The position numbers and the translations under genes were made by a program. Shown here one piece after another: positions 1 through 32,263 of a stretch of 32,263 nucleotides of DNA; position 1 is the stretch's first letter, and each line of letters opens with the position of its first letter. The stretch lies in the IMG/VR virus record IMGVR_UViG_3300022074_000209, positions 1-32,263 of that record. One strand, 5' to 3'. The notes below the pieces were generated by a model. The model was not told the DNA's origin. It made no database searches and saw nothing but the letters and a program-made list of their open reading frames with translations. This DNA is from a virus.

Positions 1-1
1 A

Positions 2-163
2 CTACCAAAGTTCAAGTATCGTGCAAAGTACGGACGAATGTATAGTCATCATGTTTGCGAGGATTGTAAAAGAAAATACATCCTCGACAACATGTTACAG
101 AATCACTCAACATTAGAATGGAGGTGCATTAGATGCCACAACGCAAGAAGAAAAGAACGTTAA
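2..163 (+). CDS. Zinc-ribbon small protein, 5' end cut by window
   Basis: An open frame runs in from the left edge and stops at 161-163, giving 53 visible residues. It carries two Cys-X2-Cys pairs (CEDC and CIRC, visible residues 19-22 and 42-45) separated by 19 residues, followed by a basic tail, which is the pattern of a zinc-ribbon or zinc-finger fold. The family is not recognised. The last 31 bases overlap the next gene in another frame, which fits tight phage packing. A Met codon at 38 could be an internal start, so the gene may be shorter than it looks. Function is unknown; nucleic-acid binding is only a guess from the basic residues and zinc site. Confidence 0.55.
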   Translation, partial: LPKFKYRAKYGRMYSHHVCEDCKRKYILDNMLQNHSTLEWRCIRCHNARRKER

Positions 164-423
164 TTCAACGTTTGACAGACGAATTTTTTCGTTTGAGACC
201 AAAAGTGAGACGTGATCCACGGACCAAGGAGCATTTATTGGTTACACATAAGTATCACAGAGTAGAAAATATACTAAGAAAGAGATATGGTGATCTATAC
301 GTTATGACTATCCTTAACGTTGGTTCCATCATCATAGATGAGAAAGGAGAAGAACATGATATGTTTCAATTGCAAAGGGAATGGATTTCTAAGGCTAAGC
401 TGGGAAGGAGAACGAAGCATTGA
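133..423 (+). CDS. Small basic hypothetical protein
   Basis: A 96-residue protein that starts at an ATG preceded by a GGAGGT Shine-Dalgarno at about 120-125. The N-terminus is strongly basic (PQRKKKRT), and the whole protein is rich in Lys and Arg with a short hydrophobic stretch around MTILNVGSIII. It overlaps the preceding gene by 31 bases and the following gene by 68 bases in different frames. No family is recognised. The good ribosome site and basic composition support a real gene; binding to nucleic acid is possible but unproven. Confidence 0.6.
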   Translation: MPQRKKKRTLIQRLTDEFFRLRPKVRRDPRTKEHLLVTHKYHRVENILRKRYGDLYVMTILNVGSIIIDEKGEEHDMFQLQREWISKAKLGRRTKH

Positions 424-604
424 ACAATGCAAAGTATGTAACTCGCAGGGCGAAGTTAAGAATGATGAGCACTTTCACCAGTATTGGGACGACGGCGCAG
501 GCTCACCTACCTACTATTACGGTCCGCCGCTTGACGTCGAAGGAGATGAAGGCTTTAAAAACTACGAAATTTATCCAACCCTCACCAGTATTGACAGTTG
601 GTAA
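356..604 (+). CDS. DnaJ-type zinc-centre small protein
   Basis: An 82-residue protein beginning MICFNCKGNGF. It holds CFNCKGNG at residues 3-10 and CKVCNSQGE at 25-33, so CxxCxGxG followed by CxxCxxxG, which is one zinc centre of the DnaJ cysteine-rich fold. Such lone modules are common in phages and have no single known role. The start at 356 is chosen over the in-frame ATG at 338 because AAAGGAGA lies at 343-350, correctly spaced for 356. The C-terminal half is acidic and aromatic (HFHQYWDDGAG, YYYGPP). It overlaps the 133-423 gene by 68 bases. Confidence 0.65.
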   Translation: MICFNCKGNGFLRLSWEGERSIEQCKVCNSQGEVKNDEHFHQYWDDGAGSPTYYYGPPLDVEGDEGFKNYEIYPTLTSIDSW

Positions 605-656
605 AGGGGAAGAGCCACCTTTTTAGTTGCGAACTTTTCCATTTTACTCTATCTTT

Positions 657-691
657 CGGGGTGAGAAATATTTTTTCATTTTTCACTCCCG
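657..691 (+). other. Imperfect stem-loop between genes
   Basis: CGGG at 657-660 can pair with CCCG at 688-691, GTGA at 661-664 with TCAC at 683-686 (one bulged T), and the A-rich side with a T-run, enclosing an AT-rich loop. No U-tract follows the outer stem, so this is not a standard terminator; it could be an attenuator or RNA stabiliser. The rest of the 605-758 gap shows nothing else I can support. Confidence 0.3.
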
Positions 692-758
692 AGAAGGGGC
701 TGTCAGATAAGATCAACGATCATTCCAAGGCGGCCCCGTAAAAAGGAAAGGACGTAAA

Positions 759-1163
759 ATGGTTATTAAAAGCATAATAAAACTCATACCAGGGTTTAAA
801 CCTACGCCTAAATCAGGCACAGTCAGCACAATACAAAAATCTGCATCTAGGTTTGTTAAAAGAAGAAAACAGTTAGGTGGTGCTAAGTCAGTAATGCCTG
901 TCAAGAAAGCCATGGGTGGTCAAGCGTCTGAATCAGTTGCAAGAAGCAAGATTCTTAAAGAGCAGAGAGATAGAAAAAGACAAAGTTTACTTGATTCAAT
1001 TAATAGAACGCCTGGCGGTGCAGGAAAACCTAAAATTGTACCAAAGAAAAAGCCAAGAAAAGACCCACCAAAGCCAAGAAAACTTAGTGATGATCCACTA
1101 GCTCCTAAAAGCAGTGATGAAATCAAAGCATTAATAAATAAATTAAAACAGCAATTAAAGTAA
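759..1163 (+). CDS. Basic KAMGG-motif protein
   Basis: A 134-residue, very basic protein. Residues 50-54 are KAMGG, a motif shared almost identically at codon level with the genes at 20457 and 24044. The C-terminal half is a Pro/Lys-rich linker (KKKPRKDPPKPRK) followed by a short acidic and helical end. AAAGGAAAGG lies just upstream as the ribosome site. The stop overlaps the next start (TAATG at 1161-1165). No catalytic motif is visible. It may be a packaged or DNA-binding small protein; function is unknown. Confidence 0.7.
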   Translation: MVIKSIIKLIPGFKPTPKSGTVSTIQKSASRFVKRRKQLGGAKSVMPVKKAMGGQASESVARSKILKEQRDRKRQSLLDSINRTPGGAGKPKIVPKKKPRKDPPKPRKLSDDPLAPKSSDEIKALINKLKQQLK

Positions 1164-1381
1164 TGAACCACGAAGAAATCCTGAAGCAGAGGGACCTATT
1201 AGACACAATCCTCGCCTCACGGACCAACCAACTCGATAGAATTGAAAACATGAAAATTATGGACTCAATATATTTTAAGAAAAATTTACCCAAGAATGTG
1301 GTGCTATTTCCATTACAAAGGATAAAAAGATATGTACACAACACTTCCATCAAGCCCAATAAGAACAGTAAAAAAGTGTAA
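1163..1381 (+). CDS. Hypothetical small protein
   Basis: A 72-residue protein starting one base inside the preceding stop (TAATG), a typical sign of translational coupling. The N-terminal half looks helical and charged (MNHEEILKQRDLLDTIL), and the C-terminal half is basic. No family is recognised. Its end overlaps the next zinc-site gene by 50 bases. Confidence 0.5.
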   Translation: MNHEEILKQRDLLDTILASRTNQLDRIENMKIMDSIYFKKNLPKNVVLFPLQRIKRYVHNTSIKPNKNSKKV

Positions 1382-1532
1382 TAAATGCCCGAACTTCCAT
1401 GTGGAGTTCTTCAACCCTAAATTTAACAGAACCTATACCCCTATTGAATGGGAAAGAATAGTTACAGATGGTAGAGAGGCATTGGACAAAGCACTGCGAT
1501 TAGTTAAGGAAGATCCTAAGTTTTTTGGTTAA
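1332..1532 (+). CDS. Small CxxC...H zinc-site protein
   Basis: A 66-residue protein with CNKCPNFHVEFF near residues 16-27. A Cys-X2-Cys followed by His suggests half of a zinc site. The C-terminal half is amphipathic helix (DGREALDKALRLVKED). AAAGGA at about 1316-1321 lies ten bases before the ATG. It overlaps the preceding gene by 50 bases. No family is recognised. Confidence 0.5.
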   Translation: MYTTLPSSPIRTVKKCNKCPNFHVEFFNPKFNRTYTPIEWERIVTDGREALDKALRLVKEDPKFFG

Positions 1533-1590
1533 ATGTCGTTTTATATAGATGTTTTTAGTCAAGTAGTTACACTTTCTTTTTTATTAGACT

Positions 1591-1690
1591 ACCAAGTAAC
1601 AAGGTAACAAGGTAACAAGTAGCAGAATACTTACCTTTTTTGTTACTTACAAGGTATTTTATAGGTAACAAGAAGTAACAAATTACTAAA
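1591..1690 (+). repeat. Iteron-like GTAACAAG repeats before terS
   Basis: Three tandem copies of GTAACAAG (units of 8) run from about 1596 to 1619. After an inverted TTGTTACTTAC copy at 1640-1650, two more GTAACAA units lie near 1664-1682. The 1533-1753 gap is otherwise AT-rich with no gene. Repeats in this place, just before terS, could be binding sites for the small terminase or for a transcription regulator. No database comparison was possible. Confidence 0.55.
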
Positions 1691-1701
1691 ATAACTCGAT
1701 T

Positions 1702-1731
1702 TTGCTAGGTTTTATAATAAAAATATATTAT
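1702..1731 (+). promoter_or_regulatory. Candidate promoter for terS
   Basis: TTGCTA at 1702-1707, an 18-base spacer and TATTAT at 1726-1731 resemble a sigma-70 promoter. A second TATAAT at 1713-1718 lacks a clear -35. The predicted leader to the terS ATG at 1754 is short and has no Shine-Dalgarno. Confidence 0.35.
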
Positions 1732-1753
1732 CTTGTAAAAAACATCTATTGAA

Positions 1754-2278
1754 ATGAGCGAATTAGAAGAAGTAAAATTACCAGATGCATTATCGGACTT
1801 ATTGTTTGATAGAAACATAACACAGAAGCAACGCAAGTTTATTCTGCTGTTTGTCCATTCCGAAGGTTTGAAAACTGCAACTCAATGTGCTGTGGAAGCT
1901 GGATATGCAGCTGGTTCTGCGAAGGTACGGGCGTCAGAGTTACAAAACCCAGACAGATACCCACTTGTTGCAAAAGCAATTGATGCAGAGCGCCGTGCTG
2001 CTGTTGAAAGGTACAAGTGTAGTCAGGAGCGTTCTCTTTCTACATTGGCTAGAATTAGAGATCAGGCTTCAGCTGCTGGTAATTATAATGCTGCCGTAGC
2101 TGCAGAAACCAGGCGTGGCCAGATAGCAGGTTTGTATGTGGACAAGAAAGAAATCTTAACAGGTACTATTGATTCAATGTCAAGAGAAGAGGTTGAGAAA
2201 AAACTACAGGACTTGAAAGAACAATACAGTATTGAAACAACATTTGAAGAAGTAAAAGAATTAGAAAATAAATCTTGA
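1754..2278 (+). CDS. terS: Terminase small subunit
   Basis: A 174-residue protein of the Terminase_2 small-subunit type. It recognises phage DNA and hands it to the large subunit during packaging. Residues 22-70 show the family signature: ITQKQRKFILLFV, then an AGYA turn in a helix-turn-helix, then the ASELQNP...VAKAI stretch. The rest is helical oligomerisation region with an acidic, Lys-rich tail. It lies 3.1 kb upstream of terL rather than next to it. No Shine-Dalgarno precedes the ATG. Its stop codon TGA sits inside the -35 box of the following promoter. Confidence 0.88.
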   Translation: MSELEEVKLPDALSDLLFDRNITQKQRKFILLFVHSEGLKTATQCAVEAGYAAGSAKVRASELQNPDRYPLVAKAIDAERRAAVERYKCSQERSLSTLARIRDQASAAGNYNAAVAAETRRGQIAGLYVDKKEILTGTIDSMSREEVEKKLQDLKEQYSIETTFEEVKELENKS

Positions 2279-2303
2279 CTATAAGATTAGTTGGGAGTAT
2301 ATA
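2275..2303 (+). promoter_or_regulatory. Promoter P1 (TTGACT-17-TATATA)
   Basis: TTGACT at 2275-2280, spacer of 17, TATATA at 2298-2303, with TTGGGAG directly before the -10. It is the first of four related promoters. The terS stop codon (2276-2278) lies within the -35. It would drive the small genes from 2326. Confidence 0.7.
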
Positions 2304-2325
2304 GGTTTTAGAAAGAGAGGAAGCT

Positions 2326-2544
2326 ATGCATATAGATAAATACGTAGTGAATAATATCGGTCCAAAGTGGACTAATGGTAAAGTTAAAAAGAATCAATTG
2401 CTTGATAGTCTTGATGGTACTGATGGTATTGAATTAAAAAAGTTAGTGCCTTTGTTAGAGCAGTGGTTTGAAACTGTTACTGGAGGATGGTCTGATAAAA
2501 AGGTTGAGTTAGTTATTAATGTTAAGGAGGAAGATAGAAAATGA
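2326..2544 (+). CDS. Hypothetical protein, first gene after P1
   Basis: A 72-residue protein preceded by GAAAGAGAGGAAG as ribosome site. It looks like a small globular domain (GPKWTNGKVKKNQLLDSL, then a helix LKKLVPLLEQWFETV). The end overlaps the next gene as ATGA at 2541-2544, so the two are probably co-translated. No family is recognised. Confidence 0.6.
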   Translation: MHIDKYVVNNIGPKWTNGKVKKNQLLDSLDGTDGIELKKLVPLLEQWFETVTGGWSDKKVELVINVKEEDRK

Positions 2545-2741
2545 CAAATTATAGAGAGGGAGTTATGAGCCCTGTGAAAATGTTACAAACTATTTCTGGT
2601 ATTTGTAAGACCAATGGTAAGATTGATTGGAACAACACTGGTCAGACACCAGAAGATGAGTTTAGGTTTATAGCTAATATGATAGATACTTATCTTGAAG
2701 ATCAAGACAAGGGCAGTGAGGGTGCAAATCAAGATGACTGA
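2541..2741 (+). CDS. Hypothetical acidic small protein
   Basis: A 66-residue protein coupled by ATGA to the gene before it. AAGGAGGAAG ahead of its start is a strong Shine-Dalgarno. The C-terminal half is acidic and ends in DD. It is part of the P1 operon of mini-genes. No family is recognised. Confidence 0.6.
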   Translation: MTNYREGVMSPVKMLQTISGICKTNGKIDWNNTGQTPEDEFRFIANMIDTYLEDQDKGSEGANQDD

Positions 2742-2859
2742 GGAGCTGTTTTGGAATCGTGTTGGTTGGTTACGACATGCTATGATTACTGCAGAACATT
2801 TTGAGTTTCGCCTCTTGTGGTATTGGAAGCTACAAGATTTGATGAGAAAGCAACCATGA
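2734..2859 (+). CDS. 41-residue Trp-rich mini-protein
   Basis: The ATG at 2734 opens a 41-residue frame beginning MTEELFWNRVGWLRH and ending at TGA 2857-2859. It overlaps the previous gene by 8 bases and the next by ATGA, so it fits a coupled chain with no gaps. Four Trp residues in 41 and an amphipathic character suggest a membrane-surface or helix-packing peptide. The family is unknown. Confidence 0.5.
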   Translation: MTEELFWNRVGWLRHAMITAEHFEFRLLWYWKLQDLMRKQP

Positions 2860-2960
2860 TACAAATTGTGTTATTGTTGTTTGTAATACTCTTTGCCATG
2901 CATTGGAAAATTGCATTAATAGTTTTTGGTTTTATATATTATTTTGGTTGGCCCTTCTGA
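2856..2960 (+). CDS. 34-residue membrane mini-protein
   Basis: The ATG at 2856 overlaps the preceding stop as ATGA. The product begins MIQIVLLLFVILFAMHWK and continues ALIVFGFIYYFGWPF, so it is almost entirely hydrophobic, with one or two membrane segments around a single Lys. The stop TGA at 2958-2960 overlaps the first two bases of the tRNA. A pinholin, antiholin or superinfection-exclusion role is possible; nothing in the sequence decides it. Confidence 0.5.
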   Translation: MIQIVLLLFVILFAMHWKIALIVFGFIYYFGWPF

Positions 2961-3034
2961 TCCCATAGCTCAGATGGTAGAGCAATTCACTTTTAATGAA
3001 TGGGTCGCAAGTTCGAGCCTTGCTGGGATCGCCA
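2959..3034 (+). tRNA. tRNA-Lys (anticodon UUU), CCA encoded
   Basis: A complete cloverleaf of 76 bases. The acceptor stem is GATCCCA paired with TGGGATC, the D-stem GCTC/GAGC, the anticodon stem ATTCA/TGAAT with loop CTTTTAA (anticodon TTT), and the T-arm GCAAG TTCGAGC CTTGC. A discriminator G and encoded CCA follow. It reads AAA/AAG, the dominant Lys codons in this lysine-rich, AT-rich genome. It is jammed between two genes: the upstream stop overlaps it by 2 bases and the next ATG follows one base after CCA. Confidence 0.95.
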
Positions 3035-3035
3035 C

Positions 3036-3449
3036 ATGAAACCAGAGTCAAAGTTGTGGCAGTTGGTCAAGAAAAACATTACTTCCATTCATTGGACTAG
3101 ATTAGAATCTTGGGCTATGCCTGGTGTACCAGATGTCTTCGGCATCCAGGACGGCATCAGCGTTTTTGTGGAGTTGAAAGTAACTCGCAGTAATAAAATA
3201 GGTTTATCTGCCTTCCAAAAAAACTGGCTATATAACCATTATTTGCAAGGTGGCAGAAGTTTTATTATGCTTCAGCACCTCGGACAGAGGACACTCTACA
3301 TATTTCCAAGTTCCATTCTCCATTCTCCACTGACAATCACCTCGGCCCCTCATTATAGGGTAGAGCTCCCTGCATCCCCAGCAGCCTGGACTCAGGTGGC
3401 TGAACACCTTCTCCATTATCCATTGCCAGAGCCCAACCAACAGGTATAG
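3036..3449 (+). CDS. VRR-NUC-like nuclease (PD-(D/E)xK fold)
   Basis: A 137-residue protein starting MKPESKLWQLVKKN. Residues P32-D33, then V45-E46-L47-K48, then FQKNWL at about 60-65 give the D-X12-ExK plus downstream Gln pattern of VRR-NUC and Holliday-junction-resolvase-like nucleases. Phage copies typically cut branched or replication-intermediate DNA. The in-frame ATG at 3000 lies inside the tRNA and is rejected. The ATG at 3036 is one base after the tRNA and has no Shine-Dalgarno. From about 3260 onward the base composition rises sharply in GC, unlike the first half, which may mark a recombination joint. Confidence 0.8.
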   Translation: MKPESKLWQLVKKNITSIHWTRLESWAMPGVPDVFGIQDGISVFVELKVTRSNKIGLSAFQKNWLYNHYLQGGRSFIMLQHLGQRTLYIFPSSILHSPLTITSAPHYRVELPASPAAWTQVAEHLLHYPLPEPNQQV

Positions 3450-3496
3450 TAATAAAGGTCAGGTCTCCCTGGCAGCTGGTGCAGCCAACAGGATCT

Positions 3497-3599
3497 CCAT
3501 TTCCATTGTCAACCGTTACTAACCGTTACATGTGTATAAGGGATATGGTGCAGCCCACACCAGTCTGATTTCCGTGGAACTTAATCTTCTTTTTACCTC
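3497..3599 (+). promoter_or_regulatory. Upstream regulatory module, copy A
   Basis: Contains in order CCATTTCCATTG (3497-3508), a tandem repeat AACCGTTAC at 3511-3519 and 3521-3529, TATAAGGGATA from 3535, a TGGTG/CACCA stem (3546-3550 with 3558-3562) and TTCCGTGG (3570-3577), then promoter P2. The same order of elements occurs in copies B and C. The rest of 3450-3699 holds only this module, P2 and its leader. Confidence 0.5.
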
Positions 3600-3628
3600 T
3601 TGACTATCTAATAAGATGGGACTATATA
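3600..3628 (+). promoter_or_regulatory. Promoter P2 (TTGACT-17-TATATA)
   Basis: TTGACT at 3600-3605, spacer of 17 ending ATGGGAC, and TATATA at 3623-3628. This placement rules out the ATG at 3616 as a start codon for the following gene. Confidence 0.7.
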
Positions 3629-3635
3629 AGTATCA

Positions 3636-3679
3636 GGGTCGGCACCGAATCCGTTTAGAAGTTCCTAGGACACCGACCC
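3636..3679 (+). other. Structured 5' leader of the P2 transcript
   Basis: GGGTCGG at 3636-3642 pairs perfectly with CCGACCC at 3673-3679, enclosing about 30 bases, just upstream of the ATTAGAAAGG ribosome site. It is a possible RNA switch or stabilising hairpin; no known riboswitch is recognised. Confidence 0.45.
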
Positions 3680-3699
3680 ACATTAGAAAGGTAGAAACG

Positions 3700-4035
3700 A
3701 TGACTGAAGCATTAAAGAAAGATTACGAGAAGACCTGCGCAGAGCGCATAGACGAACAGTGGCAGCAGAGGCGAGAAGATCTGTCAGATCCTGAGTTTGA
3801 AGGACTCGGGTTTGACTACGTTGAGCCGCATACATTCACCGACCAACTAGAAGGATACTGGCGTTGGCAGTTCTCCTGGGGCGGGCCCAGCGACGAGCTG
3901 CGAGCATATGTAAACGAACTTAAAGAAATACATCGCCTGGAATACTGGTTCATGGACTGGATGGACGGTGCGAAGCTGGAGCTGCAGCCAGGACCTGAAT
4001 GGCAGAGGATGGAAGAGATGATTGAGGTTTCCTAA
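3700..4035 (+). CDS. Hypothetical acidic, Trp-rich protein (GC-rich gene)
   Basis: A 111-residue protein beginning MTEALKKDYEKTCAERIDEQ. The start at 3700 is chosen because GAAAGG at 3686-3691 precedes it and the longer frame to 3616 would begin inside promoter P2. It is helical, acidic and rich in Trp (WQQRRED, YWRWQFSWGG, YWFMDWMDG, PGPEWQRM). No family is recognised. Base composition is about 55% GC in the 60 bases counted by hand at 3721-3780, far above the roughly 30% counted at 8041-8100, which suggests acquisition from another source. It overlaps the next mini-gene as TAATG. Confidence 0.65.
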   Translation: MTEALKKDYEKTCAERIDEQWQQRREDLSDPEFEGLGFDYVEPHTFTDQLEGYWRWQFSWGGPSDELRAYVNELKEIHRLEYWFMDWMDGAKLELQPGPEWQRMEEMIEVS

Positions 4036-4130
4036 TGATCCTGCTCATTACATTGCTTTTTGCATCGCATCACCCATACCTGGGTGCAGCGGTTTTGGCT
4101 GTGTACCTGGCGTGGACATCACTGTGGTAG
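4035..4130 (+). CDS. 31-residue membrane mini-protein
   Basis: The ATG at 4035 shares a base with the previous stop (TAATG). The product MILLITLLFASHHPYLGAAV plus LAVYLAWTSLW is hydrophobic throughout except for a His-His-Pro centre, so it is a membrane peptide with one or two short helices. It is the second such mini-protein in the terS-terL interval. The longer TTG-start frame covering 4022-4258 is rejected. A lysis-timing or exclusion role is a guess. Confidence 0.45.
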   Translation: MILLITLLFASHHPYLGAAVLAVYLAWTSLW

Positions 4131-4146
4131 CACGGTGTCTCCACCT

Positions 4147-4241
4147 CCATTCCATTACACATAGCTTTTGGTATAGGGTATATATAGGGATACACAGGAG
4201 TCCCTGCACAAGTTGCACGGAAGTTCCTGTTGAAAAAAGAT
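4147..4241 (+). promoter_or_regulatory. Upstream regulatory module, copy B
   Basis: Same element order as copies A and C: CCATTCCATTAC (4147-4158), TATATAGGGATA from 4181, a small AGGGA/TCCCT stem (4186-4190 with 4201-4205), GTTCCTGTTG (from 4223), then promoter P3 at 4242. Confidence 0.5.
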
Positions 4242-4270
4242 TTGACAGGTATAATTAAATGGGATATAAA
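4242..4270 (+). promoter_or_regulatory. Promoter P3 (TTGACA-17-TATAAA)
   Basis: TTGACA at 4242-4247, a spacer of 17 ending AAATGGGA, and TATAAA at 4265-4270. It is the closest of the four to the sigma-70 consensus and lies 35 bases before the gene at 4305. Confidence 0.72.
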
Positions 4271-4304
4271 GGGATAATTAACAGAAAGACGAAAGGATAA
4301 AATA

Positions 4305-4718
4305 ATGTCGAAAGCAGTTAATATATTAGAAGTGCTAGAAAAAGCTCATCAGAGTTCAGCTAGTGTAAGTAAAAGAAATAAACAAGCTATCATAGATGCC
4401 TATGGTCGTGCCTTAACAATGAAGAAAGTATTAGACGATTTCATCAAAGTAAATCGTAATCTTATTATTGATATGGGTATCAGCGAGAACGCAAACCTAT
4501 TACATGGTAAGGACTACTCTTTACACGTAACACAAAAACTATCTGTAAAGGTTGATAGTAAGCTTGTTAAGGAAGCACTTGGCGAGTTGGAATACCACAA
4601 ATGTAAAGTGCCAACACAATACAAACAAATACAAGCAATGCCTAATGAAGAGGCAACAGTTCGCAGAAATAGGAAAGCTACAATTGAAGAAGTAGCTGAC
4701 TTTAAGATTACTGCTTAG
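4305..4718 (+). CDS. Hypothetical protein under P3
   Basis: A 137-residue protein with CGAAAGGAT as ribosome site. The first half is helical (ILEVLEKAHQSSAS, RALTMKKVLDDFIKVNRNLI). The middle is probably beta (GKDYSLHVTQKLSVKVDSKLVKEALG), and the end is basic then acidic. No family is recognised. It is followed 25 bases later by a very stable UUCG hairpin, so it probably forms a one-gene transcription unit with P3. Confidence 0.65.
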   Translation: MSKAVNILEVLEKAHQSSASVSKRNKQAIIDAYGRALTMKKVLDDFIKVNRNLIIDMGISENANLLHGKDYSLHVTQKLSVKVDSKLVKEALGELEYHKCKVPTQYKQIQAMPNEEATVRRNRKATIEEVADFKITA

Positions 4719-4743
4719 TTCCGATATATGCCTAAGTAGTATT

Positions 4744-4761
4744 GGGCGACTTCGGTCGCCC
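4744..4761 (+). terminator. UUCG tetraloop hairpin after the 4305 gene
   Basis: GGGCGAC (4744-4750), loop TTCG (4751-4754), GTCGCCC (4755-4761): seven perfect GC-rich pairs closed by a UUCG tetraloop. The following bases are ATTTCC rather than a U-run, so it may act as a terminator with help or as a 3' end stabiliser. Confidence 0.6.
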
Positions 4762-4873
4762 ATTTCCATTACCCATTACTTAGGACTAGTGCTACTATAG
4801 TATATAAGGATAGTAACACCATGCAGACGGAGTTCCGTGGGTCGTGTCAAGTAAAAAAAGTTTTCGAATGTTC
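4760..4873 (+). promoter_or_regulatory. Upstream regulatory module, copy C
   Basis: CCATTTCCATTACCC (from 4760), an inverted repeat (4789-4798 with 4810-4819, nine of ten pairs) flanking TATATAAGG, and TTCCGTGG (4833-4840), then promoter P4. This is the third copy of the same arrangement. It starts inside the foot of the UUCG hairpin. Confidence 0.5.
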
Positions 4874-4902
4874 TTGATTATAAAATAGAATGGGAGTACA
4901 AG
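4874..4902 (+). promoter_or_regulatory. Promoter P4 (TTGATT-17-TACAAG)
   Basis: TTGATT at 4874-4879, a 17-base spacer ending AATGGGAG, and TACAAG at 4897-4902. The -10 is poor, but the spacer is nearly the same as in P1-P3 and ATTAGAAAGGAG follows at once. Confidence 0.5.
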
Positions 4903-4925
4903 ATCATTAGAAAGGAGAAATCACA

Positions 4926-5174
4926 ATGCCAGATAATGATGACTACTTATCTCGTCAGTTGCAAATGGTTAGCCAACAGTTCGGTTTAACTAATCCAACT
5001 GATCAACCAATTACTAATCAGCAACACGTTGATAATATTAATTGGAAAGCACTTTATAAAGTTCTTGAGAGTGAAGTTGAAACTGTGATCCTTGATCCTA
5101 ACTGTCCTAGTTATGTCAAGGAATGGGGTCAACGTATCATGTCCAAACTAGCCGAACACTTACCAAGAAGGTAA
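4926..5174 (+). CDS. Hypothetical protein under P4
   Basis: An 82-residue protein with AGAAAGGAGAA as ribosome site. The N-terminus is Gln/Asn-rich (SRQLQMVSQQFGL, TNQQHVDNINW). The C-terminal half looks like a compact helical domain (ALYKVLESEVETVI, YVKEWGQRIMSKLAEHL). A good terminator follows at 5199, so P4 to 5223 is one unit. No family is recognised. Confidence 0.65.
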   Translation: MPDNDDYLSRQLQMVSQQFGLTNPTDQPITNQQHVDNINWKALYKVLESEVETVILDPNCPSYVKEWGQRIMSKLAEHLPRR

Positions 5175-5198
5175 GTTACCCACGTGGGCTGGTACGAA

Positions 5199-5223
5199 GG
5201 GCAGGTTATCCTGCCCTTTTTTT
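5199..5223 (+). terminator. Rho-independent terminator
   Basis: GGGCAGG (5199-5205), loop TTAT, CCTGCCC (5210-5216), then seven T residues (5217-5223). It closes the accessory interval before terL. Confidence 0.92.
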
Positions 5224-5235
5224 ATGTCCAATCAC

Positions 5236-5288
5236 CTGCTGCCTGGCAGCAGCACACCAGTTCCCCAGGCAGCACACCCGTATCCCAG
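5236..5288 (+). repeat. GC-rich palindrome and 20-bp tandem repeat before terL
   Basis: CTGCTGCC-T-GGCAGCAG (5236-5252) is a perfect odd palindrome. It overlaps two adjacent 20-base repeats, 5249-5268 and 5269-5288, which agree at 17 of 20 positions and both begin GCAGCACACC. A further palindrome, CCCAATTTGGG, lies at 5351-5361. The 5224-5386 stretch has no convincing gene. It could be a packaging site or a recombination scar. Confidence 0.65.
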
Positions 5289-5386
5289 TCAGGTTAGGTA
5301 CTTAAAACCGACCAGAAACACCATATCTAGTATCTCGACCCCCCACCACACCCAATTTGGGGGCGTTGCTGTGCAGTGTCTGTAAA

Positions 5387-5422
5387 GTGTAAGTTTTACA
5401 CGAACACAGATTATGATATAAC
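5387..5422 (+). promoter_or_regulatory. terL promoter with operator-like inverted repeat
   Basis: TTTACA at 5395-5400, a spacer of 16 and TATAAC at 5417-5422. A perfect inverted repeat, GTGTAA-GTT-TTACAC (5387-5401), covers the -35. The expected start of transcription is only a few bases before the ATG at 5434, so the message may be almost leaderless. Confidence 0.5.
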
Positions 5423-5433
5423 TTTTTTCAATT

Positions 5434-6873
5434 ATGTCACAAATCCCAACGGAAGTTTTAAAATACGAATTAAGAAAGTTTCAAATAAAAGTGGCCGAGG
5501 AGTCCCGTTCCTCCTACCTTACATTTGTAAAAAAAGTTTGGCCTGACTTTATTGCAGGTTCACATCACAAAATTTTTGCACAAAAATTAGAAGACGTTTC
5601 ACGTGGAAAGATAAAAAGATTAATTGTTAACATGCCACCAAGACATACAAAGTCTGAGTTTGCTTCACATTTATTTCCTGCGTGGATGATGGGTAAGAAT
5701 CCTAAGCTAAAAATTATACAAACTACTCACACAGCAGAGCTGTCATATAACTTTGGTAGAAAGGTTCGTAACTTGTTTGAGCAAGATGAATTTAAAGAAG
5801 TATTTTCTGATGTAACACTATCTCAAGATTCTAAGGCAGCAGGTCGTTTTACAACAAACAAGGGCGGCGAATATTTTGCTGCTGGTGTAGGAGGAGCAAT
5901 CACAGGACGTGGTGCAGATTTATTAATTATTGATGACCCACACTCGGAGCAAGATGCCCTGTCACAAACAGCACTAGACAATGCTTACGAATGGTATACC
6001 TCGGGCCCCCGCCAACGTCTCCAGCCTGGTGGCTCTATCGTCATTGTTATGACCAGATGGTCCACGAAAGACCTAACAGGAAAATTAATGAACAATCAAA
6101 CAAATCCAAATGCCGACCAGTGGGACGTGGTTGAGTTTCCTGCAATCTTGAACGAAGAACCACTATGGCCTGAGTTTTGGAAACTATCAGAGCTAGAAGG
6201 TGTCAAAGCATCTTTATCCGAACAAAAATGGCAAGCTCAATGGCAACAAAATCCTGTATCCGAAGAAGGATCAATTATTAAACGAGAATGGTGGCAGATG
6301 TGGGGTAATGAAAAGATACCAGATCTTATGCATATTATTCAATCATATGATACAGCTTTTAGTAAACGTGAGACGGCAGACTTTAGTGCTATCACAACGT
6401 GGGGTGTATTTCGACCCGTGGAACACGGACCACCGCACATTATACTTCTTGCTATGCGTAAAGGCAGATGGGACTTTCCTGATTTAAAAAGGATTGCTTT
6501 AGAAGAATATCAATACTGGGAACCCGAAACAATTTTAGTTGAAGCAAAAGCTTCTGGTATGCCGCTTACACACGAACTACGACAAGTGGGTATACCTGTT
6601 GTAACCTATACACCAAGCAAAGGTAATGATAAGTTTGTTCGTGTAAACTCTGTAGCTCCTATTTTTGAAGCTGGACAAGTATGGGCGCCAGATGAACGCT
6701 GGGCAGAAGAAGTTATTGAAGAATGCGCTGCTTTCCCTTATGGTGATCATGACGATTTAGTTGACTCAACGACGCAGGCGTTGTTGCGATTCAGACAAGG
6801 TAACTTCATACAATTGGAGTCAGACTATGCTGATGAACCTACATACATAGAACAACGAGAATATTACGGATGA
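5434..6873 (+). CDS. terL: Terminase large subunit
   Basis: A 479-residue packaging motor that uses ATP to drive DNA through the portal and cuts the concatemer. The Walker A-like PPRHTKS lies at 68-74, and Walker B LLIIDD at 163-168 is followed by PHSE. A coupling-type MTRWS is at 206-210. The RNase-H-like nuclease begins with SYDTAFS (304-310), has VEAKASG further on, and ends with GDHDDLVDS. Length is normal for the family. No Shine-Dalgarno is visible before the ATG. The stop overlaps the next start (ATGA at 6870-6873). Confidence 0.96.
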   Translation: MSQIPTEVLKYELRKFQIKVAEESRSSYLTFVKKVWPDFIAGSHHKIFAQKLEDVSRGKIKRLIVNMPPRHTKSEFASHLFPAWMMGKNPKLKIIQTTHTAELSYNFGRKVRNLFEQDEFKEVFSDVTLSQDSKAAGRFTTNKGGEYFAAGVGGAITGRGADLLIIDDPHSEQDALSQTALDNAYEWYTSGPRQRLQPGGSIVIVMTRWSTKDLTGKLMNNQTNPNADQWDVVEFPAILNEEPLWPEFWKLSELEGVKASLSEQKWQAQWQQNPVSEEGSIIKREWWQMWGNEKIPDLMHIIQSYDTAFSKRETADFSAITTWGVFRPVEHGPPHIILLAMRKGRWDFPDLKRIALEEYQYWEPETILVEAKASGMPLTHELRQVGIPVVTYTPSKGNDKFVRVNSVAPIFEAGQVWAPDERWAEEVIEECAAFPYGDHDDLVDSTTQALLRFRQGNFIQLESDYADEPTYIEQREYYG

Positions 6874-9800
6874 AAAGAAAAGAAGCAAAAGATAAATTTT
6901 ATGGTCAAGATGATGTAGATATCTTTGAAGGTGGACCTGCTGGACAAACACTCAAAGACATAGATCCTAATTACGGTGGTATTCAATTAGAACAAGACGA
7001 ACTTATAGGAGATCAATTCTCCAGAGATCTAGCAAGATTTACGAAAGGAGTAACTGAATTTATTTCACCTTCTCCTGAAACAATAGCTAAACAAGATGAA
7101 CAGAGAGCACAGAACCAAGCTGTTTTTAATGCAATATTAGAAATTACAGGAAAGGATGCAGACTCCTTTGAGGGACAAAAACTTTTATCTGATCTAAGAA
7201 GAGACTCTGAATTTCAAAAAAATTTAGGGTTTCAAGATGAAGGCATACTTGGAGGAGGAGGTACAACAGATCAACCCATTTATGGATTATATGACATAGG
7301 TAATTTTTTATTTGGAGACGCAAGAAGAGGTCTGACTGAAATGACAGAAAAAGGCACGAAATATAAGGAGCTGCCTTTTGAACAAAAGCTTGGTATTGCT
7401 ATACTACCTATAGATTTAATTGATGTAGGAGGTTTAGCTTATTTAGCAAAGACACCAATCGGCGCTCTTATGAGAGCTGGTCAAAAAACATTCGGTAAGG
7501 GATCTAAACTCACTGTCAAACAACTAGTGGATGATCCTGAGTTTATGTCAAATTATTTAGAACAAAATCCAAATGCTATAAAAACTTTAAAAGATTATGG
7601 TTTTGACATCGAAGCTAGATATGCATCAGGTAAAAAGAAGCGTGGTCCAACGCCAATAGAGAGAGACACGGGATTGGAAATACTCGGAAGAGATTTTTTA
7701 CAAGAACAAAAACAAATTAAACCTGGTGTTGACCCTCAATTAGAAAAAGCAGCTAAAGAAGCAGATCAAGTTGTAAATAATTTTAGTCAAAAATATGAAA
7801 AAGCGTATGCATCTGGAAAAAATAGAAAAAGAGTTTTAAATAAACTTAGAAAAGATGTAGGCGAAAAAGAATTTGATAGATTAGAAAAACTTTCAATACA
7901 AAAAGGTTTAAGCAAAAAAAGAAATTTAGCACCAGAAGGATCAGTAAAAAAAACTACACCAGAAGGTGAAAAATTTATTTTAGAAAATTATGATAAAATG
8001 AGTAACAGGGAGTTACAAGCTATCATGTCATCTGATGAGAATGCCAGTAAATTTTTTTATACCGACTCATCAGGCAATATAAATATACCACAAGATAGTT
8101 ATTTTAGAGCTTACCTTGCAAATACATTAGGCCAGACCAAAGCTGGCGGTATAGGTCAGGCAGGAGGAGATCAAATATCTAAATTATCAAAAGAAGCAGA
8201 TCAAAAAATTTATGATGAATTTAATATATTAAGAGAATCCGAAAATTTTAGATCAAATGATCCTGAGCAAGTAAGACAAGCTTTTGCTAAAGCTTTTACT
8301 AGTGAACAAAGTATGTCAAAGTATGCAGGCACGGATGCTTTATCTACAGAAACAAATTACCTACGTGCTTTAAATAGAAAAATAAAAACATTTAATGAAA
8401 GTCAAGGATTCGGAGTTTTTGATCCAAAAAAAGGTTTTGAAAAAGGAAGAGTTTATAACAGAGATCAGATTCAACAAATAAATAGATTTTTAAAAGTGGG
8501 TGATGAGGTAGACGGAGATAAAACTAGAATCACAAATTTATTTGGTAAATATTTAAACACAAACGATGTTTACAATAATTTAAAAAATAATATGCAAAAA
8601 CTTGATGACAGTTTTTATCCAGTTATTAATGGAAAAGTAAAAAGAGATTTTTCTACAAAACTTAAAAGATATTTAGATTTTGTAAGACAAACATCACCAA
8701 ATACAAAAGATCCTGTCAAAGGTGATTTTGGAGCTTTTATGAATGAATTTGGTTCAGATATAAATGCTTTATTAGATCCAAATTCTATTGAGTATAAAAA
8801 TTTTCAAAAATTTTCTTATCATGACAAGATTAGAGAGGAAGTAGGTAATCTTGCTAAACCATTTTTAAATAAAAGATTTCCGTCTAAAACAGGAAATACA
8901 CCTAGAAATAGTATTCAAATAGCTCACACTTTTGAAAGCAGTCAGGTAGGTAAGACAGTGGGAGAAGGCCTTGAAGGTGCTGGAATGATACCTGGTTCTT
9001 ATTATTTAGATATTTCAGAACTAAATGCAATACAGCAGCCTGTGTTAGAAAGCAGGGCTAGGGCAGCTTACAAAGAATTTAATGAAACTGGTAATAGATC
9101 AAAACTTGATGCCGTAAGTAAAGATTTAGAAAATATAGGAGCAGAGGTAGCTGTTGGTGAGTTCATACTTGGAAAGCACAAATCACTTGAAGAAAAGTTT
9201 TTAGATCTTATTGGTGGACCTCCTGGATCGCCTGAAAGAAAAATATTAAAAGATAAGTATGGAATTTCTGACGAAGAGATTGTAAATTTAGAAAAAGCCA
9301 TTGAGCTTTTAAGTGAAGGTGCAAGTAATGCTGGCATTGCACAAATGCAAAGTGGAGGCTTAGTAGGAGACGTGGACGATATATTTGAAGAAGAACAGGA
9401 GCTATTACAGCCAAAACCAAGAATTACTGTAGATTTTGGCGATGCAGCAAGAGGCACGGTCCGTCGTTTTGGTGAAGAAGAACCTGAAGATATGGTTGAT
9501 TTACCTTTATCTTCTATACAACTTGGAGATGGTCCAGAAGTAAAAGCTACAGCTGCACCAGCTCAAAAGACTTTTGATGTTGAGCCGATGGAAAATATTT
9601 TTACAGGAGAGATGGAGCAAGCAAATTTAAAATTACCTTTTTGGAAATTATTTACAACGCCACCTGTTAATGAAACAGCACCAATACCAACACCAAAAGA
9701 ATCTTTAAACAATCCAACAAAGAAACAGAAAGAAAGTTTAGAACAAGAGAAAATAAAAAAACAGGAAGATGTGTTTGATCCATCACCTGAAGACAATAAA

Positions 9801-11738
9801 AATGTAGATCTAGGAAGTTCAACTGATGTAGCAGTTACACCGAAAACAGGGCAAGCTGTAACGGGTGTATTTTATTCTGATATTGAAAGAGCATTAGCTA
9901 GACCTGATACTCCAGCAATCTTTCCAAATAAAAAAGCCCTTCTTGATTTCTTACGTAAAAATAGAATTAGAGACTCTGAATTTAGAGATTATCAACTTGA
10001 GTCTTTACTTCGTATCTACGATGAAAATACACCAATACCAAAGAAACAAGTAATAGATCATTTACGTCAATCACCTATCAGAGGTATGCACGTGCACGCT
10101 ACGGGTCAGGGGTCCGATATTATTAATCCATACGGCGAGGTTGGAACAAGATATGAAGGCTACGCAGAACCAGGATACATATCTGGCACACAACGTGAAA
10201 GAGTTTTGTATATTCCAAATGATAAAATAGCAGGTGATTCAGGTGGATATCCACAAAGTATTTTTCAAGGTGAATCTATTCAACGACATGAATTTGGCAT
10301 ACCTCAGCAGGATAATGCATACATTGTCGGTTGGACACGGCTCACGGACCGTAATGCTATATTACCAACAAAGATATCAGCACCACAAACAGCATCCAAA
10401 GTGCCTGGTCTTACTCGTGAAAGAGATAGAGTACAAAGACAACTATCTGGATTGTTTGCTGAAGCACAAAACAAATTAAATGCACAAGCACAAAGACGAG
10501 GTATACCTGTTGATGAAATACAAGCTGGTTCTTTAGAAGAAATGCTTAGCACTTATTCAGGAACTCTTAATGAAATAAGCCCTGGCCTAGTAGATCAGAT
10601 GGATGAGCTTATTGTAAAAGCAAGGGACTTAGATGGTGAAATAGCAAAAGGATCTAATATTGATACAAGCGGCGTAGTCCGTGTAGCGTTTGCCGATGAA
10701 ATACAATCAGACATCATGCAAGCAGCAGCTGGTCGAAAACAAAAACTTGTAGCGACTCTTCGAAAAATTCAAGACGAAGGTAAAGAATCTACAACACTTC
10801 CTGAGTTAAGCAGAATTGGTCAACAGGCTTTGGCATTTTTTGAAGAAAACAAATCAGTATTTAGACCACTTCGAAAATCACAAACAGAGGTGGATATAAT
10901 TGGTGACAATCTTGCTAAGCTTGATGCTGAGGTAGATGAAATAATAAATAGATATATTGAAACAAGAGATTTAGATCCAGCTTCAGTAAAAAGATTACAA
11001 GTAGCATTGACAGAAAATATAGATGCAATGATAAATGACCTCATAACGATTGATAATAAAACTTACGAAGGTTTGTTCCCAGATATACCATTTAAGAAAA
11101 GAGAAGAGTGGGCCGATGCTTTAATTAAAAAAGATTTATTTGAGTTAGCTTATAGAAAATTTGTATTGAAAGATCCTCAAGCTCCTGACTATTACTCCGT
11201 TACACCAGATCAGTTTGTAATAGATAGATATAATTTTAAAGGTAATTCAGCTACACCAATGGACGTCAGAGCTGCAGATAAGAAAAAACAAATAGATTAT
11301 TTTACAGGGAGAGGAGAGTTTTTAGGTTCAGAATACAAAGGTATTGGTATGTCAGAATTTTATGGTGGTCCAAATGCTAAAACACCAGACGGCAAGCATT
11401 ATACATCTGTCATAGAGAAAATATTAAAAACACAAGCAAAATCAAACAACTCAGAGTTTACGGTATTAAATGTACAGACAAAGACTGGAGCAAATGTTGT
11501 GTATAAAATTACAGACCAAAATGGCAACATGGTAGCAACACTTACAAATCAAAATCAAGCAGACAGACTGCTAAATACAAATCCAAATTATAGGGTTGAA
11601 AGAGTATCAATGCCAACAGACAAAAATACGACACCATCTTTTGCTATTAAAATTACAGAAGAAATGCTAGAACCATACAAAACCCACAAAGCCAAGGGTG
11701 GACTTGTGCAGATGATTGATATATTTGAGGTAGCTTAA
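6870..11738 (+). CDS. Giant polyvalent-type internal protein (1622 aa)
   Basis: It begins in an ATGA overlap with terL. Residues about 1001-1605 follow a conserved phage polyvalent-protein region as I recall it: FYSDIERAL (1001 on), RERVLYIP, a GWTRLTDR element, FADEIQSD (1274-1281), PFKKREEW (1407 on), KGIGMSEFYGG and a final AIKITEEML. The first 1000 residues are helical, charged and Lys-rich with low similarity to anything I know. SGGLVGDVDDIFEE (828-841) and KGGLVQMIDIFEVA (1609-1622, the C-terminus) repeat one motif, and DDVDIFEGG sits at 14-22. Polyvalent proteins can be packaged and injected with DNA. Placement between terL and portal fits an internal virion protein, but that is inference. 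Confidence 0.75.
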   Translation: MKRKEAKDKFYGQDDVDIFEGGPAGQTLKDIDPNYGGIQLEQDELIGDQFSRDLARFTKGVTEFISPSPETIAKQDEQRAQNQAVFNAILEITGKDADSFEGQKLLSDLRRDSEFQKNLGFQDEGILGGGGTTDQPIYGLYDIGNFLFGDARRGLTEMTEKGTKYKELPFEQKLGIAILPIDLIDVGGLAYLAKTPIGALMRAGQKTFGKGSKLTVKQLVDDPEFMSNYLEQNPNAIKTLKDYGFDIEARYASGKKKRGPTPIERDTGLEILGRDFLQEQKQIKPGVDPQLEKAAKEADQVVNNFSQKYEKAYASGKNRKRVLNKLRKDVGEKEFDRLEKLSIQKGLSKKRNLAPEGSVKKTTPEGEKFILENYDKMSNRELQAIMSSDENASKFFYTDSSGNINIPQDSYFRAYLANTLGQTKAGGIGQAGGDQISKLSKEADQKIYDEFNILRESENFRSNDPEQVRQAFAKAFTSEQSMSKYAGTDALSTETNYLRALNRKIKTFNESQGFGVFDPKKGFEKGRVYNRDQIQQINRFLKVGDEVDGDKTRITNLFGKYLNTNDVYNNLKNNMQKLDDSFYPVINGKVKRDFSTKLKRYLDFVRQTSPNTKDPVKGDFGAFMNEFGSDINALLDPNSIEYKNFQKFSYHDKIREEVGNLAKPFLNKRFPSKTGNTPRNSIQIAHTFESSQVGKTVGEGLEGAGMIPGSYYLDISELNAIQQPVLESRARAAYKEFNETGNRSKLDAVSKDLENIGAEVAVGEFILGKHKSLEEKFLDLIGGPPGSPERKILKDKYGISDEEIVNLEKAIELLSEGASNAGIAQMQSGGLVGDVDDIFEEEQELLQPKPRITVDFGDAARGTVRRFGEEEPEDMVDLPLSSIQLGDGPEVKATAAPAQKTFDVEPMENIFTGEMEQANLKLPFWKLFTTPPVNETAPIPTPKESLNNPTKKQKESLEQEKIKKQEDVFDPSPEDNKNVDLGSSTDVAVTPKTGQAVTGVFYSDIERALARPDTPAIFPNKKALLDFLRKNRIRDSEFRDYQLESLLRIYDENTPIPKKQVIDHLRQSPIRGMHVHATGQGSDIINPYGEVGTRYEGYAEPGYISGTQRERVLYIPNDKIAGDSGGYPQSIFQGESIQRHEFGIPQQDNAYIVGWTRLTDRNAILPTKISAPQTASKVPGLTRERDRVQRQLSGLFAEAQNKLNAQAQRRGIPVDEIQAGSLEEMLSTYSGTLNEISPGLVDQMDELIVKARDLDGEIAKGSNIDTSGVVRVAFADEIQSDIMQAAAGRKQKLVATLRKIQDEGKESTTLPELSRIGQQALAFFEENKSVFRPLRKSQTEVDIIGDNLAKLDAEVDEIINRYIETRDLDPASVKRLQVALTENIDAMINDLITIDNKTYEGLFPDIPFKKREEWADALIKKDLFELAYRKFVLKDPQAPDYYSVTPDQFVIDRYNFKGNSATPMDVRAADKKKQIDYFTGRGEFLGSEYKGIGMSEFYGGPNAKTPDGKHYTSVIEKILKTQAKSNNSEFTVLNVQTKTGANVVYKITDQNGNMVATLTNQNQADRLLNTNPNYRVERVSMPTDKNTTPSFAIKITEEMLEPYKTHKAKGGLVQMIDIFEVA

Positions 11739-14107
11739 TGGTTGAAAGAAGAATTACAGGTGAGCCTACAGAGATAGAGGCTGAATCTATTACAGTTGAA
11801 ACACCAGACGAAGAACTTACCGTAGAAAACGTTGAGATGACCGATGACGGCGGTGCTATAATAAATCCTGTAGAAACCCCACCAGAAGATAGATTTGATG
11901 CTAACTTAGCTGAATTTATTGATGATGAAGATTTACAAATGCTTTCATCTGACCTTATGCAGGAATACAAAGATGATAAATCATCAAGAGATGAATGGTA
12001 TGATGCATATTCAAAAGGTTTAAAACTTTTAGGATTTAACTATGAAGATAGATCTCAACCCTTTCAAGGAGCTAGTGGTGTTACACATCCTTTACTTGCT
12101 GAAACAGTAACACAGTTTCAAGCACAAGCTTATAAAGAATTATTACCAGCTAATGGCCCAGTAAGAACACAAATTATTGGTGAGCAAACGGCTCAAAAAG
12201 AAGAACAAGCACAACGTGTTCAAGAATTTATGAATTACCAAATCATGCATGTCATGGAGGATTTTGATCCTGACCTAGATCAAATGTTATTTTACTTACC
12301 GCTATCAGGTTCTGCTTTTAAAAAAGTATATTTTGATACAACTCTTAATAGAGCAGTATCAAAGTTTATACCCAGTGAAGATCTAATTGTACCGTATAGT
12401 GCAACTGATCTAGCAACGGCTGAAAGAGTTACACACGTAATTAAAAGAAACGATAACGAAGTTCGTAAGATGCAAGTGCAAGGTATCTACAAAGATGTTG
12501 ATTTACAGTATCAAGATGAGCCAAGTAATAGTAGCGTACAACAAGCTGTAAACAAATTGGACGGTGTTAGACCAACAGGGTCTGCCTATAAAAATGATGT
12601 TTACACATTACTAGAAATACATTGTGATTTAGATGTACCAGGTTACGAAAATGATGATGGTATTAAATTACCTTACATTGTTACAATTGATGAAGGGTCA
12701 CAACAAGTATTGTCAATATATAGAAACTTTGAAGAAGAGGATTCTTTTAAGAAAAAGAAACAATATTTTGTACACTATAAATTTTTACCAGGTCTAGGAT
12801 TTTATGGCTTTGGTTTAATTCATATGCTTGGTGGTTTATCAAGAACTGCTACTTCAGCACTTAGACAATTAATTGATGCAGGAACTTTATCTAATTTACC
12901 AGCAGGTTTTAAAGCAAGAGGATTAAGAATACGTGATGATGACAATCCACTACAACCTGGCGAGTTTAGAGACGTAGATGCACCAAGTGGTGATTTACGT
13001 GCTGGACTTATGCCTTTACCTTACAAAGAACCAAGCGCTACATTATTTCAACTATTAGGTTTCGTCGTACAATCAGGCCAACGGTTTGCTACTATAGCTG
13101 ATCAAAAAATTGGTGATAGCGTTGCAGCTAATGCACCTGTAGGAACGACAATGGCTCTAATTGAACGTGGTTCTAGAGTCATGAGCGCTATTCACAAAAG
13201 ATTACACTACGCACAAAAGACAGAATTTAACTTATTGGCTAGTGTATTCAAAGATTTTTATCCACAAGTTTATCCTTATGAAGTAGGTAAGAACGCAGCA
13301 GCGGTTTTTAAGGCATCTGATTTTGATGAACGTGTTGATATTATGCCTGTATCAGATCCAAACATATTTTCAATGTCACAACGAGTTACCTTGGCGCAGA
13401 CACAATTACAAATGGCTCAATCAGATCCAAAACAACATAATTTATATGAGGCTTATAAAAGAATGTATCAAGCTCTTGGTGTCAAAGATATTGATGCAAT
13501 TTTACCTGTACCAAAACCTGATTCACCAAAAGATCCTGGTATAGAAAATGCAGATGCTTTAATGGGCAAAAAACTAGTTGTATTTAGGGGACAAGCTCAT
13601 CAACAGCACATAGAAGCACATAGGGTATTTATGTCATCAATGTTAGTTAGAGCAAACCCGCAAGCCACCGTAATTTTGCAAGCTCACATCATGGAACATA
13701 TTTCTTTATTAGCAAGAGAAGAAGTAGAAGCTCAAATGAATGAAGTAATACAACAAGAAGCACAGAAATATGGTGGTCAAATACCACCTGAACTTCAAAT
13801 GGAGTTTCAAAAGCAGCTTGAAGTACAAGTTGCAGACAAAGTTAGTGATTTTATTTCTGAAATGTTCATAGAAGAACAAGAAGCGATGCAAGGACAAGGA
13901 CAAGATCCTTTAATTGGATTAAAACAGCAAGAATTACAGCTAAAAGCACAAGATATTCAACGAAAAGCAGAAAATGATGGTCAAAAATTAGAACTTGATG
14001 CTGCAAAACTTGAACAGCAGGCAAAAATAGCACAAGACAAGATAGATTCTAATGAAGATATTGCTCAATTACGTGCAAATGTAAATCTTGACAAGCAAAA
14101 ACAGTAA
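11738..14107 (+). CDS. Portal protein, P22-like
   Basis: A 789-residue protein of the P22-type portal class, the dodecameric ring at the DNA-entry vertex. An acidic N-terminal extension (about 1-55) precedes the portal core, which contains GLKLLGFNYEDRSQPFQGAS, THPLLAETVTQFQAQAY, LPLSGSAFKKVYFD and SEDLIVPY. A long helical, Gln/Glu-rich tail (about 640-789) resembles the barrel or crown extension. It shares one base with the preceding stop (TAATG at 11736-11740) and follows terL and the giant protein, the expected order for a packaging block. Confidence 0.92.
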   Translation: MVERRITGEPTEIEAESITVETPDEELTVENVEMTDDGGAIINPVETPPEDRFDANLAEFIDDEDLQMLSSDLMQEYKDDKSSRDEWYDAYSKGLKLLGFNYEDRSQPFQGASGVTHPLLAETVTQFQAQAYKELLPANGPVRTQIIGEQTAQKEEQAQRVQEFMNYQIMHVMEDFDPDLDQMLFYLPLSGSAFKKVYFDTTLNRAVSKFIPSEDLIVPYSATDLATAERVTHVIKRNDNEVRKMQVQGIYKDVDLQYQDEPSNSSVQQAVNKLDGVRPTGSAYKNDVYTLLEIHCDLDVPGYENDDGIKLPYIVTIDEGSQQVLSIYRNFEEEDSFKKKKQYFVHYKFLPGLGFYGFGLIHMLGGLSRTATSALRQLIDAGTLSNLPAGFKARGLRIRDDDNPLQPGEFRDVDAPSGDLRAGLMPLPYKEPSATLFQLLGFVVQSGQRFATIADQKIGDSVAANAPVGTTMALIERGSRVMSAIHKRLHYAQKTEFNLLASVFKDFYPQVYPYEVGKNAAAVFKASDFDERVDIMPVSDPNIFSMSQRVTLAQTQLQMAQSDPKQHNLYEAYKRMYQALGVKDIDAILPVPKPDSPKDPGIENADALMGKKLVVFRGQAHQQHIEAHRVFMSSMLVRANPQATVILQAHIMEHISLLAREEVEAQMNEVIQQEAQKYGGQIPPELQMEFQKQLEVQVADKVSDFISEMFIEEQEAMQGQGQDPLIGLKQQELQLKAQDIQRKAENDGQKLELDAAKLEQQAKIAQDKIDSNEDIAQLRANVNLDKQKQ

Positions 14108-14110
14108 AAA

Positions 14111-14332
14111 ATGGGTAATGCAGAAGAAAAACTTGCTGATTATTTTGATAAGCTTATGTACATAGCAAAAAATAGTAGTAAAAGCTCTGAAGATAGTATA
14201 CTTTTAGCTGGTGCTATGATGGCAGCAGCAAGAGTTTTGTTCTATGATCATCTTAGTGCAAAAGAAGCACAAACTTTGTTAGATCAGGGTGGTCTTGACC
14301 TAATTGAACTTGTAAAACCTACGATACACTAA
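14111..14332 (+). CDS. Small helical protein after portal
   Basis: A 73-residue protein starting three bases after the portal stop. It is predicted mainly helical (EEKLADYFDKLMYIAKNSS, ILLAGAMMAAARVLFYDHL, AKEAQTLLDQGG). It shares a base with the next gene (TAATG). Constant position behind a portal suggests a virion assembly role, but I do not recognise the family. Confidence 0.65.
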   Translation: MGNAEEKLADYFDKLMYIAKNSSKSSEDSILLAGAMMAAARVLFYDHLSAKEAQTLLDQGGLDLIELVKPTIH

Positions 14333-14517
14333 TGAATTTTAAAAAAACAAAAACAGAAGTAGTAAAAACTAAAAATCCTTTTCCTAGTATGAAAGTTTCG
14401 TCTGATGCAGCCGTTGTATACTCACCTTTTGTCGTAAAACAAAACAAAGGTGCGGGCCCAAAAGGGCAGACTAGCAACGTTCAGATCAAAAAAGTTGATT
14501 TTAAAGGCGTAAAGTAA
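14332..14517 (+). CDS. Small Lys/Val-rich protein
   Basis: A 61-residue, basic, Lys-rich and Gly-poor protein without helix-forming runs (KTEVVKTKNPFPSMKVSS, VVYSPFVVKQNKGAGPKG). TAATG coupling to the preceding gene supports it. No family is recognised. Confidence 0.6.
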   Translation: MNFKKTKTEVVKTKNPFPSMKVSSDAAVVYSPFVVKQNKGAGPKGQTSNVQIKKVDFKGVK

Positions 14518-14545
14518 TAAAACCTACTCAACAAAGGAGGTTTCT

Positions 14546-14665
14546 ATGAAACTTTTACAAGATCTATGGTCTCACCTTAAGGAATGGTCAGACTGGAGTA
14601 TGAAAGATTGGATTAAAGCTGGTATTGTAGCTATAATCGTAATCATAATTATTGGAGCAATATAG
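14546..14665 (+). CDS. 39-residue C-terminal membrane-anchor protein
   Basis: The ATG at 14546 follows a strong AAAGGAGG (14533-14540). The product starts MKLLQDLWSHLKEWSDWSMK, an amphipathic Trp-rich helix, and ends with a single hydrophobic segment of Ala, Ile and Val (about 25-39). It lies directly before the holin gene, so it may be a holin partner or antiholin. AAACCT at 14518-14526 could pair with AGGTTT around the ribosome site and hide it. Confidence 0.7.
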   Translation: MKLLQDLWSHLKEWSDWSMKDWIKAGIVAIIVIIIIGAI

Positions 14666-14670
14666 AATTT

Positions 14671-15060
14671 ATGTGGCAATTACTTGCTAAACCTTTACTT
14701 GGCGTCGTCGCAGATGGCGTCAAGGGTTTTGTAGATACAAAAAAAGCAAAACAAGAATTAAAACTTACAACCATTAAAGCAACACAAAAACTTAAAGAAG
14801 ATCAAATTGCTGGCAAAGTGAAGTGGGAGCAATCTGCTGTGGATCAAATGAAAGGGAGCTGGAAAGATGAAGTGGCATTAATTGTACTACTTCTTCCAGC
14901 AGTTTTAGTATTCACGCCTTTACAAGATCATGTGCATAAAGGGTTTCTCGCTTTGCAAGACCTACCGTCGTATTATCATAATTTGTTGTACATTGCGATT
15001 TCAGCGAGCTTTGGCATCAAGGCAGGATCTAGTGCAATAGGGATGTTTAAAAAGAAATAA
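14671..15060 (+). CDS. Holin, GTA 3TM-like
   Basis: A 129-residue protein like the GTA_holin_3TM family. An N-terminal amphipathic segment (1-20) and a charged, Lys-rich stretch are followed by SWKDEVALIVLLLPAVLVF (63-81) and a second membrane segment LLYIAISASFGIKAGSSAI (105-123). The SWKDE...P signature before the first helix and the ALQDLPSYY turn are typical of the family. It would permeabilise the inner membrane and release the GH24 endolysin encoded just downstream. It ends in KKK and overlaps the next ATG by one base. Confidence 0.85.
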   Translation: MWQLLAKPLLGVVADGVKGFVDTKKAKQELKLTTIKATQKLKEDQIAGKVKWEQSAVDQMKGSWKDEVALIVLLLPAVLVFTPLQDHVHKGFLALQDLPSYYHNLLYIAISASFGIKAGSSAIGMFKKK

Positions 15061-15332
15061 TGGTAACTAAGTATATTAAGTTCAAAGGATCAATGAAACC
15101 AAAGGGACTTACCATGGCTACAGATGCTAAATTAAAACAACTTAAAAATACTGGATTTAGACAAGGAAAAGATTACGAGGTGGTCTCAAAAAAAATAGCT
15201 TTAGGAAAGTCTAGAGGAGGATCTGTGAAGAAAAAAGTCAGTAAGATGATTAAGGGCCTTAAAAAGGCATCAAAAACTCATGCAGGACAAGCAAGGACAT
15301 TAAGTTCAATTAAGAAAAGAATTAAAGTATGA
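15060..15332 (+). CDS. Basic RGG-motif protein in the lysis block
   Basis: A 90-residue, strongly basic protein. It contains KSRGGSVKKKV at about 56-66, another instance of the double-glycine motif in a Lys/Arg context that recurs across this genome. A poly-basic C-terminus (KGLKKASKTHAGQ, IKKRIKV) follows. It is wedged between holin and endolysin by overlaps at both ends. Function is unknown. Confidence 0.65.
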   Translation: MVTKYIKFKGSMKPKGLTMATDAKLKQLKNTGFRQGKDYEVVSKKIALGKSRGGSVKKKVSKMIKGLKKASKTHAGQARTLSSIKKRIKV

Positions 15333-15769
15333 GTTACGAAGAATTATCAAAATCAGTTAAATTAAGTGAAGGTTTTAGAAACAAAATATATCAAGATACC
15401 GAAGGATTCGATACCATTGGGTGGGGTCATAAGGTTGTCCCAGCAGATAATTTTGTTGCTGATAAAGAATACACAGAAGAAGAATTACAAGCAGTATTTG
15501 ATAAAGATTTAAGCAGAGCTATAGCTCAAGCTAAACAACTAATGACTCAAAATAGCATAGAAGATTTACCAGAAACAGCTCAACACGTCTTATCGGAGAT
15601 GTGCTTTCAACTTGGACAGTCAGGGGTGTCTAAGTTTAAAAATATGTGGAAAGCCCTGCAGGAAGCTAATTTTATAGGTGCAAGTTACGAAATGCTTGAC
15701 TCTAGATGGAACAAACAAACTCCAAATCGTTGCAAAAAATTAGCTGACCTTATGAAATCATGCGGCTAG
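15329..15769 (+). CDS. Endolysin, T4-type lysozyme (GH24)
   Basis: A 146-residue muramidase that cleaves the peptidoglycan sugar backbone. The catalytic triad is E14 (KLSEGFR), D23 (YQDTEG) and T29 (DTIGWGH), with exactly the 9 and 6 residue spacing of T4 lysozyme (E11, D20, T26). No signal peptide or membrane anchor is seen, so it needs the upstream holin. The end carries RWNKQTPNR, a family landmark. It overlaps the next ORF by 10 bases. Confidence 0.93.
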   Translation: MSYEELSKSVKLSEGFRNKIYQDTEGFDTIGWGHKVVPADNFVADKEYTEEELQAVFDKDLSRAIAQAKQLMTQNSIEDLPETAQHVLSEMCFQLGQSGVSKFKNMWKALQEANFIGASYEMLDSRWNKQTPNRCKKLADLMKSCG

Positions 15770-15957
15770 AAAATTTCTTTACAGCATATAAAAAAGATTT
15801 AATTGCTAGACAAAAGCAAGTAGAAGAGTCTATATTAAATGGGATAGCTAAGGATTGGTCAGAATATAAGTTTTTGGCTGGTAAATTAGCTGCATTAAAA
15901 CAAGAAGAACAGGAACTCACGGACCTGCTTAAGAAAACGGAGCTAGAAAATGACTAA
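15760..15957 (+). CDS. Small coiled-coil protein
   Basis: A 65-residue protein that overlaps the endolysin end by 10 bases. It is nearly all charged helix (RQKQVEESILNGIAKDW, LAALKQEEQELTDLLKKTEL), a probable coiled coil. Small coiled-coil phage proteins of this kind often sit near structural genes. No family is certain. Confidence 0.6.
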   Translation: MRLENFFTAYKKDLIARQKQVEESILNGIAKDWSEYKFLAGKLAALKQEEQELTDLLKKTELEND

Positions 15958-16363
15958 ACCTAAATTAATTGTACCAAAACATGTCTGGGATGGCGCTCAG
16001 GCAGAAAAAGATAAAAATGAATTAGAAAAAATACCAAATCCAGTAGGATGGAGAATGGTTTTATTTCCTTTAAAGCTAAAAGAAAAAACAAAATCAGGTT
16101 TAATTCTTACAGATGAAACTATAGCGGAGTCACAAGTGACTACAAATATTTGTAAGATTTTAAAAATGGGTGATTTATGTTTTAAAGATGATACAAAGTT
16201 TCCTAGTGGCCCTTGGTGTAAAGAGGGTGATTGGGTACTCATTACTAGATATGCAGGATCAAGAATCCGTATTGATGGTGGTGAGCTACGGATTATTAAT
16301 GACGATGAAATACTGGCTGTTGTTGATGATCCTCGAGATATTTTGCCAGCTAACATAATGTAA
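15950..16363 (+). CDS. Phage GroES-like co-chaperonin
   Basis: A 137-residue protein with a Cpn10 barrel: GWRMVLFPLKLKEKTKSGL then ILTDETIAESQV, GDWVLITRYAG, and a C-terminal GGELRIINDDEILAVVD. The stretch KEKTKSGLILTDE corresponds to the GroES mobile loop that docks on GroEL. Residues 1-30 are an extra N-terminal segment. Phage versions such as T4 gp31 replace host GroES to fold the capsid protein, and this gene lies upstream of the capsid genes, which fits. It overlaps the preceding gene by 8 bases. Confidence 0.88.
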   Translation: MTKPKLIVPKHVWDGAQAEKDKNELEKIPNPVGWRMVLFPLKLKEKTKSGLILTDETIAESQVTTNICKILKMGDLCFKDDTKFPSGPWCKEGDWVLITRYAGSRIRIDGGELRIINDDEILAVVDDPRDILPANIM

Positions 16364-16376
16364 CGTGGAGGAGACC

Positions 16377-17288
16377 ATGCAACCAACAGTGCAATCAGAG
16401 CAAGACAAAATGGTCCCGATAGATACTTCGGGTGATGCTGTCGAGATTGAATTAAAAGAAGACGAAAAAAAAGAGGGAGGTTCTGTTCAAGTAGAGCAAG
16501 ATCAACCTTCTGTAGAAGTACAACAAGAAGAAAAAAAAGAAGAAGATCTTGAAGAATATTCTCAGTCAGTAAAAAGACGTATAGATAAACTAACTAGAAA
16601 AATGCGAGAAGCTGAAAGAAGAGAACAAGCAGCTATTGAATATGCAAAACAAATTCAAGAAGAGAATAAAAATCTTCAAGCTACTACTATAAACACTTCA
16701 CGTGAAAGAGTATCATCTGATGAAGCTAGCGTAGCATCTACAGAAACTCTCTTAAACACAGCTTTAAAACAAGCTATGGAAGCTGGAGATGTTGAAAAAC
16801 AAGTAGAAGCTCAACAAAAAATGGCTCAACTAGCTATTGAAAAAGAAAGATTAAGAATTAGAAAAAACAAATTAGCTCAACAAGAACAAGCTGAGCAAAC
16901 AACGAATCCTGTCGAAGATGTTATAAATCAGCCTCAACAACAGCAAAAAGCTCCAGATCCTAAAGCTCAAGAGTGGGCAGAGGATAACAAATGGTTTGGA
17001 ACAGATAGAGCTATGACTTATACTGCGATGTCTTTTCACGACGAATTAGTTACAGAAGGATTTGACGCAACGTCAGATGAGTATTATAATGAAATAGATC
17101 GGAGAATCCGAAAAGAGTTTCCTCAAAAATTTGAGGATCAAAGTAAGCCAAAGCAAACTGTTGCTTCGGCTGTACGAAAATCGGCATCAGGCCGCCGCAC
17201 TGTGAAACTCACACCCTCACAGGTAGCTATTGCAAAAAAACTTGGTGTGCCACTTGAAGAGTACGCAAAACACGTGAAGGAGGCGTAA
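16377..17288 (+). CDS. Scaffolding-like head assembly protein
   Basis: A 303-residue, acidic, Gln/Glu-rich and largely helical protein placed before the capsid genes. The start is set at ATG 16377 with GGAGGAG at 16367-16373; a GTG at 16365 lies within that site. Residues 20-60 are strongly acidic, about 60-165 form a long charged helix or coiled coil, and the C-terminus is basic (VRKSASGRRTVKLTPSQ). This order (acidic start, coiled coil, basic end) is typical of scaffolds that bind the coat protein. Identity is by position and composition, not by motif. Confidence 0.7.
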   Translation: MQPTVQSEQDKMVPIDTSGDAVEIELKEDEKKEGGSVQVEQDQPSVEVQQEEKKEEDLEEYSQSVKRRIDKLTRKMREAERREQAAIEYAKQIQEENKNLQATTINTSRERVSSDEASVASTETLLNTALKQAMEAGDVEKQVEAQQKMAQLAIEKERLRIRKNKLAQQEQAEQTTNPVEDVINQPQQQQKAPDPKAQEWAEDNKWFGTDRAMTYTAMSFHDELVTEGFDATSDEYYNEIDRRIRKEFPQKFEDQSKPKQTVASAVRKSASGRRTVKLTPSQVAIAKKLGVPLEEYAKHVKEA

Positions 17289-17758
17289 TGAGTACAGATA
17301 AAATAAACAAAACCTCACGCAAGCTCGAGACCCGAGATAAACAAGCTCGACCTAGAGGATGGGTACCTCCATCTAACTTGGATGCACCAGAACCACCTGA
17401 TGGTTTTCATCATCGGTGGGTGAGATCAGAGTTTCGTGGTCAATCTGACGAAAAAAACGTCATGGGTAGATTACGAAGTGGATATGAATTGGTAATGGCT
17501 AGTGAATATCCTGATCGTTTAGATTTACCTCACATAAGTGATGGTAAATACAAAGGTGTAATTGGAGTTGGAGGTTTACTACTGATGCGATGTCCTGAAG
17601 AAGTCAAGGAAGATAGGGATGCCTATTTTGCTGGCAAAGCTCAAGACCAAACTAAATCAGTAGAAAACGATTTACATAAGGAAGAGCACCCAAGCATGCC
17701 AATCCATCAGGATAGGCAGAGCAGAGTAACATTTGGGGGCAAAAAGTCTAATGGTTAG
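17288..17758 (+). CDS. Conserved-looking protein between scaffold and capsid
   Basis: A 156-residue protein coupled to the scaffold gene as TAATG. It has Trp/Pro/His-rich stretches (RGWVPPSNLDAPEPPDGFHH), a compact central part (GYELVMASEYPDRLDLPHI, GVIGVGGLLLMRCPEEV) and a charged tail. The position suggests a head assembly or minor capsid role. The fold is not recognised. Confidence 0.65.
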   Translation: MSTDKINKTSRKLETRDKQARPRGWVPPSNLDAPEPPDGFHHRWVRSEFRGQSDEKNVMGRLRSGYELVMASEYPDRLDLPHISDGKYKGVIGVGGLLLMRCPEEVKEDRDAYFAGKAQDQTKSVENDLHKEEHPSMPIHQDRQSRVTFGGKKSNG

Positions 17759-17792
17759 ATTCACTGTCTCTGAATTTAGATAGGAGACTAAT

Positions 17793-18392
17793 ATGGCAAA
17801 TATTGATGCGCCATTCGGTTTACGTCCAATTGCAAAACTAGGTTCGGCACCTGGTGGCACAACTGGCACTACTAAATATAAAATTACTTCTGGGGCAAGC
17901 GCACTTTTTACAGGGGATCCAGTCAAGTTAAAAGCTGACGGTTCTATCGAAGTTAAAGGTGGCGTAGGTGCAATTACAGGAGCAATTAGTGGTGTTTTTA
18001 TGGGTTGTTTCTACACAGATCCGACTACAGGAAAACCGACGTTCCGAAATAATTATCCTGACGGGCTAGCAGCATCGGATGCTATAGCTTTTATATCAGA
18101 TGATCCAGATCAACTGTATATTGCTCAACAGGATTCAGTCGGCAGCAACGTAGTTGCAGCAGACTTACACACAAACGCTAACATGGTCATGGCAGCGGGC
18201 AGTACCACTACGGGTATGTCTAAAGCTGAGATCGATTCAAGCACAGCAGCAACTGGAAATGCTACTCATATGTTAAAGTTAATGGACTTTTACGATACAC
18301 CAAGTAATGACGCTACGGCGAACAACTCGGTTTTAGTTGTAAAGATCAATAACCACGAATTGGGTGCACATACAGGAACTGCAGGCGTATAA
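17793..18392 (+). CDS. Head decoration-like structural protein
   Basis: A 199-residue protein that opens MANIDAPFGLRPIAKLG, a beginning familiar from marine phage virion proteins next to the capsid gene. It is Gly/Ala/Thr/Asp-rich and all-beta in appearance (YKITSGASALFTGDPVKL, GAITGAISGVFMGCFYTDP). The position directly before the capsid protein suggests a capsid-stabilising decoration protein. TAGGAGACT is the ribosome site. Confidence 0.7.
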   Translation: MANIDAPFGLRPIAKLGSAPGGTTGTTKYKITSGASALFTGDPVKLKADGSIEVKGGVGAITGAISGVFMGCFYTDPTTGKPTFRNNYPDGLAASDAIAFISDDPDQLYIAQQDSVGSNVVAADLHTNANMVMAAGSTTTGMSKAEIDSSTAATGNATHMLKLMDFYDTPSNDATANNSVLVVKINNHELGAHTGTAGV

Positions 18393-18405
18393 GGAGGACT
18401 AGACT

Positions 18406-19308
18406 ATGGCTATTAATAGAGCACAACTGGCCAAAGAACTGGAACCTGGCTTAAACGCCCTGTTCGGTATGGAATATTCTCGTTATGAGAATGAACATGC
18501 TGAGATCTTTGACCAAGAATCAAGCGATAGAGCATTTGAAGAAGAAGTTATGCTTATGGGCTTCGGCGAAGCTGGTGTAAAACAAGAAGGTGCTGCTGTA
18601 CAATTTGATACAGCTACTGAAAGTTTTACGGCTAGATATACTCACGAAACTGTTGCACTTGCATTCAGTTTGACTGAGGAAGCTGTGGAAGACAATTTGT
18701 ATGACACTTTATCTGCTCGTTATACTAGATCGTTAGCAAGATCCATGGCTTACACAAAACAAGTCAAGGCTACTAACGTACTTAACAATGCATTTACTAC
18801 AGCTGGTGGTGATGGTGTTTCTTTAGTAAACACTGCACATCCAACAGCACTTGGTGGAAACTTTTCCAACAAGAGTGCAACAAATGCAGACTTAAACGAA
18901 ACCTCATTAGAGCAAGCAATGATTGATATTGCAGGCTTTATCGATGAAAGAGGACTAAAAATTGCGATGCAGGGAAGAAAATTAATTATCCCAGTAAACA
19001 CGCAGTTTGTAGCTGATAGAGTATTAAATTCTACCCTCAGAGTCGGTACTGCTGATAATGACATCAATGCTATGAGAAACATGGGTATGTTACCTGATGG
19101 ATACGTGGTAAACCACTATCTATTAGATACTGATGCATTCTTTATTAAAACAGATGCTCCTAATGGATTCAAACACTTTGTAAGAGCACCACTTACTACT
19201 GGTATGGAAGGTGACTTTGACACTGGAAACATGAGATACAAAGCACGTGAAAGATACAGCTTTGGATTCTCAGATCCAAGATGTGTATATGGATCAGAAG
19301 GTTCATAA
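18406..19308 (+). CDS. Major capsid protein, HK97-fold
   Basis: A 300-residue coat protein preceded by AAGGAGG. It resembles the Mu-like and HK97-fold major head proteins: residues near 20-90 form the E-loop region (YENEHAEIFDQESSDRAFEE, GAAVQFDTATESFTARYTHE), LNNAFTTAGGDGVSLVNTAH follows, then QGRKLIIPVNTQFVADRVLN and RYSFGFSDPRCVYGS at the end. No delta-domain or cleavage site is obvious, so a scaffold is likely to be separate. It is followed by a terminator, as expected for a highly expressed gene. Confidence 0.92.
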   Translation: MAINRAQLAKELEPGLNALFGMEYSRYENEHAEIFDQESSDRAFEEEVMLMGFGEAGVKQEGAAVQFDTATESFTARYTHETVALAFSLTEEAVEDNLYDTLSARYTRSLARSMAYTKQVKATNVLNNAFTTAGGDGVSLVNTAHPTALGGNFSNKSATNADLNETSLEQAMIDIAGFIDERGLKIAMQGRKLIIPVNTQFVADRVLNSTLRVGTADNDINAMRNMGMLPDGYVVNHYLLDTDAFFIKTDAPNGFKHFVRAPLTTGMEGDFDTGNMRYKARERYSFGFSDPRCVYGSEGS

Positions 19309-19334
19309 AATTTACTAAATCTTTCTTAGGAAAA

Positions 19335-19360
19335 AGGGCGCTTGTAAGAGCGCCTTTTTT
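19335..19360 (+). terminator. Terminator after the major capsid gene
   Basis: GGCGCT (19337-19342), six-base loop, AGCGCC (19349-19354) then TTTTTT (19355-19360). An A-run precedes the stem, so it could stop transcription in both directions. It limits the capsid transcript. Confidence 0.92.
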
Positions 19361-19413
19361 ATTTTATAGTATTCTTACCCAAGACTTAAAACGACAACTA
19401 AAAGGAGGTTGAC

Positions 19414-19845
19414 ATGGGAACAACTACATTTTCAGGACCAGTAAAAGCTGGTACCGTAAGAGAAGGAGCTAGTGCAAATACAGGATCTGTATTGATGGCT
19501 CAATCAGCAGTAATAGATATTATTGGTGCTACTAACACAACAGCTGTAGGTATTATTCCTGCCAACTCACAGATTGTGGATGTAATTTTAAATGTTACAA
19601 CTGCATCTGATGATGGTGGAGCAGCAACTGTAAAAATTGGACACGTAGGTGATGATGACGAGTATCTTGCAGCTACAAACGTAAAAGCTGTAGGCACAAC
19701 TAGAGGCACAATTGGTGCTGATGGTACTGATATTGGTACGTCTGATCAAACTGTTAATGCAATTTATACAGCAGCTAATGGTAATGGTGCTAATGGTGCA
19801 GCTACAGTAACTGTTCTTTATATTCAGAATAACAACTTAGCATAA
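19414..19845 (+). CDS. Gly/Ala-rich virion-like protein
   Basis: A 143-residue protein with AAAAGGAGG before the ATG. The start MGTTTFSGPVKAGTV and an all-beta, Thr/Val/Gly/Ala-rich composition resemble tail-hub or head-fibre proteins seen after capsid genes in marine phages. No enzyme motif is visible. It follows the capsid terminator, and no convincing promoter was found for it. Confidence 0.65.
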   Translation: MGTTTFSGPVKAGTVREGASANTGSVLMAQSAVIDIIGATNTTAVGIIPANSQIVDVILNVTTASDDGGAATVKIGHVGDDDEYLAATNVKAVGTTRGTIGADGTDIGTSDQTVNAIYTAANGNGANGAATVTVLYIQNNNLA

Positions 19846-19854
19846 GAGGTTTAA

Positions 19855-20169
19855 ATGTACGCTATTAAAAACAAAGAGTTAACAGCTAGCGGACAAGTAA
19901 CTACAAAAGTTGCTGCGGGCACTAATACACTTAGTGCTCCAGCTAGAGTGTTGCAACTTAGTATTAGATGTGGAAGCACTTTAGGAAGAGTGGACCTTAG
20001 AGACGACGGCCCTAGTGGCACTGTCAGATATACAGTTCCTACTCCTGCAATTGGTGCTGGTGAGGATGAAGTAATGACAATAAGTTTTCCAGATTTTGGA
20101 ATAAGATTTCAAACGGACTTATATGTTTTCTTTAATCAAGCTACGCACGTTGAAGTACTTTATGCTTAG
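19855..20169 (+). CDS. Small all-beta structural-like protein
   Basis: A 104-residue, beta-looking protein (ASGQVTTKVAAGTNTLSAP, VLQLSIRCGSTLGRVDLRDD, IRFQTDLYVFFNQATHVEVL). It lies ten bases after the preceding gene. A minor capsid or head-completion role is plausible from position only. Confidence 0.6.
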   Translation: MYAIKNKELTASGQVTTKVAAGTNTLSAPARVLQLSIRCGSTLGRVDLRDDGPSGTVRYTVPTPAIGAGEDEVMTISFPDFGIRFQTDLYVFFNQATHVEVLYA

Positions 20170-20171
20170 TC

Positions 20172-20456
20172 ATGGCTAAGAAAAGGGACAAACAGCCACC
20201 AAAAACAAAAAAATATTTCCGCTCCACAAAGTCTGGAGCGGGGATGACAAAGGCTGGGGTAGCAAAATATCGTCGTGATAACCCTGGCTCTAAATTAAAA
20301 ACAGCAGTTACTGGTAAAGTAAAACCAGGTTCAAAGGCTGCAAAGCGACGCAAATCTTTCTGTGCAAGAAGCGCAGGACAAATGAAAAAATTTCCAAAAG
20401 CTGCTGCAGATCCTAATTCAAGGTTAAGGCAAGCAAGGAAAAGATGGAAGTGTTAA
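20172..20456 (+). CDS. Small basic conserved domain protein
   Basis: A 94-residue, very basic protein. The stretch KSGAGMTKAGVAKYRRDNPG and the following PGSKAAKRRKSFCARSAGQM form a motif I recall from marine phages and large algal or giant viruses (a DUF, number uncertain). It ends in Trp-Lys-Cys. No catalytic residues are evident. It might compact DNA or coat the virion core, which is inference. It starts two bases after the previous stop. Confidence 0.7.
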   Translation: MAKKRDKQPPKTKKYFRSTKSGAGMTKAGVAKYRRDNPGSKLKTAVTGKVKPGSKAAKRRKSFCARSAGQMKKFPKAAADPNSRLRQARKRWKC

Positions 20457-20972
20457 ATGGCTGAAAAAATAGGACCAATATTTAATAGAATTTTAATTAA
20501 AAAATTAGATCAAGCATTAGACAATGGATCTATAAATAAAAAAGATTATAATGATTTGAAAAAAAAATATTTTGGAAAGCCAAAATTAATTCAAATGGAT
20601 TTATTTGATCCAAAGAAAAAGAAACAAGGAGGACTTATGGAGGCGACAAAAAGATTAAAAGCTCAAGGACTTAAAAAAGGTGGTTTTCCTGATTTAAGTG
20701 GTGACGGTAAAGTTACTATGAAAGACGTTCTTATGGGACGTGGTGTAATTAAAAAACCAAAGAAAAAAGCCATGGGTGGATCTATGACTCTTGAAGGCGG
20801 AAAACTAAAAGGTGTAAAAGATGCACCTGAAGAGAGACGCAAAGAAAAAATTCAAAAAATTAAAGGTTTTCTTAAAAGAAGATCCTTGTTAAATCCTATG
20901 GGTGGATCAAGAGGTCTTGGAAAAGTTGCAGGTAGAGCTGCAAAAAGAGGATATGGTATAGCGAAAAAGTGA
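20457..20972 (+). CDS. Basic protein with EF-hand and GG motifs
   Basis: A 171-residue, Lys/Gly-rich protein. Residues 79-90 are DLSGDGKVTMKD, a complete 12-residue calcium-binding loop of the EF-hand/dockerin type (D79, S81, D83, K85, T87, D90), framed by KKGGF and VLMGRGV. Double-glycine motifs in basic contexts occur at 58-59, 75-76, 107-108 (KKAMGG) and 149-150. The C-terminus is basic (GRAAKRGYGIAKK). It starts right after the preceding stop. It may be a calcium-responsive virion or DNA-binding protein. Confidence 0.75.
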   Translation: MAEKIGPIFNRILIKKLDQALDNGSINKKDYNDLKKKYFGKPKLIQMDLFDPKKKKQGGLMEATKRLKAQGLKKGGFPDLSGDGKVTMKDVLMGRGVIKKPKKKAMGGSMTLEGGKLKGVKDAPEERRKEKIQKIKGFLKRRSLLNPMGGSRGLGKVAGRAAKRGYGIAKK

Positions 20973-21526
20973 TTAGAATATTATTAATAATATTACTTTT
21001 ATCTGTATCAATTAAAGCTTTTGCAGAAACAAATACTGTAAGTTCTACTGTTGTTACAAATAATACACCACCTACAGCAAATTCACCAAGTGTTGTTGTA
21101 AACAATTCTGACGTTTGTAAGACGGCAGTAGCGGGCGCCGTGCAGACCCAGATTTTAGGAATTTCGTCGGGAATTACGGTGACTGATGAAAACTGTGAAA
21201 GAATAAAATTAGCTAGATCTTTGTATGCTTCAGGCATGAAAGTTGCATCTGTGTCAATATTGTGTCAAGATCCACGTGTTTTTGACAGCATGACCATGGC
21301 AGGCACCCCATGTCCGTATATGGGTTCTATTGGTCAAGATGCTGAAACAGGCTGGAAAGAAAATATGGATATGATTCCAGAGGGTAGTGTTGTCTATGCA
21401 AAATGGAATGATGAGATTAATAAAATAAAAGTTAAAGAAGGAGTCGAAAGCGATGGAGCAAAACTGGCGAAATTTATTATTGCTGCTATGGTTATGCACT
21501 CTGGTATCGTTACCTTCTTCCCTTAG
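20969..21526 (+). CDS. Exported four-cysteine protein
   Basis: A 185-residue protein with GTG start overlapping the previous stop (GTGA). The first 19 residues are a signal peptide (hydrophobic core LLIILLLSVSI, cleavage likely after AFA-19). Four cysteines at 50, 76, 99 and 115 would allow two disulphides in the periplasm. The motif CQDPRVFDSMTMAGTPCPY (99-117) looks like a family signature I recall from marine phages. The C-terminus (166-184) is hydrophobic and may be a membrane anchor. It pairs with the exported protein that follows, with which it overlaps by 74 bases. Confidence 0.75.
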   Translation: MIRILLIILLLSVSIKAFAETNTVSSTVVTNNTPPTANSPSVVVNNSDVCKTAVAGAVQTQILGISSGITVTDENCERIKLARSLYASGMKVASVSILCQDPRVFDSMTMAGTPCPYMGSIGQDAETGWKENMDMIPEGSVVYAKWNDEINKIKVKEGVESDGAKLAKFIIAAMVMHSGIVTFFP

Positions 21527-23249
21527 AGCTGAGTGTCCAGTAACTGCTACAGGAGTTTGTACACCTGGCATAGAAGAAACAATTGTAATAACAGAAACAG
21601 AATCAATTGAATATGAAGCTGATGGCCATACAGTAACTACTGAGACTACCACTACAACAACGACAGTAACAACTACTAATGAAGACTCAGGAGATATTCT
21701 TGATGGAAGTAGTGGATTTGTACAGCCTAGATATGAAGGGGATATGGACCAGGATTGGGGTGGGCAAGGCCCTGCTAGTATGCCTTCAGGCAATTCTTGT
21801 TACGAATTAGGCTCAGATAAATGTGCACAAATTACTGGATCAGGTAATTCAACGTCTACTCAAGGTGTAAGCGGAATGGGAACCACCTTTATACAAACTG
21901 TAGATATATCTTCACTTGATGTAAAAAATGGGGGTAGAACAAACTATTCTATCAAAGTCGATAAAAGAGACGCTGATGATCGTATTTATATGCACATCAC
22001 AGGAAAAAATGGCAACACAAGTGTTTTTTCAGGAACAGACATTTTATCAGAATCTGGTGTTACTAGTGGTTATCAAGAATACACAGGAGGTTTTGATTTT
22101 GCAGGAACTATAACAAGGTTAACCATAGAAATTGGAGGGCGTGATATATCTTTGGCAATTGGACCGCTTTTTGATGATGTACGTGTAAACGTGCTTTACA
22201 ACGTCGTATCAACTATAGTTACACAACAAATAACAACAATTGAAATGTGGATTGCTTATGGTGGTAGCACAGAAACAGAAGTTATAGATATCGTAGAAAA
22301 CATTTTTGAACACAATGATATCGTGATTGATGCACCGCAAGATGATTATTTTTTTGAACCAGAGTTTGATGAACCAGATATGGAAGTATCTTATGAAACT
22401 GTGGAGATGGAAATGGAGATGGATTATCAAATGGACTTTGAAATGGAAATGCCTGTAATGGAAGTAGAATTTGAAATGCCAGAATTAACTGTAGATGAAG
22501 TAAATGTAGCCTCTGTTGAAATAGAAATGGAAATGGAATTAGAGATGGAATTAGAAATGCCAGATTTAGAATTACCAGAACCAGACATGGAAATGCCAGA
22601 AATGGATATGAATATGCCGGAACCAGAAATGGAAATGCCAGAGACAGAGCCAGAAATGACAGAAGAGATTGAAGTTGCACCAGAACCAGATACAATGGAG
22701 CCTGAAGTAGAAGCTGAACCAGAGATGGAGGAAACAGCCAATGAACCAGAACCAGAACCACAAAGTGAGCCCGAGGCTGAAGCTGAGCCAGAACCCGTGG
22801 ATGAGTCTACTGAAGAAGATTCTACAGAGGCTGAAGCTGATGCGGAAGAAGAGCCTGAGCAGAAAGAGAGCGTATCAGAGGCTGAGGACAATGAAGAGCA
22901 ACCAGAAGATATGGAAGAACCAGAAGATAAGGGTGAAACCGAAGAGAAACCTGTAAAAAAACCAGAATCTAAAAAAGAAAAAGCTGCAAAGAAAATTGTC
23001 AAGAAGATGGGTGATAAGGGTAGATATGACTCAACAAATCAGTTAAAAACATTAATTGTGATGCAAGTATTAGGTGACACAAAAACCTTTTTTGAGTCGC
23101 AAAAACAACTGGAGGATCGATTAGATTTTTTTACTGATTACATGATACCAGATGCAGATATACAAAATAACAATATAGCGCAGTGGTATTTATTTAGTGG
23201 CAGTGATGGTATGATGAATGATATGATAGATTTACAATGGCAGAAGTAG
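21453..23249 (+). CDS. Exported protein with long Met/Glu/Pro tract
   Basis: A 598-residue protein with an AAGGAG site at 21438-21443. The signal peptide is residues 1-26 (LLLLLWLCTLVSLPSSLRA). Residues 27-290 are beta-like and Thr-rich, with several Cys residues near 28-36 and 105-115. Residues about 295-500 are an extreme acidic repeat of Glu, Met and Pro (EMEMEMDYQM, MEMPEMDMNMP), then EPEPEP and acidic runs. A basic patch (KKPESKKEKAAKKIVKK) and a C-terminal helical domain finish it. It is probably outside the cytoplasm; function is unknown. Confidence 0.8.
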   Translation: MEQNWRNLLLLLWLCTLVSLPSSLRAECPVTATGVCTPGIEETIVITETESIEYEADGHTVTTETTTTTTTVTTTNEDSGDILDGSSGFVQPRYEGDMDQDWGGQGPASMPSGNSCYELGSDKCAQITGSGNSTSTQGVSGMGTTFIQTVDISSLDVKNGGRTNYSIKVDKRDADDRIYMHITGKNGNTSVFSGTDILSESGVTSGYQEYTGGFDFAGTITRLTIEIGGRDISLAIGPLFDDVRVNVLYNVVSTIVTQQITTIEMWIAYGGSTETEVIDIVENIFEHNDIVIDAPQDDYFFEPEFDEPDMEVSYETVEMEMEMDYQMDFEMEMPVMEVEFEMPELTVDEVNVASVEIEMEMELEMELEMPDLELPEPDMEMPEMDMNMPEPEMEMPETEPEMTEEIEVAPEPDTMEPEVEAEPEMEETANEPEPEPQSEPEAEAEPEPVDESTEEDSTEAEADAEEEPEQKESVSEAEDNEEQPEDMEEPEDKGETEEKPVKKPESKKEKAAKKIVKKMGDKGRYDSTNQLKTLIVMQVLGDTKTFFESQKQLEDRLDFFTDYMIPDADIQNNNIAQWYLFSGSDGMMNDMIDLQWQK

Positions 23250-23785
23250 AATTACCAGGCGGAATAAAATTTAAAGGTGGCAAGATTTTTGTCATACTTA
23301 CAGCTTTGACTACTGCTAGTGGAGCATTATGGGGTGGCTTTGAATTTTACAAAGATTATCTCACAATGAAAGAGCAGATACAAGAATACGTAGCTCCTGA
23401 TTTGTCAGGATTTGATAAAGATATTGCTGTTATGAAAGAAGAGATGGACAGCAAGACTGACCTAATACAAACAGAAATAGAAATGCTTATGTCTGAAATG
23501 GAAATGATGATGCAGGAAATTAGACTTGTAGCAGATGTGGCTAATGAATTAAAAAATGATTTACGACAAGATGTTAGAAGAGTAGAGAAAATTGTTAATG
23601 ATGTTGAACAATTGGTTAAAGAAGATTCGAGAGAAACCAACCAGGAGTTAAGACAAACCACGAAGGACATTCAGGAAGACATGGAATTATTAAAGGGTAA
23701 GTTGGAACAAGCCATGACTGAATTAGAACAAAAGATAGATAAAAGAATAAAGCTTGCATTAGAGAATCCTTTATCACAAATGTAG
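23237..23785 (+). CDS. Membrane-anchored coiled-coil protein
   Basis: A 182-residue protein whose start overlaps the preceding gene by 13 bases. A membrane segment spans about 17-37 (IFVILTALTTASGALWGGF). The rest, about 60-175, is a long heptad-patterned coiled coil (KEEMDSKTDLIQTEIEM, VRRVEKIVNDVEQLVKED). N-terminal helix plus coiled coil is the plan of an i-spanin, but no partner lipoprotein is seen and it lies far from the lysis genes. Co-location with the two exported proteins suggests an envelope complex. Confidence 0.7.
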   Translation: MAEVELPGGIKFKGGKIFVILTALTTASGALWGGFEFYKDYLTMKEQIQEYVAPDLSGFDKDIAVMKEEMDSKTDLIQTEIEMLMSEMEMMMQEIRLVADVANELKNDLRQDVRRVEKIVNDVEQLVKEDSRETNQELRQTTKDIQEDMELLKGKLEQAMTELEQKIDKRIKLALENPLSQM

Positions 23786-23787
23786 TT

Positions 23788-23919
23788 ATGGCTAAACCAC
23801 CTACTAACGAATACTTTACACCTATCAAAAAAAGGACTAGTATAGGGCGTTCTCCACGCAGTAGGCCAAAGAACAAGAATAAAAGACGTCAATACGTTAA
23901 ATATAGAGGTCAAGGATGA
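23788..23919 (+). CDS. 43-residue basic Arg/Lys mini-protein
   Basis: The ATG at 23788 opens a 43-residue frame that ends RPKNKNKRRQYVKYRGQG, a C-terminal block I recall from many marine phages. It starts two bases after the previous stop and overlaps the next gene as ATG inside GGATGAG. It is almost entirely basic. Such peptides may bind nucleic acid, though none has a proven role known to me. Confidence 0.7.
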   Translation: MAKPPTNEYFTPIKKRTSIGRSPRSRPKNKNKRRQYVKYRGQG

Positions 23920-24047
23920 GAAAAGGTTTATATGCTAATATTCATGCTAAAAGAAAACGTGGTGAAAAAATGCGAAAAAAAGGTGCAAAGGGTGCACCTA
24001 CTGCAGCTAACTTTGCAAGAGCAAAAAAAACAGTGAGGAAAAAATGA
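23916..24047 (+). CDS. 43-residue GLYANIHAKRKR-type mini-protein
   Basis: The product begins MRKGLYANIHAKRKRGEKMR and continues KKGAKGAPTAANFARAKK. GLYANIHAKRKR...GEKMRKKGAKGAPT is a widespread motif that I recall from phages and giant or algal viruses. Its start overlaps the preceding stop (ATGA), and its stop overlaps the next start, so the set is translated as a chain. Function is unknown. Confidence 0.8.
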   Translation: MRKGLYANIHAKRKRGEKMRKKGAKGAPTAANFARAKKTVRKK

Positions 24048-24334
24048 CTAAATTATGTCCTAGAGGTAAAGCAGCAGCTAAGAGAAAATTTAAAGTTTAT
24101 CCAAGTGCATATGCAAATGCATACGCTTCAAAAATATGTGCAGGCAAAATTAAAGATCCAAGCGGTGTAAAAAGGAAAGATTTTAAAGGACCTAAAAAAG
24201 CCATGGGCGGTGTTATAGATTTTAACAAAATTTCACAACAAAGAAAAAAAGTATCATCAATGAATAAAGGTGGTATGGCAAAAGCTTGTGGTGCCGTTAT
24301 GGAAGGTAAAAGAAAACAAACTAAGTTTAGTTAA
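24044..24334 (+). CDS. Basic CPRGKAAAKRKF-type protein with KAMGG
   Basis: A 96-residue protein with an N-terminal block CPRGKAAAKRKFKVYPSAYA then NAYASKICAGK that I recall as a conserved small basic domain from phages and large viruses. A KKAMGG motif (51-56) and an NKGGMAKACGAVMEGK end follow. Codons of KAMGG match those in the 759 and 20457 genes, including the rare GCC. Overlap is ATGA upstream and TAATG downstream. Confidence 0.8.
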   Translation: MTKLCPRGKAAAKRKFKVYPSAYANAYASKICAGKIKDPSGVKRKDFKGPKKAMGGVIDFNKISQQRKKVSSMNKGGMAKACGAVMEGKRKQTKFS

Positions 24335-24666
24335 TGTCTGGTCATAAAGGTTTAGCTAAATGGTTTAAGCAGGATTGGGTTGACATAGGCTCAAAGAAAA
24401 AAGGCGGCGGCTTTAAAAAGTGTGGTCGTTCAAAACAAAAAGCGGACGCAAAAAGAAAATATCCTAAATGTGTTCCTGCAGCAAAAGCAGCAAGAATGAG
24501 TGAGAGTCAGAGAAAATCAGCTGTAAAAAGAAAAAGAAGTAAAGCACAAGGTGTTGGTGGTAAACCAACTAATGTTAAAACATTTGCTGCTCAAGGTGGT
24601 TTAATTACAAATCAAAGAAGAGCTGGTATAGCACAGAGAGGTTTTGGTTTTAGAGGTGTCTTTTAA
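24334..24666 (+). CDS. Basic KWFKQDWVDIG-type protein
   Basis: A 110-residue protein. GLAKWFKQDWVDIGSKKKGG, GFKKCGRSKQ, KRKYPKCVPAAKAARMSES and GVGGKPTNVKT form a conserved basic domain, again of the kind shared with large DNA viruses. AAQGGLITNQRR near residue 88 repeats the double-glycine motif. It is coupled to the previous gene as TAATG. No enzymatic residue is evident. Confidence 0.8.
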   Translation: MSGHKGLAKWFKQDWVDIGSKKKGGGFKKCGRSKQKADAKRKYPKCVPAAKAARMSESQRKSAVKRKRSKAQGVGGKPTNVKTFAAQGGLITNQRRAGIAQRGFGFRGVF

Positions 24667-24952
24667 AAAAGATCCAAAAAAAGGAACAGGTAAAAAACCA
24701 AAAGGCAGTGGAAGAAGACTCTATACTGACGAGAATCCAAAGGATACTGTATCTATTAAGTTTGCTACTCCTGCTGATGCTAGAAGCACAGTGGCAAAAG
24801 TTAAAAAAGTTAACAAACCGTTCGCAAGAAAAATTCAAATTCTTACAGTCGGAGAACAAAGAGCAAAAGTGATGGGTAAATCACAAGTTGCTAGTATTTT
24901 TAAAAAGGGTAAAGATGCCATTAGAAGAGGACGTAAAACAGGACGTACGTAA
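24656..24952 (+). CDS. Conserved basic protein, GTG start
   Basis: A protein of about 98 residues (102 from a TTG at 24644) containing KKGTGKKPKGSGRRLYTDEN, ending KVMGKSQVASIFKKGKDAIR and further basic residues. The GTG at 24656 is preferred because it overlaps the earlier gene less and sits close to the conserved KKGTGKK start, though neither choice has a clear Shine-Dalgarno. It looks like a small alpha-beta domain (TVSIKFATPADARSTVAKV). Role unknown. Confidence 0.65.
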   Translation: MSFKKDPKKGTGKKPKGSGRRLYTDENPKDTVSIKFATPADARSTVAKVKKVNKPFARKIQILTVGEQRAKVMGKSQVASIFKKGKDAIRRGRKTGRT

Positions 24953-25493
24953 GTGGTCTGAACTTTTTCTAGAAGTTCCAAATCAACACTTAGGTGGATA
25001 TCCAGCATGTCCTTTTGCTAAAAAAACATGGACAGATAATAAGGTAGTTGTCGAGGTAAAAAGAAAAAATAAATGGTATAAATCCGAACTAAACGGTCAC
25101 ATTAAACAATTGAACTTTGATGTACATGAGTTATTGATATTTTGTGACCCCTACTTTAATTACAGTTTAGAGGATTTTCAAACTGTGATTGATGAATATA
25201 ATGATTGGTATAATAAAAAAGATATATTTTTTATGGGTTTTCATCCCCACAACCCAGCAAACGAGGAGGAACAAGAGTTTCTTGTCACTCCAAATGGGAG
25301 CACCCCTATTATAGAAAACAGTATTGACTACTCTATGATGCTGGCACAAAAGTTCTCGCTATTACAAGAAGCTTCTGATAAACTACACAAGGCTGGTTAT
25401 TATGATAAGTGGCCAAAGGGGTACTATCAAGACGTTGTAGTATCTAGAGCAAAAACCTATAAACGAATATTCGGAGGTCGACATGATGGGTAA
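24915..25493 (+). CDS. Conserved-looking 192-residue protein with PACPFAKK motif
   Basis: It starts MPLEEDVKQDVRKWSELFLE (ATG 24915; the TTG-start frame from 24888 is less likely). VPNQHLGGYPACPFAKKTW near 20-40 is the clearest motif; CPFAK resembles a motif of the DUF1415 type, though similarity elsewhere is not evident. The protein continues as a mixed alpha-beta domain (KVVVEVKRKNKWYK, FYMGFHP-like FFMGFHPHNPANEEE). The start overlaps the previous gene by 38 bases. A cytoplasmic enzyme is conceivable but not supported by catalytic residues that I can name. Confidence 0.65.
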   Translation: MPLEEDVKQDVRKWSELFLEVPNQHLGGYPACPFAKKTWTDNKVVVEVKRKNKWYKSELNGHIKQLNFDVHELLIFCDPYFNYSLEDFQTVIDEYNDWYNKKDIFFMGFHPHNPANEEEQEFLVTPNGSTPIIENSIDYSMMLAQKFSLLQEASDKLHKAGYYDKWPKGYYQDVVVSRAKTYKRIFGGRHDG

Positions 25494-25656
25494 AAAGAAA
25501 ATGGCCATGAAACGTGGCGGAAAAGTTAAAGGAAAAAAGAAAGCAGTAAAAAAACGTGGCGGTGGAATGCTTGAAATGGCTATGGGTGGTAAAATATCAC
25601 CTCGAAAAAAAATGGCTATGGGCATGAAACGTGGCGGCAAAATGAAGAAAAAGTAG
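25483..25656 (+). CDS. 57-residue Lys/Gly/Met peptide with repeated RGG
   Basis: The ATG at 25483 (with GGAGG just upstream) encodes MMGKKKMAMKRGGKVKGKKK then further RGG-type units: MKRGGK at the start, KKRGGGMLEMAMGGK in the middle and MKRGGKMKKK at the end. Three double-glycine motifs in 57 residues make it nothing but the motif. It overlaps the previous stop and touches the next start (25657). Confidence 0.7.
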   Translation: MMGKKKMAMKRGGKVKGKKKAVKKRGGGMLEMAMGGKISPRKKMAMGMKRGGKMKKK

Positions 25657-26364
25657 ATGCCAACATACGCATCAACTGCTGCTTTTGATTTGACAATTGA
25701 TCAAATCTGTCAAGAAGCATACGAACGTTGTGGTTTGCAAATTCGTTCAGGTAATGATTTGCAGACTGCAAAGCGTTCTCTTAACCTTATGCTTGCTGAA
25801 TGGGCAAACAGAGGATTAAATCTTTGGACTATTCAATTACAAGAAAAAAGCATAACGCAAGGCACAACAGATTTAAGTGGACTAAATTTATTTGGTTCTG
25901 GCGCTGATGCTGCACAACAGATAATTGATATAACTGATGTTGTAATTAGAGACAGCAGCAATAATGATTATTCTGCTACTGCAATTAGTAGATCTACTTA
26001 TCTTAACTATACTGTTAAAACGACCAGCGGACGACCAACTCAATACTATTTTGAACGTACGATAAACCCAAGACTATATCTATATCCTGCAGCTGATACA
26101 GCTTACACTCTAAAATATTATGCTCTTGTTCGTATGAAGGATGCGGGCGATTACACAAATAATGCTGAGATTCCTTTTCGATTTCTTCCATGTCTTGTAG
26201 CTGGATTAGCTTATTACATATCAATGAAAAAATCACCAGAAAGAATGCAAGCATTAAAACTTTTGTATGAAGATGAATTTAAAAGAGCAGCAGATGAAGA
26301 CGGTGAAAGAACAAGTGTGTTTATTACTCCTCAAACTTATTTCCCTACTGGCGGTGGTTACTAA
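25657..26364 (+). CDS. Tail accessory / head-completion protein, P22 gp4-like
   Basis: A 235-residue protein. Helices at the start (TIDQICQEAYERCGLQ, AKRSLNLMLAEWANRGLNLW) and PTQYYFERTINPRLYLYPA match P22 gp4-type tail accessory factors, which join the portal to the tail. The C-terminal part, SMKKSPERMQALKLLYEDEF, is helical. It starts the block of tail adaptors and shares one base with the next gene. Confidence 0.85.
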   Translation: MPTYASTAAFDLTIDQICQEAYERCGLQIRSGNDLQTAKRSLNLMLAEWANRGLNLWTIQLQEKSITQGTTDLSGLNLFGSGADAAQQIIDITDVVIRDSSNNDYSATAISRSTYLNYTVKTTSGRPTQYYFERTINPRLYLYPAADTAYTLKYYALVRMKDAGDYTNNAEIPFRFLPCLVAGLAYYISMKKSPERMQALKLLYEDEFKRAADEDGERTSVFITPQTYFPTGGGY

Positions 26365-26699
26365 TGGCTAAATACGCTTCTGGTAGATTTGCAAAAAGAA
26401 TTTCAGATAGATCTGGAATGGCTTTTCCATATAATGAAATGGTAAAAGAATGGAATGGTTCAACAGTGCATACAAGTGAATTTGAAGCAAAACATCCACA
26501 ACTAGATCCAAAATATCATCCAACAGATGCACAATCTTTACAAAATGCAAAACCACAAAGAATAGATGCGACAGTACCTTTACAATTTGTTATGACAGCA
26601 GCAAATATTTTTCAATCTGTCGGAATGCAACCTGTAACAGAAAATAAAGATACGTTGGCTGTTATGAACTTAGGAGCTGTAAGCGTGGTAATATCATGA
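26364..26699 (+). CDS. Small protein between tail adaptors
   Basis: A 111-residue protein coupled as TAATG with the P22 gp4-like gene and overlapping the next by 4 bases. It contains SDRSGMAFPYNEMVKEWNG and a C-terminal beta-like stretch (TVPLQFVMTAANIFQSVG). Position between two head-tail adaptors suggests a virion role. No family name is certain. Confidence 0.65.
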   Translation: MAKYASGRFAKRISDRSGMAFPYNEMVKEWNGSTVHTSEFEAKHPQLDPKYHPTDAQSLQNAKPQRIDATVPLQFVMTAANIFQSVGMQPVTENKDTLAVMNLGAVSVVIS

Positions 26700-27367
26700 C
26701 GACATATTCAGAATTAGTAACGCAAATAAGAGATTATACAGAAACTGATAGCACAGTACTAACAGATACAATTGTAAACGATTTTATTCAACATGCGGAA
26801 AAAAGAATATTTAGAGATGTTGACTTGGATATATTTAGATCTTATCAATATGCAACTCTAACACAAGGTGTGCCTTTTGTATCCTTACCTGGTGCAAACT
26901 TAGGACAGTTGGCTTTTATAAGATCAGCTCAAATATATGACTCTGCAAATCCAGTAAGATACTATCTGTATCAAAAAGACATTACTTTTATGAATGAATA
27001 TTGGCCAAATCGTAATACTGAGGCTCAACCAAAATATTATGCAATGTGGGATCAAGACACGATATATCTTGCACCTACACCAAATTCTGCATATAATATA
27101 GAATTAGCTTTGAACAAGCAAGAAGACGGGTTGTCAAGCTCAAACACAACAACGTGGGTGAGCACAAATGCTCCAAAAGTCTTACTTTATGCAGCACTTT
27201 GTGAAGCATTTAGATTTTTAAAGGGGCCCGACAACATGCTTCAATATTATGAGCAAGGCTATCAACAAGCATTACAAGGCTTGCAAATTGAACAACAAGG
27301 CAGAAGAAGACGTGATGAACACTATGATGGTGTAATTCGTTTTCCTCTAGACTCAAAACAACCATAA
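26696..27367 (+). CDS. Phage adaptor protein (T7 gp11-like)
   Basis: A 223-residue protein. TTYSELVTQIRDYTETDST, IQHAEKRIFRDVDLDIFR, PVRYYLYQKDITFMNEYWP and the late LLYAALCEAFRFLKGPD are the layout of the phage adaptor (T7 tail tubular A-like) family, which forms the ring beneath the portal and holds fibres. Overlap with the preceding gene is ATGA. It ends near RRRRDEHYDG, a basic then acidic tail. Confidence 0.85.
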   Translation: MTTYSELVTQIRDYTETDSTVLTDTIVNDFIQHAEKRIFRDVDLDIFRSYQYATLTQGVPFVSLPGANLGQLAFIRSAQIYDSANPVRYYLYQKDITFMNEYWPNRNTEAQPKYYAMWDQDTIYLAPTPNSAYNIELALNKQEDGLSSSNTTTWVSTNAPKVLLYAALCEAFRFLKGPDNMLQYYEQGYQQALQGLQIEQQGRRRRDEHYDGVIRFPLDSKQP

Positions 27368-27379
27368 AGGAGATACAAA

Positions 27380-27838
27380 ATGGCAATATCATCAGCAATA
27401 TGCAATACCTTTAAAGGGGAACTTTTAGAAGGTAAGCATAACTTTTCGTCTGGTAGTGGTCATACATTCAAGATAGCTTTGTTCACTTCATCAGCTTCCT
27501 TGGGTGCATCAACTACTGATTATAGTACATCAAACGAAATAACTAATACTTCAGGATCTGCGTATACTGCAGGTGGAAAAGCATTAACAAACAACGGTGT
27601 TACAAGCTCATCTGGAGCTTCTGTAGCTTTTGTTGATTTTGCAGATGCACAATTCACATCAGCAAGTTTTACAGCAAATGGAGCTATGATTTATAACACT
27701 ACTACAGCAGGTGGATCAGGAACAACTGACGCTGTTTGTATATTAGCGTTTGGTGGTGACTTTACTGCAAGTAATGGTACATTTACTATTCAGTTTCCAA
27801 CTGCCGACACAAGTAGCGCTATTATAAGAATTTCGTAG
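27380..27838 (+). CDS. Ser/Thr/Gly-rich structural protein
   Basis: A 152-residue, beta-rich protein starting MAISSAICNTFKGELLEGKH, a start seen in small marine phage virion proteins. It contains FKIALFTSSASLGASTTDYS and a Ser/Thr-rich body. AAAGGAGAT is its ribosome site. It begins the fibre and receptor-binding gene series. Role probably virion; exact part unknown. Confidence 0.7.
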   Translation: MAISSAICNTFKGELLEGKHNFSSGSGHTFKIALFTSSASLGASTTDYSTSNEITNTSGSAYTAGGKALTNNGVTSSSGASVAFVDFADAQFTSASFTANGAMIYNTTTAGGSGTTDAVCILAFGGDFTASNGTFTIQFPTADTSSAIIRIS

Positions 27839-27848
27839 GAGAAGCTAA

Positions 27849-28766
27849 ATGGCTTTTATCCTAAACGATCGAGTTAAGGTTACCTCGACCACACAAGGCA
27901 CAGGTGTATTTGCACTTGGTAGTGCCACTGCTGGTTTTGAAACTTTTGCAACTGGTATAGGTGGTAGCAATACCACGTACTATGCAATTGCTCATCAAAG
28001 CTCTGCAGAGTTTGAAGTAGGTTTTGGAACACTAGACTCTGACGGTGACGCACTAACTAGAACTTATATTATCAACAGTTCAAATAGTGATGCGGCTGTA
28101 AACTTTACTGCAGGAACAAAAGATGTATTTTGTACGATGCCAGCCTCTAAAGTTGGTTTGCCATTTCCACAAGAGTATGGATCGTCAGGTGCACCTAAGA
28201 TAATTACTGTTAAAGTAGGTTCTAAAACAAGTAGTCATCCTTATCCAGCAGGAGGAAGTTCTAGTAGTAATGCATACTTTTTAGATGGATTAGAATCACC
28301 AGCACTACGTTTTTCTGGTGCTGATCCTAATGCCAAATATTACTATAAATTTGACACATCAGACAATAGTAACTCAGGACACCCTTTACGTTTTTATTTA
28401 GATGCTGCTAAAAATAACGCATACACAACAGGTGTTACGACCAGTGGCTCTGGGGGTAGTTCAGGAGATTATGTTCAAATAGCAGTAGATGCTAACACAC
28501 CAAATATATTGTATTATCAATGTTCTTCTCATGGATACATGGGTAACCATGCTGTTAACGTGTCTAATAGTGTAAACGGCGATTTGACTCTTAACTCAAA
28601 ATTAAAAATGCCAGATAATACATCTGGTAAAATATTAGTTGGTGACGGCACTAGCTATGAAGAAGTAGCTGTTTCTGGAGATGCAACGCTCTCTAGTAGT
28701 GGTGCTTTAACAATAACAGGAGGCGTAACACAAGGCTTTGTAATTGCAATGTCCGTGGCGCTTTGA
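27849..28766 (+). CDS. Tail fibre-like protein with cupredoxin-like domain
   Basis: A 305-residue protein. Residues 1-105 are an N-terminal virion-attachment-like part (MAFILNDRVKVTSTTQGTGV). Residues about 118-238 look like a cupredoxin: GHPLRF with H178, then YYQCSSHGYMGNH with C225, H228 and M231. C-X2-H-X2-M is the amicyanin spacing, and the distant His completes a type-1 copper ligand set. The C-terminal 65 residues are the Gly/Thr/Ser-rich fibre tail (SGKILVGDGTSYEE, LSSSGALTIT). GGAGAAG is its ribosome site. Copper binding is unproven; the domain could be a copper-free fold used for receptor contact. Confidence 0.75.
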   Translation: MAFILNDRVKVTSTTQGTGVFALGSATAGFETFATGIGGSNTTYYAIAHQSSAEFEVGFGTLDSDGDALTRTYIINSSNSDAAVNFTAGTKDVFCTMPASKVGLPFPQEYGSSGAPKIITVKVGSKTSSHPYPAGGSSSSNAYFLDGLESPALRFSGADPNAKYYYKFDTSDNSNSGHPLRFYLDAAKNNAYTTGVTTSGSGGSSGDYVQIAVDANTPNILYYQCSSHGYMGNHAVNVSNSVNGDLTLNSKLKMPDNTSGKILVGDGTSYEEVAVSGDATLSSSGALTITGGVTQGFVIAMSVAL

Positions 28767-28780
28767 TATAAGGATTTACT

Positions 28781-29107
28781 ATGGCACAAGATTTTGAAAG
28801 AGCATTTGCAAGAAACGTAGGCACAAGCGCTGTCTCTTTAGTAACATCAAACTCGGATGACGCACTAATTGGTATTCGTGTAACTAACGTTTTAGCGGCA
28901 ACTATTCAGGTTGATGTATATATTTCTAGCGGCGGTAATGATTATCACATTGCTAAAAACTTAAGTATACCACAAGGATCAGGTTATGAGCTCATACAAG
29001 ATGGCTCAAAAGTAAACATCTTAAATGGTGATGTATTAAAAATTAAATCAGATACAGCAAGTTCAGCTGATGTTTGGGTATCATTTATAGATAGTATTAG
29101 TACGTAG
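28781..29107 (+). CDS. Small fibre-block structural protein
   Basis: A 108-residue, all-beta protein (FARNVGTSAVSLVTSNSDDA, IQVDVYISSGGNDYHIAKNL). TAAGGAT precedes it. Such proteins occur next to fibre genes in marine phages and may link or cap fibres. No family motif is decisive. Confidence 0.6.
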   Translation: MAQDFERAFARNVGTSAVSLVTSNSDDALIGIRVTNVLAATIQVDVYISSGGNDYHIAKNLSIPQGSGYELIQDGSKVNILNGDVLKIKSDTASSADVWVSFIDSIST

Positions 29108-29115
29108 GAGGTATC

Positions 29116-29559
29116 ATGGGTTACACAGGTCCAGCAACATCAGATCAATTCAAATCCATGTCTACCCAGTCAATTACTGGGGATGGCTCTGCTACAAGTT
29201 TTTCGTTAAACTCTCCTGTAGCAAATTCGTCAGAAATAAGATTTGTTGTAAACAACGTTGTACAAAAACCAGACGTAGATTATTCTGCAACTGGCACAAC
29301 TCTATCAACAGGATCAAACGTATTGGCAGGTTCTGATGCAGCTTATGTTGTATTTATAGGGCAAGCCGTAGGATCACAAACACCATCATCTGGCAGTGTA
29401 GATCACACAGCTATTTCAGCAGCATTTAATGGCATGTATTTAAACTTGGCAACGGTGACTTCAACAGTTACAATAACCTCAGCACAGAATGCTTTTTTAG
29501 CAGGACCAGTAAACTTTACTAACACCGTAACGGTAGAAGGGACATTGACAGTTATATAA
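29116..29559 (+). CDS. Fibre-associated structural protein
   Basis: A 147-residue protein with GGAGGT as ribosome site. It has QSITGDGSATSFSLNSPVAN and a VVNNVVQKPDVDYS element, typical of fibre-shaft or hub proteins, and a repetitive Thr/Val C-terminus. The next gene's ATG overlaps its stop (TAATG). Confidence 0.65.
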   Translation: MGYTGPATSDQFKSMSTQSITGDGSATSFSLNSPVANSSEIRFVVNNVVQKPDVDYSATGTTLSTGSNVLAGSDAAYVVFIGQAVGSQTPSSGSVDHTAISAAFNGMYLNLATVTSTVTITSAQNAFLAGPVNFTNTVTVEGTLTVI

Positions 29560-30131
29560 TGGGAACTTTATTCGTAGATAAATTAGATCCACAATCAGGA
29601 ACATCATTAGAGATTGGTAGTTCAGGGGACACGATCACGATTCCGTCAGGAGCCACAATCACAAATAGTGGGACCGCTACGGGCTTTGGTGTTGCTGGAA
29701 CAGAAAGTTTTTTTGTTACAAAATCTTCAAGTGATGATCAAACCTTATCAAATAATACTACTACTAAAATAACTTTTGATACTGAAGGTGTTGATGCTGG
29801 AAATAATTTTGCATCAAATAAATACACAGTTCCAAGTGCTGGTAAATATTTCTTTGAAGCACAAGTCAAAGGTGAATCTAATTTAGATTCAAAGATTGCA
29901 ACTTTTACAATTTATATTTACAAAAATGGAAGTATCATTCTTGCTAACGACAATGAATTAACTGCTGGTTATGAAAAAAAGATTACAAAGAATGTAAGTG
30001 GCGTTTTAGATTTAGCACAAAATGATTATTTAGAAGTTTACCTAATTATTAATTGGGAAAGTTCAGCGACTCTTAGTGCTAAAGGCGGTAGTCAAGGAAC
30101 AACACATTTTTTAGGATTTAAATTAGCATGA
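29559..30131 (+). CDS. Fibre protein 1 with C1q-like C-terminal domain
   Basis: A 190-residue protein. The N-terminal cassette MGTLFVDKLDPQSGTSLEIG, SSGDTITIPSGATITNSGTA and TGFG is shared with the two fibres downstream. The C-terminal half resembles a C1q/TNF jelly roll (YTVPSAGKYFFEAQVKG, IYIYKNGSIILA, DYLEVYLI, FLGFKLA), a fold that trimerises and binds ligands. It probably contacts host receptors. Coupled to the previous gene as TAATG. Confidence 0.75.
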   Translation: MGTLFVDKLDPQSGTSLEIGSSGDTITIPSGATITNSGTATGFGVAGTESFFVTKSSSDDQTLSNNTTTKITFDTEGVDAGNNFASNKYTVPSAGKYFFEAQVKGESNLDSKIATFTIYIYKNGSIILANDNELTAGYEKKITKNVSGVLDLAQNDYLEVYLIINWESSATLSAKGGSQGTTHFLGFKLA

Positions 30132-30155
30132 TAACAATTTTAAAAGGAGGTCTAT

Positions 30156-30491
30156 ATGGCAAGTCTATCAACTAAAGTAGCGCTCTATTGTACTGCGAAC
30201 AGCAAAACGGCTGATTTCGGTCCAGGAGGCAATGTAACTTTACAGGATGACTCGGACGGTAAAGGCCCGTATATAGCAAGCTGGAGCGTCAGTGGTTTAG
30301 ATAAACCTACAGATTCTCAATTAGCTAGTTATGAAACGGCTGGTAATACCGAAGAGACAAACAATACTGTAAGAGCTACAAGAAAAGCAGCTTATGGTGA
30401 TATTGGCGATCAACTTGATGAGATATATAAAGATATCGACGCTTGGAAGGCGAGAATCAAAGCGGTCAAAGATGCTAACCCTAAGTCGTAA
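30156..30491 (+). CDS. Small fibre-associated protein (DQLD...NPK type)
   Basis: A 111-residue protein with AAAGGAGG before the ATG. The C-terminal segment YGDIGDQLDEIYKDIDAW then IKAVKDANPK is a widespread phage tail-associated motif and returns in the gene at 31678. The N-terminus is beta-like. It may be a fibre assembly chaperone or a fibre-linked protein; the two copies here each stand beside fibre genes. Confidence 0.7.
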   Translation: MASLSTKVALYCTANSKTADFGPGGNVTLQDDSDGKGPYIASWSVSGLDKPTDSQLASYETAGNTEETNNTVRATRKAAYGDIGDQLDEIYKDIDAWKARIKAVKDANPKS

Positions 30492-30505
30492 AGGAGTAAA
30501 TATAA

Positions 30506-31093
30506 TTGAGTAAAGTACAAGTAGATACTATTGATACCAGATCTGGAACGTCTACCATGCAAATTGGTAGCACGAACACGTCTACTATTAACATAGGCGT
30601 TTCAGGTGATACGGTCAACATCCCAGCAGGGGTGACGATCGCTAACGCTGGTACAGCTACTGGCTTTGGTGAAGACAACACTCCTTCTTTTCGTGCTAAA
30701 ATGAGTGCATTTCAAACTTTTAGTAGTGGATATGTAAAAATACAATTTAATACAGAAGATTGGGATACAGATGGTGCTTACGATCATTCAACTAATTATC
30801 GTTTTACAGTTCCGTCAAACGAATCGGGTAAATATTTTTTCACTGTTGGAATTGCTCAAAAAGGAACTTCGGCACAAGGAGTAAATTATCCATTAGTAAT
30901 TTATAAAAATGGTTCTGCAATTAGATATGTAAATCCAAATCCTACTTATGGAGGTAATGTTGAAAGATTAAGAGTGCTTTGGAGTGAGCCATTAGATTTA
31001 GCTGTAAGTGATTACATTGAAGTTTACTGTAATGGAAGCGGTTTTCAAATAGAAGATGGTTTCTTTTCAGGTTTTAAATTAGCAGGAGTATAG
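30506..31093 (+). CDS. Fibre protein 2 with C1q-like domain, TTG start
   Basis: A 195-residue protein. AAGGAG (30491-30496) lies nine bases before a TTG start, and no ATG is suitable. The N-terminal cassette (VDTIDTRSGTSTMQIGS, SGDTVNIPAGVTIANAGTA, TGFGE) matches fibres 1 and 3. The C-terminal half (FTVPSNESGKYFFTVGIA, VIYKNGSAIRYVN, DYIEVYCNG, FFSGFKLA) is a second C1q-like head with the same end as fibre 1 but diverged core, which fits a duplicated receptor-binding gene. Confidence 0.75.
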   Translation: MSKVQVDTIDTRSGTSTMQIGSTNTSTINIGVSGDTVNIPAGVTIANAGTATGFGEDNTPSFRAKMSAFQTFSSGYVKIQFNTEDWDTDGAYDHSTNYRFTVPSNESGKYFFTVGIAQKGTSAQGVNYPLVIYKNGSAIRYVNPNPTYGGNVERLRVLWSEPLDLAVSDYIEVYCNGSGFQIEDGFFSGFKLAGV

Positions 31094-31681
31094 ATGAGCA
31101 CTTTAAAAGTAGATACAATACTCAAGCGTACGGGCACTGGCACGATTTCCATTGGCCAATCAGGAGATACAGTTGATATAACTAGTGGATCTACGTTAGA
31201 TCTTACGGGTACAACTGTAAGCGGATTAACTGGTGCTGGCAAAATTTTACAAGTGCAGACTTCTACTTATGCTACTGCTACAACCACAACCTCTTCTACT
31301 TTAGCTGCAACAGGTTTAACAGGATCTATCACACCATCAGCAACTACCTCAAAAGTATATATAAGTTTAACTTTTAGATATGGATCTAGTAGATCTAACA
31401 ATGGTAACAAAGAAGATGGATATGGCATTAGAATAACAAGTGGAGCAGGAACAGTTATTGATTATGATAATTCTGGAACAGGTTGGTATTTTCAAAGAGA
31501 CGATGCCCATGCTCAGGACACCCGTAATATTACTACGATTACAGGAATAGATAGCCCTTCTACGACATCAGAAATTACTTACACCGTTAAACATGCTGCA
31601 TATCAAGCAGCAGGTGTTTCTTCAGTTTTTTGTCGTGATAACGCTACTGCTACTTTAACTTTAATGGAGATTGGCGCATGA
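31094..31681 (+). CDS. Fibre protein 3 with divergent head
   Basis: A 195-residue protein sharing the N-terminal cassette (MSTLKVDTILKRTGTGTISI, GQSGDTVDITSGSTLDL). The C-terminal head is different: Thr/Ser-rich, then YGSSRSNNGNKEDGYGIRI and GWYFQRDDAHAQDTRN, without the FKLA end of fibres 1 and 2. The cassette thus serves three heads. Starts directly after fibre 2; the end overlaps the next gene as ATGA. Confidence 0.72.
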   Translation: MSTLKVDTILKRTGTGTISIGQSGDTVDITSGSTLDLTGTTVSGLTGAGKILQVQTSTYATATTTTSSTLAATGLTGSITPSATTSKVYISLTFRYGSSRSNNGNKEDGYGIRITSGAGTVIDYDNSGTGWYFQRDDAHAQDTRNITTITGIDSPSTTSEITYTVKHAAYQAAGVSSVFCRDNATATLTLMEIGA

Positions 31682-31980
31682 TTACTATAGCAGATGCAAT
31701 ATTGGCAATTAATATAAATGCCGAAGTTAATATTAAAGGTGATAATTTAGACACTTGTGAAATAGAGTGGATGAACGGAACCGCTGAAATATCTAAAGCA
31801 GACATAAAAACAAAAATGGCAGAGTTACAAACTACATATGATAATAATAAATATCAAAGAGATAGAGTTTATCCTAGTATAGCTGATCAATTAGACATGC
31901 AATATTGGGACAAAGTAAACGGAACAACCACTTGGCAAACAGCTATTGCTAAAGTAAAATCAGACAACCCTAAAGGATAG
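31678..31980 (+). CDS. Second DQLD...NPK-type fibre-associated protein
   Basis: A 100-residue protein with YPSIADQLDMQYWDK, then TTWQTAIAKVKSDNPKG, the same ending as the 30156 gene. The N-terminal half is different. It overlaps fibre 3 as ATGA. Two copies alternating with fibre genes suggest each serves its neighbour, perhaps as assembly chaperone. Confidence 0.7.
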   Translation: MITIADAILAININAEVNIKGDNLDTCEIEWMNGTAEISKADIKTKMAELQTTYDNNKYQRDRVYPSIADQLDMQYWDKVNGTTTWQTAIAKVKSDNPKG

Positions 31981-31983
31981 AAC

Positions 31984-32263
31984 ATGGCATTTGCAACGAT
32001 AGACGTAACAAAAGGAATAACAGGGACAATCCCTGTAGCGAATGGCGGTACAGGCTTAGCGTCTGGAACCACAGGACAATTTTTAAAATTTACAGGCACT
32101 ACAACAGTTGCTAGTTCAGCGGTTGACGGTAATAAAATTACAGAATATGATAATTGGAGAATAACATCTAACTTTCAAGGTGATGCACAACCTTTAAGTT
32201 CTAACTGGTCAAGAGCAACTGGAGCATTTGAAAAAATTGGAACTGGTCTCAGTCAATCATCAG
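31984..32263 (+). CDS. Fibre protein 4, 3' end cut by window
   Basis: The ATG at 31984 follows AAAGGAT. The visible 93 residues contain TGTIPVANGGTGLASGTTGQ then FLKFTGTT, a well-known fibre-shaft and trimerisation motif. The rest (DNWRITSNFQGDAQPL) begins a new head domain and runs off the end of the window. Confidence 0.75.
   Translation, partial: MAFATIDVTKGITGTIPVANGGTGLASGTTGQFLKFTGTTTVASSAVDGNKITEYDNWRITSNFQGDAQPLSSNWSRATGAFEKIGTGLSQSS

Follow-up and report, generated by a model that had tools for sequence, protein, structure and literature searches.

Candidate promoters with a common TGGGA box form a conserved set between terS and terL in relatives of HTVC023P-type pelagiphages

Between the genes for the two terminase subunits of a phage, four similar promoter-like sequences share the box TGGGA, which raises the question of whether this box belongs to the promoter itself or serves one regulator that controls several small genes. 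In the window, i.e., the whole stretch of 32,263 nucleotides analyzed here, terS (1754–2278; phrog_51, E 3.3e-11) and terL (5434–6873; phrog_38, E 2.2e-113) enclose the four sites and their genes, all on the + strand. P1 (2275–2303), identified by sequence reading and orthologue comparison, consists of TTGACT, a 17-base spacer ending in TTGGGAG (box at 2292–2296), and TATATA; its -35 overlaps the terS stop codon (2276–2278), and the gene behind it (2326–2541) encodes 72 amino acids without an assigned function. P2 (3600–3628) has TTGACT, a 17-base spacer ending in ATGGGAC (box at 3617–3621), and again TATATA, and is followed by a gene for 111 amino acids (3700–4035, ATG at 3700) of the nameless family phrog_36747. 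P3 (4242–4270) displays an A-rich tract upstream, TTGACA, a 17-base spacer ending in ATGGGA, and TATAAA, so that its box (4260–4264) abuts the -10, one base closer than in the other three; its gene (4305–4718) encodes 137 amino acids. P4 (4874–4902) joins TTGATT and a 17-base spacer ending in ATGGGAG (box at 4891–4895) to the weak -10 TACAAG, upstream of a gene for 82 amino acids (4926–5174).

Direct reading confirmed what the first-pass annotation had described at these positions, namely TTGA(C/T)(T/A), a 17-base spacer, TGGGA, and a TATA-like -10, with TATATA as the -10 of P1 and P2. All four resemble sigma-70-type promoters, with TTGACA- and TATAAT-like hexamers at a spacing within the usual 16–18 bases and a gene downstream, the -10 of P4 being weak. 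The box is asymmetric, and at most sites AA is found seven bases 5' of it. The claim that the window holds no further copy also stood, as the exact spacing pattern of P1, P2, and P4 (0 mismatches) matched only these three sites; only the exact pattern is informative, since allowing up to two mismatches raised the number to 21, no more than the 22.6 predicted for chance matches. A generic sigma-70 scan yielded 20 matches, barely more than the 16.8 in shuffles, none of them P1–P4, because it demands T at the final -10 position.

To define the distribution in relatives, loci were selected solely by protein similarity, with a TerL identity of at least 80%, resulting in 48 distinct complete terS–terL intervals. 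All 48 contained four (n = 45) or five (n = 3) TGGGA promoters in coding-strand orientation, with no site on the opposite strand, and their flanks (219,288 bases) revealed no composite site on the coding strand and two on the opposite strand. Upstream of terL, the composite pattern was found in 0 of 94 regions. Among 87 sequences (946 kb), in which the window and the loci L001 and L002 repeat identical sites, the composite pattern gave 50 matches, all on the + strand, and permuted boxes gave 0–1, except ATGGG (9) and GGGAT (10), both of them substrings of the box plus neighboring bases. A chance match was thus ruled out by the permuted-box controls, the invariance among orthologues described below, and the census of the 48 intervals. 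Counting the promoter sites as well, three large contigs had 9, 11, and 9 copies of the bare core AAW-N4-TGGGA, and 2–10 of permuted boxes. The set is conserved and concentrated between terS and terL, and in our reading each site would act as the promoter of one small transcription unit.

The earlier annotation had named free variation of TGGGA in related phages as a result that would speak against its reading, and no such variation was seen within the clade. In loci fetched by protein, the box was invariant (100%) at all four orthologous sites, being present in 22 of 22 distinct sites for P1, 63 of 63 for P2, and 81 of 81 for P4 having a candidate -35 and -10. The hexamers of P4 vary, with one -35 base conserved at 39% and -10 positions 3–6 at 38–89%; as the comparison was anchored on TTGA and TA, it is not an entirely even test of hexamers versus box. 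One exception was detected in loci fetched with the P3 gene, where one of 51 regions upstream of the P4 gene (L341) lacks TGGGA. In regard to P3, the box starts 18 (the class of the window), 16, or 13 bases from the start of TTGAC in 43, 23, and 14 distinct sites, respectively, with a -35/-10 spacing of 17, 16, and 17, and across sites its distance to the -10 changes by 1 to 5 bases. Since the box takes three positions in P3 while the spacing stays at 16–17, TGGGA is an element separate from the -10.

The box also differs from the usual extended -10, as had been proposed, for the bases directly before the -10 are GAG (P1, P4), GAC (P2), and GGA (P3), and its variable position in relatives is a further mismatch. 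Some P3 variants in relatives (L106, L176) do have TGC before the -10. We further considered TATAAAAT in the spacer as the actual -10 with GGGA as the start. This assignment was rejected because such a -10 is lost in those P3 variants whose box is shifted upstream by 5 bases, although they retain TTGACA-17-TATAAA. CtrA is reported to control gene expression in alphaproteobacterial phages (PMC9437464); judged by their consensus sequences, neither CtrA nor a heat-shock sigma factor accounts for the invariant TGGGA.

In a sister clade, the spacer of the orthologous promoter harbors a TTATAA-N4-TTATAA dyad and no TGGGA, while the promoter frame is retained (-35 TTGAC or TTTAC, -10 TATAT). The downstream gene is 65–69% identical in nine loci that also carry a leader RNA module, M1, and L382, L385, and L389 possess three TTATAA-dyad sites each within the interval. 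A clade-specific exchange of this kind would be expected of an operator that has a regulator of its own, and it points to a single control protein for this gene set in each virus group. The shared operator suggested in the first-pass annotation is supported insofar as the same sequence occurs at all four promoters, is kept in relatives, and is independent of the hexamers; the reading is strengthened because the box moves against both hexamers in P3 and the dyad takes its place in the sister clade, and the binding of a protein is a prediction.

In relation to known phages, TerL is 60–64% identical to that of the HTVC023P-type pelagiphages HTVC023P and HTVC027P, and two of the four best TerL matches of the window, which is a 32 kb fragment, belong to this group. 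According to PMC12753301, the group comprises the most abundant known pelagiphages, its cultured member HTVC027P has, per the authors, no RNA polymerase gene of its own, and gp33 and gp34 in the terS–terL interval are expressed early to middle. For the relative G015, a scan of the first 60,000 of 63,981 bases (77 + 3 of 84 ORFs) revealed no single-subunit RNA polymerase among the families listed (25 of 68 Pfam, 25 of 124 PHROG). Promoters of a phage polymerase would also be expected at late genes, and the sites are instead concentrated in one interval, with none upstream of terL. In a single-cell genome containing a near relative, the phage contig alone had sites when one mismatch at most was allowed, and up to three mismatches gave 46 + 50 matches against 64 + 52 for the control, i.e., no excess. 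Based on this genome and on the movement of the box in P3, a general host promoter feature or extended -10 was rejected.

It is slightly more probable than not, in our view, that P1–P4 are sigma-70-type promoters of the host RNA polymerase and that TGGGA is the operator for one regulator. Host polymerase would read each site as the head of one small transcription unit, and the regulator, acting through TGGGA in every spacer, would control these units jointly. A phage origin seems most likely for this putative protein, as does the role of a repressor that would switch off probably early genes later in infection; repression as such we assume with confidence somewhat below even, and the poor -10 of P4 would fit activation equally. 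Counting against the favored explanation as a whole, the orientation of the box to the promoter never changes, a constancy not required by a repressor, although duplication of a single ancestral site may account for it. Searches of the small genes against Pfam and PHROG and, for two, structure models revealed no candidate with a DNA-binding fold. The P3 gene product gave a low-confidence model (pLDDT 64; best Foldseek E 0.055) and that of P4 three predicted helices (pLDDT 70), and profile searches against the PDB brought up nothing convincing (lowest E 0.047 and 0.14).

The fixed orientation and the usual position adjoining the -10 would also suit an activator or a polymerase-binding phage factor similar to MotA of T4 that turns the promoters on together, as would P4 with its poor -10 but invariant box. 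We nevertheless consider this unlikely, as P1–P3 have fair to good hexamers at 16–17 bases, in P3 along with the A-rich tract, and should fire unaided; moreover, 14 distinct P3 sites have the box shifted upstream by 5 bases, or roughly half a helical turn, with the spacing kept, a shift that would be incompatible with a stereospecific sigma contact. That RNA polymerase itself touches TGGGA, e.g., as an extended -10 variant particular to this lineage, would explain an invariant box next to most -10 hexamers, yet it is very improbable given the shifting position, the lack of TGGGA enrichment in the candidate host genome, and the different box in the same frame of the sister clade.

Two further explanations take the interval rather than the single promoter as their starting point. 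A Q-like antiterminator that loads at the promoter might bind TGGGA and let polymerase pass the terminators to reach terL and the late genes; the Q protein is reported to bind DNA at a site within the late promoter (PMC6606751), and terminator-like hairpins, each weak by itself, are located on the + strand before P4 (4743–4762) and, with a T run and a 10-pair stem, in the gap from the P4 gene to terL (5196–5219). Their number is not above chance, however (6 in positions 1–7000 against 5.2 in shuffles), no -10-like pause element common to the four was recognized by eye in the start regions, the box is not fixed relative to the -10, the promoter pattern is missing upstream of terL, and the families listed for one relative include no Q-like gene, so that we regard this as improbable. 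Packaging or replication sites, e.g., for TerS, lying within promoter-like sequence would account for the neighborhood of terS and the concentration in the interval, but every site belongs to the beginning of its own gene, the box moves within a retained -35/-10 spacing, and L291 and L292, whose TerS is only 48–50% identical, still have four TGGGA sites each, indicating that the box is independent of TerS; this explanation appears the least probable of all.

Between P2 and its gene, M1 (3636–3680, + strand) forms a structured leader RNA with a covarying stem, and the leaders 3' of P1 and P2 in relatives hold interchangeable structured RNA cassettes. M1 had no match in Rfam; permissive thresholds gave only tRNA-Lys, a weak antisense match on tRNA-Lys, and a sub-threshold PhrS match at 4629–4770. 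The RNA model R1 found no match in 190 genomes of the class of the single-cell genome, a search run without a positive control, so that its empty outcome carries no weight. M1 offers a compact, testable new RNA structure.

No description of the TGGGA box or the leader RNA sequence was found in the portions of the literature at hand, which is not proof of absence; the accessible text of PMC9599517 does not mention promoters, and that on HTVC027P, whose early genes are of unknown function (PMC12753301), yielded no description of their control. It is conceivable, though doubtful, that these abundant marine phages swap a spacer operator (TGGGA or the TTATAA dyad) between clades and keep the frame, leader RNA, and gene, i.e., that relatives of phages regarded as lytic possess an immunity-like specificity system, with two of the genes carrying an undescribed set of interchangeable, structured RNA cassettes in their leaders. 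With its clade-specific box, this defined set of promoters offers a direct route to the regulator and a prediction of which phages share it, and it allows mutual interference of lytic marine phages through this regulator to be addressed.

Compared with known systems, the set of four is missing from the HTVC023P-type pelagiphages HTVC023P and HTVC027P: HTVC023P has one similar site, 680 bases upstream of terL, and HTVC027P has no TGGGA promoter but TTGACA promoters with a common TAGGAT in the -10 region. The extended -10 (TGn-TATAAT) likewise places a TG-containing sequence 5' of the -10, but its TG lies at -15/-14, in contrast to -18/-17 in P1, P2, and P4 and a variable position in relatives. 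The Q binding element of lambda, located between -35 and -10, is also a phage-specific DNA element inside a promoter, though of one promoter rather than four, and differs in that the sites studied here show no evident pause element and an unfixed box position. At OL and OR of lambda, early phage promoters have a common operator, and P1–P4 resemble them as sigma-70-type phage promoters bearing one common sequence. The immunity repressor of mycobacteriophages is reported to bind an asymmetric site as a monomer (PMC9283540), and TGGGA is asymmetric as well. Both types differ from the present case in that no repressor was found among the small genes tested, and the families listed for one relative include no integrase. 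Finally, the stoperators of mycobacteriophages are spread over the genome, whereas the TGGGA sites, almost absent from the flanks, are located at the promoters of one interval.

The four promoters that the first-pass annotation had placed in the terS-terL interval were correctly located, and all of them were read on the + strand at 2275–2303 (P1), 3600–3628 (P2), 4242–4270 (P3), and 4874–4902 (P4), each with a 17-base spacer containing TGGGA. P1 starts on the stop codon of terS (1754–2278, PHROG match), while terL was found at 5434–6873 (PHROG match). As read from the sequence, downstream of each promoter come a purine-rich sequence and then a small gene, namely the ORFs at 2326–2541 (P1-gene), 3700–4035 (P2-gene), 4305–4718 (P3-gene), and 4926–5174 (P4-gene). 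Between P1 and P2, we also detected a gene for tRNA-Lys(ttt) (2959–3034), which in the upstream regions compared is present in some relatives and missing in others, and an ORF (3000–3449) with a top PHROG named DNA helicase (5.6e-16) and weaker matches to a Holliday-junction resolvase and an endonuclease. A perfect inverted repeat, GTGTAA-GTT-TTACAC (5387–5401), just 5' of terL was also found in several relatives and additionally in L385 of the sister clade described below, and possibly serves a separate late promoter as its operator. The window is a virus record of 32,263 bases, and the nearest relatives of its TerL protein were those of 023Pt_psg01, HTVC027P, DSL-LC04, and HTVC023P (60–64% identity).

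Since a scan of the window with two mismatches allowed resulted in 21 matches versus 22.6 expected, i.e., chance level, relatives were used to decide. From viral contigs, 80 loci each were fetched by TerL, by the P4-gene product, and by the P3-gene product, giving overlapping sets in which the promoter was ignored during fetching. Counting distinct upstream regions not cut by a contig end (order: TerL, P4-gene, and P3-gene set), TGGGA was present within 110 bases 5' of the P3-gene orthologs in 16/16, 55/55, and 56/56 and of the P4-gene orthologs in 18/18, 61/61, and 50/51 regions, within 450 bases of the P2-gene orthologs in 14/14, 42/42, and 41/41, and within 300 bases of the P1-gene orthologs in 2/2, 13/13, and 20/20. 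Among complete terS-terL intervals from these loci (distinctness judged on a 1-kb stretch), the 48 with a TerL at least 80% identical carried four (45 intervals) or five (3 intervals) sites on the coding strand and none on the opposite strand; their flanks (219,288 bases) revealed no site on the coding strand and two on the opposite one. Permuted boxes gave 0–2 matches in the same intervals with the exception of AGTGG (11) and GATGG (50), of which all 11 and 41, respectively, are shifted versions of a TGGGA site at which they begin, while nine GATGG matches begin elsewhere. The 22 intervals with a TerL below 80% were of mixed content (four sites in 5, one in 3, and none in 14), so that the cassette can travel without its own terL. 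In L289, L291, and L292, the TGGGA cassette lies beside a terL only 70–73% identical, and in L291 and L292 terS is also only 48–50% identical; here, the interval seems to be exchanged by recombination as a unit.

When conservation was anchored on TTGA...TA instead of on TGGGA, the box was found at every distinct site (P1 22/22, P2 63/63, P3 80/80, and P4 81/81), though at two P2 sites an earlier TGGGA was met first in scoring, the usual box being present as well. Excluded from these counts were sites too close to a cut edge and four upstream regions without candidate hexamers, among which L248 and L249 keep TGGGA and L341 lacks it. The remaining spacer bases averaged 79–94% conservation, and the -35 and -10 of P4 include bases conserved at only 39% and 38%. 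P3 occurs in three arrangements with TGGGA 18, 16, or 13 bases from TTGAC (43, 23, and 14 distinct sites) and hexamer spacings of 17, 16, and 17, respectively. Judged from these alignments, the TGGGA box is an element distinct from the hexamers. Seven bases 5' of most boxes there is an AA, which is absent in P1 of the window and in some P1 and P4 sites. A-rich tracts lie 5' of the -35 at P3 and P4 in relatives, e.g., L107, L110, and L133, accompanied in some P4 regions by TTATCCACA, which is identical to the DnaA box consensus.

A search with M1, a leader RNA module, led to a sister clade in which P2-gene orthologs follow the same TTGAC/TATAT frame, the spacer containing TTATAACTAGTTATAAC or a closely similar sequence (dyad form); in the L387 type, the frame is kept apart from a -35 of TTTAC instead of TTGAC. 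Their P2-gene products showed 65–69% identity in the nine dyad loci carrying M1; for L419 and L420, the value was 62%. L382, L385, and L389 have three dyad sites apiece in the interval, those of L385 preceding the P2-gene ortholog and two more ORFs. The initial dyad pattern gave 13 matches, two being double readings and two (L362 and L389 at 8605) looking like chance matches, versus 0–1 for scrambled dyads. A tally was made over every locus that matched terS and extended for 1,200 bases or more beyond it; these loci overlap, and many had been fetched by either motif. The dyad form was counted 24 times, in 11 loci, and never on the opposite strand. It was absent from the 207 loci with a TerS at least 70% identical, where the coding strand carried 788 TGGGA sites in total and the opposite strand none; in the eight whose TerS fell below 36%, matches to the loose TGGGA pattern numbered six on the coding and two on the opposite strand, probably mostly background. 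Neither in this tally nor in 13 loci checked were both kinds of box found in one locus. The interval of HTVC027P (L004) has several TTGACA promoters of its own that share a TAGGAT around the -10, which may represent a third type of box. The constant frame with an exchanged box is the main reason for preferring an operator with clade-specific regulators. The shared operator suggested in the first-pass annotation is, on comparative grounds, the best-supported reading of TGGGA.

According to single-sequence folding, relatives differ in the multi-hairpin inserts that separate P1 or P2 from the gene. Including loci fetched by motif, leaders longer than 60 nt were found in 86/94 distinct leaders of P2, 20/29 of P1, 0/55 of P3, and 2/56 of P4, and 72 18-mers were common to leaders of different genes. 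M1 (3636–3680), one of several interchangeable modules in these P1 and P2 leaders, is a small structured RNA with a covarying outer stem around ACCGAAUCCGUUUNGAAGU. Its loop is invariant in the 40 distinct copies collected among related loci (alignment A4) because ACCGAAYCCGUUU-N-GAA was the string used to retrieve them; the flanking stem, which was not selected for, revealed pairing-preserving changes on both sides in 6/7 pairs. For the whole structure, 57 compensated cells versus 18.5 and a covariation score of 0.419 versus 0.184 were obtained in comparison with shuffles, which ignore relatedness. However, further pair types showed no excess (15 versus 16.6), and the outermost pair was unpaired in 24/40 copies. 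An alternative inner helix scored about equally (0.392). The string occurred in 72 stretches of viral contigs, with a TGGGA promoter at most 45 bases 5' in 32/49 distinct contexts, and also precedes the P2-gene in the dyad clade. A covariance model gave 11 matches in 67 sources, some covering the same contig and several matches being model-building copies; no match was obtained in 190 genomes from the class of the candidate host, and Rfam contained no family matching the leader RNA in the window and 12 loci. Leaders can have several apparently closed modules in series, and the module CTCTCCCAACATAAGAAACAGA... was found between genes as well as in leaders (P2-gene-ortholog leader of L229; L385 at 2349–2412).

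A motif scan of a bacterial and archaeal genome collection matched 14 stretches. One of them, L367, is a contig (contig 18) of a near phage relative (TerS 96%, P2-gene 90%) in the single-cell genome AG-910-K03 of an uncultured alphaproteobacterium, so that an alphaproteobacterial host is likely for this phage; among the other 13 stretches, some 7 would be expected by chance (estimate); the rest of that genome revealed no TGGGA promoters at up to one mismatch. In relative G015, no RNA polymerase gene was among the matches listed (80/84 ORFs scanned). According to the authors of the work on HTVC027P, this phage lacks an RNA polymerase gene and depends on that of its host, and its early genes are all of unknown function (PMC12753301). 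The same work describes high expression from early to middle infection for gp33 and gp34 (PMC12753301), both of which are located in the terS-terL interval of HTVC027P.

Follow-up and report, generated by a model that had tools for sequence, protein, structure and literature searches.

Phage fibres and spikes are known to hold iron or other structural metals, and in the known characterised protein families a His2-Cys-Met set within a cupredoxin fold makes up a type 1 copper site. A fibre gene in the virus record IMGVR_UViG_3300022074_000209, all 32,263 bases of which were analysed and are referred to here as the window, raises the question of whether such a site could form part of a phage particle: its product had been described, in an original prediction made from the sequence, as a phage fibre with a complete set of type 1 copper ligands. 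The gene product is quite likely a fibre protein of the virion surface, with an attachment domain at its N terminus, then a mobile cupredoxin-like domain, and lastly a fibre tail; copper binding and docking are functions that we propose for this domain, each with its own degree of confidence.

Fibre gene architecture and ligand set

Translations of the reading frames in the window suggest terminase-, portal- and capsid-like genes followed by tail genes, and the genes immediately 5′ of the frame under study (Table 1) match tail protein families. The 305-aa product itself matches the profile of the tail fibre protein family phrog_30742 over residues 114–298 (E = 6.8e-38), in keeping with the fibre label that it had been given. 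Full-length relatives with 58–98% identity occur on more than 30 viral contigs. In 21 of the 80 nearest viral loci (L060–L080) the match is confined to residues 1–101/102, the N-terminal domain. The available 1.7–10 kb of sequence contained no copy of the central cupredoxin-like module in 20 of these 21 loci, and L060 carries the module in another gene. A similar separation is seen in phage 023Pt_psg01, where a 127-aa protein consists mostly of the N-terminal domain and a nearby protein of ~365 aa carries the module. In a full-length model built from 60 sequences (mean pLDDT 73.5), residues 5–96 resemble part of the tailspike of Acinetobacter phage Solidus (Z 6.4) and also chain 1 of the GP4 portal-tail complex (Z 6.0), likenesses that suit a protein of the adsorption apparatus. 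The C-terminal residues have pLDDT values mostly of 42–67 by block and are included in the region matched by phrog_30742.

Table 1. Features of the fibre gene, in window coordinates.
Feature	Position	Strand	Basis or remark
Tail fibre (virion) protein with module, 305 aa	27849..28766	+	Open frame, ATG start; phrog_30742
N-terminal domain, residues 1–101, probably the attachment part	27849..28151	+	Also found without the module
Cupredoxin-like module, residues ~110–235	28176..28553	+	AlphaFold2 model, VIA-align, copies in virion proteins
H178, first His ligand (predicted)	28380..28382	+	In GHPLRF, just ahead of a strand
C225, Cys ligand (predicted)	28521..28523	+	End of the penultimate strand
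H228, second His ligand (predicted)	28530..28532	+	
M231, probable axial Met ligand	28539..28541	+	
C-terminal stretch, residues 242–305, low-confidence fibre tail	28572..28763	+	pLDDT; phrog_30742 match

The four predicted ligands fall where the original prediction had placed them, with GHPLRF starting at residue 177 and YYQCSSHGYM at residue 222, and they form the full His-Cys-His-Met set with C-x2-H-x2-M spacing that it had described. This motif occurs once in the 17,738 residues of the stop-to-stop frames of the window (at least 60 aa each), and when the 305-aa protein was shuffled 200,000 times, the motif together with a His 25–60 aa upstream arose in 32 of the shuffles (1.6e-4). In the model of the isolated module, the strands at module residues 71–74 and 111–116 flank H69 and end at C116, respectively; the first His thus precedes a middle strand, and the Cys, the second His and the Met occupy the loop after the penultimate strand. 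Two other uses of these residues were considered and rejected: C95 of the N-terminal domain, a candidate partner for C225, is conserved also in relatives without the module and so is not linked to it, and a haem site was discarded because no CxxCH is present.

Predicted fold and relation to copper protein families

An AlphaFold2 model of the module, built from 21 aligned relatives, had a pLDDT of 84.7 and a pTM of 0.83. When it was compared with known structures by VIA-align, the best 50 rows were all copper nitrite reductases, rusticyanins or laccases (best Z 6.7; rmsd 2.9 over 95 residues); a Z below 8 is weak when taken alone, and it is the uniformity of this list that counts. Residues ~98–235 of the full-length model likewise pair almost solely with rusticyanin, NirK, laccases and CueO. 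A Foldseek search of the module model against the PDB returned nothing at E < 1e-3, and its top rows were mostly copper proteins. On both models the module is therefore predicted to adopt a cupredoxin beta-sandwich, the outcome that the earlier proposal of a cupredoxin-type domain had anticipated. Among predicted viral structures, the module model matched cyanophage tail proteins with E values down to 1e-12. The BFVD matches also include ‘beta-sandwich protein’ entries from Pithovirus-/Marseillevirus-like giant viruses (LCPAC/LCMAC; A0A481Z6J5, A0A481Z7Q7, A0A481YWX9 and A0A481YY19; best E 2e-5), two of which are stand-alone proteins of 124 and 133 aa.

Sequence comparisons were carried out with the window protein, with its relatives and with sister copies of the module in other virion proteins. 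The 305-aa protein alone matched no Pfam family and retrieved no cupredoxin in a PDB sequence search, and its close relatives gave no cupredoxin match in NCBIfam. PF00127 (Copper-bind) matches sister copies in long virion proteins of P-SSM2, P-HM1 and S-MbCM7 (E 1.8e-4 to 4.8e-4), the best of which reach 18.1–19.8 bits, under the 21.2-bit cut-off; the same model also detects plastocyanin (PetE-like) genes in 7 of 18 phage records. The P-SSM2 copy (L413) matches rusticyanin (5.6e-4; 20.1 bits on TIGR03095, cut-off 146.7), amicyanin (8.9e-4; 19.6 bits on TIGR02657, cut-off 110.2) and PF13473 (Cupredoxin_1; 7.1e-4), and all matches of sister copies to these three models and to PF00127 score below the curated cut-offs. 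A profile built from 20 diverse module copies matched Thermus NirK (5e-4), pseudoazurin (0.0045) and plastocyanin 1b3i (0.054), the last with the first His, the Cys and the second His in register, whereas hhalign against cyanophage PetE (E 0.024) aligned the C-x2-H end alone, with a PetE alignment of only 6 close sequences. Since all of the family matches fall below curated cut-offs and the comparison with PetE is weak, we describe the module as a divergent cupredoxin-type domain, and assign it to none of the curated families.

The module is nevertheless like the type 1 copper proteins (amicyanin, plastocyanin, pseudoazurin, rusticyanin and the N-terminal domain of three-domain NirK) in its predicted fold, its His...Cys-x2-His-x2-Met set, its amicyanin-type loop spacing and the places of the ligands relative to the strands. 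Those proteins are periplasmic or thylakoid carriers, whereas the module is part of a virion fibre. A further difference is the Pro that follows its first His (H178-P), where plastocyanin and amicyanin usually have Asn, although His-Pro is also found at laccase T1 sites. A different family, PF25489 (At5g54830-like domain), is matched by 13 of 21 close relatives over the end of the module that holds the CxxH loop (best E 2.7e-5, with the scores shown for the relatives under the 27-bit cut-off), and by the window module with an E of 0.1; the family is named after a plant membrane protein that has DOMON and cytochrome b561 domains.

Concerted conservation and distribution of the module

Conservation is better evidence for the site than the rarity of the motif. 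In an alignment of 20 diverse copies with a mean column identity of 38%, six columns are invariant, namely an F, the first His, a Y, the Cys, the second His and the Met. Two scans seeded with the CxxH loop were excluded as evidence of conservation because it would be circular there. When viral sequences were instead searched with an alignment of the ligand-free stretch that separates the first His from the Cys, the His and C-x2-H-x2-M were kept in 76 of the 77 distinct copies among the matches listed, and both the first His and the Met have been lost from the remaining one (DCHL). All four ligands were kept in 27 of 28 distinct cellular copies, found with two seeds of which one includes the Cys and neither holds the complete set; the exception, from Nonlabens (L294, 1855–4059), has lost all four but retains the fold signature described below for degenerate phage copies. 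The viral and cellular copies in these searches are fairly close to each other.

A search with the diverse profile in 18 annotated phage genomes gave 40 copies after fragments had been merged. Thirty of them hold all four ligands, one with the spacing C-x2-H-x3-M, and the remaining ten lack both the Cys and the Met, with the second His kept in one of the ten and the first His in two or three. No copy among the 40 has the Cys without the first His, and a Fisher test on the co-retention of ligands gave values of 6e-7 to 6e-6, with copies treated as unrelated and the 10 degenerate copies assigned by eye. The degenerate copies, which lie in cyanophage virion proteins (L410, L412, L414 and L418–L424), retain a fold signature of the YxFDxSD type. 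Across the family, the set that had been noted in one protein thus behaves as a single functional unit, kept or lost together and dispensable to the fold, which is the behaviour expected of a metal site. At each His and Cys ligand position both synonymous codons occur, which places the conservation at the amino-acid level.

By sequence matching, the module is a mobile element present in hundreds of mostly marine viral contigs, with at least 557–575 confirmed stretches per broad viral-contig scan. In T4-like cyanophages, pelagiphages and OM43 phages it is carried by fibres, by the baseplate proteins gp7/gp9 and by proximal tail fibres. Copies were found in fibres of P-SSM2, Bellamy, P-TIM68, Melnitz, Mosig and Baldr, in proteins annotated as virion structural proteins in S-TIM5, S-TIM66 and Syn1, and in gp9 of S-SSM4 and ACG-2014d, with up to five module matches in a single genome among the 18 annotated ones. 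The virion structural annotations are consistent with the window protein being part of the particle. A second subfamily, retrieved with the copy in the P-SSM2 proximal tail fibre, is represented in 109 phage records, all but one from cyanophages or marine viruses. Together with the viral-contig scans, these records bear out the original remark that such segments are common in marine phage proteins. The fibre and baseplate proteins of marine T4-like phages (phrog_30742, phrog_27200, phrog_677 and phrog_693) contain the same module but are longer than the window protein and have other N-terminal domains, and none is annotated as a copper protein.

Some individual arrangements are also of interest. 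In P-SSM2 (L407, 25460–25950) one module is flanked by GPT repeats of the collagen type (Pfam Collagen, E 1.2e-7), and so would be displayed on a triple-helical fibre, and in two other loci (L335, 1363–2013; L275, 2956–3630) two complete modules adjoin within one protein. Among cellular proteins, SAR86 lipoproteins of ~180 residues consist of a lipobox, a linker, one module and little else, and SAR86 subtilase-type proteins also carry the module. Two such short lipoproteins (L286, 2746–3309; L292, 2761–3309) have a signal peptide, a lipobox, a Gly/Ser linker and a single module with all four ligands. The phage domain may have its cellular origin or counterpart in the SAR86 lipoproteins.

Probable copper binding and a possible role in adsorption

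The ligand set and the modelled fold together suggest that the module probably binds copper. The ligands and spacing on which the original type 1 copper reading was based stand, and are now joined by a cupredoxin-like predicted fold; the copper itself we hold to be probable. Each domain would carry one copper ion outside the cell, in a type 1 site formed by H178, C225 and H228 with M231 as the axial ligand. Loading would probably follow lysis, since the cytosol contains extremely little free copper and would offer too little of it during assembly. Much less surely, the metal-loaded module could help in adsorption by serving as an accessory element for docking or display. What speaks for this role is distribution and place: one and the same fibre gene can have the module or lack it, and a single phage can carry it in several of its exposed virion proteins. 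As an optional element on several virion proteins, the module can be likened to the Ig-like domains of phages. The broader statement that ocean phage particles, those of T4-like cyanophages and pelagiphages included, are type 1 copper metalloproteins, with one to several modules in exposed fibre or baseplate proteins taking part in infection, is one that we regard as doubtful.

An alternative interpretation is that the cluster binds Cu, Zn or another metal just to hold an exposed beta-sandwich together, with no redox or docking chemistry. Retention of the ligands as a unit is compatible with such a staple, and other phage fibres and spikes are stabilised by metal ions, but we consider it unlikely because the 10 cyanophage copies that retain the fold signature without ligands indicate that the fold needs no metal, and because an axial Met is untypical of zinc sites. 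The same ligand-less copies, occurring in the same phages, would suit a metal-free scaffold derived from a cupredoxin and used in an Ig-like way, its residues retained because they serve packing or form a binding surface, and every metal-family match lying below cut-off points in that direction too. However, packing alone does not predict that 76/77 viral and 27/28 cellular copies, among the matches listed, keep four residues whose losses are concerted, and we judge this scaffold to be distinctly unlikely. The shortness of the motif and the middling structural Z might raise the suspicion that an unrelated, beta-rich fibre domain had acquired it by chance; conservation over hundreds of copies and the agreement between fold and family matches make such a coincidence hardly credible.

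Two further readings accept copper on the virion and give it another task. The complete type 1 set with an axial Met is that of electron carriers, and sister copies match the amicyanin and rusticyanin models, so that the copper might exchange electrons with a host surface protein or remove superoxide at the cell surface. We know of no electron partner, electron path or enzyme on virions, and copies of the module are dispersed among a wide range of virion proteins; redox chemistry of this kind is, in our view, decidedly improbable. It is more improbable still that the fibre offers its copper to a copper uptake receptor of the host, since a buried type 1 site exposes its metal poorly and no known host copper receptor is implicated. 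Such a Trojan horse would be analogous to the iron hypothesis for marine phage fibres, of which the fibre of an Alteromonas phage is the proposed example (PMC11705849), and nearly all of the module-bearing phage records do infect marine plankton bacteria. The preferred reading thus remains a probable copper site whose use in docking or display is tentative.

A literature search, with most subscription journals and bioRxiv preprints outside its scope, found no paper naming a cupredoxin or a copper site in phage virions. The nearest counterpart is the iron proposed on the fibre of Alteromonas phage R22Y (PMC11705849), where HxH domains of the T4 gp37 type would place a metal on a marine phage fibre; the metal, the motif and the fold all differ from those proposed for the module. 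Domains of this kind are already known, and what is new is to meet one in the fibre of a virion. Should the module bind copper, ocean virus particles of a very common class would bear a redox-active metal on their surface, infection would be linked to the copper chemistry of sea water, and a simple colour assay would become available for the function of proteins now called just ‘tail fibre’ or ‘hypothetical’. Were ocean phages indeed copper metalloproteins, the adsorption of marine phages would depend in part on copper status, and the phages would carry bound copper in sea water. Even without copper, the analysis provides a fold assignment for many unannotated marine virion proteins.

Two features of other window proteins were recorded in passing. 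The short motif KKAMGG or near forms of it (KAKGGLV, MQSGGLV) occur in otherwise unrelated proteins at 759–1163, 6870–11738, 20457–20972 and 24044–24334, often close to the C terminus, and the 598-aa protein at 21453–23249 opens with a signal-like sequence and contains a long acidic region of Met/Glu repeats (EMEMEME, MPEMDMNMPE).
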